Source of the DNA: Accumulibacter sp.
GTDB lineage: Bacteria > Pseudomonadota > Gammaproteobacteria > Burkholderiales > Rhodocyclaceae
NCBI GenBank assembly: GCA_024235715.1
Contig: JACKLW010000005.1
Coordinates: forward strand, 868,001 to 932,000
Length of the DNA stretch: 64,000 nt
Reading direction: 5' to 3'
Below are positions 1 to 64,000 of the stretch, piece after piece. Position numbers and translations under genes: made by a program. Under the pieces are notes generated by a model. It was given only the letters and a program-made list of their open reading frames with translations, did not search any database and was not told the DNA's origin. Position 1 is the stretch's first letter. Each line of letters opens with the position of its first letter.

Positions 1-398
1 TGATGCTTTCGTGCCTGCGGTCGCAGGGTCTCGCCGCGCGCTACGTCAGCGGTTATCTGCTCACCCACCCGCCAGCCGGTCAGCCCCGGATGGTCGGCGC
101 CGACGCATCGCACGCCTGGGTTTCCGTCTATTGCCCGGAACTCGAAGGCGGGCGCTGGGTCGACTTCGACCCGACCAACAACCTGCTGCCCGATACCCAG
201 CACATCACGCTTGCCTGGGGACGCGACTTTGCCGACGTCTCGCCGCTGCGAGGCGTGATTCTTGGCGGCGACGCCCACGAGCTCGACGTGGCGGTCACGG
301 TGACCCCGCTAACCGAAGGCGGCGATGGCGACGTGCAACCCGCCGCAGACAGCAAGGGAGCGTCTGCAGTGCGAACTCCGTCCGGCCCCAGGAGTTAG
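1..398 (+). CDS. Transglutaminase-like protein, C-terminal part (cut by window start)
   Basis: The open frame enters from the left edge, so the true start is outside the window; the ATG at 3 is internal. The visible 131 residues carry the back half of a bacterial transglutaminase-like fold: a helix ending in LAARYVSGYL, the histidine motif DASHAWVSVY and the aspartate motif WVDFDPTNN, which supply His and Asp of the Cys-His-Asp triad. The Cys would lie just upstream of the edge. Family members of this type usually sit with alpha-E and ATP-grasp genes and are thought to act on peptides, but no such neighbour is visible. The last 30 residues are low-complexity and not conserved-looking. The domain is confident; the substrate is unknown. 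Confidence 0.85.
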   Translation, partial: MLSCLRSQGLAARYVSGYLLTHPPAGQPRMVGADASHAWVSVYCPELEGGRWVDFDPTNNLLPDTQHITLAWGRDFADVSPLRGVILGGDAHELDVAVTVTPLTEGGDGDVQPAADSKGASAVRTPSGPRS

Positions 399-444
399 CG
401 CAGCGGGCCAGGCAACCTGGACGGCGAGAACGGTGGTGTGACCC

Positions 445-1689
445 TTACCAGGTGATCTGCACTTCCTGAATGACCTGTGGCGTCGCACGCTGGACGGTGA
501 ACTTGATGGCCGCCAACTCTATGACCGTTCCCACCTTCGGGATTTCGCGTGCATGTTCGAGGAGCAGACCAGACAAGGTATCGTAATCGCCCTCGGGCAG
601 CTTCAGCCCCAGCTTCTCGTTGAGCATCGAGGGGTCGGCCCGAGCGCTGACCAGGTAGTCGTGATGGCCAAGCTTCTTCACCCATTCGGCCGGCTTTTCC
701 TGTCGGTCATACTCGTCCTGCATGTCTTCGACGACCTCCTCGATGATGTCTTCAAGCGTGATGATCCCCTCGGCACCGCCGAACTCGTCCATCACCACGG
801 CCATCGCGTCGCCGTCCTTGCGCAGTTCGACGAGCATCGAATCGGCACTCTTGCTGCCGGGCACATAGTGCGTCGGACTGATATACGGCTCGATTGACGA
901 CGACTCGTCCACACCCAGCAAATCCATGGTGTTGAGTACCCCGACGACGCGGTCGATGCGCCCGTCGAAGACCGGCAGACGGACGTGCGAGCTAGCCACG
1001 GCCAGGCGTATCGCCTCACCGACCGTGCAGGTCTTCTCAACGGCGTCCACGTCGATCAGCGGAACCATCACCTTCGAAACGGTGGTTTCCGAGAAGTTGA
1101 ACATCCGCCGGATCATGTTCTTTTCGATCGACTGGATGTCGCCACCTTCCTGCGGCGGCATCTGCACCATGCTCTGGATCTGCTCGCGCAAGGTGAAGGG
1201 GTTATGCTCCTCCGCCCCGCCGGCGAGTCGGGAAATGAACTTCGACAGCGTTACGAAGACGATCAGGATCGGCGAAAAGAGAATCGAGAAGAAGCGCAGC
1301 ACGTAGATCAGGTACGGCGTCAGCACGTCGGCGCGCTGCTGGAACACGCTCTTCGGGACTATCTCGCCGAATACCCAGATCAAGGGCGCGACGACGAGCA
1401 CCGCCATCCAGCTGCCCGCCTCGCCGAACAGCGAGATCATCATCGCGGTGGTAATCGTCGAGTTGGCAACCACAGCGATGTTGGTACCAACCAGGGTGGT
1501 CGACAGCAGCCACTCGGGGCGTTTCTCAAGCATATCCAGTGCCAGGCGCGCCCCGCGGGAACCCTTGGCGGCATCGTGGCGCAGCTTCATCCGATCCGCG
1601 CTGACGATCCCCAGCTCGGACCCAGAGAAGAAGGCCTCGGCGATCAGACAGACGAACATGAACAGTACGGTGAGCCAGATATCAGGCAT
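445..1689 (-). CDS. CNNM/CorC (HlyC) family membrane protein, paralogue 1
   Basis: 414 residues. The N-terminal DUF21 domain (about 1-185) has several hydrophobic segments and the motifs FFSGSELGI and WVFGEIVPKS. Then come a CBS pair (about 205-330, with VVMDEFGGAEGIITLEDIIEEVVEDMQDEYD) split across the usual hinge, and a C-terminal CorC_HlyC domain. Such proteins are inner-membrane and are linked to Mg2+/Co2+ export or resistance; the old name hemolysin is misleading. The ATG abuts the stop codon of the next upstream gene, also on the minus strand, with no gap, so the two are almost certainly co-transcribed and translationally coupled. Transport function is known for the family, not shown here. 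Confidence 0.9.
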   Translation of the reverse strand: MPDIWLTVLFMFVCLIAEAFFSGSELGIVSADRMKLRHDAAKGSRGARLALDMLEKRPEWLLSTTLVGTNIAVVANSTITTAMMISLFGEAGSWMAVLVVAPLIWVFGEIVPKSVFQQRADVLTPYLIYVLRFFSILFSPILIVFVTLSKFISRLAGGAEEHNPFTLREQIQSMVQMPPQEGGDIQSIEKNMIRRMFNFSETTVSKVMVPLIDVDAVEKTCTVGEAIRLAVASSHVRLPVFDGRIDRVVGVLNTMDLLGVDESSSIEPYISPTHYVPGSKSADSMLVELRKDGDAMAVVMDEFGGAEGIITLEDIIEEVVEDMQDEYDRQEKPAEWVKKLGHHDYLVSARADPSMLNEKLGLKLPEGDYDTLSGLLLEHAREIPKVGTVIELAAIKFTVQRATPQVIQEVQITW

Positions 1690-3087
1690 CTAGGTGCCCT
1701 CCGGGTTTTTCGGCTGCGCCGACTCGGCTGGCCCGCCGTCCGCCCCGGCGCGCACTGCAGGATGGACGGCCCCGTCGTCCACGGCCGTCGGTTCATCGGC
1801 CTCGACCGCCGCGGCCGCCTCTGCCGGTGGCTCGACCAGCACACGGCTGATACGGTTGTGCTCGACGCCCTCGACCGTCAACTTCAGGCCACAGAGAACA
1901 ATCGCCGCCCCGGTCGCCGGGAGTTCACCGAATGCGTCGAGCAAGGCACCGGCAATGGTCTCGGCATCTTCGCACGCGATGCTCACGCCGAAGGCGTCGT
2001 TGAACTCGTCCAGCGACATGCCCGCATCGATCAGGCGGCGGCCATCGTCGAAGCTGCTTACCAGGTGCCGGTCGACCACTTCGCTATCCGACGGGCTGGC
2101 AATCTCGCCGAAAACGCACTCCAGCAGATCTTCCATGGTGACCAGGCCGGTAACACCACCGTACTCGTCGACGATCATCGCAAAGGAAAGTTTTCGCTGC
2201 CGGAAAGTGTGGAACAACTCGACAGCTGGTTTGGACTCGGGAAAGAAATTGGGCTGTCGCAACAGCTTGCGAAAGGCATGCGGGTCGCGCTCGAGCCTGC
2301 CGAGGTCGACGCCGAGAAGATCACGCGTATATAGGATGCCCAGGATGCTGTCGCGGTGCTCGCGGAACACCGGGTAGCGTGACTGTCGGGTGTTCTTGAT
2401 CTCGGCAATCAGCTCCGGCACCGAGAGGTCCACCGACAGGAACTCGATGTCGGAACGCGGCCGCATGATGTCGCGCAGCGACTTGTTGCCGAAGTCGAAA
2501 ATCTTTTCGATGTAACGCGCTTCCTGGCTGTCCAGCGCGCCCTCGCCAACGGCGTCGGTTACCAGGGTGCGGATCATGTCCTCGGTGACCAGATTCCCTT
2601 GCGAGCGCTGCTTGCCGACGATCAGCGTGATGAAGAACTCGGCCACATGGCGGATTACCTCGCGCAGCGGCGTGATCAGACGCGCGAACAGACTGATCGG
2701 GCGCGCCTGGAAACTGGCAAAAGCCACGTTGTTGCGGATCGCCAGCACCTTCGGCGTGATCTCGCCGAACAGGAGCAGGATCGGCACCATCACCAGCAGA
2801 TTGATCATCTCGTTTTCCGCGCCGAACAGATGAATGATCATCGCGGCCGAGATTACCGAAGCGGACACATTGACGAACTCGTTGCCGATCAGGATGGTCA
2901 CGATCAGGCGACGCGGCTCGCTGCGCAGACGTTCGATCAGCTCAAGGCGAGGGTTCCTGGCACTGCGCATCTGATCGAGGTGAAACGAACTCAGTGAAAA
3001 CAGCGCCGTTTCGGTGCTCGAGAAGAAACCGGACAAGACCATCAGCACGACAAAAACGGCCAGTTCGATCCAGAGTGCTGGATCCAT
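1690..3087 (-). CDS. CNNM/CorC (HlyC) family membrane protein, paralogue 2
   Basis: 465 residues with the same layout as its downstream neighbour: a DUF21 membrane domain (motifs GFFSSTETALFSLS and LLFGEITPKVLAIR), a CBS pair around residues 210-335 with IVDEYGGVTGLVTMEDLLECVFGEI, and a CorC_HlyC domain to about 420. It adds a C-terminal tail rich in Ala, Glu and Pro that looks disordered. Its TAG stop is immediately followed by the ATG of paralogue 1. A predicted role in divalent-cation efflux across the inner membrane follows from the family. The two proteins may work as a pair, since they differ clearly in sequence but are coupled in translation. Confidence 0.9.
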   Translation of the reverse strand: MDPALWIELAVFVVLMVLSGFFSSTETALFSLSSFHLDQMRSARNPRLELIERLRSEPRRLIVTILIGNEFVNVSASVISAAMIIHLFGAENEMINLLVMVPILLLFGEITPKVLAIRNNVAFASFQARPISLFARLITPLREVIRHVAEFFITLIVGKQRSQGNLVTEDMIRTLVTDAVGEGALDSQEARYIEKIFDFGNKSLRDIMRPRSDIEFLSVDLSVPELIAEIKNTRQSRYPVFREHRDSILGILYTRDLLGVDLGRLERDPHAFRKLLRQPNFFPESKPAVELFHTFRQRKLSFAMIVDEYGGVTGLVTMEDLLECVFGEIASPSDSEVVDRHLVSSFDDGRRLIDAGMSLDEFNDAFGVSIACEDAETIAGALLDAFGELPATGAAIVLCGLKLTVEGVEHNRISRVLVEPPAEAAAAVEADEPTAVDDGAVHPAVRAGADGGPAESAQPKNPEGT

Positions 3088-3523
3088 TGATCACCCCCAC
3101 AGACAAATTGAACGCCGCTTGCGAAACGCGCTGAACGCGCAGAATGCAGGAGCGCACAAGAGCGGCGCAGCGAAGTCTCTGACGGCCCCACCGTCCTTCC
3201 GGCGGCAGTCACTGCGCCTGAGAATGTCTCATGAACATGCGCACCGGCCCATGCCGACGCACGGCCGCCGATTATCAGCGAGCTTGATGGCAAAGTCAAA
3301 CAAGGCACCGCGCGCCCGACCTGCTGCGCGAAATTGCCACATATCATGCCATTGCCATTCCTGCTGGCGCAGCCGCAAGCGGCTGCTGCGGGCGTCAAGC
3401 TGTCGTCCACGGCCGCCAATATTGCGCCTGCCTCGCAAGTAGTGTATCAACCCCGGAAAGTCCTGGCTCCAGGCTGCCGAACATCGCCAGCCGGGTGCCG
3501 CCAACCATGGGAGCCGTCTCATC
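3088..3523. other. Divergent intergenic region between two CorC-family units
   Basis: 436 bases separate the divergent starts of paralogue 2 (minus) and paralogue 3 (plus). No reading frame here has protein-like composition or a recognisable domain. It presumably holds two promoters, but I see no strong hexamer pair and name none. A shared metal-responsive control region would fit the context and is inference only. Confidence 0.5.
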
Positions 3524-4828
3524 GTGCTTGAAGCGTTTCTGCTGCTGATCATGCTCACTTTCTCCGCCTTTTTTTCGGGCTCTGAAACCGCGCTCACGAC
3601 CCTGTCCAGAGCGCGCACCGAGTCGCTGCTCGAGGAGCGACGGCTCGGCGCCAAAGCCCTGCATCGCATGAAGAGCAACCTCAACCGGACGCTGGTCATC
3701 ATCCTCATCGGCAACAACCTGGTGAACACCGGCACCGCCACCTTGGCGACGGTGGTGGCAACCGAGCATTTCGGCCATCTCGGCCCGGGCCTGGCCGTCG
3801 GCGCCATAACCCTGCTGCTGCTGATATTCGGCGAGATCACGCCGAAGACCTACGCCACGCGCTACGCGATCGTCGTCGCGCTGTTTTCGGCCACGCCTCT
3901 GGAAATCCTGGGCAAACTGCTCTTCCCGCTGGTCTGGGCACTGGAAAGACTCATTCAGTGGATGCACAGCCTCACCAGCCCCCCAAAGGATCCGAGCGTC
4001 ACCGAATCAGAGCTGATAGCGCTGGCCGAGCACGGCACGCAGGAAGGATCAATCGATGCCGGCGAGCATCTGATGATCCGGCGCATATTCGATTTCAGCA
4101 CCCTGCGCGCCAGCGACATCATGGTGCACCGCCACCAGATCTTTTCCCTCGATGGCAACCGCTCAATTCGCGACGCGCTGGACGAAATCATCGCCAGTTC
4201 GCACTACCGTATCCCGCTGCACTCGGGCAACCCCGACGAAATCAACCACGTCATCACCCTGCAAACCGTTCTCGGCGAGGTCGCGCACGGCAATCTCGAC
4301 AAGCCGCTCAGGGAGGCTGGCAGCGACCCGCTCTTCGTACCGCCGAATCAGCCGGTCGACAGCCTGCTGAAAATACTGAAGGCCGACAAGGAGCGGCTGA
4401 TGGTGGTGGTCAACGAGTTCGGCGGCCTGCTCGGCATCTTCACGCTGGAGGACATTCTGGAGGAACTGGTCGGTGACATCTATGACGACGAGGAAGCCCC
4501 AAGAGCGGAACAGGCACTGCTCAATAAACCGCGCGGCAGCGAGCTGCTGGTCGATGGCACGACGGAACTGCGCGTCCTGGAAGCCTACTTTGGGCAGGAA
4601 CTCGAAGGCAAGCCCTACGACTCGGTGAACCTGTGGATCATTGCCCATCTTGAGCGCATTCCCACAGCTGGCGAGCGCGTCGTTATCGACGGTCTTGAAG
4701 TGAAAATCGAACGTGCGTCGCGACGACGCATCCACGAGGTGCGCATCAACCGCCAGCGAGCCGTTCCGCCCGAAGCCCCCCCCGACCTCCCCGGCGGGGC
4801 GACACAACGACCGGACGAGATGGCTTGA
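3524..4828 (+). CDS. CNNM/CorC (HlyC) family membrane protein, paralogue 3
   Basis: 434 residues from a GTG start preceded by GGAG about 12 bases upstream; the nearby ATG at 3507 is out of frame. The DUF21 domain has AFFSGSETALTTLSRAR and LLIFGEITPKTYATRYA, followed by a CBS pair (VVVNEFGGLLGIFTLEDILEEL) and a CorC_HlyC domain. It resembles the YfjD/CorB subgroup, which often lies apart from the two-gene unit. Membrane topology and cation-export role come from the family. It is divergent from paralogues 1 and 2, so three members of one family occur within 4.4 kb. Confidence 0.9.
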   Translation: MLEAFLLLIMLTFSAFFSGSETALTTLSRARTESLLEERRLGAKALHRMKSNLNRTLVIILIGNNLVNTGTATLATVVATEHFGHLGPGLAVGAITLLLLIFGEITPKTYATRYAIVVALFSATPLEILGKLLFPLVWALERLIQWMHSLTSPPKDPSVTESELIALAEHGTQEGSIDAGEHLMIRRIFDFSTLRASDIMVHRHQIFSLDGNRSIRDALDEIIASSHYRIPLHSGNPDEINHVITLQTVLGEVAHGNLDKPLREAGSDPLFVPPNQPVDSLLKILKADKERLMVVVNEFGGLLGIFTLEDILEELVGDIYDDEEAPRAEQALLNKPRGSELLVDGTTELRVLEAYFGQELEGKPYDSVNLWIIAHLERIPTAGERVVIDGLEVKIERASRRRIHEVRINRQRAVPPEAPPDLPGGATQRPDEMA

Positions 4829-4931
4829 TCCGTTCCGCCGGATGTTCGGAAGACCATGCGCTGGCTGTGTATCGAGATGGCGTCAGCGCCGCCACCGCCG
4901 ACTCGAGCTGTCACAGCGCCGCAAATCGCGC

Positions 4932-4961
4932 TTGGCGTTCACCTTCGACTATGTTTATAAT
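4932..4961 (+). promoter_or_regulatory. Likely sigma70 promoter of the rpsU-dnaG-rpoD operon
   Basis: A perfect -10 hexamer TATAAT at 4956-4961 is preceded by TTGGCG at 4932-4937 with an 18-base spacer. The expected start near 4968 gives a 5' leader of about 40 bases before rpsU. This stretch is clearly more AT-rich than its surroundings. The position fits the known layout of the macromolecular-synthesis operon. Confidence 0.65.
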
Positions 4962-5007
4962 GCGCGGCTAAGCTGCACTATGCCAATTCTGACCCTTGGA
5001 TGAGTCT

Positions 5008-5220
5008 ATGCCTGCCATTCGCGTAAAAGAAAATGAGCCGTTCGAAGTCGCCATCCGGCGCTTCAAGCGCACCGTCGAAAAAACCGGTCTACTGACCGAA
5101 CTGAGGGCGCGTGAGTTCTACGAGAAGCCTACCGCCGAGCGCAAGCGCAAGCTGGCAGCGGCGGTCAAGCGCCATCACAAGCGGATGCGTAGCCAGACCC
5201 TTCCCCCGAAGCTTTTCTAG
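5008..5220 (+). CDS. rpsU: 30S ribosomal protein S21
   Basis: 70 residues, the usual bS21 length. It starts [20 protein letters not shown], and the basic C-terminal helix ends in [16 protein letters not shown] four codons earlier is in frame, but the ATG matches the universal bS21 start. S21 binds the small-subunit platform and assists initiation near the anti-Shine-Dalgarno. It is the first gene of the operon that continues with a YqeY-like gene, dnaG and rpoD. Confidence 0.98.
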
Positions 5221-5247
5221 TCCCGTATAGCGACCACCGGCTGAACC

Positions 5248-5275
5248 GCCGCCTGTCTGAAGATGGGCGGCTTTT
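5248..5275 (+). terminator. Hairpin with T-run after rpsU (attenuating terminator)
   Basis: GCCGCC at 5248-5253 pairs with GGCGGC at 5266-5271 across a 12-base loop and is followed by TTTT. In the E. coli macromolecular-synthesis operon a terminator between rpsU and dnaG lets S21 be made in excess of primase. The same arrangement is a reasonable reading here because the downstream genes keep the same orientation. Confidence 0.7.
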
Positions 5276-5356
5276 GGCGTTTCCGGAAGGGCATTGGTCG
5301 AATACCGCGAAACTGCCACCCGGAAGCCATGCAACGAGTAAGGAGGACGCCCCGCG

Positions 5357-5806
5357 ATGACCCTTAAAGCGCGCATCAACGAAGACGTGAAGACCGCCAT
5401 GCGAGCGCGTGAGGCGAAAACCCTCGGCACCCTGCGTCTGTTGCTGGCGGCAATCAAGCAGCGCGAGGTTGACGAGCGCATCGAGCTTGATGACTCGGCG
5501 ATCATTTCGGTCATCGACAGGATGCTCAAGCAACGCCGCGATTCGATCAGCCAGTTTGCAGCGGCCGGTCGTGACGAGTTGGCCGACGCCGAGCGCTTCG
5601 AGTCGGAACTGCTGTCTTCCTACCTTCCTGCCGGCCTGTCGGCGGATGAAGTGAGCGCCGCCATTGCGCAGGCCATCGCCGATGCCAACGCCGCCGGGCC
5701 CGGCGACATGGGCCGGGTGATGAACAAGCTTCGTGGCGGACTGGCGGGGCGCGCCGACATGGGCGAGGTTTCACGGCTCGTCAAGATGCGCCTCGCCGGC
5801 GCCTGA
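5357..5806 (+). CDS. GatB/YqeY domain protein
   Basis: 149 residues, the normal size of stand-alone YqeY proteins. It starts MTLKARINEDVKTAMRARE, has the typical LGTLRLLLAAIKQREVDERIE helix pair, and ends with the GDMGRVMNKLRGGLAGRADMG motif of the GatB C-terminal/YqeY domain. A strong Shine-Dalgarno, AAGGAGG at 5340-5346, fixes the start. In GatB this domain helps bind tRNA for amidation; the function of free-standing YqeY is not settled. It is inserted between rpsU and dnaG, an order common in beta- and alphaproteobacteria. Confidence 0.93.
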   Translation: MTLKARINEDVKTAMRAREAKTLGTLRLLLAAIKQREVDERIELDDSAIISVIDRMLKQRRDSISQFAAAGRDELADAERFESELLSSYLPAGLSADEVSAAIAQAIADANAAGPGDMGRVMNKLRGGLAGRADMGEVSRLVKMRLAGA

Positions 5807-5849
5807 ACACCCGCCCACGGCGGTCAGCGGCCCGGCGAGAGGTACCCGG

Positions 5850-7598
5850 ATGATCCCGGACTCGTTCATCCAGGACCTGCTGTATCGCGTCGACCTCGTC
5901 GACCTGATTGACGGCTATGTGCCGCTGAAGAAGAGCGGCGCCAACTTCGCGGCATGCTGCCCCTTTCACGGCGAGAAGTCGCCATCCTTCACCGTCAGTC
6001 CGAGCAAGCAGTTCTACCATTGCTTCGGCTGCGGCGCCCACGGCAACGCCATCGGCTTCATCATGGCCTACGACGGCACCGGCTTCATCGACGCGCTAAG
6101 GGAACTCGCAGCCCGTTGCGGATTACAGCTTCCCGACGATCACGGACGTGCGCCGCAACACGGTCCGCAACGCCAGGCGCTTGCCGAAAGCATGGCCCGG
6201 GCGGCGAAGTTCTACTACGAACAACTCAAACGCTCCTCAAACGCCGTTCGCTACCTGAAGGAGCGCGGCGTCAGCGGTGAGATTGCCCGCCGCTTCGGCA
6301 TCGGCTACGCGCCCGCCGGAGGGCAAGGCCTGGCTTCCGCTTTCGCAAACTATGGCGACCCCGAGCTGCAGCTGGCGGGTCTGGTCATCAAGAACGACGA
6401 GGGTCGCCTCTACGACCGTTTTCGTGACCGGGTAATGTTTCCGATCGTCAGCCAGAAGGGCGAGGTGATCGCTTTTGGTGGCCGTGTCCTTGGCACAGGC
6501 GAACCCAAATACCTGAACTCGCCGGAAACCCCCCTGTTCGAGAAAGGCCGCGAGTTGTTCGGCTTGCCGCAGGCGCGCACGGCAATTCGTGACAATGATA
6601 CGGTCATCGTCGTCGAGGGCTATATGGACGTCGTTGCACTCGCGCAGCACGGGATCGGCAACGCGGTGGCAACGCTGGGCACAGCGACCACGCCGATGCA
6701 CGTGCAAAAACTTCTCCGCCAGGCTGACCGCGTGGTGTTCTGCTTTGACGGCGATGCCGCAGGCCGCAAAGCCGCGTGGCGCGCTCTCGAGAACAGCCTG
6801 GAAGTCCTCTCTGAACAGAAGAGCATCGGCTTTGCGCTCCTTCCCGAAGGCGATGACCCGGACAGCCTGGTGCGCCAGGGCGGTGGCGAGGCATTCCGGC
6901 GGATGATTGTCGAAGCGACGCCGCTCTCCGATTTCCTGCTGCGCGAGCTGAGCAGTCACTGCGACCTGACGAGCGCCGAAGGACGTGCCAGACTCGTCGC
7001 CGACGCCAGGCCATTGCTTGGCCGGATGCTGTCGCCGTTGTTGCGACTGCAACTGGTCAAGCGACTGGCTCAGAGCAGCGGCTTTTCGCAGGCAGAAGTC
7101 GAGCGTCTGTGTTCGCTGCGGGCGATCGCGCGGCCAGCACCGGCGCGCGTCCCACGCCAGGCACCTTCCCTGCTGCGGCCCTTGCTGCGCCTGCTGCTGC
7201 AGAAGCCGGTGCTGGCTTCCCGGCTGCCGCTCGACCTGCTTCCGGAACACTCAACGGAAGCTCGGGCGATTCGCACGCTGTGCGCAACGATTGCCGCTAG
7301 CGGCGAGCACGCGCTGGCCTACCCGGCCCTGCTCGAAAAGCTGCGCGGCAGCGACGACGAGGGCTTGCTGCACGATGCGGCGGCTGAACTAATGCACCAG
7401 CCCTTTGCCGAAGACGAAATCGACGCCGAGTTTGGTGGCGCCATCGCGCAGTTGCTTGAAAGTGAGCACAGACGCGCTTTCGCGAGGCTGCAGGACAAGA
7501 TCCAGAAGGTCGGCGTTGGCGGGCTTTCGGACGAAGAAAAGCGGCAGTACCTGCAAGCGCTCAACGCGCGCGGCCGGGCAAGCCAGGCTAAGGTGTGA
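5850..7598 (+). CDS. dnaG: DNA primase
   Basis: 582 residues from MIPDSFIQDLLYRVDLVDLI; the frame is open 39 codons further upstream, but those residues are not primase-like. The CHC2 zinc-binding domain (about 1-100) has CCPFHGEKSPSF and CFGCGAHGNAIGF. The catalytic core follows with the TOPRIM motifs VIVVEGYMDVVAL and FDGDAAGRKAAWRALE. The C-terminal helicase-binding domain is about 440-582. It makes RNA primers for lagging-strand synthesis with DnaB. It lies between yqeY-like and rpoD in the conserved operon. Confidence 0.98.
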   Translation: MIPDSFIQDLLYRVDLVDLIDGYVPLKKSGANFAACCPFHGEKSPSFTVSPSKQFYHCFGCGAHGNAIGFIMAYDGTGFIDALRELAARCGLQLPDDHGRAPQHGPQRQALAESMARAAKFYYEQLKRSSNAVRYLKERGVSGEIARRFGIGYAPAGGQGLASAFANYGDPELQLAGLVIKNDEGRLYDRFRDRVMFPIVSQKGEVIAFGGRVLGTGEPKYLNSPETPLFEKGRELFGLPQARTAIRDNDTVIVVEGYMDVVALAQHGIGNAVATLGTATTPMHVQKLLRQADRVVFCFDGDAAGRKAAWRALENSLEVLSEQKSIGFALLPEGDDPDSLVRQGGGEAFRRMIVEATPLSDFLLRELSSHCDLTSAEGRARLVADARPLLGRMLSPLLRLQLVKRLAQSSGFSQAEVERLCSLRAIARPAPARVPRQAPSLLRPLLRLLLQKPVLASRLPLDLLPEHSTEARAIRTLCATIAASGEHALAYPALLEKLRGSDDEGLLHDAAAELMHQPFAEDEIDAEFGGAIAQLLESEHRRAFARLQDKIQKVGVGGLSDEEKRQYLQALNARGRASQAKV

Positions 7599-7643
7599 TA
7601 GAATTTAGAGTTTTTCCAGCACAACGCTATCCGGGATATGGTC

Positions 7644-9602
7644 ATGGCAAGGGAAAAGGCGGCAACCACGAAAGCGGCAAAGGCAAAGGCAGCGGCGGAT
7701 CTGTTGGCACAGGTTGGTAACCAGCCGGCGCCAATAGACGATGAGACGCGCAAGACGCGGCTCAAGACGCTGATCAAGCTCGGCAAGGAGAGGGGCTTCC
7801 TGACCTACGCCGAGATCAATGACCATCTGCCGGATGACGTCGTCGATGCCGAGCAGATCGAAAGCATCATCAGCACGTTCAACGACATGGGAATCCAGGT
7901 CTACGACGAGGCGCCAGACGCTGAAACGCTGCTGATGTCGGATGCTGCGCCGGCCGCCGGTGCCGACGACGCGGATGTCGAGGAACAGGCAGAACAGGCA
8001 CTGTCCACCGTCGACTCGGAATTTGGTCGCACGACCGACCCGGTCCGCATGTACATGCGTGAGATGGGTTCGGTCGAGTTGCTCACCCGTGAAGGCGAGA
8101 TCGAGATCGCCAAGCGCATCGAGGACGGCCTCAAGCACATGATCCAGGCGATTTCGGCCTGTCCTACGACGATTGCCGAAATCCTCAGTTGCGCCGACAG
8201 GATCGCCCGCGAGGAAATGCGCATCGAGGAGTTGATCGATGGGCTGATCTATCCCGAGGGTGAGAGCGCTCCCGACGAAGCGCCGGAAGACGACAAGGAG
8301 GAGAGCGACGACGAGAACGACGACGATGACGAAGACGACAGCGAAGCAGCCGAGGGCGCCGCAGCCGCTGCCTCCTTGCTCAAACTCAGGACCGAAGGAC
8401 TCGAACGCCTCGAACTGATCCGTGTGCACGACAGCAAGGCACAGGTATTGCTGGCCCGAAAAGGGTCGCAGGACAAAGCCTATCTCAAACTCCAGGAGCA
8501 GATATCGGACGAGATGATGGGCATCCGCTTCACCTCGAAGACCATCGAGCGCCTGTGCGATACGGTACGCGCCATGGTTGACGAAGTGCGCACCTGCGAG
8601 CGGCAGATCCAGAGAATTTGCGTGAACACGGTGCGCATGCCGCGCGCGCACTTCATCAAGGTCTTTCCGGGCAACGAACTCAATCTCGAGTGGGTGAACA
8701 CGGAAATCGCCGCCGCGAGCAAGACCTACGCAGCGATCCTCACGCGCAATGCGCCAAACATAACCGAGGAACAGCGCAAGCTGCTTGCCCTGCAGGACCG
8801 CATCGGGATCCCGCTGAAGGAACTGAAGGACATCAACAAGCAGATGTCTACGGGAGAAGCCAAGGCCCGCCGTGCCAAACGGGAAATGACCGAGGCCAAT
8901 CTGCGACTGGTGATCTCGATCGCCAAGAAATACACCAACCGCGGCCTGCAGTTCCTCGACCTGATCCAGGAAGGCAACATCGGCCTGATGAAGGCAGTCG
9001 ACAAGTTTGAATACCGGCGCGGCTACAAGTTTTCGACCTACGCGACCTGGTGGATACGGCAGGCGATTACCCGCTCGATTGCCGACCAGGCGCGGACGAT
9101 CCGCATCCCCGTGCACATGATCGAAACGATCAACAAGATGAACCGCATCTCCCGGCAGATTTTGCAGGAGACCGGTCTCGAGGCCGATCCCGCGACGCTG
9201 GCCAAGAAAATGGAGATGCCGGAAGAAAAGATCCGCAAGATCCTGAAGATCAGCAAGGAACCGATCTCGATGGAGACGCCGATCGGCGACGACGACGATT
9301 CGCATCTCGGCGATTTCATCGAGGATCAGGCAACGCTCGCACCGACCGAGGCGGCGCTTTATTCAAGCCTGCGTTTCATTACCAAGGACGTGCTCGACAC
9401 GCTGACGCCACGCGAAGCCAAGGTGCTGCGCATGCGTTTCGGCATAGAAATGAATACCGATCACACGCTTGAGGAAGTCGGCAAGCAGTTCGACGTCACC
9501 CGCGAACGAATCCGCCAGATAGAGGCCAAGGCACTGCGCAAGCTACGGCACCCGTCGCGTTCCGACAAACTGCGCAGTTTCCTCGATAACGGCAACAGCT
9601 AG
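7644..9602 (+). CDS. rpoD: RNA polymerase sigma factor RpoD (sigma70)
   Basis: 652 residues from [20 protein letters not shown]. An ATG two codons earlier (7638) is possible, but GGGA at 7633-7636 is spaced for this one. Region 1.1 (about 30-95) is followed by the non-conserved region, which contains a very acidic run of Asp and Glu near residues 205-240. Region 2 has [27 protein letters not shown]-type sequence including the -10 recognition helix [11 protein letters not shown]. Region 4 ends with the [21 protein letters not shown] helix-turn-helix for the -35. It is the housekeeping sigma factor and the last gene of the operon. Confidence 0.98.
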
Positions 9603-9679
9603 ACTGGACGGCGTCGTCGCTGCCCCGTAGCTGACGCGAAGGCTTCCTGCGCGGAGCACGGGTCCGCCGGACGGCCGGT

Positions 9680-9695
9680 CGTGCCAAACGGCACG
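9680..9695. terminator. Hairpin between convergent rpoD and glgB
   Basis: CGTGCC and GGCACG form a perfect six-base-pair stem with a four-base loop, midway in the 141-base gap between two converging genes. There is no T-run on either strand, so it is at best a weak or bidirectional terminator. Placement is the main support. Confidence 0.3.
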
Positions 9696-9743
9696 CCCGG
9701 CACGCCTCCCTCCCCTGCCTGTCGCGAATCGGATCCGGCAGCC

Positions 9744-11933
9744 TCAGGCAACCGGCTTGAGAACGATACTCGCCAGTGGCGGTACGGTGATCTCCAGCGA
9801 GTGCGAACGATTCATCCACGGCACGGATTGCGCGACAAGGGAATCCCTCCCGTTGCCGAGGTTGCTGCCACCGTAGAACTGTGAATCGGAATTGAAGATC
9901 TCGGCGTAGGTGCCCGCTTCAGGCACGCCTATGCGGTAGCTTGACCGCGGCACGGGCGTGAGGTTCACAACCACGATCACGAACTCGCTCCCCGCCCGGC
10001 GCACAAAGCTCAGTATCGACTGCGCGGAATCGTTGCAGTCGATCCACTCGAAGCCCGTCCACTCGAACTCGTGGCCATGCAGCGCCGCGGTGCTGCGGTA
10101 GAGGTGGTTGAGGTCGCTGACCATCCTTTGCATGCCGCTGTGGAGCGGATACTCCAGCACATACCAATCGAGCACACCAGCACTGTTCCATTCCAGTCCC
10201 TGGCCGAATTCCGTTCCCATGAACAGCAGCTTCTTGCCGGGATGGGTGAACATGTAGCTGTACAGCGTGCGCAGGTTGGCGAAGCGTTGCCATTCGTCGC
10301 CGGGCATCTTGTTCAACATCGAGCCTTTGCCATGCACCACTTCATCGTGCGAGAAAGGCAGCATGAAGTTCTCGGTGAACGAGTACAACATGCTGAACGT
10401 GAGCAGATTGTGGTGATACTGTCGATAGATCGGTTCCTGGGAGATGTAGCGCAGCGTGTCGTTCATCCAGCCCATGTTCCACTTGATGTCGAAACCGAGG
10501 CCACCCAGATAGACCGGCCGCGTCACCTGCGGCCACGAGGTTGATTCCTCGGCGATGATCAGCGCGCCCGGGCATTCGACATGCGCGACGGTGTTGAGCT
10601 CGCGCAGAAACTCGATTGCCTCCAGGTTCTCGCGACCGCCGTACATGTTCGGAATCCATTCCTCGCGCGAATAGTCGAGATACAGCATGGACGCCACGGC
10701 GTCGACCCGCAGGCCGTCCAGGTGCATTTCGCGCAACCAGTACAGCGCGCTGGCCACCAGGAAGTTTCTCACTTCGTTGCGCCCGAAGTTGAAGATCAGT
10801 GTCGACCAGTCGAGGTGCTCGCCCTTGCGCGGGTCCTCGTGCTCGTAGAGGGCGGTGCCATCGAAACGGGCCAGCGCGTACGCGTCCTTCGGGAAGTGCG
10901 CCGGCACCCAGTCGAGAATCACGCCGATACCGTTCGCATGCAGATGGTCGACGAAGAAGCGAAAATCGTCCGGAGTACCAAAACGGCTGGTCGGAGCGAA
11001 ATAGCCAGTCGCCTGATAGCCCCACGACAGGTCGAACGGGTGCTCCGTGACAGGCAGCAGTTCGACGTGCGTGAAGCCCATGCGCGTCACGTAGTCGACC
11101 AGTCTGACGGCGAGTTCGCGGTAATTCAGGAATTCGCCCTCCGGTCCGCGCTGCCATGAGCCGAGGTGCACCTCGTAGACCGACATCGGCGCATGCTGCC
11201 AGTCCCACTGGGCGCGATTTGCCATCCACTCGCCGTCCTGCCAGACATGTTCCGTTTCACCGACCACGATCGACGCGGTCTTCGGCCGTGCCTCGAACTG
11301 CTGGCCATACGGATCGGACTTCAGCAGCACCTCGCCGCTGTTGCGATTCCTGATCTCGAAGCGGTAGAAGGCGCCTGGACCAAGATCCGGTATGAAGATC
11401 TCCCACACACCGCTGCCCGGACGCACGCGCATGGGGTGACGACGACCATCCCATCGGTTGAAGTCGCCTACCACGCTTACGCGCTCGGCGTTGGGCGCCC
11501 AGACGGCGAACAAGACACCTGCGACGCCCTCTACCTCGCGGCAGTTTGCGCCCAGGAATTTGTACGCGTGGCGGTGATTCCCGGCACTGATCAGGTGCAG
11601 GTCGAGATCGGGGATCTGCGGCGCGTAGGAATACGGATCATGCGCAATGTGTTGCCGATGCGCATCGTCGAGCCAGATCAGCCGATAGTGCTCCGGGAGG
11701 TCTTTCGCTGCGCCTCGCCACTTGAAGAAATCGCTCTCGCCGACCCGCTCCAACGGGCGATTTCCTTCCAGAATCGACACCTCCATCGCGTGCGGGATAT
11801 AGACGCAGACCACTACGCCGCTTGCGTCGGGGTGTTTGCCCAGCACCTCGAACGGATCGTGATGCCTGGCCTCGATGATCCTCAGTTCACCGTCACTGAG
11901 GCTTGCTTGCGTCAAATTTTCTGCCATTTTCAT
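9744..11933 (-). CDS. glgB: 1,4-alpha-glucan branching enzyme
   Basis: 729 residues from MKMAENL, essentially the length of E. coli GlgB (728). An upstream extension of 79 codons is open but unlike the family. Domains in order: an N-terminal beta-sandwich and CBM48 (about 1-210), the GH13 barrel, and a C-terminal beta domain. Catalytic residues are visible: the nucleophile Asp in [17 protein letters not shown], the acid/base Glu in [12 protein letters not shown] and the transition-state Asp in [12 protein letters not shown]. It forms alpha-1,6 branches in glycogen. No other glg gene is adjacent, so it stands alone. Glycogen cycling is central to polyphosphate-accumulating bacteria, which fits the suggested lineage. 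Confidence 0.97.
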
Positions 11934-12252
11934 GTTTGTTCTCGAGTTTGCGTTGAAGCCGCGGTTCGGATGCGGGCCGCGGCAGGAAAATTGTGGGAAC
12001 GACCTTCCGTGCCTGCCGGACGTCGAGGACATGGGGAACCGGCGCATGCGCCCGGCCCCCTTCGTCCCACTCGGCTCGGCAACAAGTTTATTCCTTGCCC
12101 ATTGTTCCCACAAGGAACGTATGGATAAGCCGCCTGCTCGGCGCGGGCAACATCGGGCATCAGGCAGCATTCAATGATTGACGGCCGCCGCCGTGGCCAG
12201 CGATACTTCCGGCCGCCGCGTTGAATTCTTCCATCCTTTTTTCGCCACCTTG

Positions 12253-12510
12253 ATGATCATCCGCGCCCTGCTGTTATCCCTGCTGCTCACAAGCTGCGCC
12301 AACAATTATCTCGTCGGCTTTGGTGGCGACACAAACTACCTTAGCTTCGATCACCCGAATTCGGAAGAAGCCGTTGCCGACGTCCGTGCCGCAGCCAACA
12401 AACTGTGCCGGCAACGCAAGGAGCTGGCAATCGAAACGGAAAGCACCTGTTCGCTCACGAGGTGCGCGACCAACTATCAGTGCCAGGAGCGGTCGGACGC
12501 AGGCAATTAG
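12253..12510 (+). CDS. Small putative lipoprotein
   Basis: 85 residues from MIIRALLLSLLLTSCANNYL. A short hydrophobic segment ends in the lipobox-like LTSC, which predicts lipidation at Cys15. The frame is open 25 codons further upstream, but the added residues would spoil the signal peptide. The mature part has four more Cys residues, in CRQRKELAIETESTC and CATNYQC, which could form disulfides in the periplasm. No domain is recognised. It sits alone between glgB and speE-like and points towards the latter. Confidence 0.55.
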   Translation: MIIRALLLSLLLTSCANNYLVGFGGDTNYLSFDHPNSEEAVADVRAAANKLCRQRKELAIETESTCSLTRCATNYQCQERSDAGN

Positions 12511-12611
12511 ACGCTTGCGTGCACAGGGAATGCGGGCGCAGCCTGTCAGCCGTCGGCTTTCGCGCATGACCTTGCCCACCCGTATAGGCTGATCGGGATG
12601 ACGCCGCGCTT

Positions 12612-13538
12612 TCAAAGCGGACTTCCCTGAAGTCCTGCGACCTTTTCGACATATTCCCTTGGCAGCACCTGTGACGCGAAGTGCATCTCCGGCGAATACC
12701 AGCGCACGTCCAGCGCGGCTTGTGCGAAACAGCTGCGCAGTGCCCGGCGCGCTGCCGGACCCTCCGGATAAGGCGCGTTCTTTGCCGCCGACACGCAGGT
12801 GAACCACCCGCCCAGGTAGGTGCAGGTCGCCAGCAGCCGGGCGCGGGTACGCTGCGCTCCGAACACCGCAGCGACGTCTGCACGCGCCCGGACGAATTCG
12901 TCTGTCTGCAGCAGCAACGAACCGGCCTGGCGGACGAACACGCCGCCACCCTTCAGGGCGGCATGGCAATCAGCGACGAAATCGTGGCCAAACAGCGGTA
13001 GCGCGACGCCAACCGGATCCGTCGTGTCGACGACGATCAGGTCGAAAGTATCGCGGTGCCGGCGAACGAATTCGACGGCGTCGCCATCCACGGCCGTCAA
13101 GCGCGGATCGGCGTAAGCGCCGGCCGCCAGCTCGGGGAAGAAGGCCAGCGTCGCTTCGCGCACGCGGGGATCGATGTCGGCCACTGTCACCCGTACCAGA
13201 CTGGCGTGCTTGAGACACTCGCGGGCAATACCGCCGTCACCGCCGCCCACCACCAGCACATTCAAGCCAGCGGTCGCCGGCGGCGGCGAAACGGCCAGGC
13301 GCAGAAACACGCCGGAATGCGCCAGCAGTTCATGGTAGATCGCCTCGTCCCGCTGCGCACACTGAACCACGCCATCGAGCACCAGCACCTTGCCCAGCAG
13401 CGGCGTGTCCAGAACCATGATTTCGTGAAAAGCGCTTTCCTCACGGTGCAGGACGGCGCTCACCCGAAAACCATAGGCGATGTCCGGGTAGAGGTCTTCC
13501 TGAAACCACAATCGCCCTTCGTTTTCGGTCAGCGCCAT
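12612..13538 (-). CDS. speE: Spermidine synthase-like aminopropyltransferase
   Basis: 308 residues. The N-terminal beta domain begins MALTENEGRLWFQEDLYPD. The Rossmann methyltransferase-like core has the decarboxylated-SAM binding motif LNVLVVGGGDGGIARE, the acidic strand VADIDPRV and the catalytic-loop sequence LIVVDTTDPVG, as in SpeE. It should transfer an aminopropyl group from decarboxylated SAM to a polyamine acceptor in the cytoplasm. The gene is 48 bases downstream of a SpeD-like gene in the same orientation. In the known family the loop reads D-S-S/T-D-P and is matched here by DTTDP. Acceptor specificity cannot be read from the sequence. Confidence 0.9.
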   Translation of the reverse strand: MALTENEGRLWFQEDLYPDIAYGFRVSAVLHREESAFHEIMVLDTPLLGKVLVLDGVVQCAQRDEAIYHELLAHSGVFLRLAVSPPPATAGLNVLVVGGGDGGIARECLKHASLVRVTVADIDPRVREATLAFFPELAAGAYADPRLTAVDGDAVEFVRRHRDTFDLIVVDTTDPVGVALPLFGHDFVADCHAALKGGGVFVRQAGSLLLQTDEFVRARADVAAVFGAQRTRARLLATCTYLGGWFTCVSAAKNAPYPEGPAARRALRSCFAQAALDVRWYSPEMHFASQVLPREYVEKVAGLQGSPL

Positions 13539-13586
13539 GTTCTATCGGAAGTCATCGCGCGCGGTCGGCGGAACGAGCATAGCGCC

Positions 13587-13874
13587 CTAGGTGATTTCAT
13601 GTGCCGAGATGAGCTCGATCATGGCGACAAATTTTTCCCGGTTGCAGGAGGACAGCTCGCAATAGGTGCGCCTTTCTTCCGGGAAGCTGTGCAGGGCAAA
13701 ATGGCTTTCCCCGAGCAGCCAGACCGCCGTGTAGCCGTGTGGCTGGAAGCGTGCATCGGAGAAGCCCACCACCGAGAAGCCCGCCTGCGACAGCATGGCG
13801 TCGAAGCGCTCGCGCAATTCACGCTGTCCTGTCTCGCCGATCCAGGAGCGGTGATTCCAGATGCGTGCCTTCAT
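13587..13874 (-). CDS. Short SpeD-like pyruvoyl-dependent decarboxylase
   Basis: 95 residues from MKARIWNHRSWIGETGQREL. The processing motif is LLGESHFALHSFPEE: self-cleavage between Glu56 and Ser57 would create the pyruvoyl group, and His62 matches the processing His of SpeD. Cys77, in CELSSCN, lies exactly 20 residues after Ser57, as in the Thermotoga SAM decarboxylase, so the three catalytic residues are kept. The protein lacks about 40 C-terminal residues compared with that enzyme, and motifs after the Cys differ. It is probably a decarboxylase feeding polyamine synthesis with the adjacent speE-like gene. Some short SpeD homologues beside speE are reported to act on ornithine or arginine instead of SAM, so the substrate is open. 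Confidence 0.75.
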   Translation of the reverse strand: MKARIWNHRSWIGETGQRELRERFDAMLSQAGFSVVGFSDARFQPHGYTAVWLLGESHFALHSFPEERRTYCELSSCNREKFVAMIELISAHEIT

Positions 13875-14095
13875 GTCGCCAGGTCTGCGACGGGGATGTA
13901 GAGGCCGGATGCCATTGCAGTGGGCGCACAAAGCCGAGCGGCACGGAGGTCTTGAGCAATGATCATGACCGTAGCGCAAGCGACCAGCCCGTGCAAGTGC
14001 TGATTGCGTCGCGGCAGCAGGTTCCCGGCATGCTCCGTGCCAACGGCTCGGCCAAGAGCGTTACCGGGCGCGGTCGCCAAGCCGACCGCCTGCAC
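13871..14095 (-). CDS. Doubtful small ORF coupled to the SpeD-like gene
   Basis: A 74-codon frame from a GTG ends in TGA that overlaps the ATG of the SpeD-like gene (ATGA), the usual sign of coupling. Third-position GC is high (roughly 70 percent by eye) but not decisive. The translation, with a hydrophobic stretch GLVACATVMIIAQ, matches nothing I know. Apart from this frame, the 412 bases between the SpeD-like and patatin genes hold nothing recognisable. It may be spurious. Confidence 0.2.
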   Translation of the reverse strand: MQAVGLATAPGNALGRAVGTEHAGNLLPRRNQHLHGLVACATVMIIAQDLRAARLCAPTAMASGLYIPVADLAT

Positions 14096-14286
14096 GCGAC
14101 TTCGTCGTCAGCGGCTTGCGCTGGCAGTCCGGGCAGCCGCATGCAGTTCCCGGGCAAGCCCCCGCCTCCACACTCTTTCATCACGTGCCGGCACATGGCC
14201 CATGCGCGGTGATTTGGCGCATAATATCATCCGCTTGAAATAGCAAAACAAAAAGGAAGCCTGGTATCACTTTGGAAGCCTTGCCG

Positions 14287-15588
14287 ATGGACGCTAAGCC
14301 CGGCAGAAAACCGTTCCGCATATTATCGCTCGACGGTGGTGGCACGTTTGCGCTGATTCAGGCGAAGGTGCTTGATGATCTCTTCCCCGGCGAGGATGGA
14401 CATCAGGTTCTCAGCCATTTTGACCTGGTCTCTGCCTGCTCGGGCGGGGCCATCGTCGCGGCGGCATTGATCGAAGGTTATGCGCCACGCGAAATCTTCG
14501 ATCTGTTCGATAACCCGGTCAATCGCCATGCGCTTTTTGGGCGCTTACCCTGGTACCGGAGTCTGCTGCAGTTGCTTACCGGCGTTTTCTCACCAACGAG
14601 TCAGGTTGGCCATCGTTTTTCTACCGACGGCAAGCTTGCTTTCCTGCAGCGCATACTGCCCCAGATGGGGTCCACATCGCTGCATAAACTGAACGGAATC
14701 CTCAACGAAAGTATCGCTTCCCTGCGCAAGCAGCGAGCCGAACCGGGCAGGCCAATGTCGTTTCTCTTTGTCACCTACGACTTCGACCGAGACCGGGCGC
14801 GCATGATGCGCAGCGATATCACGAGCCCAGCGGCCAGCTTCCCGCACCGGCAGCAGCGCGCGACGCTGGCAGAAGCAGCGCATGCGTCGAGTACCGCACC
14901 GATCAACTGGTTCGACAAGCCCGCCGAATTCGATGGCAGCCGTTTTTGGGACGGCGCCATGACCGGCTACAACAATCCGGTTCTGGCAGGCGTCGTCGAG
15001 GCTATCGCCCTGGGCGTGCCGCGCAGCGACATCGGCGTTCTGTCGCTTGGCACGAGCACGGTTTTTCTGCCCGAAAACGGGACGGAAGGGATCCCGAATG
15101 CGCTGTGCCGCACCCGCGCCAGGACCGGTTTTCTCCCGGAACTGGTCAAGGTTGGCAAGACCATCATCGCCGATCCTCCGGATGCGCACACGTTCATCGC
15201 CCACCTCATGCTTGACGGCGGCTTGCCGCTTGACGTGTCATGCTGTCCCTACACCGACACGGCGATCGTGCGCATGAATCCGGTGATTCAGCCGGTGATC
15301 GATCGAACGACGGGGGAGTGGAGCGCTCCAGCCGGCTGGAGCGGCGAGGATTTTCGTCGCCTTGCCGAAATGGATATCTCCGCGCGCAGACAGGAGGACG
15401 TGGACCTGATCAAGCGCCTGTGCGACGGGTGGTTGCGCGATGAATGGCACAATCAGCCTGTCCGCGGTTGCGGTATCTGGACATCGCCATGTTCGGATTC
15501 GCCACCGGCGAACACGGAGCGCCTGTGTGAAATTGGCCATCGCTGGTACAGCGATGCCAAATCCGCCTGGACCGCACTGTCGGTTTGA
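14287..15588 (+). CDS. Patatin-like phospholipase
   Basis: 433 residues from an ATG with GGAAG just upstream; a TTG five codons earlier is the alternative. The patatin fold shows the oxyanion segment RILSLDGGGTFALIQAKVLDDL, the nucleophile loop VSACSGGAIVAAAL and the catalytic-aspartate motif WDGAMTGYNNPV. The Ser-Asp dyad for lipid acyl hydrolysis is therefore present. The nucleophile elbow reads A-C-S-G-G rather than G-x-S-x-G, and the oxyanion loop lacks the usual Arg after DGGG. No signal peptide or membrane segment is visible. Neighbours give no clear pathway. Patatins can act in lipid turnover or as defence effectors; no cyclic-nucleotide synthase is adjacent, so a CBASS role is not supported. 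Confidence 0.87.
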   Translation: MDAKPGRKPFRILSLDGGGTFALIQAKVLDDLFPGEDGHQVLSHFDLVSACSGGAIVAAALIEGYAPREIFDLFDNPVNRHALFGRLPWYRSLLQLLTGVFSPTSQVGHRFSTDGKLAFLQRILPQMGSTSLHKLNGILNESIASLRKQRAEPGRPMSFLFVTYDFDRDRARMMRSDITSPAASFPHRQQRATLAEAAHASSTAPINWFDKPAEFDGSRFWDGAMTGYNNPVLAGVVEAIALGVPRSDIGVLSLGTSTVFLPENGTEGIPNALCRTRARTGFLPELVKVGKTIIADPPDAHTFIAHLMLDGGLPLDVSCCPYTDTAIVRMNPVIQPVIDRTTGEWSAPAGWSGEDFRRLAEMDISARRQEDVDLIKRLCDGWLRDEWHNQPVRGCGIWTSPCSDSPPANTERLCEIGHRWYSDAKSAWTALSV

Positions 15589-15733
15589 AGGTCATGACAA
15601 GTCGAGACAGCGCCGATCATGCAAGCCATGACCGTTTCCCTCATGCCCCGACCCTTCTCCCGCAACGGGCGGAAGGGAGATTCGTCAGTCGCGGACGCGT
15701 CTTTCACGGTAACGACGACGAACCGAGCCCGGC

Positions 15734-17296
15734 ATGCCCAAGCCACGAATCCTGATTGTCAACTGCTATTCCGACAACCACCGCCAGGCGCGAGGCAATC
15801 CCCGGGTCGTGCCGCAATCGATAGCGCCGGCCGTCCTGGCCGGAATGCTTGATCCCGCCCGCGTGGACATCCGCCTCGCCTGCGAGTTTCGCGATGGCCC
15901 TTTCGAGGATCTCGACGCGCTGCGATGGGCGGAGTTGCTGGTACTGACCGGACTCAATCCGGCGTTCGACCGCATGAAGCAGGTCACGGCGTACGCCAGA
16001 GCAGTCAATCCGGCCATCGTCGTGGGCATGGGTGGTCCGCTGGCGCGGATGCTGCCGAATCTCAGCCAGCGCTATTTCGATTACGTCTGCAGCGGCGATG
16101 TCGAGCAGATAGTCGCGGTGGTCGATGCCGTCTTTGGCTGCGGGCACGCGGCCGACGTGCCCATTCCCCGCCACGACCTCTTGCCGGCAAGTCGCATCAT
16201 CGGTTATGCGGAAGCCTCCCGCAACTGTAATTTCCGCTGCAGTTTTTGCTCAATGACGGCCGAAGACCGCAAGTTCATGGCCTACGACCTGAACGACGTG
16301 CGCAGGCAGATCGAAGCGCTTGGCTACCGTCAGTGTGTCATGTTTCTCGATCAGAATTTCTTCGCTGGCCCGCGCGCCTATTTCACCGCGCGCATGGCGC
16401 TGCTCAAGGAGTTGTTCGAGCAACGCAGGTTCGGCGGCTGGGCGGCACTGGTAACCGCCGATTTCTTTACGAACCCCGACAACCTCGCGCTCGCGCGTGA
16501 ATCCGGCTGCATCGGTTTCTTCAGCGGTGTCGAATCGTTCAGCCACGCCCAGATCCAGTCCTACGCCAAGAAACAGAATCTGGTGCTGCCGCAGGAGAGA
16601 ACAATCCGGTCCTGCCTGGAAGCCGGTCTCGTCTTCCACTACGGCCTGATCTTCGATCTGGTTGACCAGAAAATCGACGACGTGCTGGCCGAGACAGAAT
16701 TCATCGTCTCCAACCCACGCATTACGCTGCCGAGCTTTCTCAGTTTTGCCATCCCCCTGCTGGGCACGCCGCTGTTCGACCGCCGGCTGCGCGAGGGCTT
16801 GTTGCTGCCCAATCTCAGACTGCGCGACATGGATGGACGATCGCTCGTATGTCATCCGGCCGACCCCCTCGAAACGGCCACCGCCTTTGCCCGGCTCATG
16901 GATAGCGGTCTGCTTTCAAAGCGCAAACTGGCGGCACATGCCTGGCGGTTCTTTCGCCACTACCGCAGCACGCTGACCCGCTGGGGGCTGTTGAGCGGTC
17001 TCGCAAATGCCTGGGCAATGAGCTACCCGCGTCTTGGCAGCAATGGTCGCGACGGCATCAGGCCCGGTCGAGACGGCTGCCGCAGCTACCTCGCGGGTTG
17101 CGAACCGCTGGGCTCGCTCTACCGCCCGCGGATCAGGATCCCCGAACGTTACCGTGACCATTTCGAGCCCCTGTATGTGACCGACGGCGATGGCGAACTG
17201 CACGACGACCTGATCGACGACGCCGCCAGCCTGCTCCATCCGCCCGGAAGCGAAGCAACAGGGATTCCAACATATAATGCGATCGCGATGCCCTGA
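15734..17296 (+). CDS. B12-binding-type radical SAM protein
   Basis: 520 residues. The N-terminal part (about 1-140) looks like a Rossmann-type cobalamin-binding domain, with PRILIVNCYSDNH, VLAGMLDP and VGMGGPLARMLPNLSQRYFDYVCSGDVE. The cobalamin motif D-x-H-x-x-G is imperfect (D-N-H-R-Q-A). The radical SAM core carries the 4Fe-4S motif C-N-F-R-C-S-F-C at residues 165-172. Features such as GFFSGVESF and the C-terminal region resemble oxidative-cyclase/BchE-like enzymes and hopanoid-type methylases. The substrate is unknown. It is flanked by a patatin gene and a c-di-GMP gene in the same orientation with gaps of 145 and 41 bases, which does not define a pathway. Confidence 0.85.
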   Translation: MPKPRILIVNCYSDNHRQARGNPRVVPQSIAPAVLAGMLDPARVDIRLACEFRDGPFEDLDALRWAELLVLTGLNPAFDRMKQVTAYARAVNPAIVVGMGGPLARMLPNLSQRYFDYVCSGDVEQIVAVVDAVFGCGHAADVPIPRHDLLPASRIIGYAEASRNCNFRCSFCSMTAEDRKFMAYDLNDVRRQIEALGYRQCVMFLDQNFFAGPRAYFTARMALLKELFEQRRFGGWAALVTADFFTNPDNLALARESGCIGFFSGVESFSHAQIQSYAKKQNLVLPQERTIRSCLEAGLVFHYGLIFDLVDQKIDDVLAETEFIVSNPRITLPSFLSFAIPLLGTPLFDRRLREGLLLPNLRLRDMDGRSLVCHPADPLETATAFARLMDSGLLSKRKLAAHAWRFFRHYRSTLTRWGLLSGLANAWAMSYPRLGSNGRDGIRPGRDGCRSYLAGCEPLGSLYRPRIRIPERYRDHFEPLYVTDGDGELHDDLIDDAASLLHPPGSEATGIPTYNAIAMP

Positions 17297-17337
17297 CACG
17301 CGCCGTTTCCTGGCGCGTCCCGAGAAACGCAGCGTGA

Positions 17338-20265
17338 ATGCCGAAAAACTGCGGGATGACGCGTGTGATTATCAAGCGGCTCTGTAGATGCCTGGCGCTG
17401 CTGGCGCTGATAGCTCTGCTGCTTCCGGGAGGCTCGCCGGAGGCGAATACCGTTTCGGCGGGATTGACGACCTTGTGGGATGCCCCGCAGGGTCCCGGTC
17501 GCTCGGACGATGCGCGACGCTGGCTGACTCGGCTCCGCGAGTCAGTGTCATTGCCGCGCGCGGGTTGTCAGGAAGTGTCGCTGCCGGACCTGTCTTTGAC
17601 CAAGCCAGCCCGTGCCTTTCAGATAAAGGTCGAGCGAGAGCAGTTCGCTGCCGGATCGCCGATCATCTATCTGCAGGAACCGATCGCCGAGTTCTTCATT
17701 GTCGTCGCCAGCGATGTGAACGGTTGCCCCTGGCTGTCCATTTCCGGTCGGGGCCTGCCCTTCGCTCACCGTGATATCGTCAGTCCGTATCCCTACGCGC
17801 GCCTTCCCAGTTTGGCCAAAGACGCGCCGATAACGGCAATCGTGCAGGATTACAAGGCGATCCGTCCGTGGATCATGCTCGCCGACGAAACCAGCTTCGT
17901 GCGCGACAACACCGTGCTGTGGATCGGCCTGGGTGCCTACAGCGGCATCCTGCTGATGATGATCATCGTTGCCCTCGGCTTCGACGCATACGCAGGCAGC
18001 CGCGTGGCATTGGCCTACGCCTTTTACTGTGCCGCGCTGCAGGGCTGGCTGGTGCAGAATTTCGGCATCGGCTCGGCATTCCTTCCATTCTGGCCGGCCC
18101 CGCAGTACTTCCCGTTCCTCCAGGCGATCTCGGTGGCGGGCGTGGTGCTGGGCGTCGGCTTCGCGGTGATGGAATTCCTGCAACTGCGTGGAAGGGTGCG
18201 CGCGGCGATAGGCGGCTTCGTCCTGCTCAGCGCGCTCTGCTTCCTGGCATCGGCGTGGCATACCGCCGGTTACCGTGCCGGGGCAGCCGTCCTCTTCGTC
18301 CTGGCAGTTGCGACCATGCTCCTGCTCATCAGGGGCGTGTTCAGTGGCGACACCTCGATCCGGCTATTCACCCTGGGGCTTGCCGCGACGATGGTCGGCG
18401 GGGGGATACAGGCTTTTTCCGTCATTGGCAGCGGCGTCGAGGTCAACCGCCTGGCAGCATTCGCATTTCCGATCGGCAGCCTTCTTCAGGCAGCCTTCTG
18501 GCTTGCCGCGCTGATCATCCGGCTGCGGGGAGAACACCGTGTGTTGCACGAACTCGAGGGACGACAGGCGGCGATCATGTGGGCGACGCCTGATCTGATC
18601 CTGGTCATCGATCGGCAGGGAATCTGCCTCGACTACAAACAACCGTACGCGACGCGATTCTTCGTCGCCGAGGGCGAGCTGCTCGGCAAGGACATGGCGA
18701 CTGTTCTGCCAACCGAGACGGCAAGCACCATCAGGCGGGGTATCGAGCTGGCGCTGCAACAGGGCGATCTGCAATCGGTATTCGTCGAGTTGCCGGTGGC
18801 GGACAGCATCCATCACTACGAGGCGCGTATCGCGCCGAATGGGCCCGACAGAGTGGTGATCGTCGTGCGCGACATCACGCTGCAGAAACACAACGAGGAG
18901 AAAATCCGGCGCCTGGCCTACTTCGACACACTGACCGGCTTGCCGAACCGGCAGAGCTTTCTCGAACGTCTCGACCGCGAGTTGCTGCGTGCACGCCGTA
19001 CCAATCACGGAATGGCGCTACTGTTTCTCGATCTGGACGGCTTCAAGCGCATCAACGACACGCTCGGGCATAGCGCTGGCGACTGCCTGCTGCAGATCGT
19101 CGCCGACCGCCTGCAAGGAAAGCTGCGCGCAGGCGCTTTCATTGCCCGGCCGGCGCTGGACGAATCGGGCCTGCACTTCGCACGCCTCGGCGGCGACGAG
19201 TTCACCGTCGTCCTTCCCGATGTCGATACCGCCGACACCGCCTGCATGGTCGCGCAGCGAATACAGGCGGTGCTGGGACTGCCAGCCCTGATCGGCGAGC
19301 AGGAGATCGCCGTCACATCAAGCATCGGCATCGCGCTCTTCCCCGACGACGGCGACGATGCCGCGACGCTGCTCAAGCACGCGGATACCGCCATGTACTA
19401 CGCCAAGGAGCAAGGGCGCAACAACTGGCAGTTGTACGAGCGAACGCTGACCACCCGGACGACGACCAGGTTGGCGATTGAAGGCGATCTTCGCAAGGGC
19501 CTCGAGCGAGGCGAATTCCGTCTGTTCTACCAGCCGCAGGTGTCGTCCAACGATGGTACGGTCGTCGGCATGGAAGCGCTTGTCCGCTGGCAGCATCCGC
19601 AGGACGGGCTGATGCTGCCGGGGCGCTTCATCGCCGTCGCCGAGGAAAGTGGCCTTATCATCCCCATCGGCCAATGGGTGCTCGATGCCGCCTGCCGCCA
19701 GGTGCGGGAATGGCAGCAGCGTGGCATTGCGGTACCGCGGGTGGCGGTGAATGTTTCGGCACGCCAGCTCGGCTCACCCGGTTTCCTCGACAGCGTTGCG
19801 GCGACAATCGTCGCCACGGGTGTCGCTGCCGACCGCCTCGAGCTCGAGTTGACCGAAAGCATCCTGATGGATCCGGAAGCCAAACGAATCAAGGGCCTGT
19901 TTCGCCTGCGCAGCATGGGAGTGCACTTCTCGATCGACGATTTCGGTACCGGCTACTCATCGCTGTCGTATATCAAGCGCTTCCCGATCGGCACGCTGAA
20001 AATCGACCAGAGTTTCATCCACGGCCTGCCGCAGGATGCCGACGATGCAGGGATCACCACCGCGATCATCTCCATGGCCGGCAGCCTCGATCTTGACGTC
20101 GTTGCCGAAGGCGTCGAAACCGCCGAACAGCTCGACTTTCTGCAGCGTGCTCGATGCCCGAAGCTGCAGGGCTATCTGTTCAGCCGCCCGCTGCCGCACG
20201 AAGAAATGGAAGCCATTCTGCGTCTGGGCCGCATCACCCTGCCCCGGAAGGGCGCTGCCGAATGA
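17338..20265 (+). CDS. Membrane GGDEF-EAL protein with 7TMR-DISM-like sensor and PAS
   Basis: 975 residues; an alternative ATG is at 17356. The N-terminus has a signal or anchor helix, then a periplasmic segment (about 40-185) of the 7TMR-DISM extracellular type. About seven hydrophobic helices follow (185-395), then a PAS domain (about 405-515). The GGDEF domain has an intact GGDEF near residue 618, and the EAL domain has EALVRW near 746, ELTESILM and DDFGTGYSSLSYIKRFPIGTLKID. Both catalytic sites look intact, so it could make or break c-di-GMP. The RxxD inhibitory site before GGDEF is absent. It senses an envelope signal by analogy with 7TMR-DISM proteins; the ligand is unknown. Confidence 0.93.
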   Translation: MPKNCGMTRVIIKRLCRCLALLALIALLLPGGSPEANTVSAGLTTLWDAPQGPGRSDDARRWLTRLRESVSLPRAGCQEVSLPDLSLTKPARAFQIKVEREQFAAGSPIIYLQEPIAEFFIVVASDVNGCPWLSISGRGLPFAHRDIVSPYPYARLPSLAKDAPITAIVQDYKAIRPWIMLADETSFVRDNTVLWIGLGAYSGILLMMIIVALGFDAYAGSRVALAYAFYCAALQGWLVQNFGIGSAFLPFWPAPQYFPFLQAISVAGVVLGVGFAVMEFLQLRGRVRAAIGGFVLLSALCFLASAWHTAGYRAGAAVLFVLAVATMLLLIRGVFSGDTSIRLFTLGLAATMVGGGIQAFSVIGSGVEVNRLAAFAFPIGSLLQAAFWLAALIIRLRGEHRVLHELEGRQAAIMWATPDLILVIDRQGICLDYKQPYATRFFVAEGELLGKDMATVLPTETASTIRRGIELALQQGDLQSVFVELPVADSIHHYEARIAPNGPDRVVIVVRDITLQKHNEEKIRRLAYFDTLTGLPNRQSFLERLDRELLRARRTNHGMALLFLDLDGFKRINDTLGHSAGDCLLQIVADRLQGKLRAGAFIARPALDESGLHFARLGGDEFTVVLPDVDTADTACMVAQRIQAVLGLPALIGEQEIAVTSSIGIALFPDDGDDAATLLKHADTAMYYAKEQGRNNWQLYERTLTTRTTTRLAIEGDLRKGLERGEFRLFYQPQVSSNDGTVVGMEALVRWQHPQDGLMLPGRFIAVAEESGLIIPIGQWVLDAACRQVREWQQRGIAVPRVAVNVSARQLGSPGFLDSVAATIVATGVAADRLELELTESILMDPEAKRIKGLFRLRSMGVHFSIDDFGTGYSSLSYIKRFPIGTLKIDQSFIHGLPQDADDAGITTAIISMAGSLDLDVVAEGVETAEQLDFLQRARCPKLQGYLFSRPLPHEEMEAILRLGRITLPRKGAAE

Positions 20266-20319
20266 GCCGGACGCAGCCGCCACTACCCGGCCAACGCCCG
20301 TGCTCGCCGACCAGCTCGC

Positions 20320-21435
20320 TCAGCCCGCCACCACCCGGTTTCGACCCTGTGCCTTGGCATCGTAGAGCAAGCGGTCGGCGCGCTCCAGCGTCTCGGTCAC
20401 GCATTCACCCGAAAGGTGTTCGGTCAACCCGGCTGAGAAACTGATGCGCGGAAAGTCGTCGCCATAGTCAAGCGCCACCCTCGCCAGCTGCTCGCGCAAG
20501 CGCTCGATGGTCGCCCGGGCAAGCGAAATCGTCGTGCCCGCTTGCATGAGGACAAACTCCTCACCTCCCCAGCGCGCCAGCACGTCAGAACGACGCAGGA
20601 CCGTCTGCGCGGTGTCGGACAAGGCGCGCAGTACGGCATCGCCCGCCGCATGCCCATGGCGGTCATTGATGCGCTTGAAGTGATCCATGTCGAGCAGCGC
20701 CAGGCAAAAGCCCTGTCCCGAGCGCAGGCTGCGCTGAGCTTCCTGCTCCAGCAGCACCTGCATGTGACGTCGATTCAACAGGCCGGTCAAGTCATCGTGC
20801 GCGGCCATGCGTTGAATCTGCTCGAGCGCCACTGCCAACTCCTGCTTCTGCTGGCCCAATCTGCGGCGAATGCGGCTCAAACGCTCCGACAAGACCGAGA
20901 CCGCCGGAACGACGATGACCAGCATCATGAAATGCGCCAATTCAACTGTCGCCGGATACGTCTCGGGGCTGATCGACGTCATTACGGCCATGCTCAGGCC
21001 AAATGCCAGCAAAGCATAGATGCTGATCCCCAGGGCGCTGCGCGCGCGCAAGCCAAACATCCCGAACATCAGGATAATCAGGAGATTGGGAAAGGCGATC
21101 GCACGTACCGGGCCCATCAGCGCATAGCCGCTCGCGCTGCAGGCAATGGCAATCGCCATTTGCGGAAGAGTCAGCGAGGGATCCCTGAAGTGCCGCGACC
21201 AACCGCAGCGAATGGTCATATAGACCAAGACGATGGCAAGAAGCGAACTCAGGGTCCACAGATACAGCGGACCGCGCGGCCGGTCCAGCGCCCAGGCTGC
21301 CCAGAGCACGACCGCCATACCCATCAGCATCAACAAGAGAGCCAGCCCGGTCTGCCCCAGGCGCAAGCGCATGTCCGGGTCGGAGCCCAACAACAGGTCA
21401 CCGAGATATCGACTCACGGACACATGGCGGCGCAT
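20320..21435 (-). CDS. Membrane diguanylate cyclase (GGDEF)
   Basis: 371 residues from MRRHVSVSRYLGDLLLGSD; the frame stays open to a GTG at 21516. Six hydrophobic helices span about 30-205, a short coiled coil follows, and then a GGDEF domain ends the protein. The active-site loop is R-W-G-G-E-E-F, with RRSD five residues before it, which is an intact RxxD inhibitory site. It is therefore a probable diguanylate cyclase with product inhibition. It converges on the GGDEF-EAL gene with 54 bases between stops and is divergent from no close partner, so the two are separate transcripts. Confidence 0.92.
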   Translation of the reverse strand: MRRHVSVSRYLGDLLLGSDPDMRLRLGQTGLALLLMLMGMAVVLWAAWALDRPRGPLYLWTLSSLLAIVLVYMTIRCGWSRHFRDPSLTLPQMAIAIACSASGYALMGPVRAIAFPNLLIILMFGMFGLRARSALGISIYALLAFGLSMAVMTSISPETYPATVELAHFMMLVIVVPAVSVLSERLSRIRRRLGQQKQELAVALEQIQRMAAHDDLTGLLNRRHMQVLLEQEAQRSLRSGQGFCLALLDMDHFKRINDRHGHAAGDAVLRALSDTAQTVLRRSDVLARWGGEEFVLMQAGTTISLARATIERLREQLARVALDYGDDFPRISFSAGLTEHLSGECVTETLERADRLLYDAKAQGRNRVVAG

Positions 21436-21552
21436 TTTCTTGGCATACCTGCTATAAGCTGGTGAAGCGCGGCCTGCCTCCTGCGCAGGCGAAACGCATT
21501 GCCTCGCGAACAGCACAGGTCGGCGCTACCGCGGACGACTCGCCCACCCGGC

Positions 21553-22959
21553 TCAGAGTGCGTTGCCGATCGCGGCAATGGCGCGACCTATGTCCTCGGC
21601 GTCGGTCGCGCAGCTACAGACCGAGACCCGCATGCAGCGCCGCCCCCGCCAGGTGGTGCAGGCGAAGTGCGCTTCGCCAGAGGCAACGATGCGGGCAACC
21701 ACCGCTTCGGTGTGGCGATCGTGATCATCTTCGCTCGCGCCGGGAGCGGGATCCGGGAAGCGCAGCAAACCTTGATTGATATCCGGCACGTGCAGGACTT
21801 CGACCCCCGGCAGCGCACCGGCGCCGGTGACCAGGGCATGTGCATGTCGGCAGCAGTCGGCCACCATCTGCGCAATGCCCTGACGGCCAAGACTGGCGAT
21901 CGCGGCGTAAGTGGCAAAGCCGCGGCCGCGGCGCGAGTATTCCGGATTCCAGTCGACCTGATCGCGGGCGACCGCGGAGTGGTCGAGATAGGCCGCGTGG
22001 TGAGCCATCGCGCGGTAGTGGGCTTGGCGATTGGCCACAAAAGCGAAGCCGGAATCGTAGGGCACATTGAGCCATTTGTGGCCGTCGGTAGCCCAGGAAT
22101 CGGCGTTCTCGACGCCGTCGGTGAAGCGCCGGTAGGCGGGACTGGCCGCGGCCCAAAGTCCGAAGGCGCCGTCCACATGCACCCAGGCATCGAACTCGCG
22201 GGCGACCGGAATGATCTCGCCGTAGGGGTCGAAGGAGCCGGTGTTCAGGTCGCCGGCCTGCAGGAGAACGATGTGAGCCGCGCCAGGCGCGCTCGCCAGA
22301 GCCGCACGCAAGGGCCCGGCACGCAGTTGCCCGTTTTCGTCGGTGGCGATGTCGATCAGGCAATCGCGTCCCAGCCCCAGGAGGCGCACAGCGCGCTCGA
22401 TGGTCCCGTGGCGCTGATCGCCGCTCAGGATCCGGATTGGCGGCGCGCCGACCAACCCCCTCTGCTCGACGTCCCAACCCCTGGCAGCGAGCACCCCGTT
22501 ACGGGCGGCGGCAAGGCAGGTGACGTGCGCCATCTGGCAGCCGGTGACCAGGGCGAAGCTGGCGGTGGACGGCAGGCGCAGGAGATCAAGCAGCCAGCGC
22601 CCGCACACTTCCTCAACCACCGCGGCAGCCGGCGCGACGGCGAACATGCCGGCATTCTGGTCCCAGGTGGAGGTGAGCCAGTCCGCGGCCAGCGCGGCAG
22701 GCAGCTTGCCGCCGATCACCCACGAGAAGAAGCGCCCGCCACTGCTGTGGGTGAGGCCGCCCTCCACGTCGCGCACCAGTTGATCAACGACGGCGAGCGG
22801 ATCGACCGGCCGTGTGGGGAGGGGCTTGTCGAGGCGGCTGCGCAGAGCGTCCAGGCTGGCAGTGGCGCCGACCGGCGCCTCGGGCAAAGCCTCAAGATAG
22901 GCCAGCGCGTGATCGAGCGTCTGCCTGAGAACCCCAGGGGAAATGGAATCGGGCTTCAT
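21553..22959 (-). CDS. Group II PLP-dependent amino acid decarboxylase
   Basis: 468 residues. AGGAG lies directly against an ATG at 22965 but six bases before the ATG at 22959, so the second is preferred. The pyridoxal-5'-phosphate decarboxylase fold is clear. TGCQMAHVTCLAAAR precedes the cofactor site, HVDGAFGLWAAASP carries the PLP-binding Asp, and ADSWATDGHKWLNVPYDSG carries the Schiff-base Lys. This is the aromatic-L-amino-acid/glutamate decarboxylase group. The substrate could be Tyr, Trp, Glu or another amino acid; closest relatives are often annotated only as aspartate aminotransferase family or AADC. No transporter is adjacent. Confidence 0.9.
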   Translation of the reverse strand: MKPDSISPGVLRQTLDHALAYLEALPEAPVGATASLDALRSRLDKPLPTRPVDPLAVVDQLVRDVEGGLTHSSGGRFFSWVIGGKLPAALAADWLTSTWDQNAGMFAVAPAAAVVEEVCGRWLLDLLRLPSTASFALVTGCQMAHVTCLAAARNGVLAARGWDVEQRGLVGAPPIRILSGDQRHGTIERAVRLLGLGRDCLIDIATDENGQLRAGPLRAALASAPGAAHIVLLQAGDLNTGSFDPYGEIIPVAREFDAWVHVDGAFGLWAAASPAYRRFTDGVENADSWATDGHKWLNVPYDSGFAFVANRQAHYRAMAHHAAYLDHSAVARDQVDWNPEYSRRGRGFATYAAIASLGRQGIAQMVADCCRHAHALVTGAGALPGVEVLHVPDINQGLLRFPDPAPGASEDDHDRHTEAVVARIVASGEAHFACTTWRGRRCMRVSVCSCATDAEDIGRAIAAIGNAL

Positions 22960-23066
22960 GGGCATCTCCTGTCAGGAAGCAACGGTCGCACGTGAACCCC
23001 GACGCCGGGCAGCAAATGCACGCCCGTCAGGCGAGACCGGCGTCTCCGGGGAACTGCCACGGCTTG

Positions 23067-23741
23067 TCAATACGGCACGTCCAGGGCATCGCACAGGAAG
23101 CTGACAAAGGGTCTGGCGGCGGCAAACCGTTCCCCCGCCAGTCTCACAAAATCTTCGCCCGTCACCTCGCTCGAAGACAAAGCGGCTATCCCGATGAAGT
23201 CCTTCCGCTTCAGGTCCTCGATCGCTTCATGATCAGCCGGGTAGCCTCGTGGAGGCCGCGTCAGACTCTCGCCAGACAAGGTCCACTGCGCAGAGAAACC
23301 ACCGTGGTCACGTACCGAAAACCATCTTGCGGGCTTGCCGGCGAGCCAATCACGGATGCGCGAAAGGGAATCGCTGTCTGGATGCCAACATCCCGCACCG
23401 AGAAAGCATTCGTCGCTGGCGATATGGACATAGAATCCCGGCGCGTGAACGTCCCGGCCGCTATCGTGGCGGAACTGGATTCCGATGTTGGTCTTGTACG
23501 GCGTCTTGTCCCGAGAGAAGCGGGTATCGCGAAACACTCGCATCAGCGAACCGCCCGTCTTGCGCGGGTCCGCGCGGAAGCGCGGTGCAAATGTCTTCAG
23601 CAGCGGGGACATTTCCGAAATGAACGTCAATGCCGGCTCGCGCACCAGTGCTTCATAGCGAGATTTGTTCTCCTCGAACCAGGCCCGGTTGTTGTTCGCC
23701 GCCAGATCGTCGAGGAATTCGAGACTGGCCCTAGTGAACAT
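23067..23741 (-). CDS. DUF2461 family protein (TIGR02453-type)
   Basis: 224 residues from MFTRASLEFLDDLAANNNRAWF, with the typical NN-x-x-WF-E-N motif near the start. Then come the RVFRDTRFSRDKTPYKTNIGIQFRH and PGFYVHIASDECFLGAGCW segments that mark this family. It is cytoplasmic and has no known activity. The start at the second Met drops eight non-conserved residues. The gene is alone on the minus strand between the decarboxylase and the FmdB-like gene. Confidence 0.88.
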   Translation of the reverse strand: MFTRASLEFLDDLAANNNRAWFEENKSRYEALVREPALTFISEMSPLLKTFAPRFRADPRKTGGSLMRVFRDTRFSRDKTPYKTNIGIQFRHDSGRDVHAPGFYVHIASDECFLGAGCWHPDSDSLSRIRDWLAGKPARWFSVRDHGGFSAQWTLSGESLTRPPRGYPADHEAIEDLKRKDFIGIAALSSSEVTGEDFVRLAGERFAAARPFVSFLCDALDVPY

Positions 23742-23868
23742 GGAGTCTATTCCACATGTTGCCAAAGCGAGGCGTGGATTCCGTCGGCAACGATGGCGCC
23801 GCTGCCGGCGGAATGCTCCGGGCAGGTCGGCGGTTCACCGCGGGCCGGCCGCGGAAAGGGGAATCCTG

Positions 23869-24096
23869 TCATGTGAAGTGACAGGCACCCGGACCATCAG
23901 GGTGACCGCAACTCCCGCAGGGTCCAGGCAGGTCCTTGGCGCCCGAAGCCGAGCGGGTAACGGCGGCAAAAGCCGACAGCTTCTTCTGCAGCCTGGTACT
24001 GTGGCAGTCTGGGCACTCGGGCGCTGCGGAGGACTGGCGAAGCAGCTTTTCGAACTCCTTGCCGCAGGCAGAGCATGCGTATTCGTAGATGGGCAT
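23869..24096 (-). CDS. FmdB-type zinc-ribbon protein
   Basis: 75 residues. It starts MPIYEYACSACGKEFEKL and continues with CPDCHSTRLQKKLSAF, giving the CxxC-CxxC zinc ribbon of the FmdB/regulatory protein family. The tail adds CGSCG and a final Cys, so seven Cys residues are present in all. Family members are small, often near amidase or formamidase genes, and their role is unproven. The frame extends 20 codons upstream, but the MPIYEY start is nearly universal for the family. Confidence 0.9.
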   Translation of the reverse strand: MPIYEYACSACGKEFEKLLRQSSAAPECPDCHSTRLQKKLSAFAAVTRSASGAKDLPGPCGSCGHPDGPGACHFT

Positions 24097-24514
24097 GATT
24101 TCACTACTCCAGGATTTTCCAGCAGTGTAACTGCCTTCGCTGCCTTCAGGACACACTCACGTGCTTCGTCCCGGTGGCTTTTTCGCGGCAGCGGCCCGGA
24201 AGACGCGGCTGCAACCCGGATTTGCCGGCGCAGCGATGCAGCCTGTTTCACGTGAGCTGGCGCCGTTCAAGCGCAGCCGCGTTTTTTCGTTGAGCGTCGA
24301 TTGTCGCGCATTTCCGTGCCGCCCGCCCTGGGACCGGTCACAGGCGCTGCCTCGGTCGATGCGGGTCGCTTGCGCCGGTGCGGTAGTGTCGCTGGGGGCC
24401 AGCGCGCCAGCCGAGACCGTCAGTCCACCAGGACACCCGGCGGGGCAGGTATAATCCGCTCGCCGCAACCCCGCCTTCCCCGACGCCGACCCTCTGGTAC
24501 GCGGACGCTCCGCC
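24097..24514. other. Intergenic region without a recognised gene
   Basis: 418 bases separate the divergent fmdB-like and mepA genes. Several frames stay open because the DNA is GC-rich, but none has a plausible start, Shine-Dalgarno and protein-like composition. I see no RNA gene or repeat. Confidence 0.5.
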
Positions 24515-25375
24515 ATGAACCGACACCTCCTGTCAGCCGCCTGCGCCCCAGCCCTGCTCCTGGCCGCCTGGCTCACCGCCGGCGAGGCAGGCGCTGCGCT
24601 GACCAGCCCCTGGGCTCACGTCGAGACCCCCAGCAACGGGCCCACCGAGGTCATCGGCGGGGTTTCGAACGGCTGCATTGCCGGTGCCCAGACGCTCCCC
24701 GCCGAAGGCGACGGCTACGTCAGTATCCGCCGCTACCGCAACCGCTTCTACGGACACGCGGAGCTGTTGCGCCTGGTCTCGGATCTCGCCAGCGTCCAGG
24801 CCAGGCTTGGCCACGGCCTGGTGATGGTCGGCGACCTGAGCCAACCCAGGGGCGGACTCATGTCCAGCTCGCACCGGAGTCATCAGAACGGACTCGATGT
24901 AGACATCTGGTTCCAGCTCGCACCCTCCGCTGCGGCCGCCAACCGCGACACGGCAAACAACGCCGACCCACCAAGCATGCTTGCCGCCGATGGCGAAGAG
25001 CTGAGCTCACTTTGGGGCGACGACCAGCGGAACCTGCTCAAGACCGCAGCCGACGACCCCATGGTGGACCGAATCTTTGTCAACCCGGCCATCAAGCGCA
25101 GCCTTTGCGGGAGCGAAGGTGACCGCGCATGGCTGCGCAAGCTCCGCCCCTGGTTCGGACACGACGCCCACTTCCACGTTCGCCTGCGCTGCCCCCACGA
25201 CAACGCCCGGTGCACTCAGCAGGCCGCCATCCCGGCCGGAGATGGCTGCGACAATGCACTGGACTGGTGGTTCACCGCCGAGGCCCGAAGACCGGCCAAG
25301 CCCGAAGCTCCGCGGGCAGAGCCTGCCGCGCCGGCCGTCCCCGCGGCTTGCCGGCCACTGCTCTCGACTGAATGA
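24515..25375 (+). CDS. mepA: Penicillin-insensitive murein endopeptidase
   Basis: 286 residues with a signal peptide of about 28 residues ending ...GEAGAAL. The M74 fold is marked by NGCIAGAQTLP, GYVSIRRYRNRFYGH, the metal-site motif H120-x-x-H123-x6-D130 and the second metal motif FGHDAHFHVRLRCP. Zinc ligands are therefore present. It cleaves D-Ala-meso-DAP cross-links in peptidoglycan in the periplasm. The last 35 residues are Ala/Pro-rich and look like a disordered extension. The gene is monocistronic as far as can be seen. Confidence 0.96.
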   Translation: MNRHLLSAACAPALLLAAWLTAGEAGAALTSPWAHVETPSNGPTEVIGGVSNGCIAGAQTLPAEGDGYVSIRRYRNRFYGHAELLRLVSDLASVQARLGHGLVMVGDLSQPRGGLMSSSHRSHQNGLDVDIWFQLAPSAAAANRDTANNADPPSMLAADGEELSSLWGDDQRNLLKTAADDPMVDRIFVNPAIKRSLCGSEGDRAWLRKLRPWFGHDAHFHVRLRCPHDNARCTQQAAIPAGDGCDNALDWWFTAEARRPAKPEAPRAEPAAPAVPAACRPLLSTE

Positions 25376-25578
25376 GCGCCGTGCCGGGGTCCGCATGCAC
25401 CCCGATGCGCCGGCCAGCGCACCGAATTGCTCGACCGGGTCCGGCGCCGGTGCGGTCGGTGCGCTCCGGCGGACGACTTCCGGGTGAACCAACGCGGCTC
25501 GATCAGAGTCCGGACGGACTGGCAGTCGTCGGACTCGGAAGAGAGGGCCGCTTCGCAGTCGATTGGGGAGGGGAACGA

Positions 25579-26217
25579 TCAGGCATCCGATGCTTGGCCG
25601 CTGGCTGGCTTCCGGCGAAGGACCAGCAGTCCCGCGAGCGCAATTCCGAGCATGGGAATGGTGCCAGGCTCAGGGACGGCAAGTGCGTCAAGATCCGCCA
25701 GGCTAAGCCGCTGCCAGTTCTGGCCATCCAGACTGAACCGCCCGCCCTGCCATCCGTTGCAGCATCCTTCCGCCCAGAATGCCTGCAGCGTGTGCTTCCC
25801 TTTCGCCACGGGTATGCCATTTATTTCCAGCACTTCGCCCGCGTTGCCCCAGTCATAGGCCCACCACAGATCAGCCGTCTGCTGGTCCAGCAACGCGCCA
25901 TCCAGATAGAGTTCGCCGCCGTAACCGGCGTCGGGCGCTATCTGGAAGAACAGTGCGCTGCCGGCGTGGGCGGCAGAAACGGTGAAATCCACCGTCAGTC
26001 TGTCATACCCGTTGTTGCGACCCGTCGAGCCGTTGAAATCACCGAGCGACTGCGATGTGATGGCCGTGGTCTGCGCCGCCCAGCCGTCGGCATAGGTCGG
26101 TTGCGCAAAGACGCCATGGTCGATTGAGCGGACGTCATAGGTAATGCTGGAGGCCTGCGCGCTCTCCGCAGCGACAGTCAGCGAAGCAAGAACAGCGGCA
26201 GCGGCGATGAGTTTCAC
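25579..26217 (-). CDS. CCXG-type PEP-CTERM secreted protein
   Basis: 212 residues from a GTG with GGAG six bases upstream; the longer frame adds a non-conserved 47 residues that would bury the signal peptide. After the signal sequence comes a lectin-like or PA14-like beta domain (residues about 25-175) containing FWAEGCCNGWQGG, the CCxG feature that names this class. The C-terminus is the sorting signal: VPEPGTIPMLGIALAGLLVLRRKP. Exosortase would cut this anchor and release the protein to the envelope or matrix. No exosortase gene is in the window. The role is probably in the extracellular matrix or EPS. Confidence 0.88.
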   Translation of the reverse strand: MKLIAAAAVLASLTVAAESAQASSITYDVRSIDHGVFAQPTYADGWAAQTTAITSQSLGDFNGSTGRNNGYDRLTVDFTVSAAHAGSALFFQIAPDAGYGGELYLDGALLDQQTADLWWAYDWGNAGEVLEINGIPVAKGKHTLQAFWAEGCCNGWQGGRFSLDGQNWQRLSLADLDALAVPEPGTIPMLGIALAGLLVLRRKPASGQASDA

Positions 26218-26356
26218 AATGTGCTCCAGTAGACGAGTCAGGGAGTGGCCAGAATAGCGACGGCGGCCGATATTCGTCGTGACGCAGTGCACGGAAGCAG
26301 CAAAGAAAACGCATCTGGCGTTGGCAGCCGAGGAGATCCGCAGAAGTGTCGTGGCC

Positions 26357-26800
26357 ATGAACCGCCGTTGGAACCTGTTCGACGTGCGCGCGCTTGCGAT
26401 GCTGAGCGTCCTGTCGACGGCCTACGCGCATGAGGCGCATAGCAAGCCCGACCGGCAGTCAGGGGCGATCGATCTCGAAGACCTGTTCCAGCACCGGGTT
26501 CGCTTCAGCGAGGAGGAAGAACCAGGGGCCCTGCCGAACGAGGTGCGATCGCGCGCCACCACGATCTCGCTGTCATATCAGGTCGATCCTCGTCGGTCCT
26601 TCCCCTGGGAACGTCTGGCACGAGAGGGCTATGGTCTGTGCTGCGACGAACCGCTGGCGACGCCGATACCCGATATGTCTGGTCCGCTTGTTGCGGTCCA
26701 GGCGGTCGGTTGCGATACCTTGGACCCGGCGGCCGCCCTGGCTGCCTTTCGTCCGCACTTCCTGGGCATCGATGCAGACGGAACAAGCAGCGAGACGTAA
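26357..26800 (+). CDS. Hypothetical secreted protein
   Basis: 147 residues from MNRRWNLFDVRALAMLSVLS; the frame stays open to 26279. The first 25 residues resemble a signal peptide ending AYAHEA. The mature part is acidic in the first third (residues HRVRFSEEEEPGALPN) and has one CC pair in YGLCCDEPL. I recognise no domain. It is divergent from the CCXG PEP-CTERM gene, and the two could share a control region. Confidence in coding is moderate. Confidence 0.5.
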   Translation: MNRRWNLFDVRALAMLSVLSTAYAHEAHSKPDRQSGAIDLEDLFQHRVRFSEEEEPGALPNEVRSRATTISLSYQVDPRRSFPWERLAREGYGLCCDEPLATPIPDMSGPLVAVQAVGCDTLDPAAALAAFRPHFLGIDADGTSSET

Positions 26801-26867
26801 CGACGGCTGATGCAGTGTCTGGTCATCGAGAAGCGCCCGATCCGGCAGCCACCGATCCGTCGTTGCC

Positions 26868-27491
26868 TCACGATGACCCGCCATTTGCATAGAATTGGGC
26901 GATGGCCGGAAGGCTGGCGACGCGATTCACATACTCCTTGAGTTTCGGCGCCACTGTTTCAACCAAATCGCCCGGAATGTGATCCAGTTTCCCTGAACCC
27001 AGCCAGCGCAGGGTAACGAAGGTCTTGAGGTCGGCGATGGTCAGGCGATGGTCCGCAAGGAACTCCCCGCCGTGGCAATCAAGCTGAGTCTGGAGCCATC
27101 GCAAATACCGCGGCAATGCGTCTGCCACAAGGGCCTCACGAGCACTCTTCAGGTCGTCTCCGGTCAGCCCAAAGGTGGCGCCTATCTTGATGTTGATGTC
27201 TTCCAGCGCGCCCATCACCTCGTCGCACAACAATGCCTGAAAATCGTCTTCGGGATACAGGCCCGCCAGTTTCCCGACGTAGCGCGTAATCGCGTCGCTT
27301 TGCGTGATCTGCACATCATTGACGTGCAGGGTCGGAACCTGATTCAACGGTGTCCCCTTACGGACCTCAGCGAAAGCGCCAGGCGCAAAGCGATAGTCCT
27401 CAAACGGAATTCCGCCGAGGTGCATGGCCAGTCGCGCAGGCTCGGCCCGCCCGCCGGAAAAGTCGAAATAGGTCAGCTTCAGTTTGTTCAT
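26868..27491 (-). CDS. Glutathione S-transferase family protein
   Basis: 207 residues from MNKLKLTYFDFSGGRAEPAR, with AAAGGCG-like ribosome-binding sequence just upstream. The thioredoxin-like N-terminal domain has the Tyr of the sigma/alpha classes (LTYFDFSGGRAEPARLA) and the cis-Pro motif NQVPTLHVND with ITQSDAITRYVGK. The all-alpha C-terminal domain contains HRLTIADLKTFVTLRWL. It is a cytosolic enzyme conjugating or reducing with glutathione; the substrate is unknown. The frame upstream of the Met is open for another 128 codons but is not GST-like. Confidence 0.93.
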   Translation of the reverse strand: MNKLKLTYFDFSGGRAEPARLAMHLGGIPFEDYRFAPGAFAEVRKGTPLNQVPTLHVNDVQITQSDAITRYVGKLAGLYPEDDFQALLCDEVMGALEDINIKIGATFGLTGDDLKSAREALVADALPRYLRWLQTQLDCHGGEFLADHRLTIADLKTFVTLRWLGSGKLDHIPGDLVETVAPKLKEYVNRVASLPAIAQFYANGGSS

Positions 27492-28248
27492 TTGTCGCCT
27501 TTCAGAGGTTTCGAGCCAGGGTTGTTGGGCCACGACTCGTGCAGTGACCAAGGTCTTGATAAGAATGTCGTATAACGGAATAGTGACACGCGGGCTGGCG
27601 GAAGAAGGATTGGGCCGTCTGCGGCCACTTCGGGATACTGCGCAAGGCGCGGACGTCGCCGAGGATATTGAAGAAAGGCTCGTAACGCGGAAGCACGAGC
27701 GCTTCGGCCTTTGGCATCGCGACCTCGGTGGCGAGAACGCCGAAAACATGCTGCAATCAACGCCATCCTCGCAACCGAGTTCGCCTTCGTGATGGAAGAT
27801 GCATGTCTGGTTGGGGTCGACCAACAGCATCAGCCCCCACCACGCAGCAGGGCCATCAAATCGTCGGTTCACCACTTTGCGTCAGGCTCCCCACGAGCCA
27901 CATGGAACCGGTCGACCACGCAAAGATCCAGTGCATTACCGACGCTGTCAATGTAATGCTTTTGCGGAGTACCGGCAATCGAAGCGGCCCGTTTTGCACG
28001 GTAAGTTTGTTCCCGAGCCTGGCTAAAGGGGATACCTGGCCTGTGCTCGGCGCCGATGCCCCCTGGACGACGCCGGACAACGTACATATGGTTACAGTTC
28101 GTCCCTATCTGTTGCCCGACAAAGCCACTAACATTGCACACAGCCAACAACCGTCACCCCTGTTCGGCGAGTTTCCGGAACGTCGAAGCAGTAATACCGT
28201 TTTTGCCCCGAGTCACCGGACTCGGCGGCTCGATGAGGCAGGACATCA
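27492..28248. other. Probable decayed coding region, nothing intact
   Basis: 757 bases between the GST and prc genes. Short minus-strand pieces in different frames look protein-like, for example PRYEPFFNILGDVRALRS around 27640 and DLCVVDRFHVARGEPD around 27910. They are cut by stops and shift frame, so I call no gene. The latter phrase faintly recalls transposases but is too short to assign. GC content is lower than in flanking genes, which fits relaxed selection or an old insertion. Confidence 0.4.
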
Positions 28249-30471
28249 ATGAAAAAAATGCTGTTGTGGATGGTGCTTGTCGCAACCATGAGCGTGCAGG
28301 CCGCCCCGTCCGATCTGGCGACGCAGGCCGTCCCGCCGCTGAGGCCCCTGTCGGAGCAGCCGAAGGCGGCGCGCCTGGCCGCGGAATTGCTTACGCGACA
28401 CCACTACAAGGCAGTCCCTCTGGACGACGCGATGTCGGTGAAGATCTTCGACCGCTACCTGAAGTTGCTCGACGGGGAGAAGCATTTCTTCGTTCAAGGC
28501 GACATCGACCAGCTTCGGGCCGCACGCACCAGGCTCGACAACGCGATCTACACGGAAAACCTCGGCCTTCCCTTTTCGATTTTCAATCTCTATACAAAAC
28601 GGGTCATCGAGCGTTTCACCTACGCCCGCAGCCTGCTTGGCGGCGGATTCGATTTCAGCAAGGACGAAGATTATCAATACGATCGCGAAAAGGCCGCCTG
28701 GGCCAAATCGGAGCAGGAAATCCGGGAGCTATGGCGCAAGCGGGTCAAGAACGACTGGTTGCGACTCAAGCTCGCCGGCAAGGACGATAATGCCATTATC
28801 GAAACCCTCGACAAGCGCTATGAAAACTCCCTGCGGCGCATTGGCCAGACCAAGAGCGAAGATGCCTTTGAGTTGTTCATGAATGCCTACGCCACGGCGA
28901 TCGAACCGCATACCAATTACATGGGGTCGAGGGCCGCCGAGGAGTTTGACATTTCCATGCGGCTTTCTCTTGTTGGAATCGGTGCCGTGCTGACCCAGAA
29001 AGACGATTACACGGTCATTCGCGAACTCGTTCCGGGCGGCCCGGCGCAGCTCTCGCAGCAACTGCAGCCGGGTGATCGTATCGTGGGCGTTGCACAGGGC
29101 AAGAATGGCGCGATAGCCGACATTCTTGGCTGGCGTCTGGACGATACCGTCGCGCAAATTCGAGGCGAGCCGGATACGGTCGTGCTCCTGGACATACTTC
29201 CGGTCGATGCGGGTCCCGATGGCCAGCACAAGCTGGTCCCGCTCACGCGCAAAAAAATAACACTCGAGCAGCAAGCGGCGAAGAAGTCGATAATTCCCGT
29301 GGCCGAAGGGCAGATGACTCGCCGCATCGGGGTGATATCGCTGCCCGCGTTCTATGTGGATTTTGCGGCCCAGGGAAGAGGTGACCCGAACTTCAAGAGC
29401 GCTACCCGCGACGTGGCTCGTCTGCTCGATGAACTGAAGACCGAGAAGGTCGATGGCGTATTGATCGATTTGCGCAGTAACGGCGGCGGCTCGCTGGCGG
29501 AGGCGGTCAATCTGTCCGGCCTGTTCATCGGCGCGGGACCGGTGGTGCAGCAGCGAGATGCCAGGGGCGGCGTCACCGTGGCGAAGTCCTCCAACGCCAG
29601 CGTCGCCTGGAACGGACCCCTGGCTGTTCTGATAAACCGCCGTTCGGCGTCGGCTTCGGAGATATTCGCCGCTGTAATTCAAGACTATGGTCGTGGACTT
29701 GTGATTGGCGAGCGCAGTTTCGGGAAGGGTACTGTGCAGACGATGCTCAACCTCGACAGGATCGTCAAGAACCCTACCCCGGCATTCGGTGAATTGAAGA
29801 TGACCATTGCCCAGTTCTTCCGTGTCAATGGCGGCACGACGCAACTCAGGGGCGTGGAACCGGACATAGGCTTTCCATCGTTTGCGGACGGGGAGAATTC
29901 CGGGGAATCAAGCTTCGACAATGCGCTCCCGTGGACGACGATCCAGGCCGCCGATTTTTCACCGCAAGGCAATCCGAGAGCACTCCTGCCCAACCTGCGA
30001 CTGCGCCATGCCGCCCGAATCAAATCCGTTCAGGATTTCCAGTTTCTGATAGAGGACGCGGCCGAGATAAGCCGCCTTCGCAAAAAGAATTCGGTGTCGC
30101 TGAACGAGGCGAAACGGCGCCAGGAACGTGACGAACAGGAGGCCAGGATCGCCTTGCGCGAAGAACTGCGTACTCCCGGTGGGAGTGGAGAATCCAAAGC
30201 TGGCGGAAAGGAAGGCAATACCAGGCAGCGGGCACGGGCACAGGATGACGGCCTGCAGGCCGATGAACGCGATCTCGACAATGAACTGGCGGCAGAGAAA
30301 GCACGCAAGAGCGTCAAAGATGTATTTCTCGACGAGGCCGCCAACATCCTCAGTGATCAGGTCGGACTCCTCGAGCGCGAAAACAGGATGGCTGCAGCTA
30401 CCGCGGCGGTTTCGTCCGTGACTCCCGCCCGCAGCCTGGGGCCGGCAAGCGCTCCAGCCGCTATCCGGTAG
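28249..30471 (+). CDS. prc: Tail-specific (carboxy-terminal processing) protease
   Basis: 740 residues with a short signal peptide (MKKMLLWMVLVATMSVQAAP). The N-terminal helical domain covers about 30-235, a PDZ domain follows near 240-330 (RELVPGGPAQLSQQLQPGDRIV), then the S41 peptidase core. The catalytic Ser is the middle one of SASASEIF, and the Lys lies 25 residues later in FGKGTVQT. The C-terminal DUF3340 region is long and highly charged. In E. coli Prc trims FtsI and, with NlpI, degrades MepS in the periplasm. It is read alone from its own upstream region. Confidence 0.97.
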   Translation: MKKMLLWMVLVATMSVQAAPSDLATQAVPPLRPLSEQPKAARLAAELLTRHHYKAVPLDDAMSVKIFDRYLKLLDGEKHFFVQGDIDQLRAARTRLDNAIYTENLGLPFSIFNLYTKRVIERFTYARSLLGGGFDFSKDEDYQYDREKAAWAKSEQEIRELWRKRVKNDWLRLKLAGKDDNAIIETLDKRYENSLRRIGQTKSEDAFELFMNAYATAIEPHTNYMGSRAAEEFDISMRLSLVGIGAVLTQKDDYTVIRELVPGGPAQLSQQLQPGDRIVGVAQGKNGAIADILGWRLDDTVAQIRGEPDTVVLLDILPVDAGPDGQHKLVPLTRKKITLEQQAAKKSIIPVAEGQMTRRIGVISLPAFYVDFAAQGRGDPNFKSATRDVARLLDELKTEKVDGVLIDLRSNGGGSLAEAVNLSGLFIGAGPVVQQRDARGGVTVAKSSNASVAWNGPLAVLINRRSASASEIFAAVIQDYGRGLVIGERSFGKGTVQTMLNLDRIVKNPTPAFGELKMTIAQFFRVNGGTTQLRGVEPDIGFPSFADGENSGESSFDNALPWTTIQAADFSPQGNPRALLPNLRLRHAARIKSVQDFQFLIEDAAEISRLRKKNSVSLNEAKRRQERDEQEARIALREELRTPGGSGESKAGGKEGNTRQRARAQDDGLQADERDLDNELAAEKARKSVKDVFLDEAANILSDQVGLLERENRMAAATAAVSSVTPARSLGPASAPAAIR

Positions 30472-30540
30472 CAGTGACCGAACGTTCAGTGATGAACGGG
30501 CCGCTGGCGATCCGACCGCCGGCTCGATAGCCCGTCACGC

Positions 30541-30568
30541 GTCTGGCGTCTGGCGTCTGGCGTCTGGC
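30541..30568 (+). repeat. Four tandem copies of a 7-base unit
   Basis: GTCTGGC occurs four times in direct succession without mismatch, 70 bases after the prc stop. The unit length is not a multiple of three and it lies outside any gene. Such a tract is prone to slippage and could vary in copy number between strains. Confidence 0.85.
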
Positions 30569-30691
30569 GACGATACGGTTCCGCAAATCAGCCCTGCCAG
30601 GGACTGGCGACGCGCGGATCCGTGGCGCCCCGGAGCAGCGGCCGGTCCCCGACCACGGCGTGCGCTCTCGCGGGCGGACCCGCCAATGATT

Positions 30692-30705
30692 TTGATATAC
30701 ATCAA
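30692..30705 (+). promoter_or_regulatory. FNR/ANR box upstream of the cytochrome c gene
   Basis: TTGATATACATCAA is a perfect match to the FNR consensus TTGAT-N4-ATCAA. A weak -10, TAGCAT at 30728-30733, gives a start near 30740, which places the box centre at about -41.5, the class II position. The leader would then be about 64 bases. The 332 bases from the prc stop to the cytochrome start hold this site, the 7-base repeat and no gene. Confidence 0.75.
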
Positions 30706-30803
30706 CCGGACGCAAATGGACCGGGTCTAGCATGGTGCTCGGGAGCGAGTCGTTTTTACTCCTGCCCGGAGTCCTTTCTTGTTCAACCGCGAGGAGACAT
30801 ATC

Positions 30804-31235
30804 ATGAACAGGACAAGCATCAGAGTGGCGTTGATTGCTGCCGGCATTGCGCTTTGCGGTGGTCCCGCCTTCGCAGAGAAGCAGGCAACGGACCTTGGAA
30901 AGAGCGAATACGAAACAAACTGCGCGGTTTGCCATGGCGCGGATGGCAAGGGTAAGGGACTGATGGAGCATCTGTTGCGCACCAGCCCTCCCGATCTGAC
31001 GGTGCTGGCCAAGAACAATAACGGCGTCTTTCCGACGGCCCGGCTGTATGAAGTGATCGAGGGCATCGGCGTGCCCAGCCATGGCTCACGCGAAATGCCG
31101 ATCTGGGGAAGGGAATACCAGGCCGAGGCGGCCCAGCGCTACCATGAGGCACACGGCCAGTACGATGCGCAAGCCCTGGTACGCGCGCGGATCCTGCTCC
31201 TGATCGACTACATCGGTCGCATGCAGGTCCATTGA
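30804..31235 (+). CDS. Periplasmic c-type cytochrome (monoheme)
   Basis: 143 residues from an ATG with GAGGAGA upstream. The signal peptide ends AFA at residue 24. The heme site is C40-A-V-C43-H44, followed by GADGKGKG; the axial Met is probably in SREMPIWGREY. This is the small class I cytochrome c layout. It would carry electrons in the periplasm. The FNR box implies induction when oxygen is low, for example for denitrification or microaerobic respiration; no oxidase or reductase gene is adjacent, so the partner is unknown. Confidence 0.92.
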   Translation: MNRTSIRVALIAAGIALCGGPAFAEKQATDLGKSEYETNCAVCHGADGKGKGLMEHLLRTSPPDLTVLAKNNNGVFPTARLYEVIEGIGVPSHGSREMPIWGREYQAEAAQRYHEAHGQYDAQALVRARILLLIDYIGRMQVH

Positions 31236-31320
31236 CAGGGCGTCACCAGGTGGCGCCGGTAATCGCTCTGGAACCGGGCAGCAAGGGTAGTCGTGGGTGG
31301 CCGTTGCGCCGGAGGCGCCA

Positions 31321-31746
31321 GTGAGCGCGGGTGACAAGCGGTGGATGGTGCCATTGCTGGCGATTGGTTTGTTCCCGGCTTCGGCGTGGTCGGCACAAAT
31401 CTACGAGTGCGTCGCCATCGGCGGCGGCGACTTCTACTCTGAAGTGCCCTGTTTCGAGCACAAGGCCATCGCCCGAACCAGGCATACCGTTCCGGACGGC
31501 ATGCCCTTTTCGGAACAGGTGAAGTTGATCAACGAGCGTACCAGCAAGGCTCGGGAAGTTGCCACTCGCGAAGCGGCCAGCCGGTCACGGGCTCAGGAAT
31601 GCGGCCGCGTCGACCAGGAGCTTGCGGCCATGGCCAAGAAATACGCAAAGGGCGACTATGTGGAAATAAACGAGGTCAATCGTGACCAGGCTCGCCACCG
31701 GCACCTCAAGTCGCGGCGCACGTCACTCGGCTGCGCCTCCGAGTAG
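31321..31746 (+). CDS. Hypothetical secreted protein, DUF4124-like
   Basis: 141 residues from a GTG with GGAGG six bases upstream; an earlier GTG at 31297 is possible. A signal peptide ends near PASAWSA. The next stretch, QIYECVAIGGGDFYSEVPCFE, resembles the DUF4124 pattern with two Cys residues. The rest is basic and helical with likely coiled coil (INERTSKAREVATREAASRS). Such proteins are common, periplasmic and of unknown role. It follows the cytochrome gene by 85 bases, so it could share its transcript. Confidence 0.65.
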   Translation: MSAGDKRWMVPLLAIGLFPASAWSAQIYECVAIGGGDFYSEVPCFEHKAIARTRHTVPDGMPFSEQVKLINERTSKAREVATREAASRSRAQECGRVDQELAAMAKKYAKGDYVEINEVNRDQARHRHLKSRRTSLGCASE

Positions 31747-31942
31747 ACCGCGAGACCGGCCACAACACTCTCGCGCAGGCACATTGCGCGCCCCCCGAAG
31801 ACACCCTGTTTCAGCGCCATCACCGAGCCAGGCACCCTCCAGTGCGCGGTGCGCCCCCTGCAGCTCCGGGGCTTGCTTTTTTTCCGTCGCGCCAGCAGTA
31901 TCCTGAGGTCTGCAGAGCGTCAGCGCGAGGGGAGACAAGCCC

Positions 31943-33067
31943 ATGTCGTCGGTCAAGGATGCGGAGGCACGTCGGGTCGATTCCATCGTCGGCGGGCTGG
32001 AGTACCTGGCACAGGGCTTCAGCATCTTCGACCGGGAGCTTCGCCTGGTTACCTGCAACCGGCGCTTCCTCGACCTGCTCGGTTTTCCCGAGGCACTGGG
32101 GACGATCGGCCGGCCACTCGCGGATTTCTTCCGCTTCAATGCCGAGCGCGGCGACTACGGTCCGGGAAGCATCGATGAACTGGTCGGCGAGCGCGTCGCC
32201 CTGGCGAGCAAGGCCGAGCCCCATTGTTTCGAGCGCGTGCGACCGAACGGCACGGTGCTCGAGGTCCGCGGCACGCCCTTGCCGGACGGCGGCTTCGTCA
32301 CCACCTACAGCGACATCACCGAGCGCAAGAGCTGGGAAGAAAGCCTGCAGGCGGCAAAGCAGAAGGCCGAGGAAGCAAACCAGGCCAAGTCGGCCTTTCT
32401 CAACATGGTCACCCATGACCTGCGCACGCCGCTGACTTCGATCCGCTCGCTGACCGAAATTCTCGGCGACGACCCGGATGTCGACGCCGAGCAACGCCGG
32501 GAATTCCTGCGCATCATCAACGCCGAATGCCTGCGCCTGGTGCGCATGATCAACGACCTGCTCGATTTCGCAAAGATCGAAGCCGGGCGCATGGACTGGT
32601 GCATCGTCGACCTCGACGCCGCCGATCTGGTACGGTCGGCCGTCGCCTCCATCGCGCCGATGTTTGCCGAAAAGGCAGTCGGGATCGAGCTGACACTACC
32701 GGCACGGGCCCGACCGATCGCCGGTGATCACGATCGCCTGACGCAGGTGATCATCAATCTGCTGTCGAACGCTTACAAATTCGCGCCCGGGAAGACCGGA
32801 CAGGTGCGGGTAAGCCTTGAATGCGGCCCGAGCGAAGCGACGATCTCGGTCGCCGACAATGGCCCGGGCATCCCGATCGAAAAACACGCGGAGGTGTTCG
32901 AGGAGTTTCGGCAAGTGGTCAGCGCCAACACCACCCACCCCCAGGGTACCGGGCTCGGACTGGCGATCTGCCGGCGCATCGTCGACCATCTCGGCGGACG
33001 CATCTGGGTGGAAAGCACGCCGCCTGACGGCGCGACATTCCGCTTCACCGTTCCCTACGGCACCTGA
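31943..33067 (+). CDS. Soluble PAS sensor histidine kinase
   Basis: 374 residues without membrane helices. A PAS domain of the PAS_7 type (about 15-130) begins LAQGFSIFDRELRLVTCNRRF. The HisKA domain carries the phosphoacceptor His158 in NMVTHDLRTPLTSIR. The HATPase domain has NLLSNAYKFAP (N box), VADNGPGIP (G1) and GTGLGLAICRRI (G2). All kinase boxes look intact. It is a cytoplasmic sensor, perhaps of redox or a small ligand through PAS. No response regulator is adjacent, so it is an orphan kinase. Confidence 0.92.
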   Translation: MSSVKDAEARRVDSIVGGLEYLAQGFSIFDRELRLVTCNRRFLDLLGFPEALGTIGRPLADFFRFNAERGDYGPGSIDELVGERVALASKAEPHCFERVRPNGTVLEVRGTPLPDGGFVTTYSDITERKSWEESLQAAKQKAEEANQAKSAFLNMVTHDLRTPLTSIRSLTEILGDDPDVDAEQRREFLRIINAECLRLVRMINDLLDFAKIEAGRMDWCIVDLDAADLVRSAVASIAPMFAEKAVGIELTLPARARPIAGDHDRLTQVIINLLSNAYKFAPGKTGQVRVSLECGPSEATISVADNGPGIPIEKHAEVFEEFRQVVSANTTHPQGTGLGLAICRRIVDHLGGRIWVESTPPDGATFRFTVPYGT

Positions 33068-33071
33068 GGAC

Positions 33072-33992
33072 TCACTGGCCGGCAGTGCGCCGCCGACAGG
33101 TGATGCCCGCGAGGCCGATACCGATCAGGAGCAGCGTCCCCGGTTCGGGAATCCGCGCTGCGGGACGGGGAGGGTCGATGCGTTGCTCGAGCGCATTCAT
33201 CGTGAAGCCACCTCCCGAACTCGCCGTGACGCCGACCACGTTGACCACGCGAATGGCGTCCCGATCCGCGAAACCAGACCAGCTCTCGAACCGGCTGAAC
33301 CGCATGACCCCGGATGGCGACTGCACACCGAGATCGAGAGTGACGTTCAGGATCGCATTCAGGACATCGTTGCTGTTCGGATCCATGATGAACTGAAGGG
33401 CGAAGCTGCCTGCCACATCGGGCAGTGCGAAGTTGGGCGGAAGCGACAGGATGTCGGGTCCAACGAGATCAATCGTGGAAGACTGGCCGATCTGGGCACT
33501 GGTGATCTGCTTCGACGCCGGGGTCCTGGCAACCTCGTAGGCGAATGCGGAAAGCTGGGCCGACGCAATATTGCCGGCAAGCACTGTCCATTCATTGGCA
33601 CTGTTCAGCCTGAAGCCCGGATCGACACCGGGCGTCGAACCATTGTCCGGCAGAACGTCCAGAACGATGTTCCCAGCATTCGCAGCCACGGCATTACCCC
33701 AGCCATGGGAAAACTTGCCCGCCGTGAAGTCCAGAGACTGAACGTCGAACAGCGCCAGGGGATCCGTCTTGAGCAGATTCTCCAGGGCCTGGCCCGTCGG
33801 AAACGTGTTTGCCAGGACCGGAGCGAAGTTGGAGAACTCAAGACCGTCCTGGCTAAAGCTCGTCCCGTTGAACATGTCCTGCAGGGTGGTCGCGGACCCT
33901 GTGCCTGAAAATCCCAGCACCAGACAAAAGGCGGCGACACCAATTGCCGGCCGTCCCCTACGCAGGCTCCTGACTCTGATGTCATCTATCAT
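33072..33992 (-). CDS. PEP-CTERM secreted protein
   Basis: 306 residues from an ATG with GGGAGAACGG upstream, 11 codons inside a longer open frame. A basic N-terminus leads into a signal sequence (GVAAFCLVLGFSGTGSATT). The body is beta-rich, Ser/Asn-rich and lacks Cys, like other exosortase substrates. The C-terminal sorting signal reads IPEPGTLLLIGIGLAGITCRRR. It should be exported, processed by exosortase and released or anchored outside. It converges on the PAS kinase gene with only four bases between stops. Confidence 0.9.
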   Translation of the reverse strand: MIDDIRVRSLRRGRPAIGVAAFCLVLGFSGTGSATTLQDMFNGTSFSQDGLEFSNFAPVLANTFPTGQALENLLKTDPLALFDVQSLDFTAGKFSHGWGNAVAANAGNIVLDVLPDNGSTPGVDPGFRLNSANEWTVLAGNIASAQLSAFAYEVARTPASKQITSAQIGQSSTIDLVGPDILSLPPNFALPDVAGSFALQFIMDPNSNDVLNAILNVTLDLGVQSPSGVMRFSRFESWSGFADRDAIRVVNVVGVTASSGGGFTMNALEQRIDPPRPAARIPEPGTLLLIGIGLAGITCRRRTAGQ

Positions 33993-34149
33993 TTCCGTTC
34001 TCCCAAGCAGCGTCAAAAATGACAAGCGCCAACGACCGGCTTCGTTGCGTCTTTCAACAGGCGCGTATGAAGCAGGAACGACGACAGCCTCGCGCCGCCA
34101 TGTTCTCCCGAATACCCATCGCCACGCCGAACCGGCGGGTCACGCAACG

Positions 34150-34638
34150 CTACGGCGCTGACACGATCTCGTAGTAGACGCCGCTCGATCCGAAGTACGG
34201 CTTGTACCAGTTTGGCCCGCTCTGGTAGTAGTGGGTACCGTTGACCACCATGCTCTGGGCACCGGGCGGAAGCGCGGCGTACTGACTGCCGAGCGGCAGG
34301 TTGCCCTGGACGACGGCGATCGGTTGCTGGACGACAACCGGTTGCTGGACGACGATCGGTGCGGGTCGCGCGGCACTGGCTATCGCTGCGCCGGCCATCG
34401 TCCCGACCGCCAGGCCGGCTACCGCACCGGCCGCCGCGCCGCAGCCGTAGCAACCGCCGTGGTAATAGCCACCGCCATGATAATAGCCGTGGTAGCCGCC
34501 ATGGTAACCGCCGGCAGCGACGAAACCCCGCCCGCCCCAGCCCCTGCCCGCGGCCACCCAGGCGTTCGCGTCAGCCAGAGGAACGAGCACGCTGGCCGAC
34601 GCCGCGATGCCGAGGATCAGTGTCTTCACGTGTTTCAT
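34150..34638 (-). CDS. Gly/Tyr/His-rich secreted protein, DUF6515-like
   Basis: 162 residues with a clear signal peptide (MKHVKTLILGIAASASVLVP to ANA). A Gly-Tyr-His repeat region, with GYHGGYHGYYHGGGYYHGG, is followed by a glycine-zipper-like hydrophobic segment (GAVAGLAVGTMAGAAIASAA). Then come a VVQQPVVVQQP spacer and a conserved C-terminal piece GTHYYQSGPNWYKPYFGSSGVYYEI. This C-terminal pattern is typical of small outer-envelope proteins beside DUF2092 genes. The neighbour DUF2092 gene ends 20 bases upstream, so the two form one unit. Confidence 0.8.
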   Translation of the reverse strand: MKHVKTLILGIAASASVLVPLADANAWVAAGRGWGGRGFVAAGGYHGGYHGYYHGGGYYHGGCYGCGAAAGAVAGLAVGTMAGAAIASAARPAPIVVQQPVVVQQPIAVVQGNLPLGSQYAALPPGAQSMVVNGTHYYQSGPNWYKPYFGSSGVYYEIVSAP

Positions 34639-34658
34639 GCCATTGCTCCTTTCACCGC

Positions 34659-35465
34659 TTACCTGGACTGTGGCAGGCCGTGCAGCTTGAACTCGAGTTG
34701 GGTGGCGTCCTTGGGGAGGACGACCTTGAAGGCCTGTGCCGGAATCGGCGCGTCGAGTTTCCAGTCCGAGAACTCAACGGTGAATCCAGGCTGACGCTCG
34801 CCGCTGCGGTACGCGACGATCACCAGCCTCGGCAGCTTGTCTTTCGTGCCGATCCAGATCTCCCAATCGACACCCTTGGCGGTAAACGCCAGGTGTTCGG
34901 TCTGCACACCGCCGACCGTCGATTCGCCGACGAGAAATGCGCCGCTGAGGTCCTTCGCCAGACGCGCATAGGGGTCGGAAACAAGCAGGTCGACGAACGG
35001 TGCCAGGGCGTCAGCGGCCGGATGTTCCTTTTCGAGGATGGCATCTATCGTGCTCCCCGGCGCCGCCTGCTGCGCGTAGAGTTCGTTGCCGGGCCCGACC
35101 GCGGCGGTGACCGTCTGGCCGTCGCAATAGAGGTCAATCGGGAAGAGGTCGCCGCGCGATTCGACGAAGAGCTTGTCGGGCCGCTGCATCAGCACCCGCG
35201 AAGTTCCGAAAAGGCTGATGTACTGTCCGTTCGGTGCAGGCATCGGCACCAGGCTGCGCACCTTGAAGCCCACGGTTTTCGCCGAGGCCAGCTTGTCGCT
35301 CATGCCCTTCAGTAAAGTGAGCGCGCGCTGGTCCTTCACTTCCGCGGCGGGCGCAGCCGCTGGCTGCGGCTTTTCTTCTGCCACGGCCGCAGCGCAGCCC
35401 CCGAAAATCACCGCGGCGGCAAGCAAGGTGCCGCCACAGAAATGCCCAATCGCGCTTGGTTTCAT
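34659..35465 (-). CDS. DUF2092 periplasmic protein
   Basis: 268 residues from the ATG at 35465 with GGAGAG about nine bases upstream. The signal peptide or lipoprotein-like segment runs through AAAVIFGGCAAAVA. The mature part, LTLLKGMSDKLASAKTVGFKVRSL, DKLFVESRGDLFPIDLYCDG and VDWEIWIGTKDKLPRLVIVAYR, matches the DUF2092 pattern, which has a LolA/LolB-like fold. It probably binds lipid or a hydrophobic ligand in the periplasm by fold analogy. It is the first gene of a two-gene unit with the DUF6515-like protein. Confidence 0.87.
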   Translation of the reverse strand: MKPSAIGHFCGGTLLAAAVIFGGCAAAVAEEKPQPAAAPAAEVKDQRALTLLKGMSDKLASAKTVGFKVRSLVPMPAPNGQYISLFGTSRVLMQRPDKLFVESRGDLFPIDLYCDGQTVTAAVGPGNELYAQQAAPGSTIDAILEKEHPAADALAPFVDLLVSDPYARLAKDLSGAFLVGESTVGGVQTEHLAFTAKGVDWEIWIGTKDKLPRLVIVAYRSGERQPGFTVEFSDWKLDAPIPAQAFKVVLPKDATQLEFKLHGLPQSR

Positions 35466-35696
35466 CAATCTTCTCTCCGGTTTTCTCGGGGTGTGTATCG
35501 CCCATGTCGGGCCTCTGCCGCCTCGCCGGGCGCAAAGACCCGACGACGCTGCACCATGACCGCTTGCCTGGCAGCGAGGCGCTGCGACTCTGCCTCAGGC
35601 GCCTTGATGTCCTTCCTGCCCGCAGGCCCAGCGGACGCACAAGATGCCCATACACATACACAATATTGCAGGCAAGTCCTGCTGTCATCGTACCGG

Positions 35697-35781
35697 CGGA
35701 AGCGGTGAGATTCGAACTCACGGACGGTTGCCCGTCGCTAGTTTTCAAGACTAGTGCAATCGACCACTCTGCCACGCTTCC
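35697..35781 (-). tRNA. tRNA-Ser (anticodon UGA)
   Basis: The acceptor arms GGAAGCG (35775-35781, read on minus) and CGCTTCC (35698-35704) pair perfectly. The anticodon stem-loop reads CTAGTCTTGAAAACTAG, giving anticodon TGA for UCA codons. A long variable arm (CGACGGGCAACCGTCCG) and a TpsiC loop GAGTTCGAATCTC are present. The 3' CCA is not encoded (CCG follows), so it must be added by the nucleotidyltransferase. It stands alone in the gap between DUF2092 and the BI-1 gene. Confidence 0.97.
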
Positions 35782-35977
35782 AGGGTCACCGGCGGCGGTT
35801 CGCTCCTGCCGCGGCGGCGGGGCGAATGATAGCACGGCGCTGCTGCGTGCAGGCGGCGCACCCCTTGCTCCATTCCCACTGGCGGCACGTGACGATCCGC
35901 CGATTGTGATTGAAACTTTTCGCTTATTTGGCTAGTCTCAGCGGCGTATCTGCAAATCCATCAACAGGAGGATCTCC

Positions 35978-36670
35978 ATGCAACCCCAGTTTCAGATGAC
36001 AAGCCAAGCCACTCGCGAGGTGTCGCTGCAGCAGAACCGGGTTCTGCGCAACACGTTCATGATGCTCGCGCTGACCATGGTGCCAACCGTACTCGGTGCG
36101 CTCGTCGGCGTGCAGATGCAGTTCACCTTCATGTCCGGCAGCCCGCTGATGTCTTTCCTGCTCTTCCTCGGTATCGCCTTCGGCTTCATGTGGGGCATCC
36201 AGCGCACCAAGGACAGCGGCATGGGCGTGGTGCTGCTGCTCGGCTTCACGTTCTTCATGGGCCTGATGCTGTCGCGCATCCTGCAGGTGGCGCTCGGCTT
36301 CAGCAACGGCGGGTCGCTGATCGCCATGGCCGCAGGGGGTACCGGCGTGATCTTCTTCTCGCTGTCCGCCGTGGCCACCGTGACCAAGAGGGACTTCGGC
36401 TTCCTGGGCAAGTTTCTGTTCGTCGGCATGATCGTCGTCCTGCTGGCGGCAGTGGCCAACATCTTCTTCCAGATTCCGGCCTTGTCGGTGACCATCTCGG
36501 CCGTTGCGGTGATGGTCTTCTCGGCGTACATCCTGTACGACATCAGCCGCATCGTGAACGGCGGCGAGACCAACTACATCTTGGCGACGCTGGCCGTCTA
36601 TCTCGACATCTACAACGTCTTTGTCAGCCTGCTCAACCTGCTGATGATCTTCAGCGGCGAACGCGACTGA
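35978..36670 (+). CDS. BAX inhibitor-1 (BI-1/YccA) family membrane protein
   Basis: 230 residues with about seven hydrophobic helices. Family signs are the start QATREVSLQQNRVLRNTFMMLALTM-type segment and the C-terminal motif AYILYDISRIVNGGETNYILAT with conserved Asp residues near the pH-sensing site. AGGAGGA upstream sets the start. Homologues are inner-membrane calcium-leak channels or FtsH modulators. A terminator hairpin follows, and then a group II intron. Confidence 0.93.
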   Translation: MQPQFQMTSQATREVSLQQNRVLRNTFMMLALTMVPTVLGALVGVQMQFTFMSGSPLMSFLLFLGIAFGFMWGIQRTKDSGMGVVLLLGFTFFMGLMLSRILQVALGFSNGGSLIAMAAGGTGVIFFSLSAVATVTKRDFGFLGKFLFVGMIVVLLAAVANIFFQIPALSVTISAVAVMVFSAYILYDISRIVNGGETNYILATLAVYLDIYNVFVSLLNLLMIFSGERD

Positions 36671-36693
36671 CCCGCGAGGCTTGCACGATGAAG

Positions 36694-36722
36694 AAGGGCG
36701 GCCACGGCCGCCCTTTCTCGTT
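36694..36722 (+). terminator. Rho-independent terminator of the BI-1 gene
   Basis: AAGGGCGGC (36694-36702) pairs with GCCGCCCTT (36707-36715) around a four-base loop, nine base pairs in all, followed by TCTCGTT. The T-run is interrupted because the group II intron begins at 36723. The pre-insertion T-tract may have continued differently. Confidence 0.8.
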
Positions 36723-38560
36723 GTGCGCCCAGCATGGGCGCGATCTTGGAGGTGGAAGTCCTCCCGTAAGTTGGCCACAGCAAACGAAGTGAAGCGCAAC
36801 TGCACGAGGGCGACCGAGTGTGGGGAGGAAGCGTGGAGCGAAACCGCGAGCCGATGGACAAGAACCAGATACGAGGCGCAGCCGAGCAGGGCGAGCGGGC
36901 AACGATCCGCGAAGCTCTCGTGGCCAAGGCTCAGGCGGCGTAAATCTGGCGGCTGTGCGGGGAAGGATCGCGTTCTTACCTGGGGAGACCTCGCCTCATG
37001 GCTGAAAGGTCGACGCGGAAACGCGGAGCGAGGAGTCAGCAGAGGCCGTAGTAGCTGCCTGCGTGGAGTGAAGGGCCGAACGAGAAGGAAAGCCGACAAC
37101 CATGTCTCTTGGACGTGCAGTGCATCAGAAGCCTGGGCAACCGGGGCGAACCGAAAGCGGGCCGGGTGAAGCCTTGCCGGGAATCGGACGCGATGAAGTA
37201 CGGCTGGCGGGACAAGGGAGCGAAGGCTTGGGGCGAGACGACCTGCTGACGCAGGCGCTCGCGAGAGGGAATATGGCCATGGCGTGGAAACGCGTCAAGG
37301 CCAATCGCGGTAGTGCTGGGGTAGATGGACTGACGATCGAAGCCACGACTGAGTATCTCAAGACGCACTGGCTCCGGATCAGGGAAGACCTGCAAACGGG
37401 ACGCTATCGGCCACGGCCGGTACGCCGGGTGCAGATACCCAAATCTGGGGGCGGGATGCGGGAGCTGGGGATACCCACCGTGATCGATCGGCTTATCCAG
37501 CAAGCCCTGCTGCAAGTTCTGCAACCCCTGATCGATCCGACGTTCTCCGAACACAGCTACGGCTTTCGACCGGGCCGACGTGCGCATGATGCGGTGCGAC
37601 AAGCGCAGTGCCATGTGCAAGCAGGCTGGAAGGTGGTGGTGGATGTTGATTTGGAAAAGTTCTTTGATCGGGTCAATCACGACGTACTCATGGATCGGCT
37701 AGCCAAGCGGATCGACGACAAAGCCGTACTTCGGCTGATTCGGCGATACCTTGCGGCGGGCATCATGGACGGCGGCGTGGTCATGGAGCGATACGAGGGC
37801 ACCCCGCAAGGCGGACCGCTATCGCCGCTTCTGGCCAACGTGTTGCTGGACGAAGTGGATCGGGAACTGGAGCGACGTGGCCATCGGTTCGTGCGCTATG
37901 CTGACGACTGCAATGTCTATGTGCGCAGTCGGAAAGCCGGCGAACGAGTGCTGGACGGACTGCGAAAACTCTACGACCGACTTCACTTGAAGGTGAATGA
38001 AACCAAGACTGCTGTTGCTCGCGCGACCGGCCGCAAGTTCCTCGGTTTTGCTCTGTGGCGTGCCGCAGGGGGTGAGGTTAAGCGTTCAGTGGCAACCAAG
38101 GCCATCGACACCTTCAAGCAGCGCATTCGGCAAATCACTCGCCGGACGTGCGGACGCAGCCTCGACGAAGTTGCGCAAGAACTGCGGCGTTACATGCCCG
38201 GTTGGAAAGCCTATTTCCAATTGGCGCAGACGCCCGGGGTCTTTCGTGGACTGGACGAATGGCTGCGACACCGCCTGCGTGCTTTGCAGCTCAAGCACTG
38301 GCGACGGGGAACGACGATCTATCGGGAATTGCGGACATTGGGTGCAAGTTCAGACCAAGCAGCGAGGGTGGCGGGCAATACCACTCGCTGGTGGCACAAC
38401 AGCCGGCTTGAGTTGAACAGGCTCATGCCCATCGCCTACTTTGACCGACTCGGCGTACCACGGCTTTCATGACCTCAACTTCTCGAACCGCCCGGTGCGG
38501 ACCCGCATGCCGGGTGGTGTGGGAGGGGTCGGTCCGGAAACTGACTGCCCCTATCCCGAT
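36723..38560 (+). mobile_element. Group II intron, complete, class C-like
   Basis: The 5' end GTGCGCCCAGCATGGGCG fits the GUGYG boundary and domain I start of bacterial group II introns. A maturase is encoded inside. Near the 3' end, bases 38485-38519 form a domain V-like 34-base hairpin (ACCGCCCGG... GCATGCCGGGTGGT), then a domain VI-like stem, ending with CCCCTATCCCGAT at 38560. The insertion point is seven bases after the BI-1 terminator stem. Class C introns are known to prefer terminator hairpins. The exact 3' boundary is estimated from similar introns as I remember them. Confidence 0.85.
37102..38472 (+). CDS. Group II intron reverse transcriptase/maturase
   Basis: 456 residues. The reverse-transcriptase domain (about 55-330) has the finger motif RGSAGVDGLTIE, GIPTVIDRLIQQALLQVL, YGFRPGRRAHDAV, the catalytic RYADDCNVYV and TPQGGPLSPLLANVLL. 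The maturase X domain follows (about 340-430, YMPGWKAYFQL). The protein ends at PIAYFDRLGVPRLS with no C-terminal DNA-endonuclease domain, as in class C. It splices its own intron RNA and drives retrohoming. Its frame is intact, so the element may still be active. The first 50 residues are not conserved, and the real start may be later. Confidence 0.95.
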   Translation: MSLGRAVHQKPGQPGRTESGPGEALPGIGRDEVRLAGQGSEGLGRDDLLTQALARGNMAMAWKRVKANRGSAGVDGLTIEATTEYLKTHWLRIREDLQTGRYRPRPVRRVQIPKSGGGMRELGIPTVIDRLIQQALLQVLQPLIDPTFSEHSYGFRPGRRAHDAVRQAQCHVQAGWKVVVDVDLEKFFDRVNHDVLMDRLAKRIDDKAVLRLIRRYLAAGIMDGGVVMERYEGTPQGGPLSPLLANVLLDEVDRELERRGHRFVRYADDCNVYVRSRKAGERVLDGLRKLYDRLHLKVNETKTAVARATGRKFLGFALWRAAGGEVKRSVATKAIDTFKQRIRQITRRTCGRSLDEVAQELRRYMPGWKAYFQLAQTPGVFRGLDEWLRHRLRALQLKHWRRGTTIYRELRTLGASSDQAARVAGNTTRWWHNSRLELNRLMPIAYFDRLGVPRLS

Positions 38561-38595
38561 AACCCGGTCGTTTGCCTGCTGCCGGCGGGCGGTGG

Positions 38596-38967
38596 TCAGG
38601 CGAGAAGCAGGCCGACGGCGACCTTGCGGCCTTCGCCCATCAGGACGTTGTAGGTACGGCAGGCGGCCGGCAGGTCCATCACCTCGAGACCCTTCTGCGC
38701 ACGCGCCAGTGGCCGCAACAGGTCGGGCGTCGGGAAGCGAAGCCGATTGCCGGTGCCCAGCAGGACGATTTCGGCGTCGAGCGACGCCAGCAGCTCGAAG
38801 TCCTGCACGCGCAGGGTGTCGAAGGTCGCCTGCGTCCACTCGGAAATCAGGCGCTCGGGCAGCACCGCCAGGTTGCAGCTGTGGCGGATGCCGTTCACGC
38901 TGACGTAGCCGTCACCGTAGGCGGTAAAGGTATTCAGTCCGTCAGAGGGTTCGCGCTGAAGCTTCAT
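38596..38967 (-). CDS. Mth938-like domain protein (DUF498/NDUFAF3 fold)
   Basis: 123 residues from MKLQREPSDGLNTFTAYGDG; six further codons upstream are open. Family marks are the GDGYVSVNGIRH, EIVLLGTGNRLRFP and GLEVMDLPAACRTYNVLMGEGRKVAVGLLL segments. The fold is shared with the mitochondrial complex I assembly factor NDUFAF3; the bacterial function is unknown. It is divergent from alaC with 145 bases between starts, a neighbourhood I recall from other betaproteobacteria. It ends 35 bases after the group II intron. Confidence 0.9.
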   Translation of the reverse strand: MKLQREPSDGLNTFTAYGDGYVSVNGIRHSCNLAVLPERLISEWTQATFDTLRVQDFELLASLDAEIVLLGTGNRLRFPTPDLLRPLARAQKGLEVMDLPAACRTYNVLMGEGRKVAVGLLLA

Positions 38968-39112
38968 GAAAATTGCGGTGCACAAAACGTTAAAGTACGA
39001 TTATAGCTTTTTTGTCTGTCGCCTTCAGAGAGGGGCTGCGCGCAAGCGTTCCGCGCTCCCGCTCGCCAATCGACGAGTTCACAACCGCGTTGTTACTACC
39101 CGAGTCCGGATC

Positions 39113-40330
39113 ATGAGAGAGTTTTCCCGCATCCAACGTTTGCCGCCCTACGTCTTCAGCATTACCGCCCAGCTGAAGATGGCCGCTCGCCGGCGCGGTG
39201 AGGACATCATCGACATGAGCATGGGGAATCCGGACGGGCCGACGCCGCAGCACATCACCGACAAGCTGGTCGAAGCGGCGCTGCGCGAGAACACGCACGG
39301 CTATTCGGTGTCGCAGGGCATCCCGCGACTGCGCAAGGCGATCTGCGACTGGTACCAGCGGCGTTACGACGTCAGCCTCGACCCGGAAAGCGAGGCGGTG
39401 GTGACCATCGGTTCGAAGGAAGGCATTGCGCACCTGATGCTGGCCACGGTGGACCGTGGCGACACCGTTCTGGTGCCGAACCCCTCCTACCCCATCCACA
39501 TCTACGGCGCGATCATCGCCGGTGCCGACGTCCGCTCGGTGCCGATGACGCCGGATGTCGATTTCTTCGATGAACTGCAGCGCGCCGTCCGCGAGACGAC
39601 GCCGAAGCCGAAGATGATGATTCTCGGCTTCCCGAGCAATCCGACGGCACGCTGCGTGGATCTCGAGTTCTTCGAGCGCGTCGTCGCGCTGGCCAGGGAG
39701 CACGACATCCTGGTGGTGCATGACCTGGCCTATGCCGATATCGTCTTCGACGGTTATCGGGCGCCGTCGATCCTGCAGGTGCCGGGTGCGCGCGAGGTGG
39801 CGGTCGAGTTCTTCACCATGTCCAAGAGCTACAACATGGCCGGCTGGCGGGTCGGCTACATGGTCGGCAACGAAGAGCTGTGCCGTGCGCTGGTCCGCAT
39901 CAAGAGCTATCACGACTACGGCACCTTCACGCCGATCCAGGTGGCGTCGGTGATCGCACTCGAAGGGCCGCAGCAGTGTGTCGAAGACGTGCGGCAGACC
40001 TACCAGCGGCGCCGCAACGTGCTCGCCAAGGGGCTGCACGAAGCCGGCTGGATGGTCGAGGTGCCGAAGGCGTCGATGTACATCTGGGCCCGGATTCCCG
40101 AGTTCTACCGGCACCTGGGATCGATGGAATTCGCCAAGAAACTGCTGCTCGAGGCCAGGGTCGCCGCTTCCCCCGGCGTCGGCTTCGGCGAGCACGGCGA
40201 CGACCACGTCCGTTTCGCGCTGATCGAGAACGAGGAACGCACGCGGCAGGCGGTGCGTGGCATCCGCGACATGTTCCGTAAAGACGGCCTGCTGCCTTCG
40301 ACAGGCGGCCGCGAGAGACCGGCGTCATGA
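39113..40330 (+). CDS. alaC: Alanine transaminase AlaC-type
   Basis: 405 residues from MREFSRIQRLPPYVFSITAQ. The class I/II aminotransferase fold is clear: substrate motif MSMGNPDGPTP, PNPSYPIHIYG, NPTARCVDLEFF, and the PLP Lys in FTMSKSYNMAGWRVGYMVGN. It matches E. coli AlaC/YfdZ in the N-terminal and active-site motifs (412 residues there). It interconverts pyruvate and glutamate with alanine and 2-oxoglutarate. Its stop overlaps the start of alaA (ATGA), so both are translated together. The upstream extension of 49 codons is not family-like. Confidence 0.93.
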   Translation: MREFSRIQRLPPYVFSITAQLKMAARRRGEDIIDMSMGNPDGPTPQHITDKLVEAALRENTHGYSVSQGIPRLRKAICDWYQRRYDVSLDPESEAVVTIGSKEGIAHLMLATVDRGDTVLVPNPSYPIHIYGAIIAGADVRSVPMTPDVDFFDELQRAVRETTPKPKMMILGFPSNPTARCVDLEFFERVVALAREHDILVVHDLAYADIVFDGYRAPSILQVPGAREVAVEFFTMSKSYNMAGWRVGYMVGNEELCRALVRIKSYHDYGTFTPIQVASVIALEGPQQCVEDVRQTYQRRRNVLAKGLHEAGWMVEVPKASMYIWARIPEFYRHLGSMEFAKKLLLEARVAASPGVGFGEHGDDHVRFALIENEERTRQAVRGIRDMFRKDGLLPSTGGRERPAS

Positions 40331-41565
40331 AAGCGATCCGCAAATCGAACAAGCTGGACAATGTCTGCTACGACATCCGCGGTCCCGTCCTCGAACAGGC
40401 CAGGAGGATGGAGGAAGAAGGTCATCACATCATCAAGCTGAATATCGGCAACCTCGCCGCATTCGGCTTCGATTCGCCGGAGGAAATACAGCTCGACATG
40501 ATCCGCAACCTGCCCGGCGCGGCCGGTTATTCGGACGCCAAGGGCATTTTCTCGGCACGCAAGGCGGTCATGCATTACACGCAGCAGAAGCACATCAAGG
40601 GGGTGACGCTCGAGGACATCTACATCGGCAACGGCGTCTCCGAGCTGATCGTGATGGCCATGAACGCGCTGCTCAATACCGGCGACGAGGTGCTCGTGCC
40701 GACGCCGGATTATCCGCTGTGGACCGCCGCCGTGAGCCTTTCCAGCGGCACGCCGCGCCACTATCTCTGCGATGAGGCCAGGGACTGGTTGCCGGACCTC
40801 AAGGACTTGCGCGCCAGAATCACGCCGCGCACGCGTGCGCTGGTGGTCATCAACCCGAACAACCCGACCGGCGCCCTGTATCCGGAAAGCGTGCTGCTCG
40901 AAATGGTCGACATCGCCCGCCAGCACAACCTGATCATCTACGCCGACGAGGTCTACGACAAGGTGCTCTACGACGGCGCGACCCATACCGCCATCGCCTC
41001 GCTGTCGGAAGACGTGCTCACCGTGACCTTCAACGGCCTGTCGAAAAACTACCGCTCCTGCGGCTATCGCGCTGGCTGGATGGTGGTTTCCGGCGACCTG
41101 CGCCAGGCCCGCGACTACATCGAGGGCCTGGACATGCTCGCCTCGATGCGCCTGTGCTCGAACGTGCCGGGCCAGCACGCCATCCAGACCGCACTCGGCG
41201 GTTATCAGAGCATCGACGACCTGGTGGCGCCGAGCGGCCGCATGTGCCGTCAGCGCGACCTGGCGTACGAGCTGATCACGGCCATTCCCGGCGTCAGCTG
41301 CGTCAAGCCGAAGGCGGCGCTGTACATGTTCCCGCGCCTGGATCCCAGGATCTATCCGATCCGGGACGACCAGCAGTTCATCTCCGAAATGCTGCAGGAA
41401 GTGCGCGTGCTGCTGGTCCAGGGCAGCGGCTTCAACTGGCCCGCACCCGATCACTTCCGGCTGGTCTTCCTGCCGCACGAAGACGATCTGCGCGATGCGA
41501 TTGCGCGCATCGCGCGCTTCCTGGAAACCTATCGCCAGCGGGCGGCCACTCCGCTCCCGGCCTAG
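40327..41565 (+). CDS. alaA: Alanine transaminase AlaA-type
   Basis: 412 residues beginning MKAIRKSNKLDNVCYDIRGP, the hallmark AlaA N-terminus. Other marks are LNIGNLAAFGFDSPEEI, YSDAKGIFSARKAVM, NPNNPTGALYPESVL and the PLP Lys in FNGLSKNYRSCGYRAGWM. Length matches E. coli AlaA (405). It is the main alanine-forming transaminase in enterics. Having alaC and alaA fused into one operon with hom links pyruvate and aspartate-family amino acid synthesis. Confidence 0.94.
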   Translation: MKAIRKSNKLDNVCYDIRGPVLEQARRMEEEGHHIIKLNIGNLAAFGFDSPEEIQLDMIRNLPGAAGYSDAKGIFSARKAVMHYTQQKHIKGVTLEDIYIGNGVSELIVMAMNALLNTGDEVLVPTPDYPLWTAAVSLSSGTPRHYLCDEARDWLPDLKDLRARITPRTRALVVINPNNPTGALYPESVLLEMVDIARQHNLIIYADEVYDKVLYDGATHTAIASLSEDVLTVTFNGLSKNYRSCGYRAGWMVVSGDLRQARDYIEGLDMLASMRLCSNVPGQHAIQTALGGYQSIDDLVAPSGRMCRQRDLAYELITAIPGVSCVKPKAALYMFPRLDPRIYPIRDDQQFISEMLQEVRVLLVQGSGFNWPAPDHFRLVFLPHEDDLRDAIARIARFLETYRQRAATPLPA

Positions 41566-41655
41566 CCTGCGAACCGCCGGACACTCTGCCCCGCGCCCGG
41601 CGTCCAGCTTCTCGGAACTCCCTGCTCAACCTTCAACCTTCTCACTGGCTGCTCT

Positions 41656-42966
41656 ATGAAACCTATCAACGTTGGACTTCTCGGCATCGGCACCGTCGGT
41701 GGTGGCACGTACGCGGTACTCAAACGCAATGCGGAGGAGATCGCGCGCCGCGCCGGCCGTCCCATCCAGGTCAGCGTCGTCGCCGACAAGAACCTTGAAC
41801 GCACCCGTCAGCTGACGGGCGGCGACTGCGCCGTCACCGACGATGCCTTTGCGGTGGTCAGTGACCCCGACGTCGATATCATCGTCGAACTGATCGGCGG
41901 CGATGACGTCGCCAAGCAGTTGGTCCTGCAGGCGATCGCCAGCGGCAAGCACGTGGTCACCGCCAACAAGGCCCTGCTGGCCAAGCACGGCAACGAGATC
42001 TTTGCCGCCGCACAGAAGAAGGGGGTGATGGTTGCTTTCGAAGCCGCCGTGGCCGGCGGCATCCCGATCATCAAGGCGCTGCGCGAAGGCCTGACCGCCA
42101 ACCGCATCGAGTGGATCGCCGGGATCATCAACGGCACCACCAACTTCATCCTCTCGGAGATGCGCGACAAGGGCCTGTCGTTCGACATCGTGCTCAAGGA
42201 AGCGCAGCGTCTCGGCTACGCGGAGGCCGATCCGACCTTCGACGTTGAAGGGGTCGATGCGGCGCACAAGCTGAGCATCATGTCGGCGATCGCCTTCGGC
42301 AATTCGATGAGCTTCGGGCAGGCGCACATCGAAGGCATCAGCCAGCTCGACGCGGTCGATATCAAGTACGCCGAACAGCTCGGCTACCGCATCAAGCTGC
42401 TGGGCATCACCAAGCGCACCAGCGAAGGCGTCGAACTGCGCGTGCATCCGACGCTGATCCCGACCCGGCGCCTGATCGCCAACGTCGAAGGTGCAATGAA
42501 CGCTGTCCTGGTCAAGGCCGATGCCGTTGGCCCGACGCTCTACTACGGCAAGGGCGCAGGCGCCGAGCCGACCGCTTCGGCGGTGATCGCCGATCTGGTC
42601 GACGTCACCCGCATGCACACCGCCGACCCGGAACACCGCGTGCCGCACCTCGCCTTCCAGCCCGACGCGATGGTCGACCTGCCGATTCTGCCGATGGCCG
42701 ACGTGATCACCAGCTACTACCTGCGCCTGCGTGTCGACGACCGGCCGGGCGTACTCGCCGACGTAACGCGCATTCTCGCCGATCAGGAGATCTCGATCGA
42801 CGCGATGATGCAGCGCGAACCCGGCGAGGGCGAGGAACAGACCGAGATCATCATGCTCACGCACCAGACGCGCGAACGCAACGTCGATGCGGCGATTGCC
42901 CGCATCGAGGCGCTGGCCGCGGTCAAGGGGGCGATCATCCGCCTGCGTCTGGAGCAGCTGCTGTAA
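41656..42966 (+). CDS. hom: Homoserine dehydrogenase
   Basis: 436 residues. The NAD(P)-binding domain starts MKPINVGLLGIGTVGGGTYAVL. The catalytic domain shows AGIINGTTNFILSEM and GYAEADPTFDVEGVDAAHKLSIM with the Lys/Asp pair of the family. A C-terminal ACT domain (about 350-425) reads RLRVDDRPGVLADVTRILADQEISID, the usual site for threonine feedback. It makes homoserine for threonine and methionine. In many relatives thrC follows directly; here the next gene is on the other strand and their 3' ends overlap by 32 bases. Confidence 0.97.
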   Translation: MKPINVGLLGIGTVGGGTYAVLKRNAEEIARRAGRPIQVSVVADKNLERTRQLTGGDCAVTDDAFAVVSDPDVDIIVELIGGDDVAKQLVLQAIASGKHVVTANKALLAKHGNEIFAAAQKKGVMVAFEAAVAGGIPIIKALREGLTANRIEWIAGIINGTTNFILSEMRDKGLSFDIVLKEAQRLGYAEADPTFDVEGVDAAHKLSIMSAIAFGNSMSFGQAHIEGISQLDAVDIKYAEQLGYRIKLLGITKRTSEGVELRVHPTLIPTRRLIANVEGAMNAVLVKADAVGPTLYYGKGAGAEPTASAVIADLVDVTRMHTADPEHRVPHLAFQPDAMVDLPILPMADVITSYYLRLRVDDRPGVLADVTRILADQEISIDAMMQREPGEGEEQTEIIMLTHQTRERNVDAAIARIEALAAVKGAIIRLRLEQLL

Positions 42967-44353
42967 GCTTTGCGCCGTCCCCGGCGCGGTGCGTGGGCGG
43001 CCGATCGGCGTCGGCAGCCTCGCTCTGCCGTGCCGCCAGGTCGCGCACGCTCATGCCGCCGACCGCCGACTCGAGCGCCTGCCGCATCCGCTCGAGCGCC
43101 GCGTCCACCGCTTCTGGCGCCTGCAAGCCAACGGGTGAACAGAAGCGATCCTCGCCAGCGCTGCGCACGGCCTCCAGGACCTGCAGCACGCTGATCAGCG
43201 CGGGGTCGCGCCCGGGAAGGTAGAGTGGCGGATCGTCGCTGCTCTGCAACAGCAGTTTGCGGTTTTCCAGCGCATCGAGCACGCTCTGCAGCACGTGACT
43301 CGGCACGCCCAACAGGCGGACGAATTCAGCCAGCGAGGGCGTACGCTCGCCGGCAGCGAAGCTGCCGGCGACCAGGGCCATGCTCGATAGCGCCATCCGT
43401 TCGCGCATGCGGTTGCTCAGTTGCGGTTCGCCGGCGCCGGGGTAGAGGTATTCCGGATGCTGGACGTAGAAGGCAACACTGGCGCCGAAAAGCAGGATCA
43501 GCCAGCTCAGGTAGAGCCAGATCATGAAGAGAATCAGGATCGCCAGGCTCGAATAGATCGCCGCGTACTGGCCCGACGTCGCCACGAAGGTCGCAAATCC
43601 CCAACCTGCGGTTTGCCAGGCGATGCCACCCGCCGTGCCGCCGATCAGCGCCGGGACCAGACGCACGCGTGCGTTGGGAATGAACATGTAGATGAAGGTG
43701 AAGGCGGCGATCACCAGCAGATAGGGCGTCAGCCGGCTGATCGTGTGCACCAGCTGGCCAAGCATCTCGGTCGCCAGCAGGCCGCGCACGGTCTCGGCGT
43801 TCATTACCGTGGCAGTGATGCCCAGCGCCGCAAAGACCAGTATCGGCCCGACCATGAGCACGCTCAGGTAGCGGCTGAAACGATCACCGAACGACCTCGG
43901 ACGCTGGATGTGCCAGATGAAGTTGAGCGACTCCTCGATCTTCTGCATCAGGGAAATGGCCGTGTAGAGCAGCAACGCCAGGCCGAGCGCACCAAGCACG
44001 CCGACGTTCATGTTCTGGATGAAGCCAATGATGTTCGCCGCGATTTCCTCGCCCTCCTTGCCGAGGGGTTCAAGGAACTTCAGCAGCATCGGCTGAATCT
44101 GGTTATGCACACCGAAGGCCTTGAGAACCGAAAAGCTCAACGCCAGCAGCGGCACGATCGACAGCAGCGTCGTATAGACGAGGCTCATGGCACGCAGGGT
44201 CAGCTGCCCATTCACCAAATCGCGAACCACCAGCGAAAGCGTGCGCAAAACCCGCACGCCGCGCAGCTGCCATGACGACAAGCTGGCGCCGTGCCCACCC
44301 CAGATGATGTTTTCCAGACGGCTCACAAGACCGGCATCGCTGACTGGCTTCAC
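42935..44353 (-). CDS. YihY/BrkB family inner-membrane protein with C-terminal helical domain
   Basis: 472 residues. The YihY part (about 40-310) has six hydrophobic helices with the motifs LRAMSLVYTTLLSIVPLLA, ALLLYTAISLMQKIEESLNFIW and IYSSLAILILFMIWLYLSWLILLFGA. The C-terminal 150 residues look like a winged-helix domain (SLAEFVRLLGVPSHVLQSVLDALENRKLL) and then a disordered tail. The family was once named RNase BN wrongly; its role is unknown. The start overlaps the stop of the DUF748 gene (ATGA), so they are co-translated. The tail overlaps hom on the other strand by 32 bases. Confidence 0.9.
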   Translation of the reverse strand: MKPVSDAGLVSRLENIIWGGHGASLSSWQLRGVRVLRTLSLVVRDLVNGQLTLRAMSLVYTTLLSIVPLLALSFSVLKAFGVHNQIQPMLLKFLEPLGKEGEEIAANIIGFIQNMNVGVLGALGLALLLYTAISLMQKIEESLNFIWHIQRPRSFGDRFSRYLSVLMVGPILVFAALGITATVMNAETVRGLLATEMLGQLVHTISRLTPYLLVIAAFTFIYMFIPNARVRLVPALIGGTAGGIAWQTAGWGFATFVATSGQYAAIYSSLAILILFMIWLYLSWLILLFGASVAFYVQHPEYLYPGAGEPQLSNRMRERMALSSMALVAGSFAAGERTPSLAEFVRLLGVPSHVLQSVLDALENRKLLLQSSDDPPLYLPGRDPALISVLQVLEAVRSAGEDRFCSPVGLQAPEAVDAALERMRQALESAVGGMSVRDLAARQSEAADADRPPTHRAGDGAKLTAAAPDAGG

Positions 44354-47300
44354 TTGACGACCTCGAGTTCGAGTTGCAGGGTAACCGCCTTGTCGGTCGC
44401 GGCGCTGGCCGGACGCGCCTTGCCGAGCAGCACGCGCCTGGCGTCCACGCCATCGCTGCCGGTCATCTCGGCGACGATCGCTTCCCCGCGCCGGCTGCCA
44501 AGCTTCGCCAGCGCCTCGTCGGAAACCGGCTGCTCCTTGATCATGCGATCGAGAAGGTCCTGGTAGAAGGCCGGCGGCGGGCGGGCTGGCGCCGTCGCGG
44601 CTGACGCCTTGCCAGCCGGCGCGGCGGCAAGCGCACGCTGCTTCACCAGGGCCAGCACTTCGGGCGCATAGCGCTCGCTGAACACCGTCTCGATCGCCAC
44701 CTGCGCACGCGGGTTCGCCGCGTCGACCGGCCCCGGATCCTCGCCGGGCGCCAGTTCGAGTCCCATGCGAGCGACGATGTCGCTGCGCACCGCGAGCGAT
44801 TTCAGCGCCGGTGCGTCCTGCTCGGCCGAGTGTGCCGGCGGAACGACCAGGCTCAGCGTCGTCCGTTCCTTCATCGCCCGCGCGACCGCTGCCAGCTTCT
44901 CGCGCTCGGGCGGCGCGAGGACGGCGCGGCCCGGTTCGAAGTCGATGCTGTCCAGCTTGCTGTCGCTGCCGGCACCGAAAAGTGCGCCGAGCGCCCTGAA
45001 CGGCGCCGTCACGATGCCGGCGATCAGGTTGCCGAAAGCCTTGCCGATCACCGCGCCGTAGGAGAACTCCGGATCATCGAGATCGCCACTGACCGGCAGC
45101 CCGATGTCGATGACGCCCTGCGAATCACTCAGGATGGCGATCGCCAGGTCGAGCGGCAGGTCCGCAGCGCCAGGCGTATCGACCTCCTCGCCGAGTTTCA
45201 CTTTCTTGAGAACGATCTTGTTCTCGCCGCGCAGCTTGCGTTCCTTGACCTTGTACTGCAGATCGAGCGCCAGTTGCCCGCCCTCGATCCTTCGGCCTGC
45301 GAACTTGACGACGTAGGGCGAGAGTGAGCTCATGGTCAGGTTGCGGAAGGTCATCTCGATATCGGTCAGCTGCGCCGGGCGAAAAACGCTGATCTGGCCG
45401 CGAATCTTCGCCGAACCGTACTTGTCGACACGCGCGTCGAGCTGCACCTTGGCGCTGCGGCCCGGATCGGTTCCCAGGCCGGTGATCACGCCCTTCAGTT
45501 CGTGCATGCGCGTACCGAACTGGGGTCGCAGACTGAGGTCGGCAAAATCGAGCACGCCCCGGGATATGCGGATGCGGGCAATGCTGACCGGGAAGGGATC
45601 GTCCACCGCCTCGCCCTGGTCGCCAGCGACTGCCGCGGCGGCGGCGCTATCGGCGACGTCTGCCTCGCCCGCCCGCTCGCCGGCGCCAGGCGCATCGCCC
45701 GGCTGCTCGCGCTTTTTCAGGACGTCGGTGATATTGACCGACTGATCCTCGGCAATGATCAGGCGCCCGTCCGGCGCCACGAGCCGCAGCTCGCCGATGT
45801 CCAGGCGGTTCGGCTCGACGGTCAGCAGCAAGTCGTCGGTCGCCAGCGCCTCCCAGGTGACGAACGGCCGCTTCGGCTCGACCTCGTCTATCTGCAGTTT
45901 ATCGATTGCGAAGCTGCCCTTGTACGCCAGCTTGGCGCCGGCCTCGGCCGGGTCCCCGTAGCGCAGGCGCCCGCTGGTCGACACGGTGCCGGTGGCCAGA
46001 GTCAGCTCGGCGAATTCGGAAAGGTAGGGCTGAACGGGCGCCAGCGCGATGGCCGCCAGCCGAAGCTGCAGGTCCGAGTTGCCGTTGTCGGCGCGAACAC
46101 TGCCCCTGGCTTCGACTTCGCCACCGCGAGCGACCCTGGCCTTGAACTCGACCTGCATGGGCGTGCTGACCCCGGTTTCGAAACCGGCGATACGCGCACG
46201 AATCGCCTCTAGCCCGACGGCCAGCTGTGGTCCGCCGCTGCGATCCTCGAAGCCGAGCGCGAAGCTATCGACTTCGACCGCCTTTACGGCCACCCGCCAG
46301 GCTCTTTCGGCGGCTGCGGCATCACCCTCCGGCGAAGCCGCAGCCGCCGCCTCGGCGGCGCCGCGGGTGACTACCAGGCCGTTGAACCTGCCCTCCGCGT
46401 CGAGCCAGGTCTGTGCCTTGCCATCGGCAAGAACGATCTTCTCGACCGTGAGCGACTGATCCTTCAGGCGCAGCACGCCGCCCGACAGGCTCGCGCGTGC
46501 AAAACGCGACATTTCGGTCGTTGCGTCTGCAGGACTGCGCAGAACGCCGTTTGAAAGTGCCACGCTGAGGCCGTCGCCGCGGACATCGAGCGGGCCATCG
46601 GGCAACGCCAGCAGCAGGGATTTTGCGCCCAGGCTTGCCGCCGCAACCTGCGCAACTTCGGACGGCGAGCCCAGGGCCACGACGCCGAGTGCCTTGAGTT
46701 GCAGCGCCACATCGTCAAAGCGCAGCGCAAGACCAGAAGACGAGGCCGACGATCCGCTGCCAAGAACAGCGCTAATCGCACGCACGTCGAGTGCCGCGTC
46801 CTGCCATGCGACCCTGTCGGCGCCCTGTCGGGCGACAAGCCCCGTCAGCGCCACCTGCGCAGCAGCGGCGTCGATCCTGAGATCAGCATTGGTCTGCGCC
46901 AGCGACAACTTTTCGCTGGCGATCGCCAGCTTGCCCAGATCGACGCCGCTCGCGCCGCTCTGCGCCTTGAGCCCGCCAAAGCTCGTTCGTGGCTTGTCGA
47001 TGACCAGCTCGAAACGCGCATCGGCGAGACGCATGGCGATTTTCTCGGCCGCGATCAGGCCATCCGGAACGGCCAGCGTATCCGCACCCTTCTTGAGCCG
47101 CACGCCGGTCAGTGACAGCTTTGGCTGCGCCAGTTCGACGCGCGTTCCTGCGGCAAACTCGATGGTGGGCGAGGCCTCGAAAGCGAGCGCGCCCACGGCA
47201 ACGCCGAGCGCCTCCTTCGGATCGCCAAAGCCGAACTCGACCTCGGAGATCTCGGCGCTGTTCACCACCACCCGCCAGGCGCCCGGTTCGCTCGCGTCCG

Positions 47301-48501
47301 GGACGTCGGTGGCCGGCGCGGCCGCGTCGCCCGGCACGGCGGCCAAAGCCGCTTCGGGTACAGCTGCGGCTTCCGTCTTCGGCAATGCCGCCGTCGCGAC
47401 CTCCTGGGCGGTCGCCGCTTTTGCCACCACTGTTGCCGCCGCTTCTCCCACTGCTTCCTTCTCGGGCACCGTCGCCGCGGTGCGCAGCAGCTTCTCCCAG
47501 TTGAGTTTGCCGTCGTCGTCGAAGGCGACGGCAACCCTGCCCTTCAGCAGCCGGACGCCGGCCAGGCTGGCTTCGCGGGCAGCAAGGTCGACGCGCCCCT
47601 TCTGCAGCGACAGCGTCTCGATCGCCAGCAGCGGCGACGCGGCACCGGCCGCGCTGAGCGACAAGGAAGCGACATCGAAATCGAGCTCCTGCACGGTCCC
47701 CGACAAGGTGCCGTCAGCAGCAACGGCAAGGTCGAAGCTGGCAGCCAGATCGACCTTGCCGGCCGGCGAATCGATGGCCAGCAGACGCGGCAGGCTCCGG
47801 ACCAGCGTCGCCACCTGCAGGCCGTTCAGCTTCAGGGTCCCTTTCGAGACGATCGGATTCAGCGCCAGTTCGCCGCTCGTCTCAACCGCTTCACCGGCAG
47901 CACTGCGCGCCGACAAGCGATAGCTGGCCGCCTGCTCGGGAAGGCTCGACAGATTGTCTACCTCGACCACCAGTGGCTCGATCCGCGCCACCAGCGGCTC
48001 ATCGTGCAGTCGGTCGGAAAAGTCGAGGCGACCACCGGTCAGTGCGACGCGCTGCACGATGAAACGCGGCAGGCCTTCGTCTTTCTGGTCGGGCTCGCTT
48101 GCCGGCAGGCGTTCGAGCAATGCGGCGAAGTTGTGGCGACCGTCCCTGTCGAGTGCGAAGTGCACCACCGGCGCCTCGAGCCTGGCTTCGGCAAAGGTCC
48201 ACGCGCGATCGATGACGCTGCGCAGCTCGAAATCGACCAGCAGGCGCTTGAAAGCGAGCAGCGGCTGGCCGGCGGGGTCGGCGAGCGCGAGATCGTCGAC
48301 TTCGAACCTGAACAACAGCGGATTGAAACGCACCTCGCCGACCTTGATCATGTGGCCAAGCTGCTCGGGTACCTGCTTCTCGACCTGCCACTTGACGAGC
48401 GCCGGCAGGGCGAAGAAGCCGCCGAGCAGATACAGCGCGCACAGAACCACGCCGATGATCACCGGTTTTCTGACAAGGATGGTTCGCAGTGTGTTGAGCA
48501 T
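44350..48501 (-). CDS. Large AsmA-like DUF748 envelope protein
   Basis: 1383 residues from MLNTLRTILVRKPVIIGVVL; the frame extends 92 codons upstream without family-like sequence. One N-terminal membrane helix (about 12-32) is followed by a periplasmic region with many AsmA-like repeats, for example VEKQVPEQLGHMIKVGEVRFNP. An Ala-rich linker lies near 425-480, and a DUF748 core contains ITGLGTDPGRSAKVQLDARVDKYGSAKIRGQI. The last 300 residues hold an OmpA-like segment (FEPGRAVLAPPEREKLAAVARAM). AsmA-like proteins are thought to bridge membranes and move lipids. It is the first gene of the unit with yihY. Confidence 0.88.
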   Translation of the reverse strand: MLNTLRTILVRKPVIIGVVLCALYLLGGFFALPALVKWQVEKQVPEQLGHMIKVGEVRFNPLLFRFEVDDLALADPAGQPLLAFKRLLVDFELRSVIDRAWTFAEARLEAPVVHFALDRDGRHNFAALLERLPASEPDQKDEGLPRFIVQRVALTGGRLDFSDRLHDEPLVARIEPLVVEVDNLSSLPEQAASYRLSARSAAGEAVETSGELALNPIVSKGTLKLNGLQVATLVRSLPRLLAIDSPAGKVDLAASFDLAVAADGTLSGTVQELDFDVASLSLSAAGAASPLLAIETLSLQKGRVDLAAREASLAGVRLLKGRVAVAFDDDGKLNWEKLLRTAATVPEKEAVGEAAATVVAKAATAQEVATAALPKTEAAAVPEAALAAVPGDAAAPATDVPDASEPGAWRVVVNSAEISEVEFGFGDPKEALGVAVGALAFEASPTIEFAAGTRVELAQPKLSLTGVRLKKGADTLAVPDGLIAAEKIAMRLADARFELVIDKPRTSFGGLKAQSGASGVDLGKLAIASEKLSLAQTNADLRIDAAAAQVALTGLVARQGADRVAWQDAALDVRAISAVLGSGSSASSSGLALRFDDVALQLKALGVVALGSPSEVAQVAAASLGAKSLLLALPDGPLDVRGDGLSVALSNGVLRSPADATTEMSRFARASLSGGVLRLKDQSLTVEKIVLADGKAQTWLDAEGRFNGLVVTRGAAEAAAAASPEGDAAAAERAWRVAVKAVEVDSFALGFEDRSGGPQLAVGLEAIRARIAGFETGVSTPMQVEFKARVARGGEVEARGSVRADNGNSDLQLRLAAIALAPVQPYLSEFAELTLATGTVSTSGRLRYGDPAEAGAKLAYKGSFAIDKLQIDEVEPKRPFVTWEALATDDLLLTVEPNRLDIGELRLVAPDGRLIIAEDQSVNITDVLKKREQPGDAPGAGERAGEADVADSAAAAAVAGDQGEAVDDPFPVSIARIRISRGVLDFADLSLRPQFGTRMHELKGVITGLGTDPGRSAKVQLDARVDKYGSAKIRGQISVFRPAQLTDIEMTFRNLTMSSLSPYVVKFAGRRIEGGQLALDLQYKVKERKLRGENKIVLKKVKLGEEVDTPGAADLPLDLAIAILSDSQGVIDIGLPVSGDLDDPEFSYGAVIGKAFGNLIAGIVTAPFRALGALFGAGSDSKLDSIDFEPGRAVLAPPEREKLAAVARAMKERTTLSLVVPPAHSAEQDAPALKSLAVRSDIVARMGLELAPGEDPGPVDAANPRAQVAIETVFSERYAPEVLALVKQRALAAAPAGKASAATAPARPPPAFYQDLLDRMIKEQPVSDEALAKLGSRRGEAIVAEMTGSDGVDARRVLLGKARPASAATDKAVTLQLELEVVK

Positions 48502-48935
48502 GGTCGAGGCTTTCACAGCATGAGCGACGAGACTGGCCGCAGCAATACGGAGGGGCTGCGCAGCGCGGCGAACGACCGGGAGAGACCGGTCCGGCACGCT
48601 GCCCGCCTGGCAGGACAGTCCGTTCCGACAGCGCGGCCTCGACGCTTGTTCCGAAAACCGGCTGGCCAGTCCTGACGACAAGGGCCTGGCCAGCCAATCG
48701 AATTCCATGATAACGCGTTGCAGCCTCTCCGGAGAAATGCCGGTCGCACGTCGAGGGCGACACCCGCCTGATGACAATGGACGGCCGCCGGGCCCGACAG
48801 CAGGCGAGCGCCGATCGGCGGCCAGGGCTACAATGCGCCTTTGTGGTCCTGGCCACCATTGCTGCCTCGCGTCCCTGCGCTTGCCGCGCTGCCCTCCACC
48901 CCCCGCCAGAAACCCTCTTTCGAAAGCCCGTCCTC
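48502..48935. other. Divergent intergenic region between DUF748 and CoA-transferase genes
   Basis: 434 bases lie between the chosen starts. Both flanking frames stay open into this region, but the extra residues are Arg/Cys/Pro-rich and unlike coding sequence. I see no clear promoter pair or RNA gene. Confidence 0.45.
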
Positions 48936-50099
48936 ATGCGCCCCCCTCCTCTCGCCGGACTGCGCGTCCTCGATCTCACCCGACTGCTGCCGGGACCACT
49001 GGCCACCATGCATCTCGGCGACCTTGGCGCCGACGTGATCAAGATCGAGGATACCGGCGGCGGCGACTACGCACGCAGCGCCGGTGCGGTGCACGGCGAG
49101 ACCAGCTACTTCGAGCTGGTCAATCGCAACAAGCGCAGCCTGACCCTTGATCTCAAGCAGGCGGCCGGCGTCGACGCCTTCATGCGCCTCGCAGCCAGCG
49201 CCGACGTGATCGTCGAGGGTTTTCGTCCCGGCGTGGTGGACAAGCTGGGCATCGGTTACCGCGCCGTCTCGTCGATCAATCCACGTATCGTGTATTGCGC
49301 GATCACCGGCTACGGGCAGGACGGGCCCTACCGCGACCGCGCCGGCCACGACCTCAATTACCTGGCCTACAGCGGCCTGCTCGACCAGATCGGCGTCGCC
49401 GGTGGCGCGCCGGCAATACCGAACTTCCAGATCGGCGACCTGCTCGGCGGCTCGCTGAGCGCACTGATCGGTCTCCTCGCCGGCGTCGTCGATGCCCGCG
49501 CCAGCGGCCGTGGGCGCTACGTCGATGTGTCGATGACCGACGCTGTTTTCGCGCACACCATCTTCCCGCTGCTGGCGGTGCTCGGCCTGGACAAGGCCCT
49601 GCCGCGCGGCGAAGACCTGCTGTCCGGCGGCATGCCCAGCTACGGGGTCTACGCCACCAGCGACGGCCGCCACATGGCGGTCAGCGCGATGGAGCCGAAG
49701 TTCTGGCAAACACTGTGCGACACCCTCGACCGCCCCGACCTGCGGCCCTGCGCTTTCGCCACCGGCGCCGAAGGACGGCGTATCCGCGGCGAACTGGAAG
49801 CGATCTTCGTGCGGCGCAGCTTCGCCGAATGGACGGCGATTTTCGAGCGCGTCGACTGCTGCGTGGCGCCGGTGCTGCGCTTCGAGGAAAGCCTCGACAA
49901 TGCACAGCTGCGGGCACGCGAGATGATCGTCGAAGTCGCCGGCGTCAAGCAGTTCGCACCGCCGTTCAAGATCAGCGAGCACCCTTTCGAAGCGCGCCAC
50001 GCCGCCCCGGCTGCCGGCGAGCACAGTGAGGAAATCCTTCGCGAAGCGGCATTCGGCGCCGACGAGATCGCCCGTTTGCGCACGCAGAAAGTGATCTGA
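48936..50099 (+). CDS. Class III CoA-transferase (CaiB/BaiF, racemase-like)
   Basis: 387 residues from MRPPPLAGLRVLDLTRLLPG, a typical family start; 55 upstream codons are open but not family-like. Marks are DLGADVIKIEDTGGGDYAR, NRNKRSLTLDLK, the catalytic Asp in GHDLNYLAYSGLL and YVDVSMTDAVFAHTI. The nearest known types are alpha-methylacyl-CoA racemase and formyl/succinyl-CoA transferases. The substrate is unknown. An AEC transporter gene begins 25 bases after its stop, suggesting uptake and CoA activation of a carboxylic acid. Confidence 0.92.
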   Translation: MRPPPLAGLRVLDLTRLLPGPLATMHLGDLGADVIKIEDTGGGDYARSAGAVHGETSYFELVNRNKRSLTLDLKQAAGVDAFMRLAASADVIVEGFRPGVVDKLGIGYRAVSSINPRIVYCAITGYGQDGPYRDRAGHDLNYLAYSGLLDQIGVAGGAPAIPNFQIGDLLGGSLSALIGLLAGVVDARASGRGRYVDVSMTDAVFAHTIFPLLAVLGLDKALPRGEDLLSGGMPSYGVYATSDGRHMAVSAMEPKFWQTLCDTLDRPDLRPCAFATGAEGRRIRGELEAIFVRRSFAEWTAIFERVDCCVAPVLRFEESLDNAQLRAREMIVEVAGVKQFAPPFKISEHPFEARHAAPAAGEHSEEILREAAFGADEIARLRTQKVI

Positions 50100-50123
50100 G
50101 CCGGATCGACGCCGGCCGACACC

Positions 50124-51023
50124 ATGCAAGGCATCCTGCTGCTGCTGCCCGACTTCGGGCTGATCCTTCTCGGCTGGGCCCTCTACCGGCTGGTCGATTT
50201 CGGCGAGAATTTCTGGAGCGGACTCGAGAAACTGGTCTACTTCGTGCTGTTTCCGGCGCTGCTGTTCAAGGCCCTGGCCAGCACGCGAATCGATTTCGCC
50301 GTCGCCGCCCCACTTTTCGCCAGCGGCGCCGCCGCGCTGGGCTGCGGGGTCGTGCTCGGCCTGCTCGCGGCACCGCTGTTCAAGCAGCAAAAGACACTCT
50401 TCGCCTCGCGCTTCCAGTGCGCTTTCCGCTTCAACTCCTACCTCGGCCTGGCGGTGATCGGCAAACTGCACGGGGCCGCCGGAATCGCGGCGATGGGCAT
50501 CCTGATCGGGGCAATGGTGCCGCTGGCCAACATGGCCTCGGTGTGGGTGCTGGCCCGCCATGGCAATCTGGGCGTATTGCGTGAGATGGCACGCAATCCG
50601 CTGGTGCTGGCGACGCTGGCCGGCTTCGCTTACAGTGCCAGCGGCCTGGCGCTGCCTGACGCCCTGGCCCAGTTGCTCGGCAGGCTGGGACAAGCGGCGA
50701 TCGCGCTCGGCCTCCTTGCCGTCGGTGCCGCACTCAAGCTGCGCGGCGCATCCGGGTCGCATGGCGCTTCCTGCTACCTGCTGGCGGTGAAGCTGCTGGC
50801 CGTGCCGGCGGCGGGGCTGCTTGCGGCAAGCAGCCTGGGCCTGAGTGGCGTGTACTTCGATACGGTGATCGTCTTCGCTGCACTGCCGACCGCGACGTCA
50901 GCCTACATCCTGGCGGTGCGCATGGGCGGCGACGGCCCAGGGGTGGCCTGGCTGGTTTCCGCGAACACGCTGCTGGCGATGCTCACTCTGCCGGTCTGGC
51001 TGACGGTCGCCCTGCGCCACTGA
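50124..51023 (+). CDS. AEC family (auxin efflux carrier) transporter
   Basis: 299 residues with about ten hydrophobic helices. The N-terminal half has FWSGLEKLVYFVLFPALLFKALA and the C-terminal half has FDTVIVFAALPTATSAYILAVRMGGD, the characteristic substrate-site segment. Members carry malate, malonate or similar organic acids. It shares a transcript with the CoA-transferase gene. Whether it imports or exports cannot be read. Confidence 0.9.
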   Translation: MQGILLLLPDFGLILLGWALYRLVDFGENFWSGLEKLVYFVLFPALLFKALASTRIDFAVAAPLFASGAAALGCGVVLGLLAAPLFKQQKTLFASRFQCAFRFNSYLGLAVIGKLHGAAGIAAMGILIGAMVPLANMASVWVLARHGNLGVLREMARNPLVLATLAGFAYSASGLALPDALAQLLGRLGQAAIALGLLAVGAALKLRGASGSHGASCYLLAVKLLAVPAAGLLAASSLGLSGVYFDTVIVFAALPTATSAYILAVRMGGDGPGVAWLVSANTLLAMLTLPVWLTVALRH

Positions 51024-51061
51024 GCCGCCGTGTGCCGGCCGGCAAGCGCGGCCCGCGCTAC

Positions 51062-51859
51062 TCAGCTGGCGGCTTCGTCAGCCGCCGCTGCGGGTGCGAT
51101 GCCGACGACGACGACCGAAACGTTGTCGCTGCCATCACGCTCGCAGGCAAGTTCAACCAGCCGCCGGCTGGCTGCGGCGGGTTCCATGGATGCGACGATC
51201 GCGGCGATTCCGGTCGGTTCAAAGGATTCGTGCAGCCCGTCCGAGCAGAGGACGAAGACGTCTCCGACACTCGCCGGCGGGCAGCGCCGGGTGGCAACCC
51301 TGAGGCCCGTCGGCGTGCCGAGCGAGCGCATGAGCATGTTGCGCATCGGATGTCGGCGTGCGTCCTCGGCGCTGATCATACCGTCCCGCAACATCTGTTC
51401 GACGAGGGTGTGATCCTCCGTCAGCTGCGCACATTGACCATTCGAGCAGCGGTAGAGGCGGCTGTCGCCGACATGTGCCAGAAGCACTTCGTCGGCCACC
51501 ACGACAAGAACCGTGGCCGTTGTCCCCATCCCTTCGAGCGCGCAATCGGCCTCGCCGGCACGACATATCGCCTTGTTCGCCGCAAGCATGGCCAGTTCCA
51601 GGGCCTGCAGGCAGTCATCTCCCGGCGGCGTTGCAAAATAGTCGCGGCAGATGGTCTCCACCGCCAGCGCGCTCGCCACCTCGCCACCCCGGTGTCCACC
51701 CATACCGTCGGCGACGATTGCCAGCACGCCGAGACGCTGGCGCAACCCGGGGTCGTCCGGGCAGACGAAAGCCAGCGAATCCTCGTTGCTGAGCCGTACG
51801 CGGCCAACGTCACTGGCCACCGCGGCCCGTACCGAGTAGCTTGCCGGCGCTTCGCTCAT
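51062..51859 (-). CDS. PP2C-family serine/threonine protein phosphatase
   Basis: 265 residues from MSEAPASYSVRAAVASDVGR. PP2C metal-site motifs are complete: VRLSNEDSLAF, IVADGMGGHRGGEVAS, LLAHVGDSRLYR, VLCSDGLHE and ERDGSDNVSVVVV. It has no extra domain and no membrane segment, like the Stp/PppA group. It dephosphorylates Ser or Thr on proteins, with Mn2+ or Mg2+. No Ser/Thr kinase is in the window. The start overlaps a small ORF stop (ATGA). It follows the TRAP-DUF1850 unit in the same direction after 223 bases. Confidence 0.93.
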   Translation of the reverse strand: MSEAPASYSVRAAVASDVGRVRLSNEDSLAFVCPDDPGLRQRLGVLAIVADGMGGHRGGEVASALAVETICRDYFATPPGDDCLQALELAMLAANKAICRAGEADCALEGMGTTATVLVVVADEVLLAHVGDSRLYRCSNGQCAQLTEDHTLVEQMLRDGMISAEDARRHPMRNMLMRSLGTPTGLRVATRRCPPASVGDVFVLCSDGLHESFEPTGIAAIVASMEPAAASRRLVELACERDGSDNVSVVVVGIAPAAAADEAAS

Positions 51860-52023
51860 CGAGCCACCAACCGGCACGCTGCAGGGCGGCGCAGCCAGAC
51901 CGGCGATCGTTCGCCACGCTCGCCAGGCGCGCCTGGGCTTGTTCCATTCACCGCCTGCCGCGGGATCGGCATCAACTCGACTCGTGCCAGCACTGGTGAC
52001 TCCTTGTTGAACGCAAGCGTCAT
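51856..52023 (-). CDS. Doubtful small ORF before the PP2C gene
   Basis: 55 codons from MTLAFNKESPVLARVELMPI end in a TGA overlapping the PP2C start. Third-position GC is about 70 percent by eye, and the second half is Arg/Pro-rich. No domain is recognised. It may be a coupled leader or spurious. Confidence 0.25.
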   Translation of the reverse strand: MTLAFNKESPVLARVELMPIPRQAVNGTSPGAPGERGERSPVWLRRPAACRLVAR

Positions 52024-52082
52024 TGTGCCACCGTCGCCGTTTGCCGCAAACCAGTGACGCAAGGGTTGCGCCCGTGCTCCAC

Positions 52083-52517
52083 CTACCGCCGGCGACCCGC
52101 GCCGACTGTTGACGGCAGGGGCGTCCCGGTCGCGACTGCTTTTTCGCCAGCGCATGCGGCCAGACGCAGCGTCGCCTGTGCTGGCAGCCCGGGGAGATAG
52201 TCGGCAATCGGCCGACACCCGCCGGCCACACACAGTTCGTAGCTGCCCGCATACGGCGAATGCGACAGCAACACCTGCGGCAGCGGCGGCAGAGCCGGTC
52301 GATAGTGCCAGGTTCCGTCATGCAGGATGGCGTCCGCTGGCGGTTCCATGCCCGCGCCGCTGCCCGCTATCCTGGCCGCGACGACCCGCAGCTGCCGGTC
52401 CTCGATCCGCCAGTCCTCCTCCCAGCGCGTCTTCTCGATCGAATGCATCCACGCCAGCGTGAAGGCATTGACCGCCAGCGTGGCGACCGCCGCGCCCGCG
52501 CTCAGGCAGAGCGGCAC
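52083..52517 (-). CDS. DUF1850 protein, TRAP-associated
   Basis: 144 residues from a GTG that overlaps the end of the TRAP permease gene by 16 bases. The first 25 residues form a signal or anchor helix (LCLSAGAAVATLAVNAFTLAW). The conserved part reads FRxxHSxE-like WMHSIEKTRWEEDWRIED and LLSHSPYAGSYELCV, as in DUF1850, whose genes nearly always follow fused TRAP permeases. It probably sits in the periplasm and assists the transporter. The start is inferred from the overlap; a later ATG would remove the helix. Confidence 0.8.
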   Translation of the reverse strand: MPLCLSAGAAVATLAVNAFTLAWMHSIEKTRWEEDWRIEDRQLRVVAARIAGSGAGMEPPADAILHDGTWHYRPALPPLPQVLLSHSPYAGSYELCVAGGCRPIADYLPGLPAQATLRLAACAGEKAVATGTPLPSTVGAGRRR

Positions 52518-54583
52518 GGCTGCCTGCGCTTCCTCAGCCAGTGCACGGCCACGAACGCGGCAGTCAGGGCAAAACCCAGCTCGTCGGTCGCCGGCAAGGC
52601 GACGATCAGGCTGGCTGCGGCGGCGGTGGCCAGAACACGCTCCAACACATTCAGCGGCGCCCAGAAATAGCCGATCGCAGCGCCACCCCACAGGGCGATC
52701 GCCAGCACCGCCTTGAGCAGCACATAGGCGACCGCCAGGACCGACGGATTCCCCTGCAGCATGATCGCCGGGTCGTAGACCGCCATGTAGGGAACGACGA
52801 AGCCGGCGATGGCGATCTGCACGGCCTTCAAGCCGATCTTCAGCCCGGGCTCCTTGGCGATGGAACTGGCCGCAAAGGCGGCCAGCGCCACCGGCGGCGT
52901 CAGGTCGGCCATGATCCCGAAGTAGAAAACGAACATGTGGCTGACTATAAGGGGTACGCCGAGCTTGAGCAGGGCCGGCGCGGCAATGGCGCTGGTGATG
53001 ATGTAGTTCGGTATGGTCGGGATGCCCATGCCCAGGATCAGGCAGACCAGCATGGTCAGAAGCAGCGACAGGAAAAGACTGGTCTCGCCGACGGCAAGGA
53101 TGAAACCGGCGAAGCTGGAGGCGGCGCCGGTCAGCGTCAGGATGCCGATGATCACCCCGACGATGCTGCAGGCGACGCCGACCGGCAGCGCCTGCCGGGC
53201 GCCGTCGGCCAGGCTCGTCTTCATGGTGTGCAGGCTCTGCCGGCCACCGTTGACGAAGCAGGCCAGCGCCACCAGCACGGCAATCACCACCAGCAGTGCA
53301 TGCACGCCCCACTCGAGCATCGTCGCACAGCCCAGCCCCAGGGCGATCCAGAATACGTAGCGGAAAGCGGTGCCGGAAACCCGCGCGGCAATCGCCGCAC
53401 CAAGGATCAGTACCGCGGTCAGCGACAGACCGACCATTCCCGAGAACATCGGGGTGAAGCCATTGAACAGCATCCCGACGAGAATCATCAGCGGCAGGAT
53501 CAGGTACCACTGCTCGCGGATCGCGCGCAGCGGATTCGGACAGTCCTCTTTCGGAATCCCGGTCAGGCCCTTGCGCCCGGCTTCCAGGTGCACCATCCAG
53601 AACACCGTCAGGTAGTACAGGATGGCAGGCACGATGGCCGCCTTGACGACCTCGGTATAGGGCACATCGAGGTTCTCGGCCATGATGAAGGCAACCGCCC
53701 CCATCACCGGCGGCATCACCTGGCCACCCATCGACGAAGTCGCCTCGACGGCGCCGGCAAAGACACCCGAATAGCCGAAACGCTTCATCAGCGGAATGGT
53801 GAACTGGCCGGTGGTGAGCACATTGGCAACGCCGGAACCCGAGATCGTCCCCATCAGGCCGGACGAGAGCACCGCCACTTTCGCCGGCCCGCCCTTGGTG
53901 TGGCCGACGGTGCCCAATGCCAGCGAATTGAAGAGATTGATCATCCCCGCGTGTTCGAGAAAGGAGCCGAAGAGGATGAACAGGAAGATGTAGGTTGCCG
54001 AGACCAGCGTCGGAATGCCGAACAGGCCCTCGGTACCGAGCGCCAGCTGGTTGATGATCTGGTCGAAGCCGTAGCCGCGATGTTCCAGCACGCCCGGGAG
54101 ATACTCGCCGAACATGCCGTAGGCCAGGAAGCCACCGCAAACGAGGGGCAGCGCCAGACCGAGCAGGCGACGAGCCGCCTCGAAGACCAGGACCACCAGC
54201 GCGGTACCGACCACCAGGTCGGCGGTGCTCGGGTCGCCCGAACGCTGAATCAGCTCGGCTTCGAAGATCCAGTGATAGGTACCGAGCGCAAAGGCGACGA
54301 CGGCGAGCACACCGTCGGCGATGCTGATCCGCGTGAGCTCGCCGGCGCGCTTGAATGCCGGGTAGAGCAGAAAGGTGATGGTCAGCAGGAAACCGACGTG
54401 CAGCGAGCGGGTAACCAGGCTCGACAGGGGATGGAAGGCGGCAACGGTCAGCTGGTAGGCGGAGAACGCCAGGGCGACGGCGGTGACCAGTTGCAGCGAG
54501 CGGCCCGAGAGATTTCGCTGCGTGCCGTGCGCGGCGCTTTCTTCCGCGCCGTGATCCTGCGGAGCTGCGAGGCTGTCATTCAT
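52502..54583 (-). CDS. TRAP transporter fused permease (4TM/12TM)
   Basis: 693 residues, almost wholly membrane helices, with both small (DctQ-like) and large (DctM-like) parts fused. Signature stretches are HTKGGPAKVAVLSSGLMGTISGSGVANVLTTG and EATSSMGGQVMPPVMGAVAFIMAENL, plus MGIPTIPNYIITSAIAAPALLKLGV. It is the TAXI-type TRAP permease driven by ion gradients. It follows the TAXI binding protein by 67 bases and precedes DUF1850. Likely substrates are C4-dicarboxylates, glutamate or other organic acids. Confidence 0.96.
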   Translation of the reverse strand: MNDSLAAPQDHGAEESAAHGTQRNLSGRSLQLVTAVALAFSAYQLTVAAFHPLSSLVTRSLHVGFLLTITFLLYPAFKRAGELTRISIADGVLAVVAFALGTYHWIFEAELIQRSGDPSTADLVVGTALVVLVFEAARRLLGLALPLVCGGFLAYGMFGEYLPGVLEHRGYGFDQIINQLALGTEGLFGIPTLVSATYIFLFILFGSFLEHAGMINLFNSLALGTVGHTKGGPAKVAVLSSGLMGTISGSGVANVLTTGQFTIPLMKRFGYSGVFAGAVEATSSMGGQVMPPVMGAVAFIMAENLDVPYTEVVKAAIVPAILYYLTVFWMVHLEAGRKGLTGIPKEDCPNPLRAIREQWYLILPLMILVGMLFNGFTPMFSGMVGLSLTAVLILGAAIAARVSGTAFRYVFWIALGLGCATMLEWGVHALLVVIAVLVALACFVNGGRQSLHTMKTSLADGARQALPVGVACSIVGVIIGILTLTGAASSFAGFILAVGETSLFLSLLLTMLVCLILGMGIPTIPNYIITSAIAAPALLKLGVPLIVSHMFVFYFGIMADLTPPVALAAFAASSIAKEPGLKIGLKAVQIAIAGFVVPYMAVYDPAIMLQGNPSVLAVAYVLLKAVLAIALWGGAAIGYFWAPLNVLERVLATAAAASLIVALPATDELGFALTAAFVAVHWLRKRRQPCRSA

Positions 54584-54650
54584 GGCGTGTCCTTGCAGCG
54601 CGCGGCCTTGCTGCGGGGTCCCCGCAGCAAGGCCGTCTGGCGCCAGTCAA

Positions 54651-55604
54651 CTACTTGATCAGCCCGGCTTCGCGATAGTACTTCTCGGCGCCCGGATGGA
54701 AGGGGACCGGCGGCTTCCTGGCTGCGTTCTCCTTGTTGATCGCCTTGGCAGCAGCGTGCGCCGCCACCAGTTGATCGAGGTTGGCGAACATCGACTTGGT
54801 CATCGTGTAGACGACATCGGTGGAGACACCCTCGTGCGTGACCAGGAAGTTCTGCACGGCGACTGTTGGAACCGCTGCGGTTTGTCCTCGGTAGGTATCG
54901 GCCGGAACGGTGCCGGGCTGATAGGCCGCTTCACCGATCTTGTTCACCACCTCGACCGGGATCGGGATGACGGTGATCGGCAGCGAAGTCGCCAGGTCAC
55001 GCAGTGCGGCAACCCCGAGCCCCGCCGAGATGACGGTGGCGTCGAGCTGGCGGTTCTTCATCAGTTCTACCGATTCACCGAAGGGCAGGTACTCGACCTT
55101 GCCGAAATCCTTGTAGCTCATGCCGGCCGCCTTGAAGATCTCGCGCGCGTTGAGTTCGGTACCCGACTTCGGCGCACCGACGGCAACGTTCTTGCCCTTC
55201 AGGTCGGCGAGCGTCTTGATGCCGGATTCCTCGCTGGCGACGATCTGGATGTAGTTGGGGTAGATCGCGGCGACCGTGCGCAGCTTCTTGAGGGGCGTCT
55301 TGAAACCGGCTTCCTCGTTGCCTTTCCAGGCCTCGCCCAGGGCGTCACCGAGCGTGAAGGCGATTTCGCCGCGACCGGCCTGCAACAGGTTGAGATTCTC
55401 GGCGCTGGCCTTGGTTGCCTGCACCGAGGTCTTGGCGTCGGGAATCGCCTTGGCATAGATCTGCGAGAGCGCGACGCCGAGCGGATAGTAGACGCCGCTG
55501 GTGCCTCCGGTCAGAACATTGATGAATTCGGCGGCGTGGGCCGATACGGAAAAACAGGCGGCTGCGGCAGCGGCCAGCAGGGTGCGGCGCAATGATGCCT
55601 TCAT
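54651..55604 (-). CDS. TAXI-family TRAP solute-binding protein
   Basis: 317 residues from MKASLRRTLLAAAAAACFSV; the longer frame adds 118 non-conserved residues. The signal peptide ends VSAHA. The mature part has the TAXI motif FINVLTGGTSGVYYPLGVALSQIYAK, VQATKASAENLNLLQAGRGEIAFTLGDAL and LADLKGKNVAVGAPKSGTELNAREI. It captures a substrate in the periplasm and hands it to the fused permease encoded next. The sigma54-type promoter upstream and the DctD-like gene next to it imply substrate-induced expression. Confidence 0.95.
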   Translation of the reverse strand: MKASLRRTLLAAAAAACFSVSAHAAEFINVLTGGTSGVYYPLGVALSQIYAKAIPDAKTSVQATKASAENLNLLQAGRGEIAFTLGDALGEAWKGNEEAGFKTPLKKLRTVAAIYPNYIQIVASEESGIKTLADLKGKNVAVGAPKSGTELNAREIFKAAGMSYKDFGKVEYLPFGESVELMKNRQLDATVISAGLGVAALRDLATSLPITVIPIPVEVVNKIGEAAYQPGTVPADTYRGQTAAVPTVAVQNFLVTHEGVSTDVVYTMTKSMFANLDQLVAAHAAAKAINKENAARKPPVPFHPGAEKYYREAGLIK

Positions 55605-55799
55605 CGATTGTCTCCTTTGGTGTTTTGCTGCGGTGGGTTTTCTGGAACGCTCATGTTCGCACGGCTGTTCTCTCTGCCAACCCACTCCGGACCCCGCCCG
55701 CTGCCCGAAGTGCTGCGACGACGGGAAAGAAACGGATTCCCCGGCCTGCCGTTCACCAGAGTGATTGACGGATCGCGGCGCGAACGCCCGGATCAAGCA

Positions 55800-55814
55800 G
55801 CAGGATTCATGCCA
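55800..55814 (-). promoter_or_regulatory. Candidate sigma54 promoter of the TAXI-TRAP operon
   Basis: On the minus strand the sequence TGGCATGAATCCTGC matches the sigma54 consensus TGGCACG-N4-TTGC at 13 of its core positions except two, with the GG and GC exactly ten bases apart. Transcription would begin near 55788, giving a leader of about 185 bases. The 367 bases between the dctD-like stop and the binding-protein start hold this site, the operator at 55907 and no gene. Confidence 0.6.
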
Positions 55815-55906
55815 CCTCAAACCATGCCGCAAGCTATTGAATATTTTGGAAACCGGTTCCGGTTCCACGGGCCGGCGCGCGAAAACCCGGAATGACACAC
55901 GCCCCT

Positions 55907-55922
55907 GTGCGGATTTTCGCAC
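55907..55922 (-). promoter_or_regulatory. DctD-like operator (enhancer) upstream of the TAXI gene
   Basis: A perfect inverted repeat GTGCG-N6-CGCAC, about 110 bases upstream of the candidate -12 element, the usual distance for a sigma54 activator. On the minus strand, with flanks, it reads CGTGCGAAAATCCGCACA, very close to rhizobial DctD sites as I remember them. The neighbouring gene encodes a DctD-like activator. Confidence 0.55.
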
Positions 55923-55971
55923 GCGGGTTCCGCGCATTTCCGGGAGCGGCCCGCGCATGCATGCTGTCCGT

Positions 55972-57297
55972 TCAGCGAAAGCGCTCGACGACGATTCCGT
56001 GGCGAGTCAGTTTGTCGTACAGGGTCTTTTTTGGCGTTTGCAGCGATTCCGCGGTGTCGGCGACGTTGCCTTTGCACTGCCTCAGGGCTTCTTCGATGAT
56101 CTGCTTCTCGGCGCGATCGACGCATGCGGCCAGCGAGAAGGACGAGGCCGGGGTGTCGACCGGGAACAGCGCATCGGGCAGACCGAGCGCGCAGCGTTCG
56201 GCGACATTCTTCAGTTCGCGGACATTGCCTGGCCAGTCGTGCGCGCCCCAGCGCAGGAGATCGGCCGGAGTCCAGCTGACCAGCGGACGCTGGTAACGCT
56301 GCGCGGCCTCCTGCAGAAAATGCGCCATCAGCAGCGGGATGTCCTCACGATGATCGCGCAAGGCGGGCAGGTCGATGCTGACCACCCCCAGTCGGTAATA
56401 GAGGTCGGCGCGAAACTGACCCGCGTCGGACAGGGCCTTGAGATCGACCTTGCTGGCGGCCACCAGTCGGCAGTCGACGGCAATGCTCTGATTGCTGCCC
56501 AGGCGCTCCAGGCATCGCTCCTGCAGGACGCGCAGGAGCTTGACCTGCAGATTGAGCGGCATCGATTCGATTTCGTCGAGAAAGAGCGTGCCGCCGCTGG
56601 CGTGCTCGATGCGCCCGATGCGCCGCCTGCCAGCGCCCGTGAAAGCGCCGGCTTCGTGGCCGAAAAGCTCGCTTTCGACGACGCTTTCCGGCAGAGCGCC
56701 GCAGTTGATGGCCACGAAGGGGCCGCGCTGACCACTGGCTTCATGGATGGCCCTGGCGACGACCTCCTTGCCACAACCGGTTTCGCCGTTGATCAGGATA
56801 TCGACGCCCGTCGGCGCCAGGTTCGCCACCAGCCGGCGCACATTCTGCATCGCCGCCGACTGCCCGATGATGCGCGCGATGCCGTCGCCGAGGCGCGCCT
56901 TGAGCTCGCGGTTCTCGAGGATCAGCGCGCGTCTTTCCAGCGCACTCCTGACCGCGGCGACCAGCCGTTCGGACGGGAACGGCTTTTCAATGAAGTCGTA
57001 GGCACCTTCACGCATCGCTTCGACAGCCATCGCCACGTCGCCGTGGCCGGTCATCAGCAGCACCGGCAACTCGCGGTCGCAGTCATGCAAACGACGCAGC
57101 AGCGCCAGGCCGTCGAGTCCTGGCAGGCGCACGTCGCTGACCACCAGCGCCGGGCTTGTCGAAGCGAATGCAGCCAGCATGACTTCGCCGTCGCCAAAAC
57201 CACGCACCGGGATGTCTGCCAGCGACAAGGCCTGTTCGCAGCCCTTGCGGACGGCGGCGTCGTCCTCGACCAGGAAGACCGGCGCCTCAAGCGCCAT
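55972..57297 (-). CDS. DctD-like sigma54-dependent response regulator
   Basis: 441 residues in NtrC order. The receiver domain (1-120) has VVSDVRLPGLDG with the phosphoryl Asp. The AAA+ domain (about 140-365) has Walker A GETGCGKE, the sigma54-contact loop GAFTGA, and Walker B GGTLFLDEIES. A Fis-type helix-turn-helix ends the protein (CKGNVADTAESLQTPKKTLYDKL). All activator features are intact. It should switch on sigma54 promoters, most obviously that of the TAXI-TRAP genes just downstream. Its start overlaps the end of the PAS histidine kinase gene by 11 bases, so that kinase is its likely partner. Confidence 0.95.
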   Translation of the reverse strand: MALEAPVFLVEDDAAVRKGCEQALSLADIPVRGFGDGEVMLAAFASTSPALVVSDVRLPGLDGLALLRRLHDCDRELPVLLMTGHGDVAMAVEAMREGAYDFIEKPFPSERLVAAVRSALERRALILENRELKARLGDGIARIIGQSAAMQNVRRLVANLAPTGVDILINGETGCGKEVVARAIHEASGQRGPFVAINCGALPESVVESELFGHEAGAFTGAGRRRIGRIEHASGGTLFLDEIESMPLNLQVKLLRVLQERCLERLGSNQSIAVDCRLVAASKVDLKALSDAGQFRADLYYRLGVVSIDLPALRDHREDIPLLMAHFLQEAAQRYQRPLVSWTPADLLRWGAHDWPGNVRELKNVAERCALGLPDALFPVDTPASSFSLAACVDRAEKQIIEEALRQCKGNVADTAESLQTPKKTLYDKLTRHGIVVERFR

Positions 57298-58852
57298 CGA
57301 TCACGTCATCGCCGAGCGCGCAATCGATCGGCAGAGTGACGCGGAAACAGCAGCCGCCCCCGGGCTGCGCGCGCACTTCGATGCGTCCATGGTGACGCTG
57401 AACGATGCTGTACGAAAGCGACAAACCCAGCCCGGTACCCTGACCGCCCGGTTTGGTGGTAAAAAACGGTTCGAAGACACGGGCCACATTCTCCGGGGCG
57501 ATGCCCGTACCGTTGTCGCTGACTTCGACCCACACGGTCTCTGCGTCGCAGCCGGTTCTGATGATGATCCGGCCATAGTCCTCGATCGCCTGTGCGGCAT
57601 TGAGCAGCAGGTTCATGAATACCTGATTGATCTGCGAGGGCGCGCAGTTCACCAGCGGCAGTTCGCCGTAGCGCTTCTCCACCTTTGCCTTGTGCTTGAT
57701 TTCGTGCCAGACGATGTTCAGCGTGCTTTCCAGACCCTGATGCAGGTCGCAGCACTGCCAGTTCGGCTCGCCCGGCCGCGCGAAGTCCTTGAGGTCGAAG
57801 ATGATGCGGCGCACGCGGTCCAGACCCTCAAGCGACTCATCGACCAGGCGCTTCATGTCCGCGCACAGCTCCGTGTAACCGATTTCCTTCTTGATCTGCT
57901 CGACCCGGGCAGTGCACTCGCTACTATGCGAGCCGCCTTGTTCATAGGCATCCAATACCCGCAGCAGATCGTCAGCATACCTGCCCAAGAGACCGAGATT
58001 GGAGAGAGCGAAACCGACCGGATTGTCCACCTCGTGGGCGACCCCGGTGGCCAGCTGACCGATCGCCGCCATCTTCTCCAGTTGTCCGACCGCCGCCATC
58101 TTCTCCGATTGCAGCAGCCGGTCGTGTGCCTCCGCGAGCTTGCCCTGGGCGATCTTGTGTTCAGTCAGGTCGGTGAACACGCCCACCAGATGCGTGAGCA
58201 TGCCATCGCTGTCATGGATCTTCGTGATCGAGAGAGACTGCGGGTAGAGCGAGCCGTCCTTGCGCCGGTTGATGAGTTCCCCATGCCAGCAGCCCTCCTC
58301 CAGGATCGACGTCCACATGCGGTCGTAAAAGGCACGCCCATGCTCACCCGAACGCAGCAGACGCGGCGTCAGGCCGCGTGCTTCGGCCGCCGAATAGCCG
58401 GTAATCGCGGTAAAAGCGTGATTGACGCGGACGATGACGCCATCGGGCCGGGTGACCATGACCCCTTCCAGGGCGCTCTCGAGCACCTGATCGGCCAGCG
58501 CCAGTTGTTCCTGCATCGCGTATCGCGCCGTGGTGTCGCGCAGGCTGACTGCGGTTGCCGGCTGCCCGAGCCAGTCGAAGCTCGAGGCGCGCAGCTCGGC
58601 CCGGCCGATACAGCCCGTGCGATCGATATACTCGATTTCGGCATGCCGGCCATCCGGCGTGATCGGCAGACCGAGATCCCTTCCGACGAGTTCTCGGCCA
58701 GCGAACATGTGATACGCGCCACGGTTGGCGTAGAGGACGATGCCCGATAGGTCCAGCACCAGGATGCCATCCGGGATGGCCTCCAGCAAGCCAAGGGTGG
58801 TCTGTTCGTCGTACGAAGAAACCTGTGGAAGCGAGTACAAATGGTTGGTCAT
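57287..58852 (-). CDS. Soluble PAS-PAS sensor histidine kinase
   Basis: 521 residues without membrane helices. PAS1 (about 15-110) and PAS2 (about 120-232) are followed by a coiled coil and the phosphoacceptor His273 in GVAHEVDNPVGFALSNL. The HATPase domain has NLLLNAAQAIEDYG, VSDNGTGIAPENV, FEPFFTTKPGGQGTGLGLSLS, all intact. The PAS pair is closely similar to that of the KaiA-like protein encoded 2 kb upstream. Residues 250-267 are a tandem duplication just before the H box. It ends inside the DctD-like gene start. It is separated from kaiC by 215 bases and may have its own promoter. Confidence 0.95.
   Translation of the reverse strand: MTNHLYSLPQVSSYDEQTTLGLLEAIPDGILVLDLSGIVLYANRGAYHMFAGRELVGRDLGLPITPDGRHAEIEYIDRTGCIGRAELRASSFDWLGQPATAVSLRDTTARYAMQEQLALADQVLESALEGVMVTRPDGVIVRVNHAFTAITGYSAAEARGLTPRLLRSGEHGRAFYDRMWTSILEEGCWHGELINRRKDGSLYPQSLSITKIHDSDGMLTHLVGVFTDLTEHKIAQGKLAEAHDRLLQSEKMAAVGQLEKMAAIGQLATGVAHEVDNPVGFALSNLGLLGRYADDLLRVLDAYEQGGSHSSECTARVEQIKKEIGYTELCADMKRLVDESLEGLDRVRRIIFDLKDFARPGEPNWQCCDLHQGLESTLNIVWHEIKHKAKVEKRYGELPLVNCAPSQINQVFMNLLLNAAQAIEDYGRIIIRTGCDAETVWVEVSDNGTGIAPENVARVFEPFFTTKPGGQGTGLGLSLSYSIVQRHHGRIEVRAQPGGGCCFRVTLPIDCALGDDVIDGA
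58052..58105 (-). repeat. 27-base tandem duplication inside the kinase gene
   Basis: Two adjacent 27-base copies (58052-58078 and 58079-58105) match at 24 positions. They encode EKMAAVGQL and EKMAAIGQL, residues 250-258 and 259-267 of the kinase. Most relatives have a single EKMAAIGQLATGVAHE segment. Confidence 0.95.
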
Positions 58853-59067
58853 CGGTCAGTCCCTGCGTCGTCACTTGCGCAGAACAAATTGTAGCGGGCT
58901 TGGCGGCGCCCGGATTGCAGCAGGCACCCACCGCTCGGATCAAGAATCGGCATACCTTCACCGGTGGCTTGGACGATGGCGCTGGAGCGCGCGCGACTTC
59001 CCTGCGACTGCCTCTTCCGTGTTGGCCTGGTGTCGCCGATCGACATCGCGCGTGCCAGTCTGTCGCC

Positions 59068-60591
59068 CTACTCGCCCAGTTCTTCCCTGAACAGCGAGCC
59101 CATCCGTTCGATTTCCGGCTGCGAGATCTGCATCGGCTGACCGGAGAGGATCCCGGCGATGCCGTGGAACTGTGCGCCGATGTGCATCCCCTGCCCGTCG
59201 ATGGCGTACTCCCTGATCCCCTTGTCATGCATCGAACCGCGCATCTTGAGCACCGTGATGCCCCGACGCATCTCGCCGAACATCTCCACGTAACGCAGCA
59301 GCAGGATCGAGTCGGTGATGGTGGAAATGTGTTCCTCGGTGATCGAAGCGCCGCCAAGCAGGGTCGGCGTCGTCGACGAGAAAAGCCCGACGATTTCCTG
59401 ATGCTTGATGAACGAGGTGATCCCGATGACAAACTCGCGGAAGCTCTTGCCGGTGGACACCCGCTCGAGCGCGGAAAGGCTGTCCACCGCGACGCGGGTC
59501 GGCTTGAAGGCGCGAATCTCCTTCTTCATCCGGATCAGGTGGTCTTCGAGCCCCATCACCTCCGGGTACACGCAGACCACTTTCAGCCTGCCCTCCTGCT
59601 CCATGGTCTCGAAATCCATGCCCCAGCCGGATGCATTGCGGAAGAGCTGCTCGCGACTCTCTTCAAAGGCAAACAGCAGGCACCGATCGTCCTGCTGCTG
59701 CGCGCCGCTGACGAACGCGGTCACCAGTAGCGTCTTGCCGCAACCAGTCGCCCCCGAGACGAGGATGATCGAGTCGCGGAAAAAGCCACCGCCGCACATT
59801 TCGTCAAGCGTGTGGTTTCCGGACGTGACACGCAAGGTCGACGACTTCTGCTCGAGCTTGGTCTCGGAGAGCGGAATGATCACCACGCCCTCGCCGGGAA
59901 TGACCGTGAACGGGAACTCGCCCTTGGCGTGGTCGGTACCCCGGAACTTGAGGATTTCCAGCGTCCTGCGCCGCTTTTCGTCATCGAGGACGTTACGCAG
60001 GATGATCACATTGTCGGCGACGAACTCCTCGACGCCAAAGCGGGCCAGAGGGCCGTACTCCTCCGTTCTCTCGGCCGTCAGGAGCGCCGTCACGGCCATC
60101 TTCTTCAGCGCCACCGCCATGCGATAGAGCTCGCCGCGAACCGTCGCGACGTCCGAGAACTGACTGAATACCGCTCCCAGGGAGTCGACCGATACGCGTT
60201 GGCCCTGCACCTTGCCGACCGCATACTCGATGCGTGCCAACAGCGCGCCCAGATCGTAACTCCCGGCCTCGACAAGCTCCTGCTCCGGTTGCGGACTGGC
60301 GTCTACGAAGGCCAGTTTACCGTCGCCCACGAACTGCTCGAGGTTCCAGCCGAAGCTGAGCATATTGCTCATGATATTCTCCGGCGACTCTTCGAAGGTG
60401 ACAAAGACGCCGCCCTCGCCCCGGCGGATCCCCTCGACAAGAAACTGGACGGCAAAGACAGTCTTGGAGCTTCCCGCGGTTCCCGACAGGAGGCAGGTGC
60501 GACCCTTGGGAAGGCCACCCACGGAGACATGCTCGAAACCGGGGATGCCGGTTTCGAGCTTTTCCACTGCAGTGATCGCTGAGCCCGACAT
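59068..60591 (-). CDS. kaiC: Circadian clock protein KaiC
   Basis: 507 residues with two RecA-like ATPase domains. CI (1-245) has the Walker A GTAGSSKT at 37-44 and catalytic Glu67-Glu68 in TFEES; CII (246-507) has GATGCGKT at 280-287 and Glu310-Glu311 in FAFEES. The phosphorylation sites of cyanobacterial KaiC are kept: Ser423 and Thr424 in EEHISTITDS, with Thr418 matching Thr426. The C-terminal tail after 480 is shorter than in S. elongatus (519). In the first Walker motif a Ser replaces the usual Gly before Lys. It should form a hexamer that autophosphorylates and binds KaiB. It lies three bases after kaiB. Confidence 0.97.
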   Translation of the reverse strand: MSGSAITAVEKLETGIPGFEHVSVGGLPKGRTCLLSGTAGSSKTVFAVQFLVEGIRRGEGGVFVTFEESPENIMSNMLSFGWNLEQFVGDGKLAFVDASPQPEQELVEAGSYDLGALLARIEYAVGKVQGQRVSVDSLGAVFSQFSDVATVRGELYRMAVALKKMAVTALLTAERTEEYGPLARFGVEEFVADNVIILRNVLDDEKRRRTLEILKFRGTDHAKGEFPFTVIPGEGVVIIPLSETKLEQKSSTLRVTSGNHTLDEMCGGGFFRDSIILVSGATGCGKTLLVTAFVSGAQQQDDRCLLFAFEESREQLFRNASGWGMDFETMEQEGRLKVVCVYPEVMGLEDHLIRMKKEIRAFKPTRVAVDSLSALERVSTGKSFREFVIGITSFIKHQEIVGLFSSTTPTLLGGASITEEHISTITDSILLLRYVEMFGEMRRGITVLKMRGSMHDKGIREYAIDGQGMHIGAQFHGIAGILSGQPMQISQPEIERMGSLFREELGE

Positions 60592-60594
60592 GCG

Positions 60595-60897
60595 CTATTT
60601 CCCCCTTCCTTCGTTGCTCTCACCCACCGCGGCGATGTCAAGCCCGAGCAGGACCTTCTCCGTATCGCTGAGATCCCCGATGACCCGCCGCAAGGGCGGC
60701 GGCAGCTCTTTTACCAGGGTCGGGGTAGCGAGTATCTTCTGATCCTCTGCCAACTGCGGCTGTTCGAGGACGTCTATCACGGTCATTTCGTACTTCCCCT
60801 GCAGTTCCTCCGCGCAGATCCTCTGCAGGTTCCGAATCCCTTTCTCCGAGCGCGGCGTATGCCCCGTCACATAGAGCGTAAGCCTGAATTTGTTCAT
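60595..60897 (-). CDS. kaiB: Circadian clock protein KaiB
   Basis: 100 residues, close to cyanobacterial KaiB (102). The thioredoxin-like fold-switch protein is clear from [52 protein letters not shown] and [17 protein letters not shown]. KaiB binds the KaiC CI ring in the night-like state and sequesters KaiA in cyanobacteria. Its start overlaps the stop of the KaiA-like gene (ATGA) and its stop is three bases before kaiC. Confidence 0.98.
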
Positions 60898-62117
60898 GTG
60901 GATTCCTTTCTGGGCCGCCTTTGCACTGCTTTCGTGTTTCGGTCCCGTACATTGCCGGCAGCGACCGGGATGCGGGAGTAGTTCTTGCGATAGAAGGACA
61001 ACAGGTTCCCCATCAGTTCGAGCACCAGGAAGCGGCCTTCTTCGACCATCGCCTTCGCTTTCATTGCCGGGACGTTCCTGGACTTTTTCGTCAGCGTCTC
61101 GGAGTGCAGTTCAGCGACGTCGCGCGCGCCGGCCTGCAGATAACCGAGATCCTCGGCAAGTGACCGCAGCTGATCGGAAACGGGATTTTCCGCCTTGAGG
61201 GCCAGATTCTCGACGGCCAGATCCAGCGTCCTGCCGTATCTCTGCACCAGTTCGTCAAAAACTCCCCTGGCGGAGCGTGAAAGGGGTGCCGAACCATACA
61301 TGCCGCCGACGACGGATAGTACAGGAGAGTTAGCCGCGCGATACCGTCTCTCGATCTCTTCACGGAGCTTTTCCGACTGCTGCAGCTGGAGGTGAGCATC
61401 CTCAAGCGTCGCCTGGTCGATCTTGTGCTGGGTGAGGTCGAAAATGATACCGACCAGATGCGTCACCTGGCCGTCGGCGTCCTTGATTTGCGAGATCGAG
61501 AGCAGTTCCGGATAGAGCGAGCCGTCCTTGCGTCGGCTGACGAGTTCACCCTGCCAGAACCCCTGCTCGGCAATCGACGCCCACATCCGTTCGTAGAAGG
61601 CGCGATCCTGCTGGCCGGATGCCAGCAGACGCGGCGTGTTGCCGAGCGCTTCTTCAGCGGAATAGCCGGTGATTGCCGTAAAGGCGCGATTGACGCTGAC
61701 GATGACACCATCGGGTCGGGTAACGATGATGGCTTCACGGGCACTCTCGAAGACCTGGCCAGCCAACGCCAACTGCGCCTCCTTGGCACGTCGCCCGCTG
61801 ACGTCACGCAGGCTGGCGACGGTGGCCGCTTGTCCCGACCAGTCGAATGCCGCGGCACGCAGCTCGGCACGACCGATTCGGCCCGCATCGTCGACCACCT
61901 CGATATCCGCATGAGATTCGCCCGCCATGATCGACAGGCCGAGATCCTTTCCCAGCAACCGGCGGTCACCAAACATGCGCTGAGCACTGTCGTTGGCATA
62001 GAGAACGATTCCCGTCGCATCGAGCACGACGATGCCGTCCGGCATTGCCGCGACCAGGCTTAGAAGCGCCTCCGTGTCGAAGGAGGGACCTTTTTGATTT
62101 TTTGGACCCAGTCTCAT
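60894..62117 (-). CDS. PAS-PAS protein with C-terminal KaiA/RsbU-like helical domain
   Basis: 407 residues, no membrane helix and no kinase boxes. PAS1 (about 15-108) and PAS2 (118-232) are followed by a short coiled coil (233-262). The C-terminal domain (about 283-384) is all helical. Its pattern [14 protein letters not shown]... AEDLG... [12 protein letters not shown]... [26 protein letters not shown] parallels the C-terminal four-helix domain of KaiA (V-x-x-V-V-E-I-H ... L-x-D-V-I-A-H-L-C-E-M-Y-R-R-S-I-P). The RsbU N-terminal domain of the same superfamily is an alternative. The PAS domains would replace KaiA's pseudo-receiver. It overlaps kaiB (ATGA). The KaiA-like call is inference from motif resemblance. 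Confidence 0.7.
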
Positions 62118-62371
62118 CAGGCAGTCAAAGGATTATCTGTCGTCGCCTCCGTGGCCTGCAGGCGGCGCAAGGTTTCGACGCCGTCGGGCCGCTTGGCCAG
62201 CGTCAATTTTCCGCCAGCATTTTCCATCAACTGACGAGAAACCGCCAGTCCCGTCCCAGTCCCGTGCGGCTGCCGCCAACACTGCTGGCGAAAAACGGAT
62301 CGAAGGCCCGGGCCATGGCGGTTTCCGGCGTGCCAGGACCATGCCGGGCGATACGCGAATTGTCGCACGGC
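62117..62371 (-). pseudogene. Remnant of a histidine-kinase catalytic domain
   Basis: The minus strand encodes the end of a HATPase domain in two frames: CDNSRIARHGPGTPETAMARAFDPFFASSVGGSRTG-like sequence up to the Gly-rich loop, then, after a one-frame shift within GGGACTGGGACGGGACTGG, GTGLAVSRQLMENAGGKLTLAKRP to a TGA. That TGA overlaps the ATG of the KaiA-like gene. No His box or upstream kinase part remains, because the dctB stop is at 62372. It looks like the 3' stub of a deleted kinase gene. Confidence 0.75.
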
Positions 62372-64000
62372 TCAAGCGTTGGGTCGTGCAGCCAGGGCAC
62401 TGTTTTCAGATGCGGCAGGCAGCGTCACGACAAAGATTGCCCCGCCGTCGAGCGCGTTGTGCGCAGCAAGAGTGCCGCCGTAGCTTTCAACGATGGCCAG
62501 TGAAATCACCAGTCCGATGCCCAGTCCCTCGCCGGCCGGCTTGGTGGTGTAGAAGGCCTCGAACAGGTGCTCGAGTACTTCCTCGGGCAAGCCGGCACCG
62601 TGATCGCGCACCTGGATGATTACCTTGTTGCGGTCTTTCCAGGCCGCCAGCTCAAGGACTGCTTCGGTCTGCCCGGCGACGGCGTCGAGGCCATTGCGCA
62701 GCAGGTTCACCAGCACCTGCTCGAGTCGCCCGGCTTCAGCGATCAGCCGCAGCGTGCCGTCCATAGGCGCGACGTCGATGCGGGCCGCCGTTTCGCGACG
62801 ACGTGGCTCGACGATCATCAGGGCGTTTTCGATGGCGCTGACCACCAGCACCGGCTGTGGCGTCGGCGCATCCTTGCGCGAAAAGATCTTGAGCTGGCGG
62901 ACGATGCGGCCGGTACGATCGACGAGTTCGCTGATCATCTGCAGGTTCTCGGCGACCTCGCTGTGTCGCCCGCGCGCCAGCAGTGCGCGGGCGTTGTCGG
63001 CGAAGGTCTGCAGCGCGGCCAGTGGCTGGTTCAGTTCGTGGCTGACGCCGGCCGACATCTGGCCAAGGACGGTGAGCTTGCCGGCTTGCACGGCGGCGTC
63101 ACGCGTTTCGCGCAGAATGGCCTTGGTGCTTTCAAGGGCAGCGATCTGCGCCGTGAGGTCGAGCGTACGTTCGGCAATGCGTCCTTCGAGTTCGGTATAC
63201 ACGCGGCGCAACTCCTCGCGGCGCCGGGAACGATGGCGGAAGTGAGCGGCCAGGCCAAGAGCGAAAGCGGCGCAGAAGGCAACGGCAAGGGCGGCGCTCA
63301 GGGCAGCGCCACGCGCCTCGCCAGGATCGCCAAGCTGCACGACATGCCAGCCCAGTTGGCCCACCGGACGCGTGGTGATCAGATATTCGCGCGCAGCGCG
63401 TTCGGGCAAAGCCAGGCGGATGAGTACGTCACCGGCGATCGGAATTGCCTGCCTTGCCAGTGGTGCGAGGGTGTGACTTCCGTACTTGCGCGTATCGCGC
63501 AGCCGTGCTGCGACCGGGTCGGTGAGCGCTGCCAGGGTACGGTAACGCAAACGGACCTCGGAAGACAGAAAGGCAACGCCGTCGGCATCGGCCAGCAACA
63601 GGGTGTCGCCAGCCCCGGCCATGGCCTGCTCGATACTCTCGAGGCCGACCTTGACGGCGATGACGCCCAGCACCTGATCCTTTCCCCCGATTGGCGCGGC
63701 GAGGAAGTAGCCAGGTTCGCCGGTGGTGACGCCGATCGCGTAGAAGCGCCCGAGACCATCCTTCAGCGCGTCGAGAAAATATGGACGAAAAGCGTAGTTG
63801 TGACCGACAAAGCTGCCTGGCAGGCGCCAGTTGCTGGCAGCCAGCGTTTTCCCGCGGTCGTCCATCAGGTAGGTCACAGCCACCTCGGCACGCTGCCTGG
63901 CGGCCTCCAGGTAGGCGTTGGCAGCGGCGACGCGTTGACGATTGTCGGGTTCCCGCAGCAGTTCGGTCAGGGAGGAGTCGAGGGCCAGCAGACCGGGCAG
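62372..64000 (-). CDS. dctB: DctB-like sensor histidine kinase (5' end outside window)
   Basis: 542 residues visible; the frame stays open to the right edge, where LPGLLALDSSLTELLREPD and YLEAARQRAEVAVTYLMDD fit the DctB periplasmic domain. The double-PDC sensor region (to about residue 245) has RPYFLDALKDGLGRFYAIGVTTGEPGYF. A membrane helix follows (ALAVAFCAAFALGLAAHF), then the DctB-type HisKA motif MSAGVSHELNQPLAALQTFADNA. The HATPase has NLLRNGLDAV, VRDHGAGLP and GEGLGIGLVISLAIVESYGG. It senses C4-dicarboxylates in the family. Its cognate regulator is either beyond the edge or the DctD-like gene at 55972-57297. Confidence 0.93.
   Translation of the reverse strand: MPGLLALDSSLTELLREPDNRQRVAAANAYLEAARQRAEVAVTYLMDDRGKTLAASNWRLPGSFVGHNYAFRPYFLDALKDGLGRFYAIGVTTGEPGYFLAAPIGGKDQVLGVIAVKVGLESIEQAMAGAGDTLLLADADGVAFLSSEVRLRYRTLAALTDPVAARLRDTRKYGSHTLAPLARQAIPIAGDVLIRLALPERAAREYLITTRPVGQLGWHVVQLGDPGEARGAALSAALAVAFCAAFALGLAAHFRHRSRRREELRRVYTELEGRIAERTLDLTAQIAALESTKAILRETRDAAVQAGKLTVLGQMSAGVSHELNQPLAALQTFADNARALLARGRHSEVAENLQMISELVDRTGRIVRQLKIFSRKDAPTPQPVLVVSAIENALMIVEPRRRETAARIDVAPMDGTLRLIAEAGRLEQVLVNLLRNGLDAVAGQTEAVLELAAWKDRNKVIIQVRDHGAGLPEEVLEHLFEAFYTTKPAGEGLGIGLVISLAIVESYGGTLAAHNALDGGAIFVVTLPAASENSALAARPNA

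Follow-up and report, generated by a model that had tools for sequence, protein, structure and literature searches.

To our knowledge, KaiA is usually thought to be absent from bacterial KaiBC systems outside of cyanobacteria. In KaiA proteins, the N-terminal domain is a (pseudo-)receiver or is absent altogether, and KaiC2 proteins have a C-terminal extension of about 50 residues. Excerpts of recent studies report KaiA3 from Rhodospirillum, Bradyrhizobium, Roseiflexus, Chloroflexus and Chloroherpeton (Kobler 2024, PMC11372060) and KaiA encoded in kaiABC operons outside of cyanobacteria, e.g., in Propionibacteriaceae and Planctomycetaceae bacteria (PMC8113500), so that the view of KaiA as essentially cyanobacterial, held in the original prediction for the locus described here, is outdated. 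In the same excerpted literature, KaiC3 is described without the extended C-terminus of KaiC2 (PMC11372060), and KaiC2 proteins, a clade recognisable by the long tail, autophosphorylate in the absence of KaiA (PMC10076222).

The locus lies in a 64,000-nucleotide stretch of DNA, hereafter the window, and the host is, as predicted, a betaproteobacterium, Ca. Accumulibacter. Accumulibacter is a non-photosynthetic wastewater bacterium; it is known for feast-famine and anaerobic-aerobic living, not for living by light. Three packed minus-strand ORFs (62117..60894, 60897..60595 and 60591..59068) were recovered as first described, with an ATGA overlap between the first two and a gap of 3 bases between kaiB and kaiC. 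The features of the region are:

60894..62117, minus strand: PAS-PAS-coil-KaiA3-like protein of 407 aa, proposed to activate KaiC under sensor input (ORF, two Pfam PAS matches, C-terminal family)
61803..62060, minus strand: PAS1, residues ~20-105, limits approximate (Pfam PAS_8 and others)
61425..61757, minus strand: PAS2, residues 121-231 (Pfam and sequence matches to solved structures)
60972..61277, minus strand: KaiA-C/RsbU-N-like helical core, 102 aa, residues ~281-382 (family alignment A5, profile tests)
60595..60897, minus strand: kaiB, 100 aa (ORF and family models)
59068..60591, minus strand: kaiC, 507 aa, with short C-terminal tail, HISTITD phosphosite and CI Walker A GTAGSSKT (ORF and family models)
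57287..58852, minus strand: PAS-PAS histidine kinase, next gene past kaiC (domain scan and neighbour comparison)
55972..57297, minus strand: NtrC-type sigma-54 response regulator, its gene overlapping the kinase gene (domain scan and neighbour comparison)
62118..62368, minus strand: histidine kinase ATPase domain, surviving as a frame-broken remnant (comparison with G001 and G011)

The PAS-PAS protein gene is directly upstream of kaiB and kaiC in all five Accumulibacter loci, and a histidine kinase gene follows kaiC in all five, ending at the contig edge in one of them. The flanks of three other Accumulibacter loci were read, and none has an intact sigma-54 regulator beside the kinase; at the fourth, the contig edge cuts the flank. 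An HK-REC-second kaiB module is retained upstream in the genomes G001 and G011, and comparison with these suggests that the remnant at 62118..62368 is the apparent scar of such a module.

The C-terminus of the 407-aa protein has no Pfam match. The KaiA model PF07688 was unmatched at E ≤ 10 by the whole window protein or its domain, and the RsbU-N model PF08673 was unmatched by the domain. Two of the 36 members of the domain family described below match PF07688 at E ≤ 0.1, and no genome among 274 of the class and 398 of the phylum passes its cut-off. In local hhalign comparisons, the family profile scored 25.9 over 90 columns with KaiA-C (maximum of 150 column shuffles, 17.8; reversed, 12.5) and 26.5 over 63 columns with RsbU-N (shuffles, 15.0; reversed, 15.2), with low probabilities in both cases (37% and 45%, respectively); in global mode, KaiA reached 23.1 versus 14.8 for RsbU. 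Three single KaiA sequences scored 20.7-23.6 against the family profile, whereas none of 159 fragments taken from long window ORFs exceeded 16.5. Since local fits of the family profile are equally good for RsbU-N and KaiA-C, these comparisons fix the superfamily but not KaiA itself. The predicted KaiA-C/RsbU-N superfamily domain is supported, at superfamily strength, by profile scores above shuffled and natural decoys, by kaiB and kaiC alongside and by the short KaiC tail.

A profile built from Accumulibacter sequences only showed no KaiA similarity (hhalign 12.3) and retrieved only unrelated PDB entries, so the KaiA-like signal is seen only with the wider family. PDB searches with the single sequence gave nothing useful; those with the A4 profile gave four unrelated top matches, with 5iww among the unrelated top matches, and those with A5 placed the unrelated 7bqq (E = 0.066) above KaiA (E = 0.078). 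Weak matches to PF08673 occur in two of the nine A4 members (best E = 0.039). A bridge is provided by L009, a REC-KaiA-like protein sitting before kaiB-kaiC, which matches the window domain by BLASTP (4e-9) and falls just below the cut-off of PF07688 (21.3 versus 22.2 bits; single-genome E = 6.6e-4). With L009 included in the profile, the top PDB match is KaiA 1q6a (E = 0.043), and four of the six matches are KaiA.

The motif spacing proposed for the domain holds in part: E-x-H and F-Y-R-K align with E-I-H and M-Y-R-R of KaiA, with 38 residues from His to Tyr in the window versus 39 in KaiA (counted by eye), but E-G-R aligns with D-Y-R, and KaiA's own E-G-R lies ten residues before that site. 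Five sites are reported as invariant in cyanobacterial KaiA in the excerpted text of PMC8113500 (M241, D242, E251, L265 and D267). None is kept in most family rows: D267 is replaced by E in 33 of 36 and M241 by L in 30 of 36, and D242, E251 and L265 are variable. Equivalents of KaiA Y276-R277, R262, D260 (D/E) and D267 (E) are present in the family domain. In the domain tree, KaiA joins on a very long branch (5.27). AlphaFold models, each from only four sequences, show a plain three-helix bundle of low to moderate confidence (pLDDT 48 for residues 238-407 and 68 for the 107-residue core). Structure searches with Foldseek and VIA listed helical folds such as designed bundles and syntaxin-type helices among the best 50 matches; Foldseek gave no match at E ≤ 0.001 in the best 50 of 195. 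Neither KaiA nor RsbU is among the matches listed (Foldseek best 50 of 195, VIA best 50), and these low-confidence models are uninformative on the fold.

The domain family was traced to 36 distinct loci in Pseudomonadota, 35 of which have kaiB and kaiC alongside, the sole miss (L072) being at a contig edge. In 31 members, the domain follows a Response_reg domain, and kaiB and kaiC accompany it at 30 of these 31 receiver-type loci; the other five members, all from Accumulibacter, have a PAS-PAS N-terminus. At E ≤ 0.01, the A5 profile matches 26 of 398 phylum genomes, counting the window's own; removal of four weak matches (E = 0.0036-0.009; three RsmI methylases and one DUF802 protein) leaves 22 genomes with E < 1e-19, and these strong matches fall in kai neighbourhoods more than by chance. 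Three of the four genomes of the family of G176 have A5 matches. Not counted among the 36 are L044 (judged chemoreceptor-like by eye; E = 6e-4), L040 with its two stops (E = 0.0023), the weak L068-L071, copies of counted loci (L041, L046, L076, L077, L079 and L117-L120), the fragment found in G423:C26 (E = 1.2e-4) and the second copy of G469:C364, a strong one (E = 3.6e-23) that adjoins kaiB and kaiC in L095. The core of the five Accumulibacter copies is 77-93% identical to the window's, and both the domain and a window-type KaiC (≥90% identity) occur in the same 5 of 61 relatives. A plasmid search with KaiA-C and three family domains gave no match; the full L009 protein matched 635 plasmid records, and the 20 matches listed all fall within query residues 1-133, the receiver part. 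A plain kinase remnant is rejected on account of the homology of the domain to receiver-linked kai proteins.

KaiB matches PF07689 (E = 5.5e-29) and is recognised by the KaiB family model; it passed PRK09301 (112.9 versus 110 bits) and did not reach TIGR02654 (109.9 versus 145.3 bits). KaiC (Pfam, E = 1.6e-108) passed both NCBIfam KaiC cut-offs and is a double-domain protein in which the announced Glu pairs (FEES and FEES) and Ser-Thr site (HISTITD) are present. Its CI Walker A, GTAGSSKT, is not canonical, the usual Gly before Lys being missing, which corrects the earlier description; this may weaken the CI ATPase. In the KaiC tree, the sister group of Accumulibacter comprises 19 KaiCs from receiver-type loci.

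The window KaiC has a tail of 23 residues from the marker QPMQIS. Tails at family loci measure 18-29 residues in 35 of 35 KaiCs (from 31 stretches, which include 33 of the 36 loci; L064, L072, L075 and KaiC pieces of ≤350 aa, one of them in L092, were left out), versus 88-101 residues in five of five KaiCs from relatives without the family, the long-tail side of the contrast being these five, with distant matches such as G030:C26 and G004:C127 left out. The phosphosite does not match up with this split: HFSSITD, with two Ser as in KaiC2, occurs in 19 of the 35 family-locus KaiCs. The short tail supports a fit with a KaiA-type activator. A KaiC2-type KaiA-free system is rejected on account of the short KaiC tail.

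In the sensor half, Pfam identifies two PAS domains (best E = 2.2e-26), PAS2 having as best solved matches by sequence the sensor protein 3ewk, the histidine kinase 9qq6 and the nitrogen fixation regulatory protein 2gj3. The PAS pairs of the KaiA-like protein and the neighbour histidine kinase are 60% identical, and this kinase is the genome's best match to the pair (63%, E = 1.5e-90; runner-up 42%, E = 8.3e-39), suggesting that both pairs share an origin. No PAS-linked KaiA was found in the literature searched, which mostly excluded subscription journals.

We consider it probable that the product of the first gene is a KaiA3-like activator and that it works in trans on the short-tailed KaiC, with the REC input replaced by a PAS pair common to the neighbour kinase. 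An RsbU-N-like function, i.e., binding of a partner of the RsbT/GHKL type (the PAS kinase next door, for example) and routing of KaiC output without KaiC stimulation, appears unlikely. The local score, slightly higher for RsbU-N than for KaiA-C, and the weak PF08673 matches in A4 would agree with such a function, and the common PAS pair could mediate a hetero-dimer with the kinase; yet no PP2C domain stands behind the helical domain, the RsbU match is shorter and falls behind in global mode, and the domain occupies the kaiA position by kaiB and kaiC, where all 35 KaiCs are short-tailed. Still less probable is a degenerated histidine kinase, a PAS protein whose helical end serves generic dimerisation and which stands before kaiBC by accident and without kinship to KaiA. 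Homology to receiver-linked proteins, next to kaiB and kaiC at 30 of the 31 other loci, argues against such an accident, as do the well-kept core of the Accumulibacter copies and the KaiA sequences outscoring all natural fragments, despite the C-terminus without Pfam match, the plain predicted bundle and a PAS pair common to a histidine kinase.

Compatible with the KaiA3-like activator, and not far short of an even chance, is a KaiA-like protein that only sets the state of KaiC as a stress or energy switch, without oscillation or hourglass. The PAS input in place of a receiver and the changed CI Walker A are consistent with a switch, and a few studies tie KaiB and KaiC homologs to stress responses (excerpts of PMC11372060); the retained Ser-Thr phosphosite, Glu pairs and KaiB point the other way. 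A more doubtful extension of the three-protein timer of the original prediction is a phosphorylation timer in a non-photosynthetic host that would be set directly by redox or a metabolite via the PAS domains of the KaiA-like activator and read out by the kinase with the sister sensor, setting and output reading one signal, as would suit the recurring anaerobic-aerobic cycles of phosphate-removing sludge.

As a KaiA3-like activator, the first gene's product would act on KaiC from the same operon. Its C-terminal domain (residues ~281-382) would most likely dimerise and bind the short KaiC tail/A-loop, and the dimer would promote KaiC autophosphorylation; KaiB on phosphorylated KaiC would counter the activator, by analogy with KaiABC and KaiA3B3C3. 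Outside Accumulibacter, the domain lies behind a receiver, a two-component input, and in Accumulibacter a PAS pair of the same origin as that of the kinase has taken the receiver's place. Because this pair is common to both proteins, KaiC activation is probably gated by a signal that the kinase also reads, presumably small-molecule, redox or energy. The family suggests a trans activator for the short-tailed KaiCs of Pseudomonadota, the long-tailed KaiC2 carrying its own, and the input module swapped in Accumulibacter raises the question of the setting signal; the cluster suggests that, in this non-photosynthetic host, another signal feeds a timer or switch.

Among known systems, the RsbU N-terminal domain resembles the family at profile level over 63 columns, but RsbU has a PP2C phosphatase domain, which the window protein lacks, and the latter is encoded among kai genes. 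The KaiA-free KaiB-KaiC2 systems of Rhodobacter and R. palustris have KaiB and KaiC in common with the locus, but KaiC2 differs from the short-tailed, Ser-Thr window KaiC by its long C-terminal tail and by two Ser sites. Cyanobacterial KaiA is alike in the gene order A-B-C and in the C-terminal domain, predicted to be helical in the window protein; the window protein has PAS-PAS instead of a pseudo-receiver, does not match PF07688 and does not keep the reported invariant sites. In R. palustris, a PAS histidine kinase gene also adjoins kaiBC (excerpts of PMC4794148). The gene order of the locus is that of kaiA3-kaiB3-kaiC3, kaiB and kaiC being compared by position. According to the excerpts of Kobler 2024 (PMC11372060), KaiA3 (Sll0485, Synechocystis) combines a KaiA-like C-terminus with an exchanged N-terminal input, as proposed for the window protein, its gene is likewise upstream of kaiB and (mostly) kaiC, and KaiC3, like the window KaiC, lacks the KaiC2-type extended tail; the 31 receiver-type proteins match KaiA3 in architecture and synteny, and the input of KaiA3 is a NarL-type receiver, whereas that of the Accumulibacter protein is a tandem PAS.

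The three genes of the predicted Kai operon all lie on the minus strand of the window, as follows:

62117..60894, minus strand, PAS-PAS protein with the C-terminal domain (open reading frame and Pfam)
60897..60595, minus strand, KaiB (open reading frame and family models)
60591..59068, minus strand, double KaiC (open reading frame and family models)

Their tight packing, noted in the original prediction, is confirmed by these coordinates, with an ATGA overlap joining the PAS-PAS gene to kaiB and a gap of 3 bases between kaiB and kaiC. The C-terminus of the PAS-PAS protein matched no Pfam family. Relatives of the locus with a named source are assigned to Candidatus Accumulibacter. Identical gene order was found in 5 of the 61 genomes searched (own genome counted), all from one genus, a matching KaiC (at least 90% identity) is present in the same five, and a profile search of these 61 genomes recovered no further case of the domain.

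The domain nevertheless extends well beyond this genus. With the KaiA Pfam model, one of 274 genomes of the class gave a match (locus L009, E 6.6e-4, slightly below the curated cut-off), and the sole match among 398 genomes of the phylum (L040, E 0.0023) contains stops. L009 encodes a receiver followed by a helical region, lies upstream of kaiB and kaiC, and resembles the window domain in BLASTP (4e-9). Once L009 was added to the profile, three further such loci (L042, L043 and L045) were detected in the 274 class genomes; L044, also matched, appears to be a chance match. The core profile gave matches with E<1e-19 in 22 of the 398 phylum genomes, including the window's own. Within a single family of the class, it matched three of four genomes, two of which had been identified before. 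At 35 of the 36 distinct loci, kaiB and kaiC lie within about 1.5 kb of the domain, the exception (L072) being at a contig edge. According to Pfam, 31 of the 36 members begin with a receiver domain and the other five, those of Accumulibacter, with PAS.

In local mode, the family profile scored 25.9 over 90 columns against the KaiA C-terminal domain (probability 37%; maximum of 150 shuffles, 17.8) and 26.5 over 63 columns against RsbU-N (probability 45%; shuffle maximum 15.0, reversed 15.2); in global mode, KaiA reached 23.1 versus 14.8 for RsbU. Three single KaiA sequences scored 20.7-23.6, each above all 159 decoy fragments (maximum 16.5), which come from long window ORFs, some of them uncertain as genes. 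Equivalents of KaiA Tyr276, Arg277 and Arg262 occur in 36, 35 and 35 of the 36 rows, respectively; the Asp260 position holds Asp or Glu in all 36 and the Asp267 position Glu in 33. On the other hand, five sites listed as invariant in cyanobacterial KaiA in PMC8113500 are not kept as such across the 36 rows, and the Accumulibacter-only profile showed no similarity to KaiA. Two AlphaFold models of the domain, both too low in confidence to be of use, matched generic bundles. Of the KaiA-like domain originally proposed, membership of the KaiA-C/RsbU-N superfamily is thus supported by the sequence profiles, whereas the case for a KaiA-like function comes chiefly from gene context.

The window KaiC retains both Glu pairs and the Ser-Thr phosphosite (HISTITD), as predicted, and has a short tail. 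All 35 family-locus KaiC ORFs longer than 350 aa (the window's own included; from 31 stretches, representing 33 of the 36 loci) have tails of 18-29 residues from QPMQIS onward, versus 88-101 residues in five KaiCs of relatives without the family. These long-tailed KaiC2-type genes (L112-L116) come from the same genus, family or order, each adjoined by one or two kaiB, and a profile search did not find the domain in any of their five genomes. KaiC2 proteins are described as having a C-terminal extension and self-phosphorylating without KaiA (PMC10076222), a point also made for R. palustris (PMC4794148); the tail contrast, with only five long-tailed cases, fits this published split. The phosphosite does not divide along the same line: in the 35 short-tailed KaiCs, read like the Walker A across L086-L111 and window 60591..59068, it is HFSSITD in 19, with two Ser as in KaiC2, and HISTITD in 14. 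The CI Walker A reads GTAGSAKT (18), GTAGSSKT (4), GSSGSGKT (8) or single variants (4), with one gap; the missing Gly before Lys is odd if the ATPase works.

Tandem kai clusters with two consecutive KaiCs of unlike type occur at L091, L095, L106 and L109. At the last three of these, both KaiCs are accompanied by a separate KaiA-like gene and kaiB, which raises the possibility that the two types function in parallel. At L086, L088, L089, L093, L094, L097 and L100, kaiC is followed by an additional kaiB-like gene that is divergent (32-42% identity).

By analogy with KaiA and KaiA3 (PMC11372060), the C-terminal domain would act as a dimer that binds the A-loop and tail of KaiC, shifting KaiC towards autophosphorylation, and KaiB would undo this effect.

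Accumulibacter KaiCs form the sister group of 19 KaiCs from receiver-type loci in a midpoint-rooted tree (support 99/99 for the 24), with the remaining 11 family-locus KaiCs falling outside, some of them on long branches. In the domain tree the Accumulibacter rows lie among receiver-linked rows, at a weakly resolved fork. These placements make it likely that the receiver form is ancestral and was replaced by PAS. Within its own genome, the PAS pair of the window's KaiA-like protein is most similar to the histidine kinase whose gene comes after kaiC (63%, against 42% for the runner-up). This kinase gene follows kaiC at all five Accumulibacter loci; in L084 the contig ends within it. A midpoint-rooted tree of the ten PAS pairs splits into a KaiA-like and a kinase clade, both supported at 100/99, and the duplication therefore apparently took place before the five genomes separated. 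For PAS2, a similar domain (E 4.4e-17) is the PAS domain in structure 2gj3, from a nitrogen fixation regulatory protein that we take to be NifL, carrying FAD; this makes a redox input a reasonable conjecture and nothing firmer. In genomes G001 and G011, the KaiA-like gene is preceded by genes for a histidine kinase, a lone receiver and another KaiB:

L081 10456-12668 and L083 10957-13348, this three-gene module in two Accumulibacter genomes
window 62118..62368, frame-broken ATPase-domain scrap resembling the end of the upstream kinase of G001 and G011

The module is absent from the window, and the scrap suggests that it was probably lost there.

In the mostly open-access literature searched, we found no report of PAS input on a KaiA-like protein, of PAS shared with an adjacent kinase or of the tail split at these loci. 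N-terminal REC, AtoC and PHA02030 domains on KaiA are known (PMC8113500). The original view of KaiA as generally cyanobacterial is outdated, since receiver-type KaiA3 has been published outside cyanobacteria as well (PMC11372060). We tentatively equate the receiver-linked family with KaiA3 on architecture and gene order rather than on cyanobacterial KaiA3 sequence. KaiA3 has a receiver at its N-terminus, whereas the Accumulibacter proteins carry PAS-PAS in its place.
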